Of a DNA stretch of 45,858 bases, positions 1 through 45,858 are shown in pieces (positions within the stretch are counted from its first letter, which is position 1; each line of letters begins with the position of its first letter). The stretch is from a virus, in the IMG/VR virus record IMGVR_UViG_3300017744_000019, positions 1 through 45,858 of that record; one strand, written 5' to 3'. Below the pieces are notes generated by a model that saw nothing but the letters and a program-made list of their open reading frames with translations, did not search any database and had not been told where the DNA came from. The translations under genes were made by a program, and so were the position numbers.

Positions 1-318
1 AAGCGACAGTTCACTGCTGACACTCTGATTCAGTACTACAACTCTCTGTTCCCTTCACAGGCACCTGCCGCAGAAGTACGTGGTTACAAAGACCTCGCAC
101 CTAATGCAAAGAAAGCATACGAGTTGTTAGAGACTCAACCAGGCGCAAACTTCGGTCGTGGTTCATGGTGGCAGGCATTCAACTCTGTGACTTACCTTAC
201 TGATCACCAGTTGGGTCGTACTGCCGACGGTCGAATGACTTCTGCATGGTACGGTGCAAACCAAGTCAAGAAGAAGAAAGCTGCTGAACTTGCCGTCGAA
301 ATGGCGGTGGCGGCATGA
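1..318 (+). CDS. DUF932-family phage protein (C-terminal fragment)
   Basis: The frame is open from the first base, so the N-terminus lies outside the window. The last 105 residues contain SWWQAFNSVTYLTDHQLGR followed by a DGRMTSAWYG segment and a Lys-rich end, the typical C-terminus of DUF932 phage/plasmid proteins. Their function is unsettled. The stop overlaps the start of the next gene (ATGA), which suggests translational coupling. Family assignment is from recalled motif similarity only. Confidence 0.7.
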   Translation, partial: KRQFTADTLIQYYNSLFPSQAPAAEVRGYKDLAPNAKKAYELLETQPGANFGRGSWWQAFNSVTYLTDHQLGRTADGRMTSAWYGANQVKKKKAAELAVEMAVAA

Positions 319-617
319 AAGATCGATTTGATCTAGAACAAGACATCATGAACTGCTGGGGGATCACGGACGATCTCCAGTTGTTGTTAAGATTAGTCGA
401 TGAAGGGAAATATGATTCATTGTCTCCCAGTGATACCGATGACCTTGCTAATATTCTCATGGGTCTCTGCCATGTGTATGGCATGAAATTTAATAGGTTG
501 TTTGATACATTTGGTGATTGTATCGAAGAACTCACTCCCCCAGAACCAAACCTACCAAATGACCAACGCGGCAGATTAAACGACGTTACTCCAGAAGAGT
601 GGAATAGTTTAAGATAA
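315..617 (+). CDS. Hypothetical acidic phage protein
   Basis: A 100-residue acidic, probably helical protein with no motif I recognise and a Pro-rich segment near the end (LTPPEPNLP). Its ATG overlaps the stop of the DUF932 gene, so the two are probably co-translated. Only three bases separate its stop from the inverted repeat at 621-678, so read-through transcripts would carry that hairpin. Confidence 0.6.
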   Translation: MKDRFDLEQDIMNCWGITDDLQLLLRLVDEGKYDSLSPSDTDDLANILMGLCHVYGMKFNRLFDTFGDCIEELTPPEPNLPNDQRGRLNDVTPEEWNSLR

Positions 618-620
618 TTT

Positions 621-678
621 ACTCATTGGGTTCTCCCCATTTATAAATACCCTTGACATAAGGGAGAATCTAATGAGT
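621..678 (+). promoter_or_regulatory. RBS-sequestering inverted repeat around a late promoter
   Basis: Left arm 621-637 (ACTCATTGGGTTCTCCC) pairs with right arm 662-678 (GGGAGAATCTAATGAGT) at 15 of 17 positions. The right arm contains both the Shine-Dalgarno (GGGAG, 662-666) and the ATG (673) of the next gene. The loop carries the late promoter at 642-649. Transcripts from upstream would fold and hide the RBS. Transcripts starting at about 655 lack the left arm and leave it open. Such control is established for T4 e and soc; for this site it is inferred. Confidence 0.65.
642..649 (+). promoter_or_regulatory. T4-type late promoter (TATAAATA)
   Basis: Exact match to the T4 late -10 octamer recognised by the gp55/gp33/sliding-clamp polymerase. 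It lies 24 nt before the ATG at 673, with a good SD between, and drives the small membrane protein gene. Confidence 0.7.
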
Positions 679-942
679 ACCTTTCACTCAGTGGCGATAA
701 CCGCCCTGCTGTGCTCTTTACTCTGGATTGGCAGCACAGCAGTTATAATTGATGAATATATAAAGGTAGTACAAATAAAAGAGTTCCAAATCAGTCAGAA
801 AGATAACGAGCTCAGAAGAAGTAGAATTAAGATAAACAACCATGAGCAAGTATTAAGAGATCTTGTTTGGAGATGTCAGTTCAAAGAAGACATCATCATA
901 ATGAAAAAAACTTATGTGTGTTACAAAATTGATAAGGTGTAA
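673..942 (+). CDS. Small membrane-anchored coiled-coil protein
   Basis: 89 residues. Residues 5-25 form one N-terminal transmembrane or signal-anchor segment. The rest is charged and helical (heptad-like, about 35-65) and ends with two Cys. This topology (N-in anchor plus periplasmic helix) resembles inner-membrane spanins, but I see no outer-membrane partner, so that role is speculative. A late promoter and an RBS-masking hairpin lie directly upstream, which suggests strictly late expression. Confidence 0.65.
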   Translation: MSTFHSVAITALLCSLLWIGSTAVIIDEYIKVVQIKEFQISQKDNELRRSRIKINNHEQVLRDLVWRCQFKEDIIIMKKTYVCYKIDKV

Positions 943-945
943 GTA

Positions 946-1377
946 ATGATTACGTTTCGTAAAGAAGTCTTTGAGGTGTTCGAGGAATACAAAGAAGCAG
1001 ATTCCCGTGAAGCCCGATTAGATGTTTTGAAAAAATATGAAGACAACTGGGCGTTCAAAGATATCCTTCGGGGTTCCTTCGACGATTCTTTGGAATTTTT
1101 ACTTCCAGCAGGACGCCCACCTTTCACTCCGAACAGACCGGAGTCGGCACCCTCTACCCTAACGAAGCAGCACAAGCAATTTGGAAACTTCGTGAAGGGA
1201 GGTAAGGGTGAAAATACCCCAGCGTTTAAACGCGAGAATCAATTCGTCCAGCTTCTAGAATCCGTTCATCCGGAGGATGCTGAGTACGTTCTGAAAATGG
1301 TGGCAAAGAAACCACCTTGTCGTTACATAACCAAAAAACTAGTACAGGAGGCATTTCCAAATCTGATAAGCGAGTAA
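946..1377 (+). CDS. DUF6433-like conserved phage protein
   Basis: 143 residues resembling a protein conserved in T4-like marine phages: helical N-terminus, central SFDDSLEFLLPAGRPPF segment, then a LTKQHKQFGNFVKGG-type region, an FVQLLESVHPEDAEYVL helix and a C-terminal LVQEAFPNL. No catalytic motif is apparent and the function is unknown. It starts three bases after the preceding stop and is probably in the same late transcript. The family name is from memory of the pattern. Confidence 0.6.
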   Translation: MITFRKEVFEVFEEYKEADSREARLDVLKKYEDNWAFKDILRGSFDDSLEFLLPAGRPPFTPNRPESAPSTLTKQHKQFGNFVKGGKGENTPAFKRENQFVQLLESVHPEDAEYVLKMVAKKPPCRYITKKLVQEAFPNLISE

Positions 1378-1418
1378 TCTTTTCGACAATTAACTATAAC
1401 TTCTAAGGAGAATTCACA

Positions 1419-1586
1419 ATGTCGAGTCAAGAAAAGCAGTTGAACCAAATTAACGAATTACAAAAGTTCGTGCACGATACCAGACGCCAAGCAATATATT
1501 CTCAAGGCAATTCGAATTATCAAACGAAAAGTCTTAATCAGTATTATACGATACTAAATGCGTCTACTCAACAACTTTCTCGATAA
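1419..1586 (+). CDS. Small Gln/Asn-rich protein
   Basis: A 55-residue ORF with a near-perfect SD (TAAGGAG, ending 8 nt before the ATG). It is rich in Gln, Asn, Ser and Tyr and predicted helical. No family is recognised. The strong RBS and its position between conserved phage genes support it as real. Confidence 0.6.
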   Translation: MSSQEKQLNQINELQKFVHDTRRQAIYSQGNSNYQTKSLNQYYTILNASTQQLSR

Positions 1587-1663
1587 GGGGGTGATTATCT
1601 CTTCAGGTGCATTTTGTGAGATGCCTGTCGTAGTGATTGAAAAAGATTTGGAATGGATATATT

Positions 1664-1906
1664 ATGCCACAGTATGATTTCAAGAATAAGGAAACCGGAG
1701 AGTGCAAGGAATTGTCTCTCCGGATTTCTGAGTACGACCAATGGTTAATTGACAATCCCGAATGGGTGCGTTACTTTCCACCTTCATCAGCACCTAAAAT
1801 GGTGACGGGTGTTAAGTCAACCATGCGAATAGCAGGAAAGGAATGGGAGAATAAACTAACTGCAATCAAGAAGAATGCAGGGGTACAAAGCACAATAAAG
1901 GTTTAG
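1664..1906 (+). CDS. FmdB-like small phage protein
   Basis: 80 residues beginning MPQYDFKNKETGE, the start typical of FmdB-like small proteins in phages, with a helical LSLRISEYDQWLIDNPEW segment and a C-terminal helix. The Cys pairs of true FmdB zinc ribbons are not present; only one Cys is seen. I chose the ATG at 1664 because the conserved start begins there; a TTG at 1637 in frame is less likely. Function unknown. Confidence 0.6.
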   Translation: MPQYDFKNKETGECKELSLRISEYDQWLIDNPEWVRYFPPSSAPKMVTGVKSTMRIAGKEWENKLTAIKKNAGVQSTIKV

Positions 1907-1910
1907 TAGT

Positions 1911-2105
1911 ATGAATTTTTTTAAATGGTTGGGTTCAGGTCCATCGTCGGCCGACCCAGTTGGAGACCCAAATCCTGACGAAGTAACTGTAGCAAATGCA
2001 TATAAAACAAGGTGGGTATGGTATCATACTATACTTGCTATTGAAATTTTGACAACTAATATTTTGTTGGCAGCTATCTTGGTGGTACTTGCCATCAAGT
2101 TATGA
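1911..2105 (+). CDS. Single-pass small membrane protein
   Basis: 64 residues: a soluble N-terminus with a DPVGDPNPDE segment, then a hydrophobic stretch at about residues 38-63 (ILAIEILTTNILLAAILVVL). The stop overlaps the lysozyme start (ATGATAG), so a lysis-related role is possible from context only. Confidence 0.6.
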   Translation: MNFFKWLGSGPSSADPVGDPNPDEVTVANAYKTRWVWYHTILAIEILTTNILLAAILVVLAIKL

Positions 2106-2596
2106 TAGAACTAATTCGTAAACTATGGTGCAAACCTAAAGTGAAACCGATTATGAACAGAGAAGCAGTATTCGAACAATTAAAGATTGACGAAGGAGTC
2201 GTCTATGAGATTTACCTCGACCATCTCAACTATCCCACGTTCGGTGTTGGGCATCTCATCAAGGAAAGTGACGGCGAGTACGGCGCTTCAGTCGGAACGA
2301 AAATTTCCCCCGAAAGAGTTAGCGAGGCATTCGACCACGACCTCAACGTCGCAATCTACGAATGTGCTGTACTATACGGAGACGGGTTCCACTGTTGGCC
2401 AGATGAGGTACAGCAAATCTTGGTTAACATGATGTTTAACCTAGGTAGACCAAGACTAAGTAAGTTCAAGAACATGTATCTTCATTTACAAAATGAGGAT
2501 TGGGTGAACGCGGCAGTTGAAGGCCGTGATTCGAAATGGTATCGACAAGTGACAAATCGAGCAGAACGCTTGATGACAAGGTTAGAGAATGTCTAA
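2102..2596 (+). CDS. T4-type lysozyme (GH24 endolysin)
   Basis: 164 residues, the length of T4 lysozyme. It hydrolyses the MurNAc-GlcNAc bond of peptidoglycan. The T4 triad Glu11-Asp20-Thr26 is matched with identical spacing by Glu31, Asp40 and Thr46 (IDEGVVYEIYLDHLNYPTFG). The Arg/Lys-rich C-terminus (NRAERLMTRL) also fits. About 20 extra N-terminal residues precede the domain; an internal ATG at 2153 could be the start, but the ATG at 2102 overlaps the upstream stop. The tail hub gp5 in this window has no lysozyme domain, so this is a free-standing muramidase, probably the endolysin. Confidence 0.88.
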   Translation: MIELIRKLWCKPKVKPIMNREAVFEQLKIDEGVVYEIYLDHLNYPTFGVGHLIKESDGEYGASVGTKISPERVSEAFDHDLNVAIYECAVLYGDGFHCWPDEVQQILVNMMFNLGRPRLSKFKNMYLHLQNEDWVNAAVEGRDSKWYRQVTNRAERLMTRLENV

Positions 2597-3434
2597 TGTG
2601 ATTTTTCAATATATGATCGTGAGTGACGCAGTAGATGCTCGCGGTGATATTCCGGGCTGGGACGGTTCGCGTTCTTCCCTCTATAAAGAAGTTGCGGATA
2701 TATCCCGTACATCATTCGAACAATACGCAAAGAAGATTGGTGCAGAACACGTTTACTCAGATGAACGAGTTGCAACCAAAGGTCATGGTTGTTCTACATC
2801 GTTGCTGCATGAATGCGCACGTGTATGGCTAGATCCTATGTTCGATCAATACGACAACCTATTATTCGTTGACACAGACATTGTAGTCAACACTGAAGAA
2901 AATATCTTTGATCAGATGGAGTCTGGTGCCGAAGTCTACGGTGTCCTAGAGTCAGACTTCGTTACCGCCAATGGTGGTGGGTACAATTCATGGGATTACA
3001 AAGACGATAACTATCGAGACTTCTGTCGCAAGTTCGAGATGCATGACTGTCCTATCGTCCCTGTAATGCCACCTAACCGACCATCTAAACTAACCATTAT
3101 GAATACAGGGGTGGTCCTGTGGTCCAAGGAGGCGCGTCTACGTGCACGTGAACTGTTCATGGCGTGGGAAGACTGGTGCTACACTGGTGACTTCCATATG
3201 TCTATCATGAACGATCAGCCTTACATCTCTGCACAGTTGATGAAACATGAGTTTGATGTAGAGACTATCGACACCACTTGGAATGATTCTCCTCACTATG
3301 AGACCGAACAAGAGTTCTTTGATAACGCAAAGTTCTGTCACTACACTGGTGGTGAGTGGAAAGTCGATATGGTAAAGCATTGGAATGACAATCGTTATAA
3401 GACTTCCAAATTCACAAGAGCACTATTTCCGTAA
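2589..3434 (+). CDS. GT-A glycosyltransferase (GT8-like)
   Basis: 281 residues. A GT-A type nucleotide-sugar/metal motif DTD lies at residues 95-97 (LLFVDTDIVVN), preceded by conserved-looking K/R-rich acceptor helices and followed by LTIMNTGVVLW, a typical second GT8-like block. The C-terminal HYTGGEWK with His suits metal binding. It probably transfers a hexose to an unknown acceptor (phage DNA, glycan or protein). It overlaps the lysozyme stop by 8 nt. Confidence 0.7.
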   Translation: MSNVIFQYMIVSDAVDARGDIPGWDGSRSSLYKEVADISRTSFEQYAKKIGAEHVYSDERVATKGHGCSTSLLHECARVWLDPMFDQYDNLLFVDTDIVVNTEENIFDQMESGAEVYGVLESDFVTANGGGYNSWDYKDDNYRDFCRKFEMHDCPIVPVMPPNRPSKLTIMNTGVVLWSKEARLRARELFMAWEDWCYTGDFHMSIMNDQPYISAQLMKHEFDVETIDTTWNDSPHYETEQEFFDNAKFCHYTGGEWKVDMVKHWNDNRYKTSKFTRALFP

Positions 3435-3452
3435 ATATTTTCAAAATAAGTA

Positions 3453-3481
3453 TTGACAGACCTCTCATATATTGTTATAAT
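3453..3481 (+). promoter_or_regulatory. sigma70-type promoter
   Basis: TTGACA (3453-3458), 17-nt spacer, TATAAT (3476-3481): full consensus. It lies just after the glycosyltransferase stop and drives the gene at 3508 and the HAD gene. Confidence 0.85.
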
Positions 3482-3507
3482 ATCTATTCAATGTGGGAGG
3501 TTTTTTT

Positions 3508-3702
3508 ATGCGAGCAAGTAAACAGTTAGTAGAAGATTTAGTTTATCATTACATCTATCAACACCCTTCTGGCAATCCAGATTGGGGAGGTATTCAAGTC
3601 GCCCTTGCTGATTATGGGTTTACTTCAGGTCAAGTGTTTGAGATTTTAAATGATATTAGGCAAGGTGGAACTGGAGATGTCCAGTTTCTAACGGAGGGGT
3701 GA
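3508..3702 (+). CDS. Hypothetical small protein
   Basis: 64 residues, predicted helical, with SGNPDWGGIQVALADYGF in the middle; no family recognised. The ATG at 3508 follows a GGGAGG SD with 9-nt spacing and is preferred over the upstream in-frame GTG at 3493. The stop TGA overlaps the next ATG. Confidence 0.65.
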   Translation: MRASKQLVEDLVYHYIYQHPSGNPDWGGIQVALADYGFTSGQVFEILNDIRQGGTGDVQFLTEG

Positions 3703-4274
3703 TGAGAGATAAAGTCATACTAGTAGATTGTGATGGTGTTCTACTAGACTGGATGTACGGATTTAAGCAGTGGATGAAACGCCACGGGTACATCATGAAG
3801 AATCCAGACGTATACGACGTAGGTGTCATGTACGGTCTAGAACGTAATGAGAAGCGACGACTCTGTCGCATGTTCAATGAGAGTGCAACTATTCGTAAAC
3901 TGCCTCCATTGCGAGATGCCATCAAGTATGTTCGAAAGTTACACGAAGAACAAGGTTACGTATTCCACGCAATCACTTCTTTAAGTAACGATGAATACGC
4001 ACAACACCTACGTACCAAGAATCTGTGTGAGATGTTTGGTCCGACTGTGTTTGAGAAGTACGTCTATCTCGATACAGGCGCAGACAAAGACGAAGAGCTA
4101 GAATTCTATCACGGTACTGGATGTATCTGGATAGAAGATAAAGTAGAGAACGCCATCGCTGGTGCAAAGGTTGGTCTTGAGTCACTTGTGATCGAACATG
4201 ACTATAACACCGATTGTGACTTCCCACGTATGCGTAACTGGAAAGATATATACGAGTACATAACAGGAATTTAA
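3702..4274 (+). CDS. HAD-superfamily phosphatase (5'-nucleotidase-like)
   Basis: 190 residues. Motif I DCDGV with nucleophile Asp9 and acid/base Asp11, a Thr/Ser motif II (AITSLSND), and a C-terminal IEDKVENA block matching HAD motif IV. The size and layout fit cytosolic 5'(3')-deoxyribonucleotidases and related small phosphatases. Substrate unproven; dNMP or a sugar phosphate are likely. It is the last gene before a strong terminator. Confidence 0.75.
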   Translation: MRDKVILVDCDGVLLDWMYGFKQWMKRHGYIMKNPDVYDVGVMYGLERNEKRRLCRMFNESATIRKLPPLRDAIKYVRKLHEEQGYVFHAITSLSNDEYAQHLRTKNLCEMFGPTVFEKYVYLDTGADKDEELEFYHGTGCIWIEDKVENAIAGAKVGLESLVIEHDYNTDCDFPRMRNWKDIYEYITGI

Positions 4275-4295
4275 TCCCGCTCAAGGTAGCATGTC

Positions 4296-4320
4296 GGGGG
4301 ACTTCGGTCCCCCTTTTTTT
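4296..4320 (+). terminator. Rho-independent terminator with UUCG tetraloop
   Basis: Stem GGGGGAC (4296-4302), loop TTCG, stem GTCCCCC (4307-4313), then a T-run. The same hairpin occurs after gp32 (29925-29950). Confidence 0.9.
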
Positions 4321-4322
4321 TA

Positions 4323-4330
4323 TATAAATA
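4323..4330 (+). promoter_or_regulatory. T4-type late promoter (TATAAATA)
   Basis: Exact late octamer immediately after the terminator and 29 nt before the carbamoyltransferase start. Confidence 0.75.
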
Positions 4331-4359
4331 ACTATTTAATCTGACAATACAGGTGAATG

Positions 4360-5865
4360 ATGAGATATGTAGGTTACAGTGAATTTTATCACGACTCAGG
4401 ATTTGCTATCATCAATGAAGATGGTACAGTAGAGTTCGCGACTCATGGCGAACGTTACTCCAAAAAGAAAAACGACCCGAATATTCCCGATGTACTCTGG
4501 GACATGATAAATGATGATGACCATGTGTCTTTTTATGAAGATCACGGTATCAAGTTTGATATGCGTGGCGGAGTTGATGCAACGGGTAGAACTCCAGAGA
4601 CGATTCAAAAATCTGAGGCATTCGAGAAGTTTCCTTATCCAGAAGCGTCAGTCTACGACGCACACCATCTACACCACGAGTCACACTGCGCCTCTGCGTT
4701 CTACACGCGTCCGTGGGATTCATCTGAAGATACTGTCCTAGTCTCTATCGATGGTGTTGGTGAGTTGCAGACCGCCTGCATCATGGATCACAAGTTCAAT
4801 CTAATCAAAGAATGGCACTACCCTAAGTCGGTAGGTCTAGTCTATACCCTCACAACTAAGTTCCTAGGTCTACGTCCACTCGAAGATGAGTACGTGGTAA
4901 TGGGGTTGTCTGCGTACCATGAAACGTGTCCTAAGTCAAGCGCAATCACCGATTGGTTGATTCGATGGTACGAAAACCTGTCTGACATCGCTCCGGAAGT
5001 TTCTCTAGGTATTGCAGTAGGCGCCCCAGAATCTAAACGTGAACAAGATCGTAAAAAGTTCCGGCGAGAATTCAAACGACGTATTCTATCTGTAGAAGAT
5101 AAAGTCGCTGCACGAGCAACCCAAGACTTTGCTGATTATGCGATCATGGGTATAATGCGCGAAGCGTCTAAATACGGTAATAAGTTATGTTATTCTGGTG
5201 GGTGTGCACAAAACGTTGTGATCAACTCCAGATTATTTGAACTGTTTGATGAGGTACATATTGCAGTATCTCCGACCGACGCGGGGTCTGGTTTGGGGAC
5301 AGCAGCCCGATCATGGGCAAAGGCAACCGGAAAAGACAAATTAATATGGAGTCCTTATGCGGGGCATAATATCGAAAGGGATGTTAATCCTAGCAGTATC
5401 GTCGATCATTTACTTGAACATCGCTATTGTGGAATTGCTAGTGGACGGGCTGAGTTCGGTCCTCGTGCTCTTGGCAACCGCTCCCTTATTGCTGATGTAA
5501 GATACGACGTACAAGACACTGTTAACACAATTAAAAGACGACAGAAGTATCGTCCGTTCGCACCTGCTATCCTAGAGGAATATGCGGAGGAATACTTCGA
5601 CGGACCAATGAATGAGCATATGCAGTTCACCTCATGGGCAAAGCATGACTATGCCCCAGTAACACACGTAGACGGAACTGCACGTGTTCAAATCGTGAAG
5701 AAGGATTGCGAATCAATCTTTCGAAAGGTAATTGAAGAATACCATGATAGAACTGGTGTTCCGATGTTACTAAATACCAGTCTCAACATAAGAGGGCGGC
5801 CAATGGTTAATGACGAACTAGACGCCCAATTATGGGAGCAAAAGTACGAAGTGAAAGTGTTCTGA
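4360..5865 (+). CDS. NodU/CmcH-type O-carbamoyltransferase
   Basis: 501 residues. It transfers a carbamoyl group from carbamoyl phosphate, via a carbamoyl-AMP intermediate in the family, to a hydroxyl of a sugar or nucleoside. The N-terminal kinase-fold domain carries a His-rich motif (HHLHHESHCASAFY) and IDGVGE. YSGGCAQNVVINSRL and GRAEFGPRALGNRS precede the C-terminal YrdC-like domain (RRQKYRPFAPAILEE, MLLNTSLNIRGRPMV). Full length. The ATG at 4360 has better SD spacing (AGG, 4351) than the adjacent one at 4357. The late promoter makes it a late gene. In some phages related enzymes modify hydroxymethylpyrimidines in DNA; here the acceptor is unknown. Confidence 0.85.
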   Translation: MRYVGYSEFYHDSGFAIINEDGTVEFATHGERYSKKKNDPNIPDVLWDMINDDDHVSFYEDHGIKFDMRGGVDATGRTPETIQKSEAFEKFPYPEASVYDAHHLHHESHCASAFYTRPWDSSEDTVLVSIDGVGELQTACIMDHKFNLIKEWHYPKSVGLVYTLTTKFLGLRPLEDEYVVMGLSAYHETCPKSSAITDWLIRWYENLSDIAPEVSLGIAVGAPESKREQDRKKFRREFKRRILSVEDKVAARATQDFADYAIMGIMREASKYGNKLCYSGGCAQNVVINSRLFELFDEVHIAVSPTDAGSGLGTAARSWAKATGKDKLIWSPYAGHNIERDVNPSSIVDHLLEHRYCGIASGRAEFGPRALGNRSLIADVRYDVQDTVNTIKRRQKYRPFAPAILEEYAEEYFDGPMNEHMQFTSWAKHDYAPVTHVDGTARVQIVKKDCESIFRKVIEEYHDRTGVPMLLNTSLNIRGRPMVNDELDAQLWEQKYEVKVF

Positions 5866-5866
5866 T

Positions 5867-6028
5867 ATGGGACATCTACGGGAGATAGGTCTGAATTATT
5901 TTGAACATTTGTACAGAGCGTGGTCACTTGCGTTCGTTTGCATAGTTCATGGCCTATTTCCTAATATTTGGGAACACAAGGCAAAAGATATAATAAATGG
6001 TGACCCGCAAGATTTCAAGGTGAAGTGA
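5867..6028 (+). CDS. DUF6356-like small protein
   Basis: 53 residues. The pattern (LREIGLNYFEHLYRAW, then a hydrophobic SLAFVCIVHGLFPNIWE) matches the HxxxVGxxYxxH...HAxxPxxF layout recalled for DUF6356 proteins of marine phages and bacteria. One hydrophobic segment, probably membrane-associated. The start is 1 nt after the carbamoyltransferase stop, and its TGA overlaps the next ATG. Confidence 0.65.
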   Translation: MGHLREIGLNYFEHLYRAWSLAFVCIVHGLFPNIWEHKAKDIINGDPQDFKVK

Positions 6029-6339
6029 TGGCAGACCTAGACATATATGGTAACCCTATTGGAACAGTATATGAGGACGACATATGTCCACCCGACCTTG
6101 TATGCATTCCTATGGAAACATGGGAAAGTTTAGTAGATGAAAACCAGTTAGCATGGGATTCCGTAAATAACACAGTCGCACGACAAAGTGATGCACAGGC
6201 GGTTGCCGAATTTACATGGCAGGTTCTATTTCTATCTCCTTGGGAACTTGCATATATAGCATTACCAATGAGCGTATTAGCATTTTATGGATTGACCATA
6301 TATGCAATATTTAAATGGTTACAAAAGAGGTTTAGGTAA
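6028..6339 (+). CDS. C-terminally anchored membrane protein
   Basis: 103 residues: an acidic soluble N-terminus (about 1-65), then a transmembrane segment at about 70-97 and a basic cytoplasmic-type end (KWLQKRFR). No family recognised. It is translationally coupled to the DUF6356-like gene. Confidence 0.6.
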   Translation: MADLDIYGNPIGTVYEDDICPPDLVCIPMETWESLVDENQLAWDSVNNTVARQSDAQAVAEFTWQVLFLSPWELAYIALPMSVLAFYGLTIYAIFKWLQKRFR

Positions 6340-6344
6340 TTAAC

Positions 6345-6698
6345 ATGTTTTCAGAACAAACAGTAGTCACACCAACTCCAGAAGCAAAACCATTCAAACA
6401 GAAGATTGAGCTTGAAGTAGAATTCGATACGTCGAACAAAGAAGTCAAAGCAAGTAAGTTTGAAGGGTTGTTACAGTTCGCGGATGTAATCGATGCATAT
6501 CGACTTTTCCCGCGAGCATTCATTGGTACCTATCTGTACCTACTCATCGAAGTCACTCAGTGGTTCATGACGATACCTGAACCAAATGCATCACAGGCAG
6601 GTCTTATATCTGTAGTGGTTGGTGCGGGTGCTGCATGGTTCGGTCTATACACATCTACAGGTTCGGCACGTAAAGTCAAGAGTATTAAGACTAGTTAA
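6345..6698 (+). CDS. Holin-like two-pass membrane protein
   Basis: 117 residues: charged N-terminal 45 residues, hydrophobic segment about 57-76 (FIGTYLYLLIEVTQWFM), a short loop with Pro and Asn, second segment about 83-103 (AGLISVVVGAGAAWFGLYT), basic tail. This fits a small phage holin or accessory membrane protein seen in T4-like marine phages. The holin role is inferred from topology only. Confidence 0.6.
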   Translation: MFSEQTVVTPTPEAKPFKQKIELEVEFDTSNKEVKASKFEGLLQFADVIDAYRLFPRAFIGTYLYLLIEVTQWFMTIPEPNASQAGLISVVVGAGAAWFGLYTSTGSARKVKSIKTS

Positions 6699-7633
6699 TG
6701 AAAATTTTATTAATTGCATTAACTGAGACATATGAGACTCTTTTGCCTGCGATAAAAGAAAAGAACTATGAGTATAAATTAATAACTCAACACAGTTGCC
6801 CTGACCGCAACGTGTATTATGGAGGAAAGGGAGTAGTAAGGTGGGTACAAGAAGAAATAAGAAAATTTGCACCGGACGTAGTGGTAAACAATATGGCTGG
6901 ACTTTTACTACCCCCGTCTAATAGTTACACTTATTTTGGAAACACGATTGCGAGTTCAAGGTTAGAGATGCAGAAGTGGGAGACCCGACAACAAGCAGAG
7001 GCCTTGGGTTTTGATTTTCTTTTTCCACCAGTAGTCTTGGAATGTAACCTAGATGAAATGGTTTACTTCCCTTATAAAACATTCCTTAAATCAAAAGGAA
7101 ACGATACTTTCTGTCAAGCTTGGAAAGTAACACCGGACACTGACTTAAAATATCATAATGCCACATTACAACATGATGAAGGTATTAAGTGTCCAGCATT
7201 TGTCGAGAAGGCAGTAGATTTTGAAGTGGAGGGTTATTGTCAGTTTAGGATAACTAACGGAACTTATGACATCAATTCTATACAAGGAATTTACGGAGAC
7301 GGAGGCGGATACAAACAACTCGTAGACTGTTCCGATTGGAAAAAAGATACGTGTACTATTGATATCCCTCGAAAACATCGTGACGCCATAGAAAAGGTGT
7401 GTGGTGAATGGTTAGAATATGCCTCAAGTTTAGGTGGAAGTTACGAAGGAAATATCGGTACCGGCGTCACCAGCGACTCAGAGGTTTACTGGTTCGAACA
7501 TAATTCAAGGCAAAGTATGTATTCAACGTTTCAAGGTGATGTTGATGATTGGTTAAACTCATTCGTCACTAACTCAGACGAAAACTTTTGGGTATTCTTA
7601 AATGAAGACTACCAAGGTCCTGAGATAAAGTAA
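6698..7633 (+). CDS. ATP-grasp/PurD-like ligase candidate
   Basis: 311 residues. The N-terminus looks like a pre-ATP-grasp Rossmann half (KILLIALTETYETLLPAI; FAPDVVVNNMAG). Then comes FGNTIASSRLEMQKWETRQ, reminiscent of glycinamide-ribotide-synthetase-type enzymes, and near residue 278 VYWFEHNSRQSM, similar to the metal-binding end of ATP-grasp domains. If correct, it joins a carboxylate to an amine with ATP. The Lys/Gly-rich loop is weak, so the call is tentative. The ATG overlaps the preceding stop. Confidence 0.5.
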   Translation: MKILLIALTETYETLLPAIKEKNYEYKLITQHSCPDRNVYYGGKGVVRWVQEEIRKFAPDVVVNNMAGLLLPPSNSYTYFGNTIASSRLEMQKWETRQQAEALGFDFLFPPVVLECNLDEMVYFPYKTFLKSKGNDTFCQAWKVTPDTDLKYHNATLQHDEGIKCPAFVEKAVDFEVEGYCQFRITNGTYDINSIQGIYGDGGGYKQLVDCSDWKKDTCTIDIPRKHRDAIEKVCGEWLEYASSLGGSYEGNIGTGVTSDSEVYWFEHNSRQSMYSTFQGDVDDWLNSFVTNSDENFWVFLNEDYQGPEIK

Positions 7634-8514
7634 TGGCATCCGAACTCGTGACCTGGCGCGGTACCCCAGGCGTCGGTGATTTTATGTGGGCACTTAATTC
7701 GTGTCACAGATATGCAGCCGACCACGATATCGATAAGATTAATCTGGAACTACATTGGGAACATGGACCAAAATATCTTCATCACTTCGAAGATCCAGAA
7801 ACGATCATCGAGCGATGTGACTATATACACAACTTCTATCACCAGAAAGAACGTGTAGAAATACATCACATCTTCAATGCTCAAGGTCGATACAAACACT
7901 GGAAGTTTAATGATGATGTTGTTTTAGAATCAAACGGTGAACGTAGGATTGCAGCGATAAATGCACACGGACACAAGGCTCGTTTTGAGTTTGAGTCGGG
8001 ACATTATACCGATGCTGTTGGAGGGGATGCTCCATGTAATGATTGGATATTCCGACAGGACGCATTTCAAGACTATGACCCAGATCGAATCGTATTCTGG
8101 CGTCCTACATGGAATGCAGAGAAACCTAGGACGTGGAAACGAATCTTTGACAACTCTGACTGGGACCATTTAATCAACCACTTCAGAAGTCTTGGTTTCA
8201 ACATGCACGAGTTATCATATCGTACGCCTGCGTCTGAGGCAATGCATCTAATATCCACATCACGGATGGTGATTTGTTACGACGGTATTTGGCATTATGT
8301 CGCGAAGAACTTTGCCCGACCACTTGCAGTAATCAGTGGTGAAGGCGTGACTAAATACCATACACCGAATGCGTTAAGACTCAATCCAGAAGTATCAAAA
8401 GAAGAAATGGGAGTCTGGTGGTGGATAGAAAATATAGAAGAATTGCTACATCAAACTAAACGAAAATCAGTAGAGTATGAAGAGAGGATGAAGACTTATT
8501 ATGGAAATGACTAG
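7633..8514 (+). CDS. GT-B-like (heptosyltransferase-fold) protein
   Basis: 293 residues. The start GTPGVGDFMWALNSCHRYA resembles the N-terminal GD loop of ADP-heptose-type (GT9) transferases. Near residues 208-235 the order SRMVICYDGIWHYVAKNF then RPLAVISG resembles the donor-binding half (D-G-x-x-H-x-A). It might act on surface glycans or on modified DNA; the substrate is unknown. The first base overlaps the upstream stop, and its last 14 nt overlap the radical SAM gene. Confidence 0.55.
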   Translation: MASELVTWRGTPGVGDFMWALNSCHRYAADHDIDKINLELHWEHGPKYLHHFEDPETIIERCDYIHNFYHQKERVEIHHIFNAQGRYKHWKFNDDVVLESNGERRIAAINAHGHKARFEFESGHYTDAVGGDAPCNDWIFRQDAFQDYDPDRIVFWRPTWNAEKPRTWKRIFDNSDWDHLINHFRSLGFNMHELSYRTPASEAMHLISTSRMVICYDGIWHYVAKNFARPLAVISGEGVTKYHTPNALRLNPEVSKEEMGVWWWIENIEELLHQTKRKSVEYEERMKTYYGND

Positions 8515-9490
8515 AGAAACATTTCAAATTGACCGTGCAGTAATTGAGGTAGCGGGGGGATGTAACTACTCGTGTTCCATGTGTCCACAAGACTTACGAG
8601 AAGGTGGGCGACATAAAGGGTTCCGTCGTATCATGAAACTCGATGAGTTCGAAGGATACGTTGCGGACTGTGCTCAGTACGGATTAAATGTTGTCAACCT
8701 AGACGGTTCTGGTGAGGCGACGATGGCAAAAAACCTACCTGAATATATCAAGGTAGTGAAGAAGTATGGAGCAAAATGTTTCATCTTCTCTAACGGATTC
8801 AAGATGCAGGGCAAATACATGCGCGACTGTGTCGATGCTGGCCTGGACTTCTATCGGTTTTCATTCATTGGTGCAGACGAACAAGACTACACCAAGTGGA
8901 TGTACAATGCTGTGGGTGGACACTACGCACAGATTAGACGTAACATCGAAGAGATGGTTGCGTATGTAAAAGAGTCTGGTTCAGAATGCGTGATATCAAC
9001 CTATCACCTAATAACAGACAACGACAATATCGACCAAGAACTAGACAAGTATAAGACATTGGTTGATGAGTTAGGCGTCAAGACTGAAATATGGAAAATG
9101 CACAACTGGTCCGGTGTTCAAGATATCACCGAATCTGGTGTACGTGAAGGTAAGAAAAAGACTTGTGGACGACCGTTCTCTCCAGACGTAGTGATACGTG
9201 CTGGTGGTCTAGACAAGAAAACGGGTGCAGTGCACCCATGTTGTCAAGTTTTAGGACGGGACGAAGAAGCAGTATTAGGTCACGCCTCAGAGAACAACAT
9301 ACTAGATATATTCTTTGGAGAAGAGTATGAGACTTTACGTGAGCAACACCGTACCGAAGACTACCCAGATTTCTGTAAGAGCTGTGACTTTTTGGTAGAT
9401 GATCCTGAAGTATTAGTATATACAAACCACGAACGTGATCTTATGAAGATGCACGGAACTAATTTTACACTTAACGATTATAGGGACTAA
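8501..9490 (+). CDS. Radical SAM protein with SPASM-like domain
   Basis: 329 residues. The 4Fe-4S/SAM motif CNYSCSMC has Cys21, Cys25 and Cys28. LDGSGEAT (68-75) is the GGE-like SAM site. A C-terminal Cys set (222, 247, 248, 292, 295) looks like a SPASM or twitch auxiliary cluster. Such proteins modify peptides, sugars or nucleosides through the 5'-deoxyadenosyl radical. No precursor-peptide gene is obvious nearby, so a nucleoside or sugar substrate is as plausible as RiPP maturation. It overlaps the GT-B gene; a second ATG at 8507 is possible. Confidence 0.82.
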   Translation: MEMTRETFQIDRAVIEVAGGCNYSCSMCPQDLREGGRHKGFRRIMKLDEFEGYVADCAQYGLNVVNLDGSGEATMAKNLPEYIKVVKKYGAKCFIFSNGFKMQGKYMRDCVDAGLDFYRFSFIGADEQDYTKWMYNAVGGHYAQIRRNIEEMVAYVKESGSECVISTYHLITDNDNIDQELDKYKTLVDELGVKTEIWKMHNWSGVQDITESGVREGKKKTCGRPFSPDVVIRAGGLDKKTGAVHPCCQVLGRDEEAVLGHASENNILDIFFGEEYETLREQHRTEDYPDFCKSCDFLVDDPEVLVYTNHERDLMKMHGTNFTLNDYRD

Positions 9491-9492
9491 CT

Positions 9493-9696
9493 ATGTTCAA
9501 TTTCTCAAAACTATCTTTTTATGTAATGATGGCAAAGACTTGGTTGCAAGCGCGATTAGGCGAAAGAACCACGTACGACGGTGTGATTATCGTTGCACTT
9601 TGTGCCAGTTATATTCTATTTGATTCAATCATTACTCTAGGTGCATACGCTGGTGTTCTGTACGGCCTATGGACAATGTGGCAACAACAAAAATAA
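9493..9696 (+). CDS. Small membrane protein
   Basis: 67 residues with one or two hydrophobic segments (about 30-60, VIIVALCASYILFDS and TLGAYAGVLYGLW) and a polar C-terminus. Starts 2 nt after the radical SAM stop. No family recognised. Confidence 0.6.
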   Translation: MFNFSKLSFYVMMAKTWLQARLGERTTYDGVIIVALCASYILFDSIITLGAYAGVLYGLWTMWQQQK

Positions 9697-9706
9697 TTTA
9701 AATAAA

Positions 9707-9726
9707 CCGACTCTTTAGAGAGTCGG
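9707..9726 (+). terminator. Hairpin, probable terminator
   Basis: Perfect 8-bp stem CCGACTCT / AGAGTCGG with a TTAG loop just after the membrane-protein gene. The following T-run is short (AATTTAT), so termination may be partial. Confidence 0.6.
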
Positions 9727-9730
9727 AATT

Positions 9731-9738
9731 TATAAATA
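9731..9738 (+). promoter_or_regulatory. T4-type late promoter (TATAAATA)
   Basis: Exact late octamer 4 nt after the hairpin. It gives an mRNA leader of about 90 nt for the gene at 9835. Confidence 0.75.
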
Positions 9739-9834
9739 ATAGGACTTATTCCGTATTTGACTGGCCAGTCCAGCGATTTACTCTTCGCACGTGCGGATAA
9801 GGATAATTCTAAAGAATCCATAAGGAATAATAAA

Positions 9835-10548
9835 ATGCCAAACCCAATTAGTATTGTAACGCTAAACGATCATTATATGGTCGGTAGTGCTGCATCCGGT
9901 CATGACTTTGTTCAAAATATGTACGGTATGTACATTCGTTATGAGCAAGAACTAAAAACCCACGACTCAAACCTTTCAATTTCAAACTCTGCCTATGAGC
10001 ATATCTTCAAGCCACTGATACATACTTCTCTGGGTCACAAACCAGACGGAGATACACTGACTGCTGATCTTATTATAGAAGGTCAAGAGACTGCGGCGGT
10101 TGCAACAAACCAACTTCTAAAAATTACTAGAGACTACAAAGATGTATTAGTATCTCTATGGAAAACTTGGGAACCAGAATCATCATGGGATGAATTCCGT
10201 GACGGTCCTCTAGGTTTCGAATTGATTTCAGCATACGAAGCAGATTCATCTAAGTTCGTATATGATGTAGAAATGTCATACGAAGAGCTAGTTCAATCAC
10301 CTCACACTCAATTGACTGAATTAGTTAACCACCTATTACCACGTCAAGATAATCAAGAACTAGAAAGTTTTGGTGAGCCAAAGAGAGAAATTTCTCTAGG
10401 TTGTATCGATATGGTTGTAGATAATTCTGAAGTCCGTAGTCTACGTGACGGAGTAAGCGAAGGTCTTCTAGATTCTGTTGGCGTACACAAGCAATTCTTG
10501 GCGCCAGAAGAAATCGAAGAAGTAAACGAGTTTATTGCAAGCTTGTAA
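9835..10548 (+). CDS. Late-expressed hypothetical protein
   Basis: 237 residues, no family recognised. It starts MPNPISIVTLNDHYMVGSAASGHDF and has several acidic helices. The ATG follows an AAGGAAT SD at 9822; the longer in-frame extension to 9757 lacks an RBS. It has its own late promoter and its own strong terminator, so it is a monocistronic late unit, which suggests an abundant product, perhaps a virion or accessory protein. Confidence 0.7.
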   Translation: MPNPISIVTLNDHYMVGSAASGHDFVQNMYGMYIRYEQELKTHDSNLSISNSAYEHIFKPLIHTSLGHKPDGDTLTADLIIEGQETAAVATNQLLKITRDYKDVLVSLWKTWEPESSWDEFRDGPLGFELISAYEADSSKFVYDVEMSYEELVQSPHTQLTELVNHLLPRQDNQELESFGEPKREISLGCIDMVVDNSEVRSLRDGVSEGLLDSVGVHKQFLAPEEIEEVNEFIASL

Positions 10549-10573
10549 TACGCACTTAGTTTAATGATATATA

Positions 10574-10608
10574 AAGACGGGACAGGAAACTTTCCCGTCT
10601 TTTTTTTT
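10574..10608 (+). terminator. Rho-independent terminator
   Basis: 9-bp stem AAGACGGGA (10574-10582) / TCCCGTCTT (10593-10601) followed by a T-run of eight or more. Confidence 0.9.
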
Positions 10609-10620
10609 GGAGGATGAGAT

Positions 10621-11091
10621 ATGTTGAGTGGGATATTAGGTTCGCTTCTAGGGTTTGGTAGTTCGGTTGTACCGGCAATCACTGATCACTTTCAGTCCAA
10701 ACGTAATCAAGAATTCGAACTAAAGAAAATGGAAAAGATGGCAGAACTCACTTCGGCGGGTTATGACCATGAAATAAAACGGTTTCAGGAAATGGGTCTT
10801 CATGAAGAACAGAAGGCACTACTGGAACATGATACAACAATAGCACAAGGGACAGGGTTCATATCCGGACTACAAAAGTCTGTGAGGCCCGTGATTACCT
10901 ATTGCTTCTTTTTCCTGTTTGCGATGATAGAGTTTTCTCTATTACAGGATGCACTAAGTAATGGTACACCTCTATCAGAGGCATTAAATACATTGTGGGA
11001 CGATGATACCAAAGCAATCTTTGCAGCCATAATGGCATTCTGGTTTGGTTCTCGTGCAGTAGAAAAGGCAAGAGTAGGAACTAAAGGATGA
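10621..11091 (+). CDS. 3TM-type holin candidate
   Basis: 156 residues: hydrophobic N-terminal segment (3-22), long charged coiled-coil middle (25-75), then two transmembrane segments (about 92-114 and 132-146) including KSVRPVITYCFFFLFAMIE and AIFAAIMAFWFGSRA, the pattern of 3TM phage holins. It would permeabilise the inner membrane so that the lysozyme can reach its substrate. A GGAGGATGAGAT SD precedes the ATG. No spanin is identified nearby with certainty. Confidence 0.7.
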   Translation: MLSGILGSLLGFGSSVVPAITDHFQSKRNQEFELKKMEKMAELTSAGYDHEIKRFQEMGLHEEQKALLEHDTTIAQGTGFISGLQKSVRPVITYCFFFLFAMIEFSLLQDALSNGTPLSEALNTLWDDDTKAIFAAIMAFWFGSRAVEKARVGTKG

Positions 11092-11294
11092 ATTTACGAG
11101 AAAGAATGATTGATGCGACCATCGCACACGTGCAGGGTAAGATTGCTTACCATAAAGCGAATGTTGAGATTTATTTAACCAATCCAGCTGGTATCGGAGA
11201 ACACCCCGATGTCATGGAGTCGCTTGTTTCTGAAATGAAAGAGATTGCGGAATATCAGGACATTCTTGATGTCGCGCAGAATATTCCTAGATAG
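11088..11294 (+). CDS. Small conserved helical phage protein
   Basis: 68 residues, all-helical, with KANVEIYLTNPAGIGEHPD followed by a long acidic helix. Similar small proteins occur beside lysis genes in marine phages (from memory). The ATG overlaps the holin stop. Function unknown. Confidence 0.6.
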   Translation: MNLRERMIDATIAHVQGKIAYHKANVEIYLTNPAGIGEHPDVMESLVSEMKEIAEYQDILDVAQNIPR

Positions 11295-11304
11295 AAGGTG
11301 GGTG

Positions 11305-11655
11305 ATGTATAACTATGAAGCAACAATACGTAGATGGGTGGACGGCGATACCGTCGACGTTGATATTGACCTTGGTTTTGGTCTCATTTACGCTAACCAG
11401 CGCCTGCGCCTTTTTGGTATTGATGCTTACGAGTCACGTACTAGAGACCTTGATGAAAAGAAAAAGGGTCTTGCAGCAACAGATTATGTCAATAAGATGG
11501 CTCCGGTAGGTACCAAGGTAACGGTCATTACCCACAAAGAAGGTAAGTATGGTCGTATCCTCGCAGAAGTATTTATTGAAACTGGTTACAATGAGTGGAA
11601 ATGTATAAATACATTACTAACGGAGGAAGGTCATGCTACGAGATACCCTAGCTAA
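11305..11655 (+). CDS. Staphylococcal-nuclease-like (SNase) protein
   Basis: 116 residues. The conserved SNase order is visible: VDGDTVDVDIDLGFG (Ca-binding Asp), RLRLFGIDAYESRT (Arg plus Glu/Asp catalytic set), VTVITHKEGKYGRILAEVF (second Arg) and LLTEEGHA. It is a Ca-dependent single-domain nuclease that would attack DNA or RNA. The ATG at 11305 follows a GAAGGTGGG SD; the 5' in-frame extension overlaps the preceding gene and is less likely. No signal peptide, so it acts in the cytoplasm. Confidence 0.8.
   Translation: MYNYEATIRRWVDGDTVDVDIDLGFGLIYANQRLRLFGIDAYESRTRDLDEKKKGLAATDYVNKMAPVGTKVTVITHKEGKYGRILAEVFIETGYNEWKCINTLLTEEGHATRYPS
11604..11611 (+). promoter_or_regulatory. T4-type late promoter (TATAAATA)
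   Basis: Exact late octamer inside the 3' end of the SNase-like gene, 22 nt before the lipoprotein ATG (11633), with a GGAGG SD between. Confidence 0.65.
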
Positions 11656-12010
11656 AATCATAATCGGTTTCACGGTACTATTATTAGTATCATGCGAACC
11701 ATCGCCTAATAAGAAAATATCAGGAACAATGGATAACAGCGGAGTTCAATTCCCTGTGACGGTGTATACGTTCCAGACTCAAAGAGAATATGACAAAGCG
11801 GTAAAGGACATCAAGACTCACAACGAACCTTCACTAGGATATTCTCGCTGGTGGAAAAGCAAAGAATCGGGTGAAATGTCTAGATGCGAAATCTATGTCG
11901 TTGTACCTAATAGTATCGATGATGATCATATGGATACTTGGGGTCATGAACTTGCGCATTGTGTATATGGAAGATACCACAGAGAACCAGTTGGCGCAAA
12001 AGTAAAATGA
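11633..12010 (+). CDS. Lipoprotein with HExxH zinc-peptidase motif
   Basis: 125 residues. N-terminal signal with lipobox LLVSC (Cys21), so it is predicted to be lipidated and exported. Near the end HELAHCVYGRYH gives His105, Glu106, His109 and a candidate third ligand His116. A membrane-anchored zincin fits a role in envelope disruption or superinfection effects, but the substrate is unknown. It overlaps the SNase-like gene by 23 nt and uses a late promoter inside it. Confidence 0.7.
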   Translation: MLRDTLAKIIIGFTVLLLVSCEPSPNKKISGTMDNSGVQFPVTVYTFQTQREYDKAVKDIKTHNEPSLGYSRWWKSKESGEMSRCEIYVVVPNSIDDDHMDTWGHELAHCVYGRYHREPVGAKVK

Positions 12011-12648
12011 GAAGAGTTAATGTATTGGGTAACGGCGAGAATGCCGACCTCTTTGAAAGAGGAACGCCAGGCGAACTTGTCGTCTGCAACATGCCACCCA
12101 TGAATTTACCTAAAAATGAAGTCTATGCTTCATGTATGGTTGACTTCAAAATGATGGAGGCACTAGAGAAAGGGGAGGTCTCACTAGACCAATACGACTG
12201 GATTCTAGGTACGCGACCACGTCGATGGATGGAAAAGAGTCCTACCTTCTATCTAAAATACTCTCCGAATATCCGTGGGTTCCATACACACGTTCCCCCA
12301 TATGCACAACTACCTGGCCATAAACTATCGGAAGCAGCATCAAACTATTCTTGTGGTCACATGGCAGTGGACTATGCATGTCGTGTAATGAAAGCAACTG
12401 AAATCCATATGTATGGTTTTGATGCGATGTTCGATATGACCATAGACAGTTTCACAGACAACTTCATAAAGTCTAACAGGTCTGCTCTGAACGTACACCG
12501 CATGGCAAGTAACTGGAGACCTATCTGGTCATTCTTCTTTAGAGAGTTCAGTAATACCAAATTTGTAATACATCACAACCATGCAGGGATTAAGTTCATC
12601 CTGCCTGAAAATGCATCTGTCGAAGTGGGATCGGTAATTGATGATTAA
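12007..12648 (+). CDS. Sialyltransferase/DUF115-like candidate
   Basis: 213 residues starting with RRVNVLGNGENADLF. The middle contains CGHMAVDYACRVMKATEIHMYGFDAM, similar in spirit to the GHxAxxxA...IxLxGxD block of GT42/DUF115 glycan-modifying proteins. I am unsure of the family. The ATG overlaps the lipoprotein stop (ATGA) and no SD is seen, so it probably depends on coupling. Confidence 0.5.
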   Translation: MRRVNVLGNGENADLFERGTPGELVVCNMPPMNLPKNEVYASCMVDFKMMEALEKGEVSLDQYDWILGTRPRRWMEKSPTFYLKYSPNIRGFHTHVPPYAQLPGHKLSEAASNYSCGHMAVDYACRVMKATEIHMYGFDAMFDMTIDSFTDNFIKSNRSALNVHRMASNWRPIWSFFFREFSNTKFVIHHNHAGIKFILPENASVEVGSVIDD

Positions 12649-12787
12649 AGAGTTTCTATTGAATTGCGCACAAACAGTAAAAGAGTTCGTAGCGGACACC
12701 GCAATTGATTTTAAAATCGTATGGGGGTATAGGCCCAACGTGTTAATATGGTGTGCAATCTTCGGATTGATACTTTACTGGATATAA
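12641..12787 (+). CDS. Small membrane protein
   Basis: 48-residue ORF: polar N-terminus of about 25 residues, then a transmembrane segment (PNVLIWCAIFGLILYWI) at the very C-terminus. It overlaps the preceding gene by 8 nt and ends just before a bidirectional terminator. Confidence 0.6.
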   Translation: MIKEFLLNCAQTVKEFVADTAIDFKIVWGYRPNVLIWCAIFGLILYWI

Positions 12788-12790
12788 AAA

Positions 12791-12810
12791 AAGGGACCTT
12801 TCGGTCCCTT
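12791..12810. terminator. Bidirectional terminator between convergent genes
   Basis: 8-bp stem AAGGGACC / GGTCCCTT, loop TTTC, with an A-run on the left and T-rich sequence on the right. It serves both the + gene ending at 12787 and the - gene ending at 12840. Confidence 0.8.
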
Positions 12811-12839
12811 CTTCGTTTTCTTACTGTCGGGTAAGTTCC

Positions 12840-13682
12840 TTAGAATACTTTAACCATGCTGTGCATGATGTCGCATTCTTCCGGGCGGCCTGATGACATT
12901 TGGTTATCCCACGTTGAACGTAGAGCAAACGCAGTGTCGACCATTGTCTTGCTGTCTTTTTCTTCACCATTAAACCATTTAACTGCGGAAGGTGCACCGT
13001 AGTAAATGTCAACCATATCAAATTCTGGGGTGCACATAGGTGCAAATATCTCACGGACTTGATCTTCTTCGAACCCAACTTCTTGATCTTGCATAGGTAC
13101 GCCAAGGAATACGACTGCGTCGAATTTCTCGTGTTCACCTTCTAGAGTCCAAGAGGTTTGTCCGTGCTTGTATTGATGCGAGCATAAAGAAACAAACTGA
13201 CTATTAAAGACATTATACATCTGGTGCATTGCGCCTTTATGCTTATTTTCTGGTGGTCGGGCGACTGTGAATTCACAATCATAGTCAAACATGGACATCA
13301 TAGTCGGAATAGACTGAGCTACAATGTTCAGGTCTGGAAAAGTACTCATCCCATTACGTTCTGGTGGCATCAAATCAATCATGCGACCAGCGAATTCGTC
13401 AAGCATCCAGTTAGACTGGCCAGAGTTAAAATGACCGACAAATAGGATGTTCTTATATCCACGTGACATTAGAGCATTACAGAACATTGGTCCGCGAGAG
13501 ATCATCTCTTCGGATACGTTTAGTTCTGAAGACTTGTGTCGTAGATACTTACCGCTTCCAACAGTTACCCTATTGAAAACAGCGTTTAACGAACGTGCAA
13601 AATCCTCTTTCTCTTCGGCAGTAACGTGAGTTTGTGTACCATCACTCAGTAGGATGGTTTCTAATTTTGGATTAAAAAACAT
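12840..13682 (-). CDS. Hypothetical protein, minus-strand unit
   Basis: 280 residues, no family recognised. Mixed alpha/beta composition with NILFVGHFNSGQSNWMLDEF and a FDAVVFLGVPMQ segment suggesting a Rossmann-like fold; rich in Met and Cys. It follows the 13686-13937 gene by 3 nt with an AAGGGATCC SD and ends at the bidirectional terminator. The minus-strand late promoter upstream puts it in a late unit. Confidence 0.65.
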   Translation of the reverse strand: MFFNPKLETILLSDGTQTHVTAEEKEDFARSLNAVFNRVTVGSGKYLRHKSSELNVSEEMISRGPMFCNALMSRGYKNILFVGHFNSGQSNWMLDEFAGRMIDLMPPERNGMSTFPDLNIVAQSIPTMMSMFDYDCEFTVARPPENKHKGAMHQMYNVFNSQFVSLCSHQYKHGQTSWTLEGEHEKFDAVVFLGVPMQDQEVGFEEDQVREIFAPMCTPEFDMVDIYYGAPSAVKWFNGEEKDSKTMVDTAFALRSTWDNQMSSGRPEECDIMHSMVKVF

Positions 13683-13685
13683 TGG

Positions 13686-13937
13686 TTAGGATCCCTTATA
13701 GATGTTTTGAATGTGTGTTTCGAATTCCTCGATCTTCTCCAAACGATTTGGCCACAGTATGTACTCCTTCTCAGGATTCATCTTGAGGTTAGTCAAGAGT
13801 GGTTGTATCGCATTGTACAAATTATCAAGGCGTGTTAGGTAGTCATCCACAGCATCAGATGCATTCTCTAGCTGTTGAACAGCATCGAGTTCTGATTCGT
13901 CTACTGCGGTGAAACCGAAATCAAATAGTTCTTTCAT
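13686..13937 (-). CDS. Conserved T4-like phage protein (MKELFDFGFTAVDE family)
   Basis: 83 residues. Strong similarity in pattern (KELFDFGFTAVDESEL, then IQPLLTNLKMNPEKEYILW, then EEFETHI) to a small helical protein found throughout T4-like marine phages, function unknown. I start at the ATG at 13937 because the conserved sequence begins there. This ATG is only five bases after the minus-strand late promoter, so the late mRNA would be leaderless. An upstream ATG (13967) would add ten residues but lies upstream of the promoter. Confidence 0.75.
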   Translation of the reverse strand: MKELFDFGFTAVDESELDAVQQLENASDAVDDYLTRLDNLYNAIQPLLTNLKMNPEKEYILWPNRLEKIEEFETHIQNIYKGS

Positions 13938-13942
13938 ACAGT

Positions 13943-13950
13943 TATTTATA
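13943..13950 (-). promoter_or_regulatory. T4-type late promoter (minus strand)
   Basis: TATAAATA read on the minus strand (TATTTATA on +). With the usual T4 spacing, transcription would start about at the ATG of the 13937 gene. Confidence 0.7.
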
Positions 13951-13966
13951 CTCTTTTGACTCTCCA

Positions 13967-13974
13967 TATAAATA
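13967..13974 (+). promoter_or_regulatory. T4-type late promoter (divergent partner)
   Basis: TATAAATA on the + strand, back to back with the minus-strand promoter at 13943-13950. It drives the transglutaminase-like gene, 20 nt ahead of its ATG. Confidence 0.7.
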
Positions 13975-13994
13975 AAAAAAGTATTATTCAATGG

Positions 13995-14441
13995 ATGAAA
14001 AATATGTTAGACTTATTAAACAAGGAAGAGCACGTCGCTCATTTGAACGAGACGTGGAAGTATGTATACGATAGTGAAAGACATGGGTTTGATCGATGGG
14101 TCATCCTAAAGGAACCACCGTACGAGGGAGACTGTGAAGACTACGCCATTACGCTACTATGGTTGATGAGTGGTAAATCAATGATCAACTTCTGGATCAA
14201 TGTCATCACAATGCAAGTACAGTTGCGTAGAGTCATCACCAAGAAAGGCGAAGGTCACGTTGTTCTACGGATAGGAAACCTGTACATTGACAATTGGTCC
14301 AAGGCATTCGTACCGTGGGAAACTATGGAAAGAGCAGGACACAAGAAGTTTCTGTGGATGTATGACCCGCTACTTGTTATCTGGAAGATGTCAAAATCAT
14401 CACTGCTACAGAGAAAACAATTAATTTCTAAAAAAGATTGA
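13995..14441 (+). CDS. Transglutaminase-like cysteine peptidase
   Basis: 148 residues. The pattern GDCEDYAITLLWL (Cys47), GHVVLRIGN (His88) and YIDN (Asp99) gives a Cys-His-Asp triad in the order and spacing of bacterial transglutaminase-like cysteine proteinases. Probably a peptidase or amidase of unknown target. The in-frame TTG at 13956 is upstream of the late promoter and rejected. The stop TGA lies within the -35 box of the next promoter. Confidence 0.7.
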   Translation: MKNMLDLLNKEEHVAHLNETWKYVYDSERHGFDRWVILKEPPYEGDCEDYAITLLWLMSGKSMINFWINVITMQVQLRRVITKKGEGHVVLRIGNLYIDNWSKAFVPWETMERAGHKKFLWMYDPLLVIWKMSKSSLLQRKQLISKKD

Positions 14442-14466
14442 CAGATGCCGTTTTTTCGTATATAAT
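14438..14466 (+). promoter_or_regulatory. sigma70-type promoter
   Basis: TTGACA (14438-14443), 17-nt spacer, TATAAT (14461-14466). Perfect consensus, 28 nt before the ATG at 14494. Confidence 0.85.
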
Positions 14467-14493
14467 ATCTTAACTCAATAGGGGATATACTAT

Positions 14494-15042
14494 ATGAATA
14501 TTTTTAGATTAGATGATGATCCAGTGATATCTGCACAGATGATGTGTGACAAGCATGTAGTCAAGATGGTTACCGAGTACGGTCAGCTACTCTCGACTGC
14601 GCATCGGGTTCTTGACGGGTCTGTCGAACGTCGACCTTCCAAGTCCGGAAAACGTATGGTAGACCATTATATAGTCGATGGCGAAGCACGTGAGAATATG
14701 CTATACAAAGTTGCACACAAAAACCACCCATCTGCTATATGGTGTCGTGAGAACAACAAGAATTACCGATGGTTGTACGATCACTTTGTCGCATGTGCAA
14801 AAGAGTACACTCACCGATACGGGCGCATCCATGCTACCTATGAGAAGTTGTCTGGACTTCTGTGGTTCTCTCCACGTAATATCAATCAGGTAGGACCAGA
14901 GACGGTCATGCCACAATGTATGCCAGACCACTGTAAGGAGACTGTCGTTACCGAAGGGTACCGCAAGTATTACCGTGAAGAGAAAAAGTACTTTGCCAAG
15001 TGGACTAACCGCGAGGTTCCTGAGTGGTTCCTAGAGAGATAA
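14494..15042 (+). CDS. Conserved phage protein (CDKHVVKM family)
   Basis: 182 residues. Start MNIFRLDDDPVISAQMMCDKH, followed by STAHRVL, a HKNHPSAIWCRENNKNYRWL block and MPQCMPDHCKE. This His/Cys/Asn-rich family recurs in T4-like marine phages and some bacteria; I know no proven function. The several conserved His and Cys could bind metal. It has its own strong promoter. Confidence 0.65.
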   Translation: MNIFRLDDDPVISAQMMCDKHVVKMVTEYGQLLSTAHRVLDGSVERRPSKSGKRMVDHYIVDGEARENMLYKVAHKNHPSAIWCRENNKNYRWLYDHFVACAKEYTHRYGRIHATYEKLSGLLWFSPRNINQVGPETVMPQCMPDHCKETVVTEGYRKYYREEKKYFAKWTNREVPEWFLER

Positions 15043-15179
15043 GTGTTTGGGTACTACGTATCTTATTGATACTTTGGTTAGGGTTTGCCCAGAAGGCAGA
15101 TGATGACCTGTTCGGTGTACTTACTAGTATTCGAAGATTTGATGAATGTAAAAGGATTGTACACTTGACAGCACCCTAG
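15024..15179 (+). CDS. Possible small membrane/secreted protein
   Basis: 51-residue ORF with a GTG start, a GAGG 8 nt upstream and a hydrophobic stretch (VLRILLILWLGFA) followed by a polar, Asp-rich mature-like part. It fills the only otherwise empty space between 15042 and the next promoter. Support is limited to signal-like composition and RBS spacing; it could be spurious. Confidence 0.35.
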   Translation: MVPREISVWVLRILLILWLGFAQKADDDLFGVLTSIRRFDECKRIVHLTAP

Positions 15180-15194
15180 AATGTGTCGTATAAT
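15165..15194 (+). promoter_or_regulatory. sigma70-type promoter
   Basis: TTGACA (15165-15170), 18-nt spacer, TATAAT (15189-15194). About 45 nt before the ATG at 15238. Confidence 0.8.
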
Positions 15195-15237
15195 ACACAT
15201 TGTATATTTAATGAAACAACTTGAGAGTTATATTATG

Positions 15238-15570
15238 ATGGATTATGAACAAGGACTAGGATATGCTTTGTCCTTTGCCAAAGAAACCCCTTTCGATGAT
15301 GATGAGGGTGTGATCAACTCGATCTTAGAAAGTGTAAGTAAACATCGTCTACCAGAGAGTTCTTACTCTCCTTGGGAGAAGCTCGATTCTCTACTTGATG
15401 AAGAGAAGATATTGCGTACTAGCAAAACCCCTTGGGAAAGTGCTTGTAAGTTATATTCCTATCGTTACAATGTACGCATCCCTGATTCCATCATCTATGG
15501 TGATAAGAAAGCGAAACGAGCGTTGAATAACTTTTTAAAAGAAAATGAAATAGCGGCAGAGTTATTATGA
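15238..15570 (+). CDS. Hypothetical protein
   Basis: 110 residues, helical and charged, with repeated SPWEKL/TPWESA-like segments (about 46 and 72), no family recognised. The ATG at 15238 (or the adjacent one at 15235) follows the promoter leader; upstream in-frame ATGs lie in the promoter. Stop overlaps the next gene start. Confidence 0.65.
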   Translation: MDYEQGLGYALSFAKETPFDDDEGVINSILESVSKHRLPESSYSPWEKLDSLLDEEKILRTSKTPWESACKLYSYRYNVRIPDSIIYGDKKAKRALNNFLKENEIAAELL

Positions 15571-15863
15571 TACACGGTTCAATGCGACATACTACTACTG
15601 GTAGAAAGAAGACGTACAATGCTTGGTCTACCAAGAAGAAACCTACCCCCACATTCCAGCCTATGGAAGTAAAGAGTGAACCTTATCGAAGGGAGACTCC
15701 AGTTTATAAATCTCACGATTCGGGTACTTTCAGTACCGAAAAGAAAGAAATAATGAACTACACCGGAACCCTAGTCAAGGGTATCGGCACTATGCACAAG
15801 TCCAATGCAATCCCCGTGATTGATGAACAACAGATGAAAGACCTTGCGAGTATGCGAAGATAA
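15567..15863 (+). CDS. Conserved basic phage protein (MIHGSM family)
   Basis: 98 residues: basic N-terminus (MIHGSMRHTTTGRKK), disordered middle, and a C-terminal TGTLVKGIGTMHKSNAIPVI block with a MKDLASMRR end. That C-terminus is strongly conserved in small proteins of T4-like marine phages. Function unknown. Overlaps both neighbours by a few bases, so it is part of a co-translated trio. Confidence 0.7.
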   Translation: MIHGSMRHTTTGRKKTYNAWSTKKKPTPTFQPMEVKSEPYRRETPVYKSHDSGTFSTEKKEIMNYTGTLVKGIGTMHKSNAIPVIDEQQMKDLASMRR

Positions 15864-16297
15864 TGAGTAAAAGTTCTATTGAAGAAGACCAGCGCGTAGC
15901 AAAGGTTGAAAGTCAAATCAGTCCGGAAGTCAAACAGGAGTTTGCCGGTAGTACGATGTCCAAAGCAGGAAGACTTGCTATGGAACTTAATGTCGAGCGT
16001 AAACGTCTCAAACAAGAGATGGAAGAACTGCAACTAGAAGTCGAAGATCTGAAACCAGCAACACCGACGGGTACCATTGATAGTTATGTCAAGTGGGGTG
16101 CTACTGTACTTGGTGTGGTTGGAGTGTTCACCATGAGTGCAGGATTCAGTATCGCGGGACAGATATGCTATGCGTCTGCTGCTACTGCATGGGTTTATGT
16201 TGGTCATTGTTGGAATGACAAAGCAATCATGATAGGGAGTGCTATCTCAGGTACAGCAGTACTAATGAACCTAGTAGACACCCTAGTGGTAATGTGA
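15863..16297 (+). CDS. Membrane protein with coiled coil
   Basis: 144 residues: N-terminal charged coiled coil (about 35-68, LNVERKRLKQEMEELQLEVE), then two or three transmembrane segments (about 77-98, 102-117, 122-141). Present in the same gene order in related phages as far as I recall; function unknown. Confidence 0.65.
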   Translation: MSKSSIEEDQRVAKVESQISPEVKQEFAGSTMSKAGRLAMELNVERKRLKQEMEELQLEVEDLKPATPTGTIDSYVKWGATVLGVVGVFTMSAGFSIAGQICYASAATAWVYVGHCWNDKAIMIGSAISGTAVLMNLVDTLVVM

Positions 16298-16328
16298 CTT
16301 ATTACCTAAAATTAGTCACGATTAAGTG

Positions 16329-16356
16329 TTGACTTTCTTTAAAAATTTGGTATAAT
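16329..16356 (+). promoter_or_regulatory. Early promoter cassette (GCTACATAAA family)
   Basis: TTGACT, 16-nt spacer, TATAAT, followed by AGCTACATAAAGTCGAGTT. The initially transcribed sequence is shared with cassettes at 17346, 21785, 23135, 24242, 25534 and 26150. Confidence 0.85.
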
Positions 16357-16390
16357 AGCTACATAAAGTCGAGTTAACAAGGAGATAGAG

Positions 16391-16636
16391 ATGGAACTGG
16401 AATACAACTCCCACACACGATACATGAGCGAAGATAACCAGATGTTACTAGACGATTTGTTCGCAGACTGGAGTCTTGAAGATTGCGTCGAGTCTGATCT
16501 CGATGAACAGTTTTTCCGTGACTTCCACAGCAGCCAAACTTGTTTGTGTCAAGCAGACAACATGACTACTCGTGAGTTGGGTCAAGAGTTACGCCCCCTT
16601 TTGCGATTCCGCACCACTGGCGATGAAGTTTGGTAA
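16391..16636 (+). CDS. Small acidic hypothetical protein
   Basis: 81 residues, strongly acidic (LLDDLFADWSLEDCVESDLDE), with three Cys. No family recognised. Strong cassette promoter and GGAG SD. Small acidic early proteins of this kind in T4-like phages often bind host enzymes, but nothing specific shows here. Confidence 0.65.
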   Translation: MELEYNSHTRYMSEDNQMLLDDLFADWSLEDCVESDLDEQFFRDFHSSQTCLCQADNMTTRELGQELRPLLRFRTTGDEVW

Positions 16637-16655
16637 ATTAATTTAGCATAATGCC

Positions 16656-16685
16656 TTGACATGTTGTAAAAACATGTGGTATAAT
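16656..16685 (+). promoter_or_regulatory. Early promoter with palindromic spacer
   Basis: TTGACA (16656-16661), 18-nt spacer, TATAAT (16680-16685). Positions 16659-16677 form a perfect palindrome with 7-nt arms (ACATGTT-5-AACATGT) overlapping the -35 box and spacer, an operator-like site. About 46 nt here match the cassette at 21785 with only two differences. Confidence 0.85.
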
Positions 16686-16718
16686 GTTTACATTGAATTG
16701 ATAAAGAGAGAGTTGATT

Positions 16719-17099
16719 ATGTACTACGTTATGAAAAACTACAAAAACATGAGAGCGGCAGGTCCGTTCGAGACTCGCCAAGATGCATATGACCATATGG
16801 AGTCATATCCAAACCCATCTGCTTTGTATGTTTCTAGTGCGCGTGAGTTCACTAATCGTTCTGACTACGCTGAAGTAGGCGAGACCATCCAGTTTACAAA
16901 TGGTAAAGGTGTTCAAGAAGGTGAGGTGATGTTTGTTCACCGTGACTTGCCTACGGGCGATCCACTACGTAACGCTGACTACTACAGCATTGCGACTGGT
17001 CCTAATCCAATGGACCGTCACTATCTTAACAGCAACATGATGAAGATGATGAAGGTCGTCAACATTTCTGCTGGTCAACAACTCGCGATGGAGTTTTAA
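16719..17099 (+). CDS. Hypothetical early protein
   Basis: 126 residues, mixed alpha/beta, beginning MYYVMKNYKNMRAAGPFETRQDAYDHM. The start resembles small fold modules that display a position-by-position sequence-tag layout (YPNPSALYVSS), but no family is recognised. The ATG lies after the AAAGAGAGAG SD of the cassette leader. Confidence 0.65.
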   Translation: MYYVMKNYKNMRAAGPFETRQDAYDHMESYPNPSALYVSSAREFTNRSDYAEVGETIQFTNGKGVQEGEVMFVHRDLPTGDPLRNADYYSIATGPNPMDRHYLNSNMMKMMKVVNISAGQQLAMEF

Positions 17100-17100
17100 T

Positions 17101-17349
17101 ATGAATATCATAAGTCTTGAAGAAGCGTGTCGTTTCCTGTGGCGCGAAGAGATAACCGATTGGGGTGAGGAAAATATCACCAACCACATCTACGTGAGTA
17201 AAGGTACAGACCTTGTCGGTTACGTACCACGTCGTACTGGAGTTTTCCAGCTCTTTAATACGCCTAAGAAATCTTGGTCTACTAAAGGACGTAAGTTTAA
17301 GAAATTAAACAAGAAACAAATTAAGGAAATAATTGAGCAAAACACTTGA
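17101..17349 (+). CDS. Hypothetical early protein
   Basis: 82 residues: an acidic half, then a basic C-terminus (KSWSTKGRKFKKLNKKQIKE) that could bind nucleic acid. Starts 1 nt after the preceding stop, so co-translated. Its end overlaps the promoter of the HNH gene. Confidence 0.6.
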   Translation: MNIISLEEACRFLWREEITDWGEENITNHIYVSKGTDLVGYVPRRTGVFQLFNTPKKSWSTKGRKFKKLNKKQIKEIIEQNT

Positions 17350-17375
17350 CATGTTATAGAAACATGTGTTACTAT
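17346..17375 (+). promoter_or_regulatory. Early promoter with palindromic spacer
   Basis: TTGACA (17346-17351), 18-nt spacer, TACTAT (17370-17375), then AGCTACATAAATTAAT. Positions 17349-17367 contain ACATGTT-5-AACATGT, the same palindrome as at 16659 and 21788. Drives the HNH nuclease gene. Confidence 0.8.
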
Positions 17376-17409
17376 AGCTACATAAATTAATAGTAAGAGA
17401 TTATTTATT

Positions 17410-18975
17410 ATGACCATTTTATTTGATAGTTTAGTCAGAGAAGTTGATGTTGGTGCGGTTTTAACAAAATTCACCGACATCTCACCGAACAACCAATTCA
17501 AGTATGAGAACGGTATCCGTATTCGCGAACGCCGTATCCTTACAGTGCGTGAGTACCTTGCACTGATTCACTTTGGATATGTGATAAAGTCTATTAAGAC
17601 TAATCGCCCAGATGTGAACAAGGTGACTAAGAAGCAAGGTATCACAGAGACCTTCTTCACGGGTAATGACTTACCTAATCTTGCGGTATCTGTTTACTCA
17701 ACACCTGACGGTGAACTGCGTTTACAAATACGTGTTACTGACGGTGGTCACCGCAGCCGAACTTTCTCTGAGTTCGTGAGTAACCAGTTCGTGTTGTCTA
17801 ATCAGGCATACTTTGTCAATGACCACGGTGGTGAGACAACTATCGCTAGTATGACTGCTGAAGAAATTCTGGAGGCGTATCCTGCTGCGTTTAACCGTTG
17901 GTTAGAGGAAGAACTGCTATTCACTGTTTATCACAACTCTACACCAAACATGGATGCGATTGAGACGCGTAACCGTAATGCTGGTTCAAACCACTCACGT
18001 GCGGAGCATCGCAATACACTAGATGAGAATGTTATCGCAGAGGCGGTTCGTAACACATCGCGCCTAATCGATGAGCAAGACACTGTTCCACATCGATTGT
18101 TTCTTGATTCGAAATTCATTGGTTTCGCGCCGGGTCGCTTGAAGTATGACATTGTGACCTCTCGCTTGTTGAAGATGAACATTAACGGTGATGCCGCAGC
18201 TGCGTGTGGCGACGATGAGCTTGATGAAATGTTTGAGCAAGGTTCTATTATCGATTCAGGTAAGTATACCGTCCGCGAGAAGCGCGTGTTTGAGAATGCA
18301 CTCAAGTCGAGTATAAAGATGTTAGATATTATCGCAAGTATTTACGATGAGTATCCATCGACTAAGATCAAGGCTGCAAAGCGTAACGAAGGTAGCTTCA
18401 CTGCGCTCACCCGATTCTTGATGAGTATTGACACTGCTTTGCGATCAGAGCAAAAAAACTTTGTGGTGAGAGATCCAAAGGCATTCGCCCGTGCGTGGGT
18501 TTACATGTTGGAGGAAATCAAGAGCGACAACACCTTGGGTGCGTGGATCAAGGACAGCAGCGATGAGTGGACTATTTCTGCTGCATTCAGTAAGTACTTG
18601 GGTGTGCACAATCACTTGAGTAAGACACGATTCACAATCTCTCAGATGATGACACGATTTGCTGGTCGTTACGAAGAGTTCGGTATTGTGGTATTAGATG
18701 GTCTCCGTACGTTCAGTGACCAAGATATCCACAATCGTTATGTTGAAGTCAATCGTCAGTGCGAATCTTGTTCAGTTCCTTTAGAGGCAAACGAAGTTCA
18801 AGGTGACCACGATATCCCTCACTCTTGGGGAGTCGATGTGGGTGGTGTTACTACTCCCGATAACTTGCGTATATTATGCGGTTCATGTAACAATGAGAAG
18901 TCTAACAAGTACACTTTTGATGAGTACCTGTCCTTTCGCGCAGAACGTGAAACGTTACTTGAAGTCGCCGCATAA
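17410..18975 (+). CDS. DUF262-like/HNH nuclease
   Basis: 521 residues. The N-terminal region has VTDGGHRSRTF (109-119), similar to the DGxQR nucleotide-binding loop of DUF262/ParB-like domains as in GmrS. The C-terminus is an HNH module: Cys451-x2-Cys454, the GDHDIPHSW block around His467, then Cys490-x2-Cys493 with NNEKSNK. This domain order resembles GmrSD/type IV restriction enzymes that cut modified DNA, but other DUF262-HNH roles exist. It is followed after 8 nt by the PP-loop gene. Being phage-borne, it probably attacks host or rival DNA. Confidence 0.65.
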   Translation: MTILFDSLVREVDVGAVLTKFTDISPNNQFKYENGIRIRERRILTVREYLALIHFGYVIKSIKTNRPDVNKVTKKQGITETFFTGNDLPNLAVSVYSTPDGELRLQIRVTDGGHRSRTFSEFVSNQFVLSNQAYFVNDHGGETTIASMTAEEILEAYPAAFNRWLEEELLFTVYHNSTPNMDAIETRNRNAGSNHSRAEHRNTLDENVIAEAVRNTSRLIDEQDTVPHRLFLDSKFIGFAPGRLKYDIVTSRLLKMNINGDAAAACGDDELDEMFEQGSIIDSGKYTVREKRVFENALKSSIKMLDIIASIYDEYPSTKIKAAKRNEGSFTALTRFLMSIDTALRSEQKNFVVRDPKAFARAWVYMLEEIKSDNTLGAWIKDSSDEWTISAAFSKYLGVHNHLSKTRFTISQMMTRFAGRYEEFGIVVLDGLRTFSDQDIHNRYVEVNRQCESCSVPLEANEVQGDHDIPHSWGVDVGGVTTPDNLRILCGSCNNEKSNKYTFDEYLSFRAERETLLEVAA

Positions 18976-18983
18976 GTAGATGC

Positions 18984-19850
18984 ATGATACGAGACTTTAT
19001 TACTGATCACATCGATACTCACGTAACAGACGACACTGTCGGACTACTACTGTCCGGCGGTGTCGATTCTATATCTGTAGGTATCAGCGCACAGGATGCT
19101 GGACGCAAGGTCCACGCATACAGTTTCACTCTGGACAATCATGAGTCCTATGACTTTGTCAAGGCACGTGACGTAGCAGATACTATGGGGTGGGAATTCA
19201 CTCCGGTCATCATACCAACCGCAAACATCAAACAAGACTTCCAACGACTGGTCGAACTAGGTTGTCGTAAAAAGTCTGAGTTCGAGGCAGCCGCATATCC
19301 TTTTCTTTATGTTTATGACGCCATGGTCGAAAAGTATTCGGTCACTGGATGGGTCGCAGATGCATACTTTGGTGCGTCTCGTAAAGCAACCCAACGGTAC
19401 TCTTCTTTTAAAAAGAAGCGTAACTATGTGAAGTGGTGTAAAGAGAGTGGAGACAAACGCGTCAACTGGAATGAGTTCCGTGAAGCGTATCTCAATGGAC
19501 ACTGTGCTGGTATTGCGACCCACAACAAAGTTGCGGAGATGTACGGTAAGATCCATATTGCTCCGTGGGGTGACCAACGAGTCCGTGACTATCTTATGCA
19601 GTTCTCATGGCAAGAACTGAACACGCCACACCAGAAGAACATCATACGCGAAGAGTACGAGATCGAAAAACTCTTTGGTAATGTAAAACCTCACATCAAT
19701 TTACAGTTGGGTTCTCAAATAGACAAACTGTTCGAGTCATTGTTGCTCGATACCCAGATCAACTGGAAACGTCGGAACAGGGTCATGGACCTATGTCGCG
19801 ATCACTATCAACAAACCTTTGTGTCCGACCTATCTGATTTTATCACTTGA
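18984..19850 (+). CDS. PP-loop (AsnB C-terminal-like) ATP pyrophosphatase
   Basis: 288 residues. The PP-loop SGGVDS (24-29) after hydrophobic strand VGLLL is diagnostic of the adenine-nucleotide alpha-hydrolase fold. A WGDQRVRDYLMQFSWQELN block near residues 196-214 is like the substrate-activating part of asparagine synthetase. Such enzymes adenylate a carboxylate or carbonyl and then add nitrogen or sulfur. No N-terminal glutaminase domain is present. It sits immediately before the promoter of the C5-methyltransferase/CmoA pair, so tailoring of a carboxylated base is possible (inference). Confidence 0.7.
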   Translation: MIRDFITDHIDTHVTDDTVGLLLSGGVDSISVGISAQDAGRKVHAYSFTLDNHESYDFVKARDVADTMGWEFTPVIIPTANIKQDFQRLVELGCRKKSEFEAAAYPFLYVYDAMVEKYSVTGWVADAYFGASRKATQRYSSFKKKRNYVKWCKESGDKRVNWNEFREAYLNGHCAGIATHNKVAEMYGKIHIAPWGDQRVRDYLMQFSWQELNTPHQKNIIREEYEIEKLFGNVKPHINLQLGSQIDKLFESLLLDTQINWKRRNRVMDLCRDHYQQTFVSDLSDFIT

Positions 19851-19875
19851 CAGACAATGCTATATACTGTATAAT
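19847..19875 (+). promoter_or_regulatory. sigma70-type promoter for the DNA-modification pair
   Basis: TTGACA (19847-19852) overlaps the end of the PP-loop gene, 17-nt spacer, TATAAT (19870-19875). Followed 25 nt later by the methyltransferase ATG. Confidence 0.85.
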
Positions 19876-19900
19876 GTCTGTTAATAAATGAAGGTATATT

Positions 19901-21049
19901 ATGAGTTATAACCCGTACAATTTACAAGATGTCTATGACGCGGCATCCCAGAAAAAGTTCAAAGTCGTTTCTACGTTCGCGGGGGGCGGTGGATCTTCTA
20001 CAGGTTACCGCCTTGCGGGTGCGGACATTCTCGCCATCAATGAGTTTGTAGAAGAGGCACGAGTCACCTACAAAGAAAACTATCCCGACACACCTATCGT
20101 CCCGAACGACATCAAAGAACTAACAGGTCAAGACTTTCTGGACCTTGTTGGTCTTGAGAAGGGTGAGTTGGATATCCTCGACGGTTCGCCTCCATGCTCT
20201 GCATTCTCTGTCGCGGGTAAACTGTCTCATTCATCTGACGGTAAACACTCTGACGGGTGGGGACAGACTAAGTCCTACAGCGATGGTAAGATTGTAGAGA
20301 ACATCGAAGATCTGTTCTTTGAGTTCCTACGTGTGGCAAACGAGATTCAACCCAAAGTCATCGTTGCAGAGAATGTTAAAGGTCTCACGATCGGTGAGGC
20401 AAAAGAGTACTACAATCGTATCCTCAATGAGTTCGAGAACATTGGGTATGAAGTGGTATCCGAAGTCATGGACTCTCGCTACTATGGTGTATCCCAGACG
20501 CGTAGTCGTGTCATCTTTATTGCAGTACGCCAAGACGTTGCGGATGAAGTGGGACTAAACTTCTTGACCATGAATCACTTGTTTCCAGAACCAGCAAGAA
20601 CCGCCATACCACTCAAGGATGCTTTAGTCGATCTGGAGTATGACGAAGAAGAAGTTAAGTATCTGACGGAGAAGTTTGAGAGAACCGCGTACTGGAAAGA
20701 CACTGGATCTCTAATGCCAACGTTCCCCGATAAAGTTTTGACTGGTGGTGATTATCATCCCAAGGGTCATCACTTCAACCTCAAGCGTGTGTCTCTAGAG
20801 GCGCCTGCACCTACATTGACTGCAATGGGTAACGGGGATACAACCGCTGGTGCATTTCATTGGTCTGAGTCTCGCAAGTTGACACTAGGGGAATTAAAGC
20901 GTATAATGTCACTTCCCGATGACTTTAAACTGACGGGTAAATGGAATCAGAAGGCAGAGCGTATCGGTCGTATGGTTCCACCATTGATGATGAAACAGAT
21001 TGCTGAGTCAGTCTATGAGAACGTATTGAAGGTGTACAATGAAAGATAG
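19901..21049 (+). CDS. DNA (cytosine-5) methyltransferase with motif X Asn to Arg
   Basis: 382 residues with a complete C5-MTase core: motif I FAGGGGSSTGYRLAG (26-40), catalytic PPC (Cys99 in DGSPPCSAFS), ENV (157-159), QTRSR (199-203), and a C-terminal LKRIMSLPDDF and motif X RIGRMVPPLM. In typical enzymes motif X reads GN(S/A)V; here the Asn is Arg357. That Asn contacts the methyl-donor side of SAM, and its change to Lys is known to let M.MpeI use carboxy-SAM. The CmoA-like gene directly downstream, overlapping by 11 nt, makes this a candidate carboxymethyltransferase. Target sequence unknown. Confidence 0.85.
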   Translation: MSYNPYNLQDVYDAASQKKFKVVSTFAGGGGSSTGYRLAGADILAINEFVEEARVTYKENYPDTPIVPNDIKELTGQDFLDLVGLEKGELDILDGSPPCSAFSVAGKLSHSSDGKHSDGWGQTKSYSDGKIVENIEDLFFEFLRVANEIQPKVIVAENVKGLTIGEAKEYYNRILNEFENIGYEVVSEVMDSRYYGVSQTRSRVIFIAVRQDVADEVGLNFLTMNHLFPEPARTAIPLKDALVDLEYDEEEVKYLTEKFERTAYWKDTGSLMPTFPDKVLTGGDYHPKGHHFNLKRVSLEAPAPTLTAMGNGDTTAGAFHWSESRKLTLGELKRIMSLPDDFKLTGKWNQKAERIGRMVPPLMMKQIAESVYENVLKVYNER

Positions 21050-21761
21050 AGAGAGTTATAACAAACCAGACTTTAGTTTTGCCCACCGTGAGGAAGGATT
21101 CGATAATCACATCGAGAACTCTATTCGCGGGTACAGCAATCTACATCACGATGTCATAAAGTTATCCGAATACTTTGTCGAGGATCTAACTGACGTTGTC
21201 GACATCGGTTGTTCGACGGGCAAGACCATCTATGAGATGATGAAACAGAACAATCGATTCGCACCTCTGGCGCACTACTCAGGTATCGAGTATGCGGAAG
21301 GATTTGTTGACAACATGAACTCTCGCCACAAGCAGATTGATAATGAGGGTCTGGGTGATGTAGACTTCCATAATATGGATGTGCGTAACGCAACGTTCGC
21401 TAACTGTTCTCTCGTCACCTCTCTATTCACTCTACAGTTCATGCCACCACGTTCGCGACGTGACTTAGTGAAGAAGATATATGCTGGTTTAAACACAGGT
21501 GGTGCATTCATATTTGCAGAGAAGACTATGGCGAGAGATGCTCGTCTCCAAGAAATCATGACGTTTCAGTTCTATGATCACAAGTCTAAAAACTTCGAAG
21601 CAGAAGACTTGTTATCTAAGGAACGTGAACTCCGTTCTATGATGAAGTGTTCAACTTGGAATGATCTACATTCACTCTGCATGACTGCGGGATTCTGTGC
21701 CACCAAGATTCAACCCTTCTGGCAGAACCATCTCTTTGTGGGTGCCATCGCCATAAAATAA
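21039..21761 (+). CDS. CmoA-like carboxy-SAM synthase candidate
   Basis: 240 residues, close to E. coli CmoA (247). SAM motif I VVDIGCSTGKTIYEM (53-67), RGYSN (30-34), VTSLFTLQFMPP (126-137), LVKKIYAGLNTGGAFIFAEK (143-162) and SKERELRS (193-200) align segment by segment with CmoA, including an Arg (196) at the place of the carboxylate-binding Arg (Arg199 as I recall). CmoA converts SAM and prephenate into carboxy-SAM for tRNA cmo5U. No CmoB is in the window; its partner is the overlapping C5-methyltransferase. Confidence 0.75.
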   Translation: MKDRESYNKPDFSFAHREEGFDNHIENSIRGYSNLHHDVIKLSEYFVEDLTDVVDIGCSTGKTIYEMMKQNNRFAPLAHYSGIEYAEGFVDNMNSRHKQIDNEGLGDVDFHNMDVRNATFANCSLVTSLFTLQFMPPRSRRDLVKKIYAGLNTGGAFIFAEKTMARDARLQEIMTFQFYDHKSKNFEAEDLLSKERELRSMMKCSTWNDLHSLCMTAGFCATKIQPFWQNHLFVGAIAIK

Positions 21762-21784
21762 TTTAAATAATTTAGCATAATGCC

Positions 21785-21814
21785 TTGACATGTTGTAGAA
21801 ACATGTGGTACAAT
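21785..21814 (+). promoter_or_regulatory. Early promoter with palindromic spacer
   Basis: TTGACA (21785-21790), 18-nt spacer, TACAAT (21809-21814), then AGCTACATAAAGTCGAGTT. Palindrome ACATGTT-5-AACATGT at 21788-21806. Near copy of the cassette at 16656. Confidence 0.85.
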
Positions 21815-21846
21815 AGCTACATAAAGTCGAGTTGAAAGAGGTTTTT

Positions 21847-22035
21847 ATGGGTTATCGAGTTTTAAACATCACTCCAGAGTTTCGCGCTCAGTACGTTGAA
21901 CGTGAAGGTCTTGAAGGTCCATTCTTTTATGATGGTCAACGTGCTTTGTATTATGATGCACGTGAAGGTGCCTACCTTAATCCTACCACTGACATGTACT
22001 TGACTTACGATGAGTATCAAGAGGAGTATGCGTAA
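21847..22035 (+). CDS. Small hypothetical protein (MGYRV start)
   Basis: 62 residues, acidic and Tyr-rich (EGLEGPFFYDGQRALYYD). The ATG is the first after the cassette leader and an AAAGAGG SD. It shares its first 16 coding bases with the metallopeptidase gene at 24504. Stop overlaps the next ATG. Confidence 0.65.
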   Translation: MGYRVLNITPEFRAQYVEREGLEGPFFYDGQRALYYDAREGAYLNPTTDMYLTYDEYQEEYA

Positions 22036-22142
22036 TGAGTCAGTTAACTGAGTTTGTTTTTGGTCAAGTTGTGATTTGGGGTTTCATTTATTCTGGAATG
22101 ATGCTCGCGGCTGGTCACCCAGTCGAACCCTACGTCTACTAA
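22035..22142 (+). CDS. Tiny hydrophobic protein
   Basis: 35 residues with one hydrophobic segment (FGQVVIWGFIYSGMMLAAG), probably membrane-inserted. It starts in the TAATG overlap with the preceding stop and is followed by an AAGGA SD for the next gene. Confidence 0.55.
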   Translation: MSQLTEFVFGQVVIWGFIYSGMMLAAGHPVEPYVY

Positions 22143-22152
22143 GGAATTTATT

Positions 22153-22611
22153 ATGAGTAATACTTTTGATCGAATCTTTGCAGAGTTGGTACCTAACGAA
22201 GGCAAGTGTGACACTGTCGCTGGTGAGATGATCCGCTCGGCCGGTCGTCTGCAATACGACTTCTACAACAACGGTATGGGTAACAATACGTCCGGTGCCC
22301 TAAAGTTCCTACGCGAGAAAAGCGCGATCGATAAGGAGTTGTTTGAGTGCGTCCTACCCTACACGACGGGTCGACTCTATGAAGGTAAGTATGAGAACGA
22401 CTTTTTCCATGTTGCCATAGATCGCATTGTGGAGATGACCACCAAGATGGTCACTTTCAATCCTCAGTTGATGGTGATGGAAAACGCCGAAGACATGTTC
22501 GACTACTCCGATGAAGATCTCGATGAGACATGTCAAGAGTGTTCGGGTTATGGGTATGACGATTACGAGGACGAAGACTGCTACATGTGTGGCGGTACTG
22601 GAATAACTTAA
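22153..22611 (+). CDS. Protein with DnaJ-like zinc motif
   Basis: 152 residues: helical N-terminal domain, then a C-terminal pair CQECSGYG and CYMCGGTG, i.e. CxxCxGxG repeated as in the DnaJ zinc centre, separated by an acidic DDYEDED linker. The tail should bind one zinc. Without a J domain, a role as a protein-binding adaptor is plausible but not shown. Confidence 0.65.
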   Translation: MSNTFDRIFAELVPNEGKCDTVAGEMIRSAGRLQYDFYNNGMGNNTSGALKFLREKSAIDKELFECVLPYTTGRLYEGKYENDFFHVAIDRIVEMTTKMVTFNPQLMVMENAEDMFDYSDEDLDETCQECSGYGYDDYEDEDCYMCGGTGIT

Positions 22612-22625
22612 TATAGGAAACTGTT

Positions 22626-22991
22626 ATGATTAAATTTCTAAACTTTGTAGTTACAAGTTGGCGGTCCATCATGGATCTCCGTTTCAATCCACTTAGGTTC
22701 ATCAATGAACCTGTTCTGCAATCTTACCTCATGATAGTGTTGTTTACTATGTGGAGTGCGTTCTTCGGTCTTATTGCCATGTTTTACTTCGGATGGTTTG
22801 GTTACAGTATTCCGGTGAGCATCATTGTCCACATGTCAATACTTGTACCCGTGGTCATAACCAATGGCGTGTTCTTGGATGCGGAAAGAACTAACGCTCC
22901 ATGGCTAGAAGACTTTAAACGACGTGAATCCCTCATTGCGTACATGCGCGGTAAGCCAGTCGTTAAGTGGGACATTGATAAAGAAGCATAG
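22626..22991 (+). CDS. Two-pass membrane protein
   Basis: 121 residues: basic N-terminus, hydrophobic segments about 34-57 (YLMIVLFTMWSAFFGLIAMF) and 62-84 (IPVSIIVHMSILVPVVI), then a charged C-terminus (FLDAERTNAPWLEDFKRR). Similar proteins accompany this region in T4-like marine phages as far as I recall; function unknown. Confidence 0.65.
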   Translation: MIKFLNFVVTSWRSIMDLRFNPLRFINEPVLQSYLMIVLFTMWSAFFGLIAMFYFGWFGYSIPVSIIVHMSILVPVVITNGVFLDAERTNAPWLEDFKRRESLIAYMRGKPVVKWDIDKEA

Positions 22992-22998
22992 TTTTAAA

Positions 22999-23057
22999 GG
23001 GGAGACCGTCTTTCGAAGATTCCGACTGATAGGTACGTGGACGACTCCCCTCTTTTT
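22999..23057 (+). terminator. Probable terminator with long loop
   Basis: GGGGAG (22999-23004) can pair with CTCCCC (23045-23050), followed by a T7 run. Partly complementary flanks suggest a longer imperfect stem. Confidence 0.45.
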
Positions 23058-23134
23058 TTCGTCCCTTATACGAAAAAGTTATATCCTTATGCCAAAAAGT
23101 TCTAAAAATAAGCCATTTATTTTGGCTAACGCCC

Positions 23135-23163
23135 TTGCGTTTTATCTCTTAATATGCTATAAT
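23135..23163 (+). promoter_or_regulatory. Early promoter cassette
   Basis: TTGCGT, 17-nt spacer, TATAAT (23158-23163), AGCTACATAAATTAATG leader. The -35 is the weakest of the series. Confidence 0.75.
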
Positions 23164-23195
23164 AGCTACATAAATTAATGAAGAGAGATTTGATT

Positions 23196-23450
23196 ATGAC
23201 TAATGAGAACTGGACAGACAACACAGAAACCAACGAAGACGCTACCTTCCTAACACAGGAAGAGTACGATGTCGCCATGACAGTTATCCCAGTAGACATC
23301 AAAGACGTTAAAACTTTCCGTGCCGGTTTCGAACTGGTCGAGTATGAGGCAGGTACCGATCCTTTAGACGGTTTTTGTTTGATGGGTTTCGACGAAGTCG
23401 GAATGTTTTGTAAGAACCCTCGCTATGCATTTATAGGAGAAGCCGCATGA
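23196..23450 (+). CDS. Small acidic early protein
   Basis: 84 residues, acidic, no family recognised. The ATG at 23196 follows the cassette's GAGAG SD; the upstream in-frame ATG at 23178 is in the leader. Its end overlaps the next ATG by four bases. Confidence 0.65.
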   Translation: MTNENWTDNTETNEDATFLTQEEYDVAMTVIPVDIKDVKTFRAGFELVEYEAGTDPLDGFCLMGFDEVGMFCKNPRYAFIGEAA

Positions 23451-23659
23451 ATTTAATCGGTCAGAAAGTCGAAGGTAACTGGGGTGCCATGTACCCCATC
23501 GCACACGGTCTAATCGATCGTCAAGTTGGTCGCGACAGTGTCGAAATAAAATGGGAAGACGGTTACCGTGAAGAGGTTCGAGTTGATGATATTCATGAGA
23601 TCGGATACCGTAGTCCTAACGGTTCACCCATTGGTATATTTTTTGGAGAAGTAGCATGA
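23447..23659 (+). CDS. Small hypothetical protein
   Basis: 70 residues, mostly beta, with a GGAGAAG SD upstream. The pattern VEIKWEDGYREEVRVDDIHEIG resembles a small SH3-like or KOW-like beta barrel, but I cannot assign it. Confidence 0.6.
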   Translation: MNLIGQKVEGNWGAMYPIAHGLIDRQVGRDSVEIKWEDGYREEVRVDDIHEIGYRSPNGSPIGIFFGEVA

Positions 23660-23877
23660 TAGATTATATTTCTTGTACTGAAGACGGTTCTGAGATTCGT
23701 CTTTACGATGAACACGAGATGCGCCCTGTGTGCGAATCGAACAACGTTGCTGAGTTGGTCAATGCATATTTGAAGTATGGTATTGCTCCTCAAGTGATGG
23801 GTTCCTCAGATTGGTTCGAGGCACCGTTTGCGTCTGCTCGCGAGTACACCATGAAGAAAGTCTACAAACTAATCTAG
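23656..23877 (+). CDS. Small hypothetical protein
   Basis: 73 residues, beta-rich N-terminus then a helix; no family recognised. It has almost the same RBS context (GGAGAAGTAGC) as the preceding gene, suggesting duplicated translation signals. Confidence 0.6.
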   Translation: MIDYISCTEDGSEIRLYDEHEMRPVCESNNVAELVNAYLKYGIAPQVMGSSDWFEAPFASAREYTMKKVYKLI

Positions 23878-23886
23878 GGAGAGACA

Positions 23887-24237
23887 ATGCCTAAGATCGT
23901 TAAACTGAATTATGACCGAAAGGTCCGGTACCTTTACGACAAGGACACCGAAGAGTGCAACCGACTCGCTAATGAAATCATGGACCACTACGGTCAGTTC
24001 TTAGAAACTCCACACGGGTGGTGGATGGAAGATATCACTCGTTTCCAAAAGGAGTTGAGAAACTGCGGTCTTTCTGTTAATGAGTTCCTTCGAAAAGAAT
24101 TTGTGATGCCGAAGAAAACTGCGGTCAAACCCAAAAGGAAGCCGCGTAAAACTGTCGCAGCCAAAAAACCTGCCGTGACCAAAAAGAAAACTCCGGTCAA
24201 GAAAAAGACGCCTTCTAAGAGAAAAAAGGTCACATAG
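23887..24237 (+). CDS. Early protein with lysine-rich, histone-like tail
   Basis: 116 residues. Residues 1-76 are a folded, helical domain. Residues 77-116 are almost only Lys, Pro, Ala, Thr, Arg and Val with KKTAVKP/KKTPVKK-like repeats, like histone H1 or AlgP tails, and would bind nucleic acid non-specifically. A GGGAGAGACA SD precedes the ATG. Function unknown; nucleoid or RNA binding is the natural guess. Confidence 0.7.
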   Translation: MPKIVKLNYDRKVRYLYDKDTEECNRLANEIMDHYGQFLETPHGWWMEDITRFQKELRNCGLSVNEFLRKEFVMPKKTAVKPKRKPRKTVAAKKPAVTKKKTPVKKKTPSKRKKVT

Positions 24238-24241
24238 GCCC

Positions 24242-24269
24242 TTGACTCTAATACTCACTGTGGTATAAT
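24242..24269 (+). promoter_or_regulatory. Early promoter cassette
   Basis: TTGACT (24242-24247), 16-nt spacer, TATAAT (24264-24269), AGCTACATAAAGTCAAAG leader. Confidence 0.85.
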
Positions 24270-24298
24270 AGCTACATAAAGTCAAAGAAGGAAGAGAA

Positions 24299-24493
24299 AT
24301 GAAGATCAGATGCATTGGATTAACGATTACCACTAATCAAGAGATAGTTAGAGACTTCGAAATCTTAACGTCTAATGAAGATGAGATGGTGACTACATGT
24401 GGCCACGTTATAGACATGTGGTCGGGTGATAAAAGTGTAACTTCCTCGAAGGGAAGACGCATAATGCACACAATGTCCTTTGATATAATTTAG
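24299..24493 (+). CDS. Small hypothetical early protein
   Basis: 64 residues, mixed beta, with one internal Cys (TTCGHVIDMW). No family recognised. Strong GGAAGAG SD in the cassette leader. Confidence 0.6.
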   Translation: MKIRCIGLTITTNQEIVRDFEILTSNEDEMVTTCGHVIDMWSGDKSVTSSKGRRIMHTMSFDII

Positions 24494-24503
24494 AGAGAGA
24501 TTT

Positions 24504-25130
24504 ATGGGTTATCGAGTTTGGCATGAAAAATACCGTCACTACTACACTGATGCTATCAAAGTGATGGATGAAGAAATCGCATACAAGTATTATCAGTATG
24601 TAGTTCGAAAGAATGCTCATGGATGGAAAGATTCTGAGAGGAGCAAGACTTATAATGCAGAATGGAAATTCGAAGCCAACTACCCTCACGTAACAAAAGA
24701 ACTCACATTGAAAGAATGTCAGTCGTTTGCAAAACGTGTACTAAAATCTAAATTGTGGGAGAATTTCAATCATAAAAATGATCCAGCGATTGGACTGAGA
24801 TCTGCATGTAAGACTATCCAGATCGAACAGATGAGATCAAACTCTTTGTCAGGTGTCTGTTATGGTGATCTCATTCGATTGAGTGATAGTGGCATGAACA
24901 AGTATGTTGTCTTACATGAACTCGCACATGCTGCTGGGTTCAGTAAACATGACTATCGATTCCGTGAGTGTCTGATTCGATTGGTCTCAAGATTTCTAGG
25001 TCGAGAGGAAGCTAAGGCATTGAAGAAATGTTTCCGTGAAAAAAAGTTACGAGTTTCCAGACCTATCATCAAATCACCTGAAGCATGGTTGAAAGCAGTT
25101 GACCGTGCCCCTATAAAAATTGTCGCATAA
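24504..25130 (+). CDS. Zincin metallopeptidase, SprT-like spacing
   Basis: 208 residues. HELAHAAGFSKHDYRF gives His138, Glu139, His142 and third ligand His149, followed by a helix CLIRLVSRFLG like that after HGPEF in similar cytosolic zincins. No signal peptide, so it acts inside the cell. Its MGYRV start shares 16 nt with the gene at 21847. The target is unknown; host-protein shut-off or self-processing are possible. Confidence 0.72.
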   Translation: MGYRVWHEKYRHYYTDAIKVMDEEIAYKYYQYVVRKNAHGWKDSERSKTYNAEWKFEANYPHVTKELTLKECQSFAKRVLKSKLWENFNHKNDPAIGLRSACKTIQIEQMRSNSLSGVCYGDLIRLSDSGMNKYVVLHELAHAAGFSKHDYRFRECLIRLVSRFLGREEAKALKKCFREKKLRVSRPIIKSPEAWLKAVDRAPIKIVA

Positions 25131-25139
25131 GGAGTTAAT

Positions 25140-25340
25140 ATGAAAGGTTTGTCTGAAACTGTTTTTAGTCTTGTTGCTGTATCCCTTGCCCTTGTTTATT
25201 GTACTGCTGTTATTGATATGCCCGATGTTCATGTTAGCAATATGACTGGAGAGTGTGTCAAGGTTATCAACTATGCTGAGAACGATAGCTACACGTGTGA
25301 AGTTCTTCCTACGAAATACAACCATGTGTGGGTGAAGTAA
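25140..25340 (+). CDS. Small exported or anchored protein
   Basis: 66 residues: hydrophobic N-terminus (8-23, VFSLVAVSLALVYCTA), then a MTGECVKVINYAENDSYTCEVLPTKY-type mature part with two Cys that could form a disulfide. This pattern is recurrent in marine phages. GGAG SD; TAATG overlap with the next gene. Confidence 0.65.
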   Translation: MKGLSETVFSLVAVSLALVYCTAVIDMPDVHVSNMTGECVKVINYAENDSYTCEVLPTKYNHVWVK

Positions 25341-25522
25341 TGGAACTGGTTTACGACATAATCGGTTTTGGTTTGTTTGGGTTCCTCGCTTTGCTGTTAT
25401 ACGTCAACCTACACATGGAAGAAGAGAAAGAACTGGGAGAGCGCATACCATTGATGTGGGAAGAGGGTGGTTGGTTAAGAACTTTTTGGAATACCCTTAT
25501 ATCAAATCGGTCTAAGAAATAG
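25340..25522 (+). CDS. Small membrane protein
   Basis: 60 residues with one transmembrane segment (about 3-26, IIGFGLFGFLALLLYV) then an acidic, Trp-containing tail. The ATG at 25340 is in the TAATG overlap; an in-frame ATG at 25328 inside the previous gene is less likely. Confidence 0.6.
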   Translation: MELVYDIIGFGLFGFLALLLYVNLHMEEEKELGERIPLMWEEGGWLRTFWNTLISNRSKK

Positions 25523-25533
25523 CTAAAAAAGTG

Positions 25534-25561
25534 TTGACTATTATTCAGAATTTGTTATAAT
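25534..25561 (+). promoter_or_regulatory. Early promoter cassette
   Basis: TTGACT, 16-nt spacer, TATAAT (25556-25561), AGCTACATAAATTAATGAGAG leader. Confidence 0.85.
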
Positions 25562-25593
25562 AGCTACATAAATTAATGAGAGAGAAATTTGTT

Positions 25594-25977
25594 ATGGCAT
25601 ATGTAAGTCAAGAAGATAAAAAGAAATTAACCCCCGCGATCAAAGCGGTCCTCAAGAAGTACAACATGAAAGGCACTCTTGCCATTCGTCATCACAGCAG
25701 TTTGGTGTGTAACATTAAGAGTGGTGCTCTCGATATCATCGGAGCGTTACCTGTCAGTGAGTACGGTCCTCGTGACTACGTTCAGGTCAATCCGTACTGG
25801 ATTGCTGAAAACTACGACAACGAAGAAGTTGTTGCGTTCTTAACTGAGTTAAAGGCTGCTATGGAAGGGCCTGACTTCTTCTGTGAAGACGACAGCGCGA
25901 CTGACTACTTCTTCAGAAGTCACTACATCGACATCAACGTCGGGCAGTTCAACAAACCTTATCAGTTGGTGGCATAA
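25594..25977 (+). CDS. Conserved phage/plasmid early protein
   Basis: 127 residues: Lys-rich start (SQEDKKKLTPAIKAVLKKY), then MKGTLAIRHHSSLVCNIK, VNPYWI and an FFRSHYIDINVGQFNKPY end. I recall this order from conserved phage and plasmid proteins of unknown function. The ATG at 25594 follows the cassette SD; the one at 25576 is in the leader. Confidence 0.65.
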   Translation: MAYVSQEDKKKLTPAIKAVLKKYNMKGTLAIRHHSSLVCNIKSGALDIIGALPVSEYGPRDYVQVNPYWIAENYDNEEVVAFLTELKAAMEGPDFFCEDDSATDYFFRSHYIDINVGQFNKPYQLVA

Positions 25978-25978
25978 T

Positions 25979-26140
25979 ATGACTTTTAGACGTTGGTGTA
26001 ATCTAATGTGGTTCGAGCACTGTGATGAGGTTGAACTCTACACAGGTAAACGTCCAGACTACAAGGCAAAGGATTACTTTGCAAAATACAAGTGGTTTCT
26101 GAAACGTGAATATTTACATGCAATTGCTAAAAAAAATTAA
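25979..26140 (+). CDS. Conserved small basic phage protein
   Basis: 53 residues, MTFRRWCNLMWFEHCDEVELY then YFAKYKWFLKREYLH, an aromatic and basic helical protein seen repeatedly in T4-like marine phages. One base separates it from the preceding stop. Function unknown. Confidence 0.65.
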   Translation: MTFRRWCNLMWFEHCDEVELYTGKRPDYKAKDYFAKYKWFLKREYLHAIAKKN

Positions 26141-26149
26141 GCAAAGCCC

Positions 26150-26178
26150 TTGACAAATGTTTCAAAAACAGGTACAAT
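26150..26178 (+). promoter_or_regulatory. Early promoter cassette
   Basis: TTGACA (26150-26155), 17-nt spacer, TACAAT (26173-26178), GGCTACATAAACTAATGAAG leader. Confidence 0.8.
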
Positions 26179-26213
26179 GGCTACATAAACTAATGAAGAG
26201 AGAGATTTAAATT

Positions 26214-26450
26214 ATGTTCTACGCAAAACCCAAAATGTCAAACAATCACCATGCACAGACTTTCGACACTGTCGAAGCTGCTGTTCATTTCCTTAACAAC
26301 TACAACGAGTTAGGTCCAGACTTCGTTCAAGAAGGTTACTCTAACGACGTTTCTAAATTGCAAGCAGAAGACTTCTGGTTGGTCGGTAAGTTGGTCGGTC
26401 CAGTTGGTACTGAGTTCAAAAACAATAAAGTTGTTAAGGCTAAGTCATGA
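26214..26450 (+). CDS. Hypothetical early protein
   Basis: 78 residues, starting MFYAKPKMSNNHHAQTFDTVEAAVHF; compact alpha/beta. No family recognised. Stop overlaps the next ATG (ATGA). Confidence 0.6.
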   Translation: MFYAKPKMSNNHHAQTFDTVEAAVHFLNNYNELGPDFVQEGYSNDVSKLQAEDFWLVGKLVGPVGTEFKNNKVVKAKS

Positions 26451-26638
26451 GTACTGTAGCGTGGTTCGCCACTGGCGAGATTGGTGAGGCGGTTCGTGAT
26501 GTCATAGATTCTTTTCTTGATGATGTTATCGACTCTAACACCGCAATAGAAACATTGTCTGCTATAGGTCTTAACAACGATGAGATGATGAGTCTCATCG
26601 AACAAGAACTAGAGTTTCAACAAGCAACCTTTCACTAG
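26447..26638 (+). CDS. Small acidic hypothetical protein
   Basis: 63 residues, acidic and helical (VIDSFLDDVIDSNTAIETL). Translationally coupled to the gene before it. No family recognised. Confidence 0.6.
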   Translation: MSTVAWFATGEIGEAVRDVIDSFLDDVIDSNTAIETLSAIGLNNDEMMSLIEQELEFQQATFH

Positions 26639-26648
26639 GAATACTGAT

Positions 26649-26969
26649 ATGGGTATAATTGCAAACATTTATCGAGCAGATAACCGCGACTCTTCTGCTG
26701 GTGGTATGAGTTCACGATTCACTGAAGTGACTATAGTGAACGTCGAAGGTCCTTTCGAACCAACCGTGGGTCGCCCTGCGGTTGAGTTGGTCGATGGTTA
26801 CGCTCGCGGCACCTGTTTCGTACGTCCAACCTATCTATGTGAAGAACGTCCGATGATGGGTGGTACGTTCGTCGCTACTTCTGACAGTCGTTTTAGAAAC
26901 AAAGTTCGTGAGATTACTGGAGCTGAGTTCTCCGGTGCGGTTCCTTTCCATGATCGAGTGGAGTTTTAA
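26649..26969 (+). CDS. Hypothetical early protein
   Basis: 106 residues, beta-rich, Gly- and Arg-rich, with a FVRPTYLCEERPMMGGTF core. No family recognised. Its stop overlaps the ATG of the MazG-like gene by one base. Confidence 0.6.
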   Translation: MGIIANIYRADNRDSSAGGMSSRFTEVTIVNVEGPFEPTVGRPAVELVDGYARGTCFVRPTYLCEERPMMGGTFVATSDSRFRNKVREITGAEFSGAVPFHDRVEF

Positions 26970-27274
26970 TGTTACGACATAACGATAGCTGTACCGAACT
27001 GCTCACCATTCTGCAAGAAGAATGTGCCGAGGTCATTCAAAGAGTGTCGAAGGTAAAGCGGTTCGGTCAGGATCAACACAACCTGTCTCTACTTGCTAAA
27101 GAGGTCGGCGACCTTGTTTGCATGATTGAGTTGTTACAACAATGGGAAGTAGTGTCGTACACTGCTGTTGAGGAGGCGAGAACAGAAAAGTTGTTCAAAC
27201 TTCGTGTCTGGTCTACTCTGTTCGATTACGACAGCGATGACAACTATGATGCTGGTATTAGGTCGGATAACTAA
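26969..27274 (+). CDS. MazG-like nucleotide pyrophosphohydrolase
   Basis: 101 residues. ILQEECAEVIQRVSKVKRFG and LAKEVGDLVCMIELL give the ExxE...ExxD arrangement of the all-alpha NTP pyrophosphatase (MazG) fold. In phages such enzymes hydrolyse non-canonical or excess (d)NTPs or lower the alarmone pool. Function in this phage is inferred. Overlaps neighbours by one base. Confidence 0.7.
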   Translation: MLRHNDSCTELLTILQEECAEVIQRVSKVKRFGQDQHNLSLLAKEVGDLVCMIELLQQWEVVSYTAVEEARTEKLFKLRVWSTLFDYDSDDNYDAGIRSDN

Positions 27275-27275
27275 T

Positions 27276-27767
27276 ATGAAGTATGCGGTCAATGTTGATA
27301 TTTCTGAGTCCCCTAGTTATGAGATGTCCACCTATGTTCACAAGGTGGCAGAGTTCCTAGGGATATCTAATCTACCCGGCTATGTTGAACTTGAGTTTGT
27401 AGAAGAGCTAGGTACGTTCGCTGGACTAGTTGACGGCGATGAGGATCAAGTTGATATCTCTATCGCTGAGTACTTCGAAGGCAAACGGGTCGATGAGAAA
27501 CAAATGAAAATCAACATTGCCCATGAGATGATTCATGCAGTACAGATACTAAGTGGTCGATTGATTCATACTGGACTAACTCTGAATGAAGGTGTGATGT
27601 CTTATAAATGGATATTCGATGGTCAAGAGTATGAGAATATGAAGTACTGTGATCAGCCATGGGAAAACGAGGCATATGACAATGAAGAAGAAATCTACCA
27701 AGCGGTCGAATCCGGTCGCGAAGTATGCGGGGCGATTCAATCGCGCCTCTACCCACGTCGACCGTAA
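27276..27767 (+). CDS. Zincin metallopeptidase-like protein
   Basis: 163 residues. NIAHEMIHAVQILSG gives His83, Glu84 and His87, the HExxH signature; the third ligand is not obvious (a later Glu such as in TLNEGVMSY is possible). Soluble and acidic. The ATG at 27276 lies 1 nt after the MazG-like stop and is preferred to longer starts in that gene. Confidence 0.65.
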   Translation: MKYAVNVDISESPSYEMSTYVHKVAEFLGISNLPGYVELEFVEELGTFAGLVDGDEDQVDISIAEYFEGKRVDEKQMKINIAHEMIHAVQILSGRLIHTGLTLNEGVMSYKWIFDGQEYENMKYCDQPWENEAYDNEEEIYQAVESGREVCGAIQSRLYPRRP

Positions 27768-27831
27768 GAAGGAGTCGAAGAAACGCGGTCAGTTAACCAA
27801 AGATGAACTGTATCCAAATAATGGATTCTAG
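27682..27831 (+). CDS. Small basic phage protein overlapping the peptidase gene
   Basis: 49 residues, MKKKSTKRSNPVAKYAGRF then STHVDRKKESKKRG. The NPVAK...FN...DRKK order is typical of a widespread tiny phage protein family (DUF7230 as I recall). It overlaps the previous gene in another frame by 86 nt, with a CGAGG SD. I accept it because of the family pattern. Confidence 0.62.
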   Translation: MKKKSTKRSNPVAKYAGRFNRASTHVDRKKESKKRGQLTKDELYPNNGF

Positions 27832-27835
27832 CCAC

Positions 27836-27864
27836 TTGACAACCCCCTACATATAAGGTATAAT
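27836..27864 (+). promoter_or_regulatory. sigma70-type promoter abutting a start codon
   Basis: TTGACA (27836-27841), 17-nt spacer, TATAAT (27859-27864). The ATG at 27866 follows after one base, so transcripts from here start inside the gene. An AAGG SD lies in the promoter spacer. Confidence 0.65.
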
Positions 27865-27865
27865 T

Positions 27866-28090
27866 ATGGCAGTAAGTAAAGAAGTACGTTACGCAATGGT
27901 TCGTGCGGCAGCACTCAAGATCCAGAAGCGTAGTAAGGTTCGCAAGTCAAACCAACGTCTAGCGAACGAAGTAGTAGGTCTTGATCGTCAAGACTATAAA
28001 TCCGATGTACGCTGGGGAGATGAAGATAAGTTCGTTAACAATCTCTTCTCCGATGTCCGTCAATCAACCCACAACGAGGAATGGAATTAA
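27866..28090 (+). CDS. Small basic hypothetical protein
   Basis: 74 residues, basic helical N-terminus (VRYAMVRAAALKIQKRSKVRK), no family recognised. The stop TAA shares its last base with the next ATG. If expressed from the adjacent promoter, translation would need an internal start (ATG at 27896). Confidence 0.6.
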   Translation: MAVSKEVRYAMVRAAALKIQKRSKVRKSNQRLANEVVGLDRQDYKSDVRWGDEDKFVNNLFSDVRQSTHNEEWN

Positions 28091-28389
28091 TGTCCACACC
28101 AATGCCTGAGAACCTAATTGATTTAGGTCAATATACCCGTAACGATGTAGAGCTCATCTCACGTGAGTTTTTGCGTTGCGTTTATCTAGATACTCTAGAA
28201 TCTTTTGGTAAAGATTATGCGAGTCTAGATGAAGAGGATGAGACGCGTAAGAACGTTCTCGCTACACTTGAAGCATTCGAACACACCATTGCGGTACTAG
28301 ATGGTAGCGAAGAGTTTCTTGAAGCAGTACACTCAGAGGCGTCTGAAGAAGAAGCAACAGCGGAGGACGCTGAATTTGAACGATTCTAA
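28090..28389 (+). CDS. Acidic hypothetical protein
   Basis: 99 residues, strongly acidic C-terminus (EASEEEATAEDAEFERF). The ATG at 28090 in the TAATG overlap is preferred to the in-frame ATG at 28081. No family recognised. Confidence 0.65.
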   Translation: MSTPMPENLIDLGQYTRNDVELISREFLRCVYLDTLESFGKDYASLDEEDETRKNVLATLEAFEHTIAVLDGSEEFLEAVHSEASEEEATAEDAEFERF

Positions 28390-28399
28390 GGAGGAGTCA

Positions 28400-28660
28400 A
28401 TGTTTAATTATGATAGTATCGTTAGTCAACTACGGGACAATGTCCTTCAGGTGACTTTTAGTAAAGTCAATGGTGAGGAACGCGTTATGCCTTGTACTCT
28501 CCAAACTGACTATATGCCTGAATTGTCTGAATCCAAAGTTGCAGTAGTGGACGACTTCTCAGTTAACAAATCTGTGATTCGCGCATTCGCAATCGACAAG
28601 CAATCATGGCGGTCATTCCGCGTTGATAATGTCAGAGCGATTGAGGTAATCAATGGATGA
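28400..28660 (+). CDS. SH3-barrel-like (DUF2693-type) phage protein
   Basis: 86 residues. LRDNVLQVTFSKVNGEERVM and IDKQSWRSFRVDNVRAIEV correspond to a small beta-barrel family found next to gp33/gp32 in T4-like marine phages. Strong AAGGAGG SD with 5-nt spacing to ATG 28400, so the longer form is rejected. Function unknown. Confidence 0.68.
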   Translation: MFNYDSIVSQLRDNVLQVTFSKVNGEERVMPCTLQTDYMPELSESKVAVVDDFSVNKSVIRAFAIDKQSWRSFRVDNVRAIEVING

Positions 28661-28889
28661 GAAAACTGAAGAGAAGTTCCTAACCAAGAAATCATTCTCT
28701 GCGATGATCGAAAGTTTCGTATTTCAAAACAGAATGTCGTACATGGATTCCATTGTACATCTCTGTGAGAAGAACGGATTAGAGCTGGAAGACATCAAGA
28801 AGTACTTGTCTCCAACTATCGTCGAACATCTTGAGAGTGAAGCACGTCAGTTGAATTTTCTGCCAAAGCAGAACACGCTAGACGTATAA
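28653..28889 (+). CDS. 33: Late-transcription co-activator gp33
   Basis: 78 residues. The order FSAMIESFVFQNRMSYMDS, CEKNGLELEDIKKYL and LESEARQLNFLPKQNTLDV is the pattern of gp33 in T4-like marine phages. In T4, gp33 bridges RNA polymerase (beta flap) and the gp45 sliding clamp to activate TATAAATA late promoters, exactly the motif repeated in this window. Short overlap with the preceding gene. Its stop codon lies within the late promoter upstream of gp32. Confidence 0.82.
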   Translation: MDEKTEEKFLTKKSFSAMIESFVFQNRMSYMDSIVHLCEKNGLELEDIKKYLSPTIVEHLESEARQLNFLPKQNTLDV

Positions 28890-28892
28890 ATA
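28885..28892 (+). promoter_or_regulatory. T4-type late promoter (TATAAATA)
   Basis: Exact octamer spanning the stop of gp33; 63 nt before the gp32 ATG. Confidence 0.65.
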
Positions 28893-28922
28893 GTTATGCC
28901 CTTATGGGTAATCTCATACATT

Positions 28923-28947
28923 GTTTATATTTAAGTTTATATTTAAG
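28923..28947 (+). repeat. AU-rich tandem repeat at the gp32 ribosome binding site
   Basis: GTTTATATTTAA occurs twice in tandem (28923 and 28935) directly before the AAGGAA SD of gp32. In T4, gp32 represses its own translation by cooperative binding to an AU-rich, unstructured leader. This repeat could be the equivalent operator. Confidence 0.6.
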
Positions 28948-28955
28948 GAAATATT

Positions 28956-29900
28956 ATGTCTTTTGCAAATCTAAAGTCCAAGTCTATGGACATCTCTAAG
29001 CTTGTCACCGCTGCTACCGAAGCATCCGGTCAAGCATCTAACACCAACAAATACCAAGACGATCGCAAGTGGAAACCTACCGTTGATGAACAAGGTAATG
29101 GTTACGCCGTGATTCGTTTTCTTCCTGCTACTGAAGGTCAAGACCTACCGTGGGTTCGCTACTGGGATCACGCATTCAAGGGTCCAACCGGACAGTGGTA
29201 CATCGAGCGTTCACTAACGACCCTAGGTCAGAACGATCCATTAGGTGAGTTGAACTCACGTCTGTGGAACTCAGGCATCGAAGAAGACAAAGAAACTGCA
29301 CGTCGCCAGAAGCGTCGTCTACACTACGTTACTAACATTCAAGTTATTAACGACCCTGCAAACCCTGCCAACAATGGCAAGTCATTCATCTACGAGTTCG
29401 GTAAGAAGATCTTTGATAAGATCATGGACCAGATGCAACCAGAATTCCCAGGCGAGACTCCGGTCAATCCTTTTGATTTCTGGGGCGGTGCGGACTTCGA
29501 ACTGAAGATTCGTAACGTTGCGGGATACCGTAACTATGATAAGTCAGACTTTAAGTCACCTTCTCAGTTCTTGGGTGCTGATGAGACTCAACTTGAAGCA
29601 GTGTACAATACACTGTATGACTTGAACGAATTCATAGTACCAGACTATCCGAATGCACACGATGCAAAGTGGTTCAAGTCTTACGATGAGTTGAAGCAGA
29701 AGTTAGAGACAGTACTAGGTCTTGCGACTGGTGCCGGTTCAACTTTGAAGAACGAAGCACTTGCAAGTGCGGAAGAGGCTCCACCGTGGGACACTTCTTC
29801 TGAACCTACTATTGTTGCAGCTGCTCCTGCTCCGGTTGCTGCTGTCGCAGCTGCGGATGACACACTATCATACTTCGCGCAGATGGCTGCCGAAGAGTAA
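28956..29900 (+). CDS. 32: Single-stranded DNA-binding protein gp32
   Basis: 314 residues. The N-terminal basic/hydrophobic cooperativity region is followed by the core (WKPTVDEQGNGYAVIRFLP, PWVRYWDHAFKGPTGQWYIE, LHYVTNIQVINDPANPANNG, FIYEFGKKIFDKI, NPFDFWGGADFELKI) in the gp32 order, and a C-terminal Ala-rich tail with a short acidic end for partner binding. The Cys-rich zinc-binding subdomain of T4 gp32 is absent (TTLGQNDPLGELNSRLWNSG replaces it). It binds ssDNA in replication, recombination and repair. Transcription ends at the UUCG terminator. Confidence 0.9.
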   Translation: MSFANLKSKSMDISKLVTAATEASGQASNTNKYQDDRKWKPTVDEQGNGYAVIRFLPATEGQDLPWVRYWDHAFKGPTGQWYIERSLTTLGQNDPLGELNSRLWNSGIEEDKETARRQKRRLHYVTNIQVINDPANPANNGKSFIYEFGKKIFDKIMDQMQPEFPGETPVNPFDFWGGADFELKIRNVAGYRNYDKSDFKSPSQFLGADETQLEAVYNTLYDLNEFIVPDYPNAHDAKWFKSYDELKQKLETVLGLATGAGSTLKNEALASAEEAPPWDTSSEPTIVAAAPAPVAAVAAADDTLSYFAQMAAEE

Positions 29901-29924
29901 GATATATTACAGTTGATAGATTTG

Positions 29925-29950
29925 GGGGGACTTCGGTCCCCCTTTTTTTT
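29925..29950 (+). terminator. Rho-independent terminator after gp32
   Basis: GGGGGAC-TTCG-GTCCCCC (29925-29942) followed by a T8 run. Identical hairpin to 4296-4320. It also overlaps the end of the minus-strand gene by two bases. Confidence 0.9.
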
Positions 29951-31568
29951 ATGAGGCTCTGGTGCCTGATAGTGGGTCGTAACTATCGTATGACATGACT
30001 GCACCTGATACTAGACTTGTGTTACTACTTGTATTGGAAACATTAGATGACGATGGAGCAACTACGGTTGTCCCGCCACCACCCAGTCCAGCGAGTGCCT
30101 GTGATTGTGTAGTACCGTCTTTAATCTGCGCACCAGTTGCGGTTGGCATCTTCATTGCAGGCGGTGCACCAGTTACACCACTACTACCACCAACAGCAGT
30201 AGCAGCACCGCCACCACCCATTGTAGTAATTTCTTTCATGGTGTCTATTAGTTCACCGCCACCACCTATCATCCACTCTGCAATGTTTTTCGCTAAGTAA
30301 TCCCCTGAGAAACCACCCAGTATACCACCGACTAATCCGCCAGCAACAGTACCGAAGGGTCCCCCGACAGTAGTACCTAGTGTTGCTCCTGCAAGTGCAC
30401 CAAGAGTACCACCACCGATACCACCCAATGCTCCAGCGATTTCTGCTGCTTTTTCTGAGGCAGACAAGTCATCGTTTGCTAATACTAATCCAATGGTACC
30501 GACAGATGCAAGTTGACCTACTATAGGTAATTTCATGAACTTACCAAAGTTCTTGTATTTCGCCATTGCGGCTGCCAAACCTTTTGCTTGACCCGAAGTA
30601 GGCGCCTTAACACTTTTCAATGCATCATCCATCTTATCAGCGGACATGAACTTTCCGTTCTGTTTCATTCCACCCTTGTCTACAGTAATTCCCTTATCTG
30701 CAAGTGCTTTTAATTTCTTTTTACTCAGGTTAGATGCAGTCTTATTGTTCGCGGTTATTCTTTCCTGTTTAGTCATAGATGATGCTGGGTTGGTAGGCGT
30801 AGGAGGTTTCCCTGCATTCAGTTTCTTGTTCAATTTCAAGTTCGCTGCATTAGCAATACCACCGACCGCTGCAAAACCAGTTACGTTTTCAGCCATACCT
30901 TGAACGTCACCCTTGAGTAATGAATTAACTCCACTTAGTATTTCATGACTACCGTCCGCAAGTGTTTTGTAAACATCTGACAAAGATGGTAATGCTATAT
31001 TCAATCCAGCGAGTGCATCCTTTACTTCTTTTCCTCTCTGTCCTAAAGTATCTCCAATTTCCCCTAACATTTCTATGTTTTCTGGAGTAGCAAACGCTCC
31101 CGCGACTGCACCCAGTACTGCGAATCTCTTTCCGAACAATGCACCTATACCACCGAACTTAGCAGCATTCGCGGCTGCGGCACCTAGTTCATTATCCCCA
31201 GTCATTTCTGCGACAGCAGTACCTAGAGTTTCGGACATCATCTGAGTAAGACCGAAGATACCTGCTTTAGCAAGACCCCCACTCAGTCTACCCAAACCTA
31301 ATGCAGCACCTATTCCAGCAAACATGCCTCCAGCACCACCACCGCCTCCGCCACCAGAACCACCGGATCCGGTTCGACCACCACCAGAACCACCACCCCC
31401 AGATGCCGCGGCGTTATCTCGTTCGCGTTCTAGGTCTTCTAGTCTTGCCTGTTCTTGTGCAACAAACCATTTAGAGAAAGATGCATCAATACTACTGATA
31501 CCATCATTGATGTTGACCAGTTGCGTGTTTTGTGATCTTAAAGTATCTGCTAGTGTTGAAAGTGCCAT
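29949..31568 (-). CDS. Tail tape-measure / gp29-like hub candidate
   Basis: 539 residues: N-terminal helix (ALSTLADTLRSQNTQLVN), charged coiled region to about 50, Gly/Ser linker (about 55-80), then long Ala/Gly-rich hydrophobic stretches (80-170, 345-430) and a low-complexity end. This composition, and the place right after gp26-gp51 and before the gp32 terminator, fits the T4 gp29-type tail-length determinator of marine T4-like phages. In T4 gp29 is 590 residues. It is not proven here; the coiled-coil protein at 38842 has almost the same length. Confidence 0.5.
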   Translation of the reverse strand: MALSTLADTLRSQNTQLVNINDGISSIDASFSKWFVAQEQARLEDLERERDNAAASGGGGSGGGRTGSGGSGGGGGGGAGGMFAGIGAALGLGRLSGGLAKAGIFGLTQMMSETLGTAVAEMTGDNELGAAAANAAKFGGIGALFGKRFAVLGAVAGAFATPENIEMLGEIGDTLGQRGKEVKDALAGLNIALPSLSDVYKTLADGSHEILSGVNSLLKGDVQGMAENVTGFAAVGGIANAANLKLNKKLNAGKPPTPTNPASSMTKQERITANNKTASNLSKKKLKALADKGITVDKGGMKQNGKFMSADKMDDALKSVKAPTSGQAKGLAAAMAKYKNFGKFMKLPIVGQLASVGTIGLVLANDDLSASEKAAEIAGALGGIGGGTLGALAGATLGTTVGGPFGTVAGGLVGGILGGFSGDYLAKNIAEWMIGGGGELIDTMKEITTMGGGGAATAVGGSSGVTGAPPAMKMPTATGAQIKDGTTQSQALAGLGGGGTTVVAPSSSNVSNTSSNTSLVSGAVMSYDSYDPLSGTRAS

Positions 31569-31571
31569 GGT

Positions 31572-31757
31572 TTAACCTTGTTGTTGTTTTGCTCTCTCGT
31601 TTTTTTCTTTAATATCATCGATTAACATACTCAAGTAAATCTCTCTCTCCCAAGGCAACATACTTTCCACTTCATCTAATGAGTAACTGTAATTGTTCAT
31701 TAGTTGGAAGTTAACTTGATAGTAGTTTGCCAAGTTATCATGGGAGAGATTTATTAA
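31572..31757 (-). CDS. 51: gp51-like baseplate hub assembly protein, -1 frame of gp26
   Basis: An open frame of 61 residues (LINLSHDNLANYYQVNFQLM, NNYSYSLDEVESMLPWEREI) matches the gp51 pattern of T4-like marine phages. It has no ATG of its own before the conserved part. It becomes continuous with gp26 if ribosomes slip -1 on the T8 run at 31756-31763, giving ...MDDFF-LINLSHDNL. A T9 run (sequencing error or slippage) would fuse the two genes outright. Ends 4 nt before the next gene's start. Confidence 0.7.
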   Translation of the reverse strand, partial: LINLSHDNLANYYQVNFQLMNNYSYSLDEVESMLPWEREIYLSMLIDDIKEKNERAKQQQG

Positions 31758-32461
31758 AAAAAATCATCCATTCCTTTTAGTATACGATCGTTGTGATGAC
31801 CGCAATGGTCACATACAAAGTCCGCTTCTTGTTTTATTGTCGGTATTCCGTTCACAAACTCTGTCACCTTTTCAAACTGTTCGGCTGACATAGATTCTAC
31901 AAAGTTGACTAGTTCTTCTCGTGGTTCATCCTTTGTAGAGAACTTCTCTTCTAAGGTGTTGATTGATGCTATACAAGTCATCACCATTTCCAAAATAGTC
32001 TCAGTCAAAGAAGTATCTTGAAACAACTTATCATTGTCCATAAAGTCCGCATAGGTCGGGTATCTCATCTGTACAGAAATATCGTCTGTCAACTCAATAA
32101 GCTTATTATCAACCACTTCTCCCTGTAGCATAATCCTTTCTAGTTCTATCGGTACTTCGGAACCTTGATTACATTCTTCACATGGAATAATCAGTGTTGC
32201 AGTTTCCCCGACAGACTTTGCACGTATCTTAGTGAACATATAGTCCACATCGAAAATAGTCAGGTCCTTCATTGTCTCTTCTACACAGGACTCAATAGTT
32301 CTCACAATGGCTCGCATCATGTCGCGCCTCTCTTGTGTCTCTATTGCAATCAATAGATTCTTTTGTTCCTTCACTAGGAAGGGTCTGAAAGTAACTAGTT
32401 GTCCTGTAGATGGTACGTTTAATTCATATGTTGGTGATGCGTTTAACTTAGGTAATGCCAT
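31754..32461 (-). CDS. 26: Baseplate hub assembly protein gp26
   Basis: 235 residues. Start ALPKLNASPTYELNVPSTGQ and FRPFLVKEQKNLLIAIE, then SVGETATLIIPCEECNQGSE, are the gp26/T4_baseplate family pattern. Possible zinc sites at Cys94/Cys97 and at the end (Cys217, Cys220, His222/223). It helps assemble the central hub. It ends MDDFF at a T8 run, with probable frameshift into gp51. Confidence 0.78.
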   Translation of the reverse strand: MALPKLNASPTYELNVPSTGQLVTFRPFLVKEQKNLLIAIETQERRDMMRAIVRTIESCVEETMKDLTIFDVDYMFTKIRAKSVGETATLIIPCEECNQGSEVPIELERIMLQGEVVDNKLIELTDDISVQMRYPTYADFMDNDKLFQDTSLTETILEMVMTCIASINTLEEKFSTKDEPREELVNFVESMSAEQFEKVTEFVNGIPTIKQEADFVCDHCGHHNDRILKGMDDFF

Positions 32462-32477
32462 TATGTAATCCTATAAT

Positions 32478-33200
32478 TTAAAATATTGAACCCAAACTCA
32501 GTTTAAATTCTCCTAATCCTCGTTCATCTTTGATGACTCTCCAATTGGTATAGGAGAATGTTACACTAACTTCTACCAACCCGTCCGCTTCATTGGTCAG
32601 TTCGATGCTAGTAATTGTTGTTGGAAATGCGTCTATCAACTCTACGCTGTAAATAGATGCTCCCAATAGGTCGAAGTCTATACTGAAAGGTCCTATATCG
32701 AACCCGACTCTTGCTATAGGTTTTCTCAGTTGATGTATCTTTATCGGAGCAACGTAATCGTCTTTGTATCCAACAGTACCCTTGGGTAGAGGAGTTGGTT
32801 TAGGAGGTTTAGGTTCTCCCTCTTCCTCTTCGGCTGGTTCTTCTTTAGGTACAGTGTACTCACCTACCATAGCAGAACGCCATGAGTCGAAATACTTTTT
32901 TACACCATAGTCGTTCAATGCATAGAAGGTCATTGTGACATCGTCTACTATGAACCCGTTAACTATCTTCTCATTAAAGATACCCATCTGTCGATCTAAG
33001 GTAGCAATCTGTTTACCAGGCATCGATACACTTTTGCACAATAGGTTAGCAGTACTACTCGACATTCCTTTGAGTTTAGTCACAACACCACCAAGGTCTG
33101 AATTTCCTACCTCTGAGGGCATTTCTACAGAATACTGGTTGGACATCGCCATACCATTCTTAGATATAAGTTTACTTTTTAAATCTTCTATTCCCGCCAT
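32478..33200 (-). CDS. 54: Baseplate tail-tube initiator gp54
   Basis: 240 residues. CKSVSMPGKQIATLDRQMGI, EKIVNGFIVDDVTMTFYALN, VKKYFDSWRS and YSVELIDAFPTTITSIELTN / VTFSYTNWRVI are characteristic of tail-tube-fold proteins gp54/gp19. It has an acidic, Pro-rich insertion around residues 120-143. It starts the tail tube on the gp48-capped baseplate. Confidence 0.75.
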   Translation of the reverse strand: MAGIEDLKSKLISKNGMAMSNQYSVEMPSEVGNSDLGGVVTKLKGMSSSTANLLCKSVSMPGKQIATLDRQMGIFNEKIVNGFIVDDVTMTFYALNDYGVKKYFDSWRSAMVGEYTVPKEEPAEEEEGEPKPPKPTPLPKGTVGYKDDYVAPIKIHQLRKPIARVGFDIGPFSIDFDLLGASIYSVELIDAFPTTITSIELTNEADGLVEVSVTFSYTNWRVIKDERGLGEFKLSLGSIF

Positions 33201-33203
33201 CGA

Positions 33204-33794
33204 TTAATCGCCTATCATTTTCTTGGAGTCGTAGTATACTTTCTTAGAGTTTGCCTTACGGAAGTCTGCGGTCGGTAAGAAGGTAGCAATCTCCCATTCC
33301 GGTGCCGGTACCATAGAAAACTTACTCTGCACGTGTTCGTTCAGGTAGTGCTTGAAACATGGTTGAAAGTACTTCAACTTACTTGACTTGACCAACAACT
33401 CATACGACATCTTGAATCGTGTAGAGTCGTTGAATTTAGTATTCGATGTAATGTCCATCAATGCGTCCAGCATCTTAGCACGTAGGATAGGAGGTAGATA
33501 ATGTAGGTTCAACCCATAGAACCCACCTTCTGCTGGACCCACTACAATGACCAATGGAAATGTATCATAGTACGGTAGCGTATCCTTATGTTTAGGATCG
33601 TAGAAGAACATGTACATACCACCGACGATCTCTTTACTCGTTTGCTTCAACGGGTCTTCTTTCATCAATGATTCACGTTTGATACTACGCATGTTCTTGA
33701 TCTTTTTACGAAACCAATCACGGGACTCTTTCGTGCGCGGTGTAATACCGGCACGGAACGCTTGTAGTTCTAATCTTTGGAATATGTTAGACAT
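33204..33794 (-). CDS. gp2-like DNA end protector candidate
   Basis: 196 residues. GITPRTKESRDWFRKKI, MYMFFYDPKHKDTLPYYDTFP, VVGPAEGGFYGLNLHYLPP and PAPEWEIATFLPTADFRKA match the protein annotated as DNA end protector during packaging (gp2) in several T4-like marine phages, as I recall. In T4 gp2 shields incoming DNA ends from RecBCD. It has its own minus-strand late promoter and lies beside the head completion gene. Confidence 0.55.
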   Translation of the reverse strand: MSNIFQRLELQAFRAGITPRTKESRDWFRKKIKNMRSIKRESLMKEDPLKQTSKEIVGGMYMFFYDPKHKDTLPYYDTFPLVIVVGPAEGGFYGLNLHYLPPILRAKMLDALMDITSNTKFNDSTRFKMSYELLVKSSKLKYFQPCFKHYLNEHVQSKFSMVPAPEWEIATFLPTADFRKANSKKVYYDSKKMIGD

Positions 33795-33821
33795 CGAAGT
33801 ATCCGTTAAAATTCTTACTTC

Positions 33822-33829
33822 TATTTATA
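33822..33829 (-). promoter_or_regulatory. T4-type late promoter (minus strand)
   Basis: TATTTATA on +, i.e. TATAAATA on -, 27 nt before the 33794 start. Confidence 0.75.
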
Positions 33830-33870
33830 CGTTATTTTGTTGACTAGTCAACTCTTTATTTGTTGATTAA

Positions 33871-34389
33871 TCAACGGCTCTTCTTTTTACTACGAAAGGG
33901 GGGTAATTTCTTTAACGGTTTCTTGGTACGCATACGTTGGGTAGACTTGGGCATGATACCCATAGCGGTGAGTTCGTTCTCTGTCCAGATCTCAAAGTGG
34001 TACCCTCTATCCTTCGCATATTCGGATGCTGCCTTCCACTTGGATTGGTTCTTGATGTAGGTCATACCCTCATTCAATAGAGTGTGACGGGACTTTCCCT
34101 GCTTGCGTTCAGGACGTAGGGTCTGCTTGTGGGGTTTGACCTCGACCAGTACAACACGTCCAGACTTGTACTTGATGACGAAGTCCATGAAGTATCGATG
34201 TGGCTTCTTATCAGTCTCACAGATGTAAGGGATGACCAACTCTTCGGACATCCATTGTACCACGTCCAGACTGTCGTCACACCATTTCATAACATGTCGT
34301 TCCCAACCCGAACGGTAGACGACATTGTCTACATCCCCAGCATACTTGGCTGGGTTCTTTGGTTTGTACCGTCCTTTATATGTCTTCAC
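33871..34389 (-). CDS. 4: Head completion protein gp4 (nuclease-fold)
   Basis: 172 residues. VYRSGWERHVMKWCDDS, VIPYICETDKKPHRYFMDF, KSGRVVLVEVKPHKQT and WKAASEYAKDRGYHFEIWTE form the TnsA-like nuclease fold of gp4/gp50, with Asp and EVK near residues 68-83. Used in T4 to complete filled heads before tail attachment. The C-terminus is a Lys-rich tail (KKPLKKLPPFRSKKKSR). Confidence 0.82.
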   Translation of the reverse strand: MKTYKGRYKPKNPAKYAGDVDNVVYRSGWERHVMKWCDDSLDVVQWMSEELVIPYICETDKKPHRYFMDFVIKYKSGRVVLVEVKPHKQTLRPERKQGKSRHTLLNEGMTYIKNQSKWKAASEYAKDRGYHFEIWTENELTAMGIMPKSTQRMRTKKPLKKLPPFRSKKKSR

Positions 34390-34975
34390 GTTTTAATAAC
34401 ACCATGTGGTTGACCCTGTCACTAGAAGGATAAGCGAAATCATGTACTTTCTTGTAAGGAAAGTCTGGTTTGGACAGGTAATGATGTATCAATCTCTTGG
34501 GGTTCGGCGACTCTACTCTTTCGTCCATCGATAGACTACTGACGTAATCATCAAATAGAATGTACTCGACCCTTGCTTCGTTGCATAGGTTCAAGTCCTT
34601 TGACATACCTTCGATGCTATGGTCACCATCAACGAACACCATATCGTATAGGTCGAGGGTACGTGGTTCCAAATCGTGAGAACTCATGTGACTGAACACG
34701 AACCTATCAGGATACATTTCTTTGAGCTTATTAGCATTCACCAAGGTGTACTCGTGTTGCCCTATGTCTACCGAATGATACTTGACATTGGTATCTACAT
34801 TTAGAAACGTGAATGCGCTGTGTCCATAATTGAACCCTATTTCCAACACGTTTCTAGAACGTGTCATCTTCAATATGATATGGATGATTCTACAACTAGT
34901 AGCGTCAGGCAATACGTGCCCTTCATCATATGACCAACCTTCGGTCAGGAACTTACTGTCGTCTACTAGATTCAT
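34376..34975 (-). CDS. Class I SAM-dependent methyltransferase
   Basis: 199 residues. SAM motif VLEIGFNYGH (43-52) and acidic MVFVDGDHSIEG (112-123) identify a Methyltransf_24-like Rossmann methyltransferase. Acceptor unknown (sugar, protein or small molecule). Overlaps the gp4 start by 14 nt and shares the late promoter at 35014. Confidence 0.72.
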   Translation of the reverse strand: MNLVDDSKFLTEGWSYDEGHVLPDATSCRIIHIILKMTRSRNVLEIGFNYGHSAFTFLNVDTNVKYHSVDIGQHEYTLVNANKLKEMYPDRFVFSHMSSHDLEPRTLDLYDMVFVDGDHSIEGMSKDLNLCNEARVEYILFDDYVSSLSMDERVESPNPKRLIHHYLSKPDFPYKKVHDFAYPSSDRVNHMVLLKREDI

Positions 34976-34996
34976 TTTATATCTTCATCGTTTCTG

Positions 34997-35004
34997 TATA
35001 AATA
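34997..35004 (+). promoter_or_regulatory. T4-type late promoter (TATAAATA)
   Basis: Exact octamer 34 nt before gp48. Interleaved with the minus-strand promoter at 35014-35021 (9 nt apart), so each lies in the other's early transcribed region. Confidence 0.72.
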
Positions 35005-35013
35005 GTATCAAAG

Positions 35014-35021
35014 TATTTATA
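35014..35021 (-). promoter_or_regulatory. T4-type late promoter (minus strand)
   Basis: TATAAATA on the minus strand, 38 nt before the methyltransferase start at 34975. Confidence 0.7.
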
Positions 35022-35038
35022 AACATAGGTTACAGACC

Positions 35039-36160
35039 ATGGCAGATGAAGAAAACACAATAAGTGACCCAGCGACTCCGGCAGAGCAGATATCTACTAT
35101 CAAAACGTCTAAGACCGATTCTAAGGCGTCCGACGATGGTACTGCACACAAACCTTTGGTGTATCCTATATCCGATACTAACAGATATGGAGCAAAGGTT
35201 ACTTTTGTCCCTCAGTTGATCACAGGTCCTAAGCTGGACGGAAGTCAATCATTAGGAGATGTTCTCAAAGCTTTTGGAAAGGGCGTGGTGTCCATTACCA
35301 AAGGCGAGGACGTTGCACCGAAGAAAGATGCTCCGACAGAAAACACTGGAGAGAATGAAGACTCTGGTACAAAGGAAACCGATCCACCTACTGCTGATGG
35401 TGATAATAAACCTCTTACTATATCGCCTGGTGTTAATATGCCATTAACTACCAAGAAGATATCGGTCTATCTACCTATTTCATTCGGATCCACGGACACC
35501 CTTACTTATGATAGTCCTAGTCTAGGTTCGGCAGGTGCACTCTTGGATAGCGCACTAGAGGGTGCGAATGGTGGTGCAGGGGATATACTTGGTAATGCAC
35601 TTGGAGACTTTATTGACCTATTCAAGGGTACTAGTCAGACAGGAGCAAACAGTTTAGGAAAACTAGGTCTTGCTAAACTAGCAAAACGTGGACCTACCGA
35701 AGTAGGGGACGGAGCAGCTGCGGCATTACGTGTAACCGCTGACCCTAACATTCGTACCTTATTCCGTGGTGTTGCGGTACGACAGTTTGCCTTCCAATTC
35801 AAGTTCATTGCAAAGAACTCTAAAGAGGCAGCAGAGATACGTGCAATCATCAAACGATTTCGATTCTATGCTTATCCGGAGTCTATCAACTTTAAGGGTG
35901 ATGATAGTGGCGCTGATATCAGTGTTGGATTCAAGTATCCACACCCATTCATTATCAAAACAGAATATGTTGATGAAAACGGAAGCTCCTTCGCTATAGG
36001 ACCTAAGATAAAGTCGTGTTACCTAACTAGTATTACTACCAACTTCAACCCATCGTCTATGGCATTCCATCGTGATGGCGAACCTGTCGAAATCGACCTC
36101 TCATTGAACTTCACTGAAGAGACCACATTGAACAAGCAAGATATTTTTGAGGGTTACTAA
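35039..36160 (+). CDS. 48: Tail-tube cap gp48
   Basis: 373 residues. A long acidic, Thr/Asp-rich low-complexity region (about 85-130) is followed by KISVYLPISF (about 144), IRTLFRGVAVRQFAFQFKFI, FRFYAYPESI, VGFKYPHPFIIKT, IKSCYLTSITTNFNPSSMAF and DLSLNFTEETTL, the gp48 order in T4-like marine phages. It caps the tube baseplate junction. The extended disordered N-terminal part is longer than needed for the family's core. Confidence 0.8.
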   Translation: MADEENTISDPATPAEQISTIKTSKTDSKASDDGTAHKPLVYPISDTNRYGAKVTFVPQLITGPKLDGSQSLGDVLKAFGKGVVSITKGEDVAPKKDAPTENTGENEDSGTKETDPPTADGDNKPLTISPGVNMPLTTKKISVYLPISFGSTDTLTYDSPSLGSAGALLDSALEGANGGAGDILGNALGDFIDLFKGTSQTGANSLGKLGLAKLAKRGPTEVGDGAAAALRVTADPNIRTLFRGVAVRQFAFQFKFIAKNSKEAAEIRAIIKRFRFYAYPESINFKGDDSGADISVGFKYPHPFIIKTEYVDENGSSFAIGPKIKSCYLTSITTNFNPSSMAFHRDGEPVEIDLSLNFTEETTLNKQDIFEGY

Positions 36161-36876
36161 TGGCATATTTTAAATCATTTCCTAAGATCAACTATAACTT
36201 TAATGGTGAGTCCGCTGTAGCAGTCAACCTAACAGCATACGCAGAAGTGATGGATGAGGTTAGACTGTCAACATCGTTCTACCAAGACTATTATATAGCA
36301 AATGGTGAACGTGCTGATAACGTTGCATTCTCCCTGTACAATGATCCTCAGTTACATTGGGTGTTGTACCTAATGAACCCTAAGTTAAGGGAACAGGGGT
36401 GGCCAGTGTCCCAAAAGGATTTAGTGAAGATTGCCAAGAAGAACCATCCTAATACTACTCTAGTCCTTCGTGCTGATATGACCAGTCGCCTCAATGTAGG
36501 AACGGTTATCAGGGGGTTCACTAGTGAGGCGGTGGGTACAATCGTATACAAGGATTTGGACTTAGGACAACTGACGGTAGAGACAGACGGCACCTTTGCG
36601 GTAGGAGAGTTGATAGAGGACGTTGATAAAGGTTTGGTGTTTCCGGACTTCACGGTCGATGCAGTTGTTGCAGAACATCTCTCAGCACATCACTATACAA
36701 AAAACGGTGAACGTGTGGACATCAACCCATACGAACCTATACCTCAAGACGTTATCAAAACAACCTTCTTGGAAGAATATGAAAAAACGAATGATTCTTT
36801 AAAGCAAATTCGAGTAGTCAAACCAGATTCAATTAATACTGTGGTCAGTGCATTCATGAAAGCGATTAAATCATAA
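36160..36876 (+). CDS. 53: Baseplate wedge gp53
   Basis: 238 residues. FPKINYNFNGESAVAVNLT, FYQDYYIANGERADNVAF, LYNDPQLHWVLYLMN and the GWPVS motif with a C-terminal LEEYEKTNDSLKQIRVVK are typical of gp53, which joins wedges around the hub. Starts on the last base of gp48's stop. Confidence 0.85.
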   Translation: MAYFKSFPKINYNFNGESAVAVNLTAYAEVMDEVRLSTSFYQDYYIANGERADNVAFSLYNDPQLHWVLYLMNPKLREQGWPVSQKDLVKIAKKNHPNTTLVLRADMTSRLNVGTVIRGFTSEAVGTIVYKDLDLGQLTVETDGTFAVGELIEDVDKGLVFPDFTVDAVVAEHLSAHHYTKNGERVDINPYEPIPQDVIKTTFLEEYEKTNDSLKQIRVVKPDSINTVVSAFMKAIKS

Positions 36877-38186
36877 TGACTTCCGTAACTACAGATGCCG
36901 CTGAATCAGTATCGATACAGTCCGTCACGATACAGTCCGAAAAAATCGGTGACCGGATTATCAATATCACTGCTAACGTCAGTAACATAGACATCTATGA
37001 ACACATCGATAAACCTTATCTAACCGCTGCGATTACTTTCGCAGATGATAAGGATGTCATGGCGAGTGCTAACATCGGTGGGGGTGAGAAGGTAGAGGTA
37101 GTATTACAGAGCACACGAGATGAAAGTGAACCTGTTTCCAAAACATTCTACCTAGACACCGTCATAGCATCGACCAAGCTAAATGACAATTCTGAGTTCT
37201 TTGTGTTGCACCTGATAGAAGACATCGGATTTATATCCAGTCTGATAAACGTCAATAAGTCATACTCCGATAACCCATCCGAAATCCTTAAAGGCATCTC
37301 TTCAAGTTTTCTGGGTAAAGAGTTACTTTCTACTGATAACACACAGAAGAAGATGAAGTTGATTGTACCTAACCTAACACCAATCGAAGCCATGTGTTGG
37401 ATTAAGAACATGTCGTGTACCACAGAAGGGTACCCGTTTTACCTTCTATCTACCCTAGTAAACGATGAACTAATGTTCGTCGACCTAAAGACACTTATAT
37501 CAGCACCCGTCATTAATGCAGATATGCCATACTCATATGGTGAAGCACTTATGTCCACTGGTAATCCATTGATGCCTTCACACCGGAGAGTTATCAAGGG
37601 ATACAAATTCTCTGATACAGATAACCTACTATCTCTTATAAAGAAAGGGTTAGTTGGTGCAGAGTACAATTACTTGAACCCTACCAAGAAGGATGACGAA
37701 GAACTCAAGAACCATTATGTATTTGATGTACAGAAGGATGTCATCGATATCATGCCAGAATCGAAGTACCATTACAGTGATGAGTACAAGGTAGATAATA
37801 AGTCATTCAATGAGTTTCCGTCTAGGACAATAACACAGGTAGGTTCAACGGATGCGTATGATGAAGAATCATCGTACCACCAAAGTGCGAAAGGTCACTA
37901 TAAGTTAAACACTATTAATCGTGCTATCGACAATCTAATTAAAAACAATCCACTGTCAATCATAGTCAACGGAGTAGATTTTCTGGATGGCACTGCACAT
38001 ATGACTACCGGACGAAAGATTGCGGTCAGGTTCATGCGCAACCAAGCACCCGAAGATACTGATTACTTTTACGACAATAGAAAGTCAGGGGATTTCTTAA
38101 TATTCGCAGCAAAGCATTCCTTTAATAGGGAAGAGTACACTGCATCTTTATCATGCTTGAAATTATCAGAAGGTGATGTAGAATGA
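36876..38186 (+). CDS. 27: Baseplate hub gp27
   Basis: 436 residues. VTIQSEKIGDRIINITANV, EHIDKPYLTAAITFADDKD, IGGGEKVEVVLQS and later VPNLTPIEAMCWIKNMSCTT, IVNGVDFLDGTAHMTTGRK give the hub torus domain order of gp27, which forms the trimeric cup that holds gp5. Starts on the gp53 stop base. Confidence 0.82.
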   Translation: MTSVTTDAAESVSIQSVTIQSEKIGDRIINITANVSNIDIYEHIDKPYLTAAITFADDKDVMASANIGGGEKVEVVLQSTRDESEPVSKTFYLDTVIASTKLNDNSEFFVLHLIEDIGFISSLINVNKSYSDNPSEILKGISSSFLGKELLSTDNTQKKMKLIVPNLTPIEAMCWIKNMSCTTEGYPFYLLSTLVNDELMFVDLKTLISAPVINADMPYSYGEALMSTGNPLMPSHRRVIKGYKFSDTDNLLSLIKKGLVGAEYNYLNPTKKDDEELKNHYVFDVQKDVIDIMPESKYHYSDEYKVDNKSFNEFPSRTITQVGSTDAYDEESSYHQSAKGHYKLNTINRAIDNLIKNNPLSIIVNGVDFLDGTAHMTTGRKIAVRFMRNQAPEDTDYFYDNRKSGDFLIFAAKHSFNREEYTASLSCLKLSEGDVE

Positions 38187-38845
38187 TACCTAAAGATTAT
38201 ATTGAATTTTATGGGGACCAATCACGTTGGTTCCTAGGCAGGGTTGTTGATATAGAGAATGACCCTTTGCAGTTGGGTCGAGTCAAGGTCAACGTGTACG
38301 GTGTATACGATGAGATCGATGACGCAGACCTACCTTGGGCACAGATAGTTGTACCTATTACTCATGGTGTCCACGAAGGTAAAGGACAGAACCTAGGTAT
38401 CCTCGTGGGTACACAGGTGTTCGGTATATTCCTTGACGGACAGAACTCTCAGTTGCCTATGGTGATTGGTACTGTACCTAAAGAAGGGGACACGAACTCC
38501 AAGGCACTAGAGAACTACCCACACAACAAAGTGTATCAGACAGATAGTGGTCACTATAAAGAGTGGGACGACACTGAAGGCAAGGAACGTATCCGCGAAC
38601 AACATAGATCGGATACGTATTACGAGATACAGCCAGATGGTTCACGTATAACCGTCATTGAAGTAGACGATACTCTTGTCGTGAAAGGTAATTGTCTTAT
38701 TACCGTTGTAGGTAATGCTACGATCGCAGGGGAGAATGTTGTGGTTAACGCAGTAGAGAAGGCTACGGTGTCTGCAAAGAATGTCTCAGTAACAGGTACA
38801 GATACCGTTACAGTACGCGCAGGGAACAAGGTTAAGTTGGGATGA
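38183..38845 (+). CDS. 5: Baseplate hub/spike gp5 without lysozyme domain
   Basis: 220 residues. OB-fold part (FLGRVVDIENDPLQLGRVKV, GVYDEIDDADLPWAQIVVP, VGTQVFGIFLDG) and then a repetitive beta-helix needle (VKGNCLITVVGNATIAGENV, VSVTGTDTVTVRAG). T4 gp5 (575 residues) has a lysozyme domain between these; here it is missing, as in several marine T4-like phages. Confidence 0.8.
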   Translation: MIPKDYIEFYGDQSRWFLGRVVDIENDPLQLGRVKVNVYGVYDEIDDADLPWAQIVVPITHGVHEGKGQNLGILVGTQVFGIFLDGQNSQLPMVIGTVPKEGDTNSKALENYPHNKVYQTDSGHYKEWDDTEGKERIREQHRSDTYYEIQPDGSRITVIEVDDTLVVKGNCLITVVGNATIAGENVVVNAVEKATVSAKNVSVTGTDTVTVRAGNKVKLG

Positions 38846-40458
38846 CAACCATTGCTCTTCCATGTCCACCTTCAGGTCTACCAACCAAGGCGGACCTCAC
38901 CAACATGTTCAATCAGATCACTGCGATACCTAGTGACATACAGGCGCAGATAGAAGAACTGAAAACCCAAGCGCAGACGGACACTAGGGAAACCCTCGAG
39001 CGTATCCAGAATCTAGAGAACGAGATGAAGGAGAAGGTGGGAGAAGAACGTGCACGGGTTCAAGCACAGATAGATGCACTAGAGAATGGCGAAGATCCAT
39101 TTGGTATTATATCAGAGTTAGAAGATACAATCAAGGATATTGAAGAAACTATTGAAACTATCTCCGACTTGTTTACGCCATGGTGGGATAAGGGTAAGGT
39201 TCGGCAGTTAGAGAAAGAGGCAGAGGACGCATTCACCGAACTGGTACAAGAGTTTCATATCTACATTCCCGTGAAGATGATGGAGATGATATCGAAGATT
39301 GTTCCTGTATCGTTTTCCGTTCCGGTGCTAGGATTAACTATTGATGCATTACGCATCATGGAACCAGAATACCAAGAGGAACTTAAACAACAAATTGCTG
39401 GTATCACTGAAGAGTATACCACAAAACTAGAAACATTGCAACAAGATTTTGAATCCGGTAAGTTACAAGAGGACGCATATAACTCTGCAATGGATGAGCT
39501 GGAAGACCAAAGGTCACAGATCATTGATGCAGTGTATGCACTTGTACCTGAGCAGTATCGTTACTTTGATGGTGAGTTCGGTGTAGAGTGTGCAGAGTGG
39601 AAGGCAAAACTTACATGGTCGTACATAAAGAATGAGATCATGGAGTGGTGTACAATGTCGCTCTTCAAACTATTAGATAAATTGATTGGTATGTTCAAGG
39701 AGATATGGGATGCATTAGGGTTACCCGATCTACCTATCCCTCTCTCATTTGATATGGCAGCATGGGTACGTGCAGTTATAGATCAGGTCGTCGCAAAGTA
39801 TCAAGAAGAGATGGACCGTATCACGGGCGATATAGAAAAACTACAGAACTTTGATGTAGAACAGGAAATCGCTGACTTAGAACAGGACGCCAAGGACAAG
39901 GCAACAGAGATAGAAGACAAGATCAATAACTTTGATGCACAGAAAGAACTCGAAGATCAACTAGCAAAGTTGCAGGGTGATATTGTATCACAGATTATGG
40001 AATTGTCAATACCTTTACCATCACCTTTTGATATCAGTATACAAGATATCATGGGTGGAGAGATCGAAGGTAAGGTGCAGTGCCTCGAAGATAAGATAAA
40101 CCAGATATGTACTGCGGCTAGAGACTGGAAGATTATCACTATGAAGGAACTGTTCAACATATGGTTGAAGAAGATTAAGAAGTTCCTTGATGCAATTGGT
40201 CTAGGTAAACTTCTAGACTTCCTCACTCTCACTTTCTGTGACGTACTTGAGTTGATAGGACTTCCATTAGAGATCCCACTGCCAGGTTTAGACAAATTAT
40301 CAGCACTAGGAGTGTTGCCTCCTGTCCTTACGGGAGACATACTCGCGTCACATGATAGACCGCAAGTTACTCTTCCCAGTCTCAGTGATGATGATATACC
40401 CGACTTTGATAATATGACAGAAGAGGAATATCAGGAATTTCTTGAAGGTCTTGTATAA
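38842..40458 (+). CDS. Large coiled-coil structural protein
   Basis: 538 residues. Strongly predicted coiled coils (about 20-110, 175-230, 310-390) with short hydrophobic helices (KMMEMISKIVPVSFSVPVLG, LGKLLDFLTLTFCDVLELIG) and acidic C-terminus (DDDIPDFDNMTEEE). It sits between gp5 and gp25. I cannot name it; tape-measure-like or hub-associated are both possible given its length. Confidence 0.65.
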   Translation: MTTIALPCPPSGLPTKADLTNMFNQITAIPSDIQAQIEELKTQAQTDTRETLERIQNLENEMKEKVGEERARVQAQIDALENGEDPFGIISELEDTIKDIEETIETISDLFTPWWDKGKVRQLEKEAEDAFTELVQEFHIYIPVKMMEMISKIVPVSFSVPVLGLTIDALRIMEPEYQEELKQQIAGITEEYTTKLETLQQDFESGKLQEDAYNSAMDELEDQRSQIIDAVYALVPEQYRYFDGEFGVECAEWKAKLTWSYIKNEIMEWCTMSLFKLLDKLIGMFKEIWDALGLPDLPIPLSFDMAAWVRAVIDQVVAKYQEEMDRITGDIEKLQNFDVEQEIADLEQDAKDKATEIEDKINNFDAQKELEDQLAKLQGDIVSQIMELSIPLPSPFDISIQDIMGGEIEGKVQCLEDKINQICTAARDWKIITMKELFNIWLKKIKKFLDAIGLGKLLDFLTLTFCDVLELIGLPLEIPLPGLDKLSALGVLPPVLTGDILASHDRPQVTLPSLSDDDIPDFDNMTEEEYQEFLEGLV

Positions 40459-40475
40459 GAAGGCTTCAGTTTCTG

Positions 40476-40483
40476 TATAAATA
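40476..40483 (+). promoter_or_regulatory. T4-type late promoter (TATAAATA)
   Basis: Exact octamer 33 nt before gp25, starting the gp25-gp6-tail-fibre unit. Confidence 0.75.
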
Positions 40484-40515
40484 GTAGAAAAAGTATATAA
40501 CGATGGATAATCGAT

Positions 40516-40965
40516 ATGGGTTCGGCAAAAAGAAATTTTTCTATACAGGATGGTAATTTACAGAAGACTCCGATTACGACTTCGGTTACTCGTACCTATT
40601 CAGATATAGACTGTACATTCGAAGCATCCCCTACTGGTGGCATCTATAAAAAGACAGATGCCGCGGCGGTATTGCAGTCTGTAAAGAATCTTCTTATGAC
40701 TAATCATGGAGAACTTCCATACAGACCATATTATGGTGCTAACCTATACGATCTTCTTTTCAGTCTATCTACAGATTTAGAAGTAGAGGACGTTAGTGCT
40801 AATATTAGTTATGCCCTAGAGAAGTTCGAACCCAGAGCAAGGATACAAAACATTAGAAGTTTGGTAAATCCAGACGGCAATTCCTTAGATGTGACTATAG
40901 TTTTTGAAGTGGTGAATACCCAAAAAGTTGTTACGTTGAATTTAAACATTGCAAGGACCAGATAA
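40516..40965 (+). CDS. 25: Baseplate wedge gp25
   Basis: 149 residues. RNFSIQDGNLQKTPI, TYSDIDCTFEA, AVLQSVKNLLMTNHGELPY, GANLYDLLF and FEPRARIQNI match GPW/gp25, part of the sheath-initiation wedge. An ATG at 40503 in another frame reads only 17 residues and is rejected. Confidence 0.85.
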   Translation: MGSAKRNFSIQDGNLQKTPITTSVTRTYSDIDCTFEASPTGGIYKKTDAAAVLQSVKNLLMTNHGELPYRPYYGANLYDLLFSLSTDLEVEDVSANISYALEKFEPRARIQNIRSLVNPDGNSLDVTIVFEVVNTQKVVTLNLNIARTR

Positions 40966-42825
40966 ATGGCTATACAAAATTCAGAGTTAGACTTCTTTTC
41001 GATAAAGTCTCAACTACAAACGTATCTAGAACAGCAAACAGAATTTCAAGATTACGACTTTACCGCAAGTGGTCTATCTAATATACTAGATGTATTGGCA
41101 CACAACACACATATCAATGGTCTGGTTGCCAACATGGCGATTAACGAATCCTTTCTTGGGTCCGCACAGTTACGATCATCGGTTGTATCACATGCAGAGT
41201 CACTAGGTTACATTCCTAAGTCACGTACTGCATCGTCTGCCATTCTATCACTATCAATTGTAGGTCATACTACAGGTCCTGCTTCATTGTCTCTACCTAT
41301 CGGTACAGAGTTCACCTCTTCTTTGGGTACGTCGGTATATACGTTCACTACTCAAGAGCAATGCACAGCACAGTTCGATAATGGGAACTACGTATTCAAA
41401 GACTTCTCTAATGATTCGCGAATAACTGTACGGGAAGGATCTACTAAAACAAAGACATTCCTTGTCGGTGAAGAAGGTGGTGTATATGTACTGCCAGACG
41501 ACACGCTAGATGTATCTACTGTTAATGTTAAAGTATACGATAACTATCTGTCTAACAGATTCCAGAGATTCTCTGACATCAACAATGTTACTACAGTAAA
41601 CTCTGACTCTAAAGTATTCATTCTACGAGAGACTGCTAATGGTCAGTACGAGTTATTCTTTAGCGACGGTAATATCTTAGGTACTGCGCCACGCGCTGGT
41701 AACCGAATAGAAGTAACTTATATCACGTCCCGTGGTTCAGAAGCAAACGGTGCAGAGGTGTTCAGTACTTCAACTACCGTTGATGGTCAACCTATTCAGG
41801 TATCAGTTATCGCTGCAAGTGGTGGCGGTGCAGAGAAAGAAAACGTAGAATCAATCAAACTAAACGCACCTAGGTCATTTGCCGCACAGAACAGATTAGT
41901 TACAGCAGACGATTATACTGCATTGATATCAAAAAACTATGGTAACTTCATACGTGATGTCATTGCATGGGGTGGTAATGATAATATACCACGACAATTC
42001 GGAAAGGTATTTGTTAGTCTTAATTTCTTAGATGGAGTAGCGCCTTCGGTCGAAGAAGAAGTTAAACAGAATATCAAAGACCAGCTGACATCCAACCTAT
42101 CTATTATGTCCATCGATACAGAGTTCGTTGAACCAGAGATGACGTTCTTAGAGTTGACTACAGTATTTAATATCGACCCACTAAAGAGTCCTTCCTCTAC
42201 CGAAGCATTACAGGCTCAAGTCGATGCATTCATTAGAGATTATATGGATAGCGTTTTAGGTACATTTGAATCAGTCTTCCGTCGTTCTAATCTATTAACT
42301 CAGGTAGATTCATTGTCTTCTGCGATACTTAACTCTAAGATGTCAGTTAAGGTACAGCAACGAATTGACCTTGATAGTCAGATTAAAGCAATCGAAGAAT
42401 CAAAGAATGCGCTGGGTAGACCACTACTATCGTACATAGAAAAAGATCACACAATTAAATTCCCATTCTTGCTTGCAGAACCAGACAAGGATGACCATAT
42501 AATAAACTCTTCAGTGTTTAAATCAGATGGCAAGAACGTTGTAATCAAAAACCTATTGGGTTCAACTCAATTACAACTATTGGACCTTGATGGCGCAGTC
42601 ATGATTAATAACATTGGCACATACGATCCAGTGAAGGGAACCATACTACTTAATTCAATACGTATTGACAAGGACGGTTATGTAGGAACTGGTATTCGAT
42701 TATCAGCAGTGCCTGCGAACCAGAGCACAATTAGTCCACTACGTAATTACATCATAACATTAGATGAGAGTGTATCGTCGACTACTGGTTATATAGATGC
42801 AGGGGCAACTAGGGTTATACAATAA
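40966..42825 (+). CDS. 6: Baseplate wedge gp6
   Basis: 619 residues (T4 660). ELDFFSIKSQLQTYLEQQTEF, SNILDVLAHNTHINGLVAN, INESFLGSAQLRSSVVSHAE and LGYIPKSRTA are the gp6 (J-like) N-terminus; VTADDYTALISKNYGNFIRD and VFVSLNFLDG mark the middle. Forms the ring of dimers that holds the baseplate together. One base after gp25. Confidence 0.88.
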   Translation: MAIQNSELDFFSIKSQLQTYLEQQTEFQDYDFTASGLSNILDVLAHNTHINGLVANMAINESFLGSAQLRSSVVSHAESLGYIPKSRTASSAILSLSIVGHTTGPASLSLPIGTEFTSSLGTSVYTFTTQEQCTAQFDNGNYVFKDFSNDSRITVREGSTKTKTFLVGEEGGVYVLPDDTLDVSTVNVKVYDNYLSNRFQRFSDINNVTTVNSDSKVFILRETANGQYELFFSDGNILGTAPRAGNRIEVTYITSRGSEANGAEVFSTSTTVDGQPIQVSVIAASGGGAEKENVESIKLNAPRSFAAQNRLVTADDYTALISKNYGNFIRDVIAWGGNDNIPRQFGKVFVSLNFLDGVAPSVEEEVKQNIKDQLTSNLSIMSIDTEFVEPEMTFLELTTVFNIDPLKSPSSTEALQAQVDAFIRDYMDSVLGTFESVFRRSNLLTQVDSLSSAILNSKMSVKVQQRIDLDSQIKAIEESKNALGRPLLSYIEKDHTIKFPFLLAEPDKDDHIINSSVFKSDGKNVVIKNLLGSTQLQLLDLDGAVMINNIGTYDPVKGTILLNSIRIDKDGYVGTGIRLSAVPANQSTISPLRNYIITLDESVSSTTGYIDAGATRVIQ

Positions 42826-43784
42826 TGTCTAACATATCCAGACAATACAGAAGTGCTCCCAAGTTCTACCAGAGTCAGGTATCTCAGGTATTGCCGGAGT
42901 TTTTCGTAGATGAATATCCTAAACTAATTTCGTTTATAGAGAAGTACTACGAGAGCACTGGAGAGGAAGGTAATACTTCTATAACCCAAAAAATTCATAA
43001 CTTGTTTGATGTGAGAAGTATCTCTAGCACCGAATTAAGTTATTTGGATCAACTGATAGGAGAGATAAGTGACGGACTAGAAACGTCATCATTCTATCAG
43101 AGTCCACGGTTGATGGCAAGACTTCTTGTTGACCTTTACCGCGCTAAGGGTACAGGTATCTCAACCGAACAGTTTTTTAAAGCATTTTATGGTGAAGATG
43201 TAGAAATAAGTTATCCTAAGAAAAACATCTTCATATTAAATGACAAGCCTGGCGGTTCATTAATTGGACCTCAGTCATTGAGGTATATACAGGACGATAA
43301 GAAATACCAGATATTTTCAGTTCTTTTGAAAACAGGTATGTCCTTGAGTGATTATGAAACACTATATACTAAGTTGATACACCCAGCTGGGTTCTACCTT
43401 GCTGCCGAAACAGAAACACAATCAGTTGCAAGTGTTGATTTAAAGGCAGGATTAACCGTAGACCCATTAGAAATTCCTAATTATGCTATACTACTTGAAG
43501 CAACTGCACTAGGTACACATGTACAACCTACCTATTCTCTACTTACTATGGAAGAGAATGATGCAGTAGATGTTAGAACACAAGCACAAAAGGATGAGGG
43601 TTCAGGTATCATTGTAAGTTCTCTAGAGACTTTGGACAGATACGAAAATGTATCTCTGCAACAGTTGGCTGATGATTTCGTAACAGTCGCAGATTGGGCT
43701 GGCGTAAGACCACCAACTTTGGATGATGAAGGTTTAGACCTATCTCAAGAATACGAAACCCTAGACGCATCAGACCACACATAA
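42825..43784 (+). CDS. Baseplate-wedge/fibre-associated structural protein
   Basis: 319 residues. YPKLISFIEKYYESTGEEGN, SYLDQLIGEISDGL, SPRLMARLLVDLYRAKGTG and FFKAFYGEDVEISYPKKNIF resemble the protein following gp6 in T4-like marine phages (gp7/gp8-like in some annotations). A specific symbol is not justified. Overlaps gp6 by one base. Confidence 0.62.
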   Translation: MSNISRQYRSAPKFYQSQVSQVLPEFFVDEYPKLISFIEKYYESTGEEGNTSITQKIHNLFDVRSISSTELSYLDQLIGEISDGLETSSFYQSPRLMARLLVDLYRAKGTGISTEQFFKAFYGEDVEISYPKKNIFILNDKPGGSLIGPQSLRYIQDDKKYQIFSVLLKTGMSLSDYETLYTKLIHPAGFYLAAETETQSVASVDLKAGLTVDPLEIPNYAILLEATALGTHVQPTYSLLTMEENDAVDVRTQAQKDEGSGIIVSSLETLDRYENVSLQQLADDFVTVADWAGVRPPTLDDEGLDLSQEYETLDASDHT

Positions 43785-43796
43785 CGGAAACCTATA

Positions 43797-45858
43797 ATGT
43801 CGAGAAAAATTCTAAATACTGGCGGTTCTGCGAACGACGGAAGTGGTGACACTCTCCGCGAAGCCAGTGAAAAAATAAATCAAAACTTTGAGGAACTATA
43901 CTCTCAGGTTGATATTGGTGGCGGTGATGGTATCACTCCAGAATTTATCAGCAATCTGGTCGATACCGAAGTTCTGGAAGCCCTTAATGGGGTAGACCCT
44001 AGCAAAATTACCGATAATGCTAATGATATTACTAACTTGGATGCACGAGTTTCTAACATCCAAGAAATCATTGACAACACAGACATTGGTGAAAAGGGAC
44101 CTCAAGGAGACCCAGGCGAACTCGGTCCACAAGGTGGAGTCGGTCTACAGGGGGGAGTTGGTCCACAAGGTGCACAAGGTGAAGTCGGACCACAAGGTAC
44201 TACGCCAGGCCCAATAGGACCACAAGGTGCAGTCGGACCACAGGGTATAACTGGACTTCAAGGTAACCCAGGCGAAACCGGACCTCAAGGAAATCAAGGT
44301 CCGCAGGGTATAACTGGTCTCCAAGGTAATCCTGGCGAGACTGGTCCTCAAGGTGAAACTGGTGCTCAAGGTGAAACTGGTCTTCAGGGTAATCCTGGCG
44401 AAACTGGACCTCAAGGAGAGACCGGACCACAAGGTATAATCGGACTTCAGGGTAACCCAGGCGAAACTGGAGCACAGGGTGAACAAGGTCCACAGGGAAT
44501 CATAGGTCTCCAAGGTAACCCAGGCGAAACTGGACCACAGGGTGAACAAGGTGCTCAAGGTATCATTGGTCTTCAGGGAAATCCTGGCGAGACTGGACCA
44601 CAAGGGGAGCAAGGTTCTCAGGGTGTTATTGGTCTACAGGGTAATCCTGGCGAGACTGGTCCGCAAGGTGAAGCTGGACCGCAAGGAATAATTGGTTTAC
44701 AAGGCAACCCAGGCGAAACTGGAGCACAAGGAGAACAGGGTTCTCAGGGTGTTATTGGTCTTCAAGGTAACCCAGGCGAAACTGGTCCTCAAGGAGAGAC
44801 TGGATCACAGGGTGCTATTGGTCTCCAAGGTAATCCTGGCGAGACTGGACCTCAAGGTATACAAGGTGTTCAGGGTAATGTAGGCCTACAGGGTAATGTA
44901 GGTGAAGTCGGACCACAAGGTAATGCAGGGGCAGTTGGACCACAAGGGGTCCAAGGTAATGTTGGTGAATTAGGACCACAAGGTTCTGCTGGCGCACAAG
45001 GTGCTGCTGGAATTCAAGGTAATGTAGGTGAAGTCGGTCCTCAAGGTGAACAAGGTTCTCAAGGTTTCCGTGGTCTCCAAGGTAATGCTGGAGAGCAAGG
45101 TGCCACTGGTTCTACTGGTGTAACTGGTGCTACTGGTTTGCAAGGCAATGCTGGTGCAGTTGGTGCACAAGGCGCAGATGGTGCTCAAGGTGCTATTGGT
45201 ATTCAAGGTAATGTCGGTGAATTAGGACCACAAGGTTCTGCTGGCGCACAAGGTGCCGCTGGAATTCAAGGTAATGTTGGAGATAAAGGTGCTACTGGTG
45301 CAGTTGGTGCACAAGGTGCTGCCGGACTTCAGGGTAATGTTGGAGATAAAGGTGCTACTGGTGATGTTGGTGCTCAAGGTGTTGCCGGACTTCAGGGTAA
45401 CCCAGGCCCATTAGGTGCAACAGGTGTAACAGGTTCTACAGGTTCTACAGGTGCTGCCGGAGCAACTGGAGCGCAGGGTGGTACTGGACTTCAAGGAGAT
45501 CCAGGCCCTAAAGGTCCAGCAGGTACTACTCCAGGCCCAGTAGGTCCGCAAGGACTTGAAGGAGACCCAGGCCCTCAAGGTCCAGCGGGTACAACTCCAG
45601 GCCCAGTGGGTCCACAAGGTAACCCAGGCGATGCCGGTCCTCAAGGAGCAGATGGAGATACTGGACCACAAGGAGCAGACGGTCCACAAGGTGTCGCTGG
45701 TCCACAGGGTCAAGTTGGTAATGTTGGTCCTCAAGGTGCGGATGGAGAAAAAGGTGCACAAGGTGAAACTGGTGCTCAAGGTCTTGTAGGACCTCAAGGT
45801 GCTGATGGAGATACTGGACCACAAGGAGCAGATGGTGCTCAAGGTCTGGTTGGTGCCC
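43797..45858 (+). CDS. Collagen-like tail fibre (partial, runs off the end)
   Basis: At least 687 residues, no stop in the window. The N-terminus [33 protein letters not shown] is the conserved phage fibre attachment pattern (shown in two adjacent pieces: [16 protein letters not shown] and [17 protein letters not shown]). From about residue 99 it is Gly-X-Y repeats rich in PQG, with PGP interruptions ([11 protein letters not shown]), i.e. a trimeric collagen-like rod. The tip domain lies beyond the window. Adsorption role inferred. Confidence 0.85.
44253..44882 (+). repeat. 63-nt tandem repeat in the fibre gene
   Basis: Ten copies of a 21-residue unit starting [10 protein letters not shown] at 44253, 44316, 44379, 44442, 44505, 44568, 44631, 44694, 44757 and 44820. 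The second half varies ([22 protein letters not shown]). Codon-level divergence shows they are not recent identical copies, but they are good substrates for recombination and length variation. Confidence 0.9.

Follow-up and report, generated by a model that had tools for sequence, protein, structure and literature searches.

What would a phage make with a C5-cytosine DNA methyltransferase that carries an arginine in motif X, and with an overlapping homologue of the carboxy-SAM synthase CmoA? This gene pair lies in a stretch of viral DNA of 45,858 nt (IMG/VR record IMGVR_UViG_3300017744_000019), which we refer to as the window. A previous sequence-only reading had proposed that the phage makes its own carboxy-SAM and uses it to write 5-carboxymethylcytosine into its DNA. 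The two open reading frames are present as that reading described them, both on the plus strand and with 11 nt in common, and they belong to a run of genes in the order nuclease-CmoY-CmoX-CmoA (Table 1). We are confident in reading the locus as a DNA hypermodification module of the CmoA-CmoX-CmoY type carried by the phage, and the basis for this here is the identity of the genes, the conservation of their residues, their linkage and their strong promoters.

Table 1. Genes and promoters of the locus, in window coordinates
Feature	Position	Strand	Basis and remarks
Putative HNH nuclease, N-terminal DGGHRxR domain	17410..18975	+	PF01844; ends 8 nt upstream of CmoY
CmoY, putative AMP-forming amide ligase, asparagine-synthetase-like	18984..19850	+	PF00733; 288 aa
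Consensus sigma-70 promoter before CmoX	19847..19875	+	12/12; overlaps the CmoY stop codon
CmoX, putative DNA cytosine C5-carboxymethyltransferase	19901..21049	+	PF00145, 8yf3_A; 382 aa
Consensus sigma-70 promoter within CmoX, ahead of CmoA	20879..20907	+	12/12
CmoA, carboxy-SAM synthase homologue	21039..21761	+	4gek, phrog_4752; 240 aa

Perfect sigma-70 sites number seven in the window against 0.03 expected by chance. Besides the two in Table 1, they lie on the plus strand at 3453, 14438, 15165, 16656 and 27836. Strong promoters at CmoX and CmoA would fit early expression by the host polymerase. Elsewhere, the window encodes a NodU/TobZ-like carbamoyltransferase (4357-5865; PF16861, PF02543), a member of a family also tied to phage base carbamoylation, and a radical SAM protein with a SPASM domain (8501-9490) that has two proteins adjoining it at 6698-8514.

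The CmoA-CmoX-CmoY system has been described in Synechococcus phage S-B43 (Yang et al., Nat Commun, Dec 2025; PMC12783734). There, CmoA produces carboxy-SAM, which is the sole donor accepted by CmoX, an Arg-type C5-methyltransferase (PDB 8YF3) whose arginine contacts the carboxylate of the donor. CmoX generates 5-carboxymethylcytosine at GC, and CmoY, an asparagine-synthetase-like ligase, adds glycine to the carboxymethylcytosine. Native S-B43 DNA was found to hold the glycine amide, with free carboxymethylcytosine absent, and carboxymethylated DNA resists HhaI (PMC12783734). The sequence-only reading knew of no natural example of such chemistry, a statement overtaken by this publication.

By Pfam, the window CmoX is named merely a C-5 methylase (PF00145, E=4e-53). 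Its best solved relative is the S-B43 enzyme (8yf3_A, E=1e-151 over 373 residues), a similarity well above chance level, and the two proteins are 64% identical. The nucleophile motif SPPC occupies residues 96-99, with Cys99 as the nucleophile, and in motif X (RIGRMVPP) the usual asparagine slot holds Arg357, which aligns with S-B43 Arg350. The complete C5 core with a motif-X arginine, the starting point of the sequence-only reading, is thereby confirmed. Residues F25, E47, F48 and D69 of the S-B43 carboxy-SAM pocket correspond to F26, E48, F49 and D70 in the window, and all of the pocket residues named in PMC12783734 are kept, including S96-P97-P98-C99 and R357. The target-recognition regions of the two enzymes are just 43% identical, making the GC specificity of the window CmoX uncertain. 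As a possible pointer to the target we considered the depletion of GpC. No dinucleotide in the window is more depleted (0.76), and the GpC mean is 0.77 in contigs with CmoX versus 0.95 in contigs with the nuclease only, but cyanophages without CmoX span 0.69 to 1.00, so the depletion speaks neither for nor against a GC target and we dropped this line of evidence. In the CmoX genes of Erwinia and Dickeya jumbo phages (L006:6001-8106 and L179:29986-32115), an intein with matches to Hint and intein-splicing domains sits exactly at the catalytic cysteine (SPP/C).

The assignment of the downstream gene as a CmoA homologue is likewise upheld, by nearly full-length matches to solved CmoA structures (4gek, 1e-22; 1im8, 2e-20). 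The protein also matches phrog_4752 (E=3e-56) and is 53% identical to S-B43 CmoA. The sequence-only reading had placed weight on Arg196 as a carboxylate-binding residue. This part of its case is weak: in S-B43 CmoA, which is active, a lysine stands at the site that corresponds to Arg199 of E. coli CmoA, and we set Arg196 aside as key evidence. The E. coli Arg199 falls opposite the window Arg196 by phmmer and opposite Glu195 by MAFFT; the E. coli sequence used for the latter is in agreement with the 4gek alignment. In the window CmoA, the conserved basic residue is instead Arg199 (73/77 sequences).

The sequence-only reading had proposed a survey of the co-occurrence of CmoA-like genes with this type of motif X. 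In viral contigs, CmoA lies beside 71 of 80 close relatives of the Arg-type CmoX, an outcome that largely favors the proposal. Among the nine without an adjacent CmoA, four (L052, L057, L067 and L088) are truncated by the end of the contig or lie very close to it, whereas the other five (L077-L081) form a single CmoX lineage that keeps the arginine without CmoA nearby and may rely on a host CmoA or on a distant gene. An annotated phage collection yielded 69 CmoA records and 58 CmoY-like records, largely from the same phage groups. Where the motif-X residue of CmoX relatives is instead leucine (Melnitz) or methionine (Flavobacterium), CmoA does not adjoin, and neither group is among the CmoA matches listed from the annotated collection; the relative in Melnitz phages of Methylophilales (L003:4010-5227) is 41% identical.

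Other CmoA neighborhoods depart from this pattern. In Staphylococcus phages (L175:6004-7703 and L176:5992-8510), CmoA adjoins a distant C5-methyltransferase with glycine at the motif-X arginine slot, and one of the two has a CmoY-like gene in between. This pair is a counter-example to a strict arginine rule; perhaps these enzymes bind carboxy-SAM in an alternative way that Arg-based searching misses. Alcaligenes phage Afa-NA1 encodes a CmoA-like protein (L177:5917-6669) and, a few kb away, a DNA adenine methylase (9142-10461), with no C5-methyltransferase found within 6 kb. In two close relatives, a PD-(D/E)XK-like gene of nuclease-like appearance, recognized by eye and without a Pfam match, follows CmoA (L012:7066-7587 and L097:10866-11381); it was not seen in the window.

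By analogy with the S-B43 homologues, CmoA would convert SAM and prephenate to carboxy-SAM. Cys99 of CmoX would attack C6 of cytosine while Arg357 holds the carboxylate of carboxy-SAM, and the carboxymethyl group would be moved to C5. The modified cytosines would then shield phage DNA from host nucleases. For the homologues, each chemical step has been shown, as has the resistance of carboxymethylated DNA to HhaI (PMC12783734); for the window proteins we infer their activity, the dinucleotide that they target (GC in S-B43), which amine is added and how the phage benefits. The core of the sequence-only reading, carboxy-SAM made by the phage and used by an Arg-type C5 enzyme, has thus been demonstrated in S-B43. 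Its end product, free carboxymethylcytosine, fares differently: the reading overlooked CmoY, and S-B43 DNA held the glycine amide alone. The window CmoY (PF00733, E=2e-13) adjoins CmoX and has the C-terminal fold of asparagine synthase, with a PP-loop (SGGVDS); its AlphaFold model (pLDDT 85) best matches beta-lactam synthetase (1mc1) and AsnB (1ct9) in the PDB. With such a ligase directly upstream of CmoX, the pathway probably ends in an amidated carboxymethylcytosine rather than the free acid.

The gene upstream of CmoY, likewise absent from the sequence-only reading of this gene pair, raises a separate question. Its product has an HNH match (PF01844, E=9e-8, residues 451-500) and an N-terminal DGGHRSR motif, and no relatives of it were found in the annotated phage collection. 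We gathered nuclease relatives through a family-only search of viral contigs, combined with the loci from the CmoX search, and obtained 39 clusters at 70% identity. About 8 of these have Cmo genes, and in most of the 8 the nuclease gene and CmoY either share 4 nt or are no more than 25 nt apart. The remaining 31 occur elsewhere in T4-like phages, some of them next to GIY-YIG-like genes as read by eye. It is a serious possibility, somewhat short of an even chance, that the gene is a free-standing (homing-type) endonuclease unrelated to the module and inserted beside CmoY. The breadth of the family and its many T4-like phage contexts are in keeping with this, as is the finding that close copies of the window nuclease occur in three contigs alone, all 100% identical. 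Against it, the position directly upstream of CmoY recurs in family members that are only 21-28% identical, with 4-nt overlaps, which suggests co-selection. We therefore read the nuclease as repeatedly co-selected with CmoY, although its role is uncertain; tentatively, it may be a restriction-like or host-DNA-degrading partner.

As the amine used by the window CmoY, glycine is likely, though not certain, judging from the sequence of the ligase. The alternative that CmoY couples ammonia, another amino acid or a polyamine to carboxymethylcytosine, yielding an amide not yet described, is unlikely but carries appreciable weight. The window CmoY is 39% identical to S-B43 CmoY and differs from it in the neighborhood of the pocket, with an additional residue after CRKK, a change of H to E and a change of ADG to ADA, close to the conserved CRKK and GxxAD segments, which leaves room for an amine other than glycine; ligase clusters using different amines were predicted in PMC12783734. 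Conversely, the framework segments CRKK, GxxAD, HINLQLGS and RxRVMD are common to both enzymes, and the window CmoY has no glutaminase domain, making glutamine-derived ammonia an unlikely substrate.

A further reading takes the four genes at 17410-21761 as one restriction-like unit, in which the HNH protein cuts DNA lacking hypermodified cytosine, from the host or a rival phage, and CmoA, CmoX and CmoY protect the phage. In several divergent lineages, the majority of which came from the nuclease-only query, the nuclease gene overlaps CmoY or directly adjoins it, and members of the family match several profiles: GmrSD_N in 5 of 28 (best 4e-4), DndB in one, and the REase_II and NsnA models in many. 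In other Cmo contigs, the slot adjacent to CmoY appears by eye to hold a ParB-like gene (Pfam gave no match), and 1,660 ParBc genes neighboring the system, their role left unexplained, were noted in PMC12783734. However, 31 of the 39 nuclease clusters lie away from Cmo genes, some of them beside GIY-YIG-like genes in the manner of mobile endonucleases, some relatives of the module do without the nuclease, and the L097 copy is broken by frameshifts. The AlphaFold model of the nuclease, made from five aligned sequences, had a pLDDT of 38 and was discarded. GmrSD/DUF262 type IV and HNH restriction enzymes resemble the nuclease in that its relatives match GmrSD_N and HNH; the window protein itself falls below threshold for GmrSD_N (DUF262), matches HNH alone, is phage-encoded and is linked to CmoY. 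On balance we consider such a unit improbable. Its most specific form, a phage-borne restriction and hypermodification unit in which a GmrSD_N-like/HNH nuclease destroys DNA without amidated carboxymethylcytosine, the amine possibly not being glycine, is if anything more doubtful.

Finally, an ordinary C5-methyltransferase making 5-methylcytosine beside a CmoA homologue with a role in tRNA modification would match what both parent families do in bacteria and the bare Pfam name, but we set this aside as very improbable given the change of the motif-X asparagine to Arg357, the 64% identity to an enzyme that uses carboxy-SAM only, the overlap of CmoA with CmoX in a conserved neighborhood, and an adjoining ligase that requires a carboxylate.

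Interpreted as a hypermodification module, the locus provides the carboxymethylcytosine pathway with an independent natural example, and one with a mechanism that was deducible by a reader of raw sequence. Both the amine used by CmoY and the role of the nuclease or ParB-like gene next to it are now testable with named genes. That Arg-type enzymes might form a wider family was guessed correctly: PMC12783734 counts 5,615 candidate CmoX, 4,257 CmoA and 2,251 ligases. IMG/VR v4 was among the data searched there, and the window contig, a virus record with IMG/VR classing, may already be in that set.

Compared with known systems, the window CmoX shares its fold and covalent mechanism with M.HhaI-type C5-methyltransferases (PF00145), but has arginine in place of Asn304 of M.HhaI and is predicted to take carboxy-SAM rather than SAM as its donor. 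Engineered M.MpeI N374K likewise has a basic residue at this motif-X position that permits carboxy-SAM use, a parallel raised in the sequence-only reading and drawn for the CmoX arginine in PMC12783734; that enzyme is engineered and CG-specific, whereas the window CmoX is natural. The CmoX of Synechococcus phage S-CRM01 is 63% identical to the window enzyme and adjoins CmoA, although no CmoY is annotated beside it. The S-B43 system has in common with the window all three enzymes, the motif-X arginine, the pocket residues, tight gene clustering and a T4-like phage group. It differs in gene order (CmoA-CmoY-CmoX), in the divergence of its CmoY noted above, and in having no nuclease of the window type beside its Cmo genes. 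The window locus is thus very probably a further example of the published CmoA-CmoX-CmoY system rather than a new mechanism, and what it adds is limited to the nuclease linked to CmoY and the divergence of CmoY itself.
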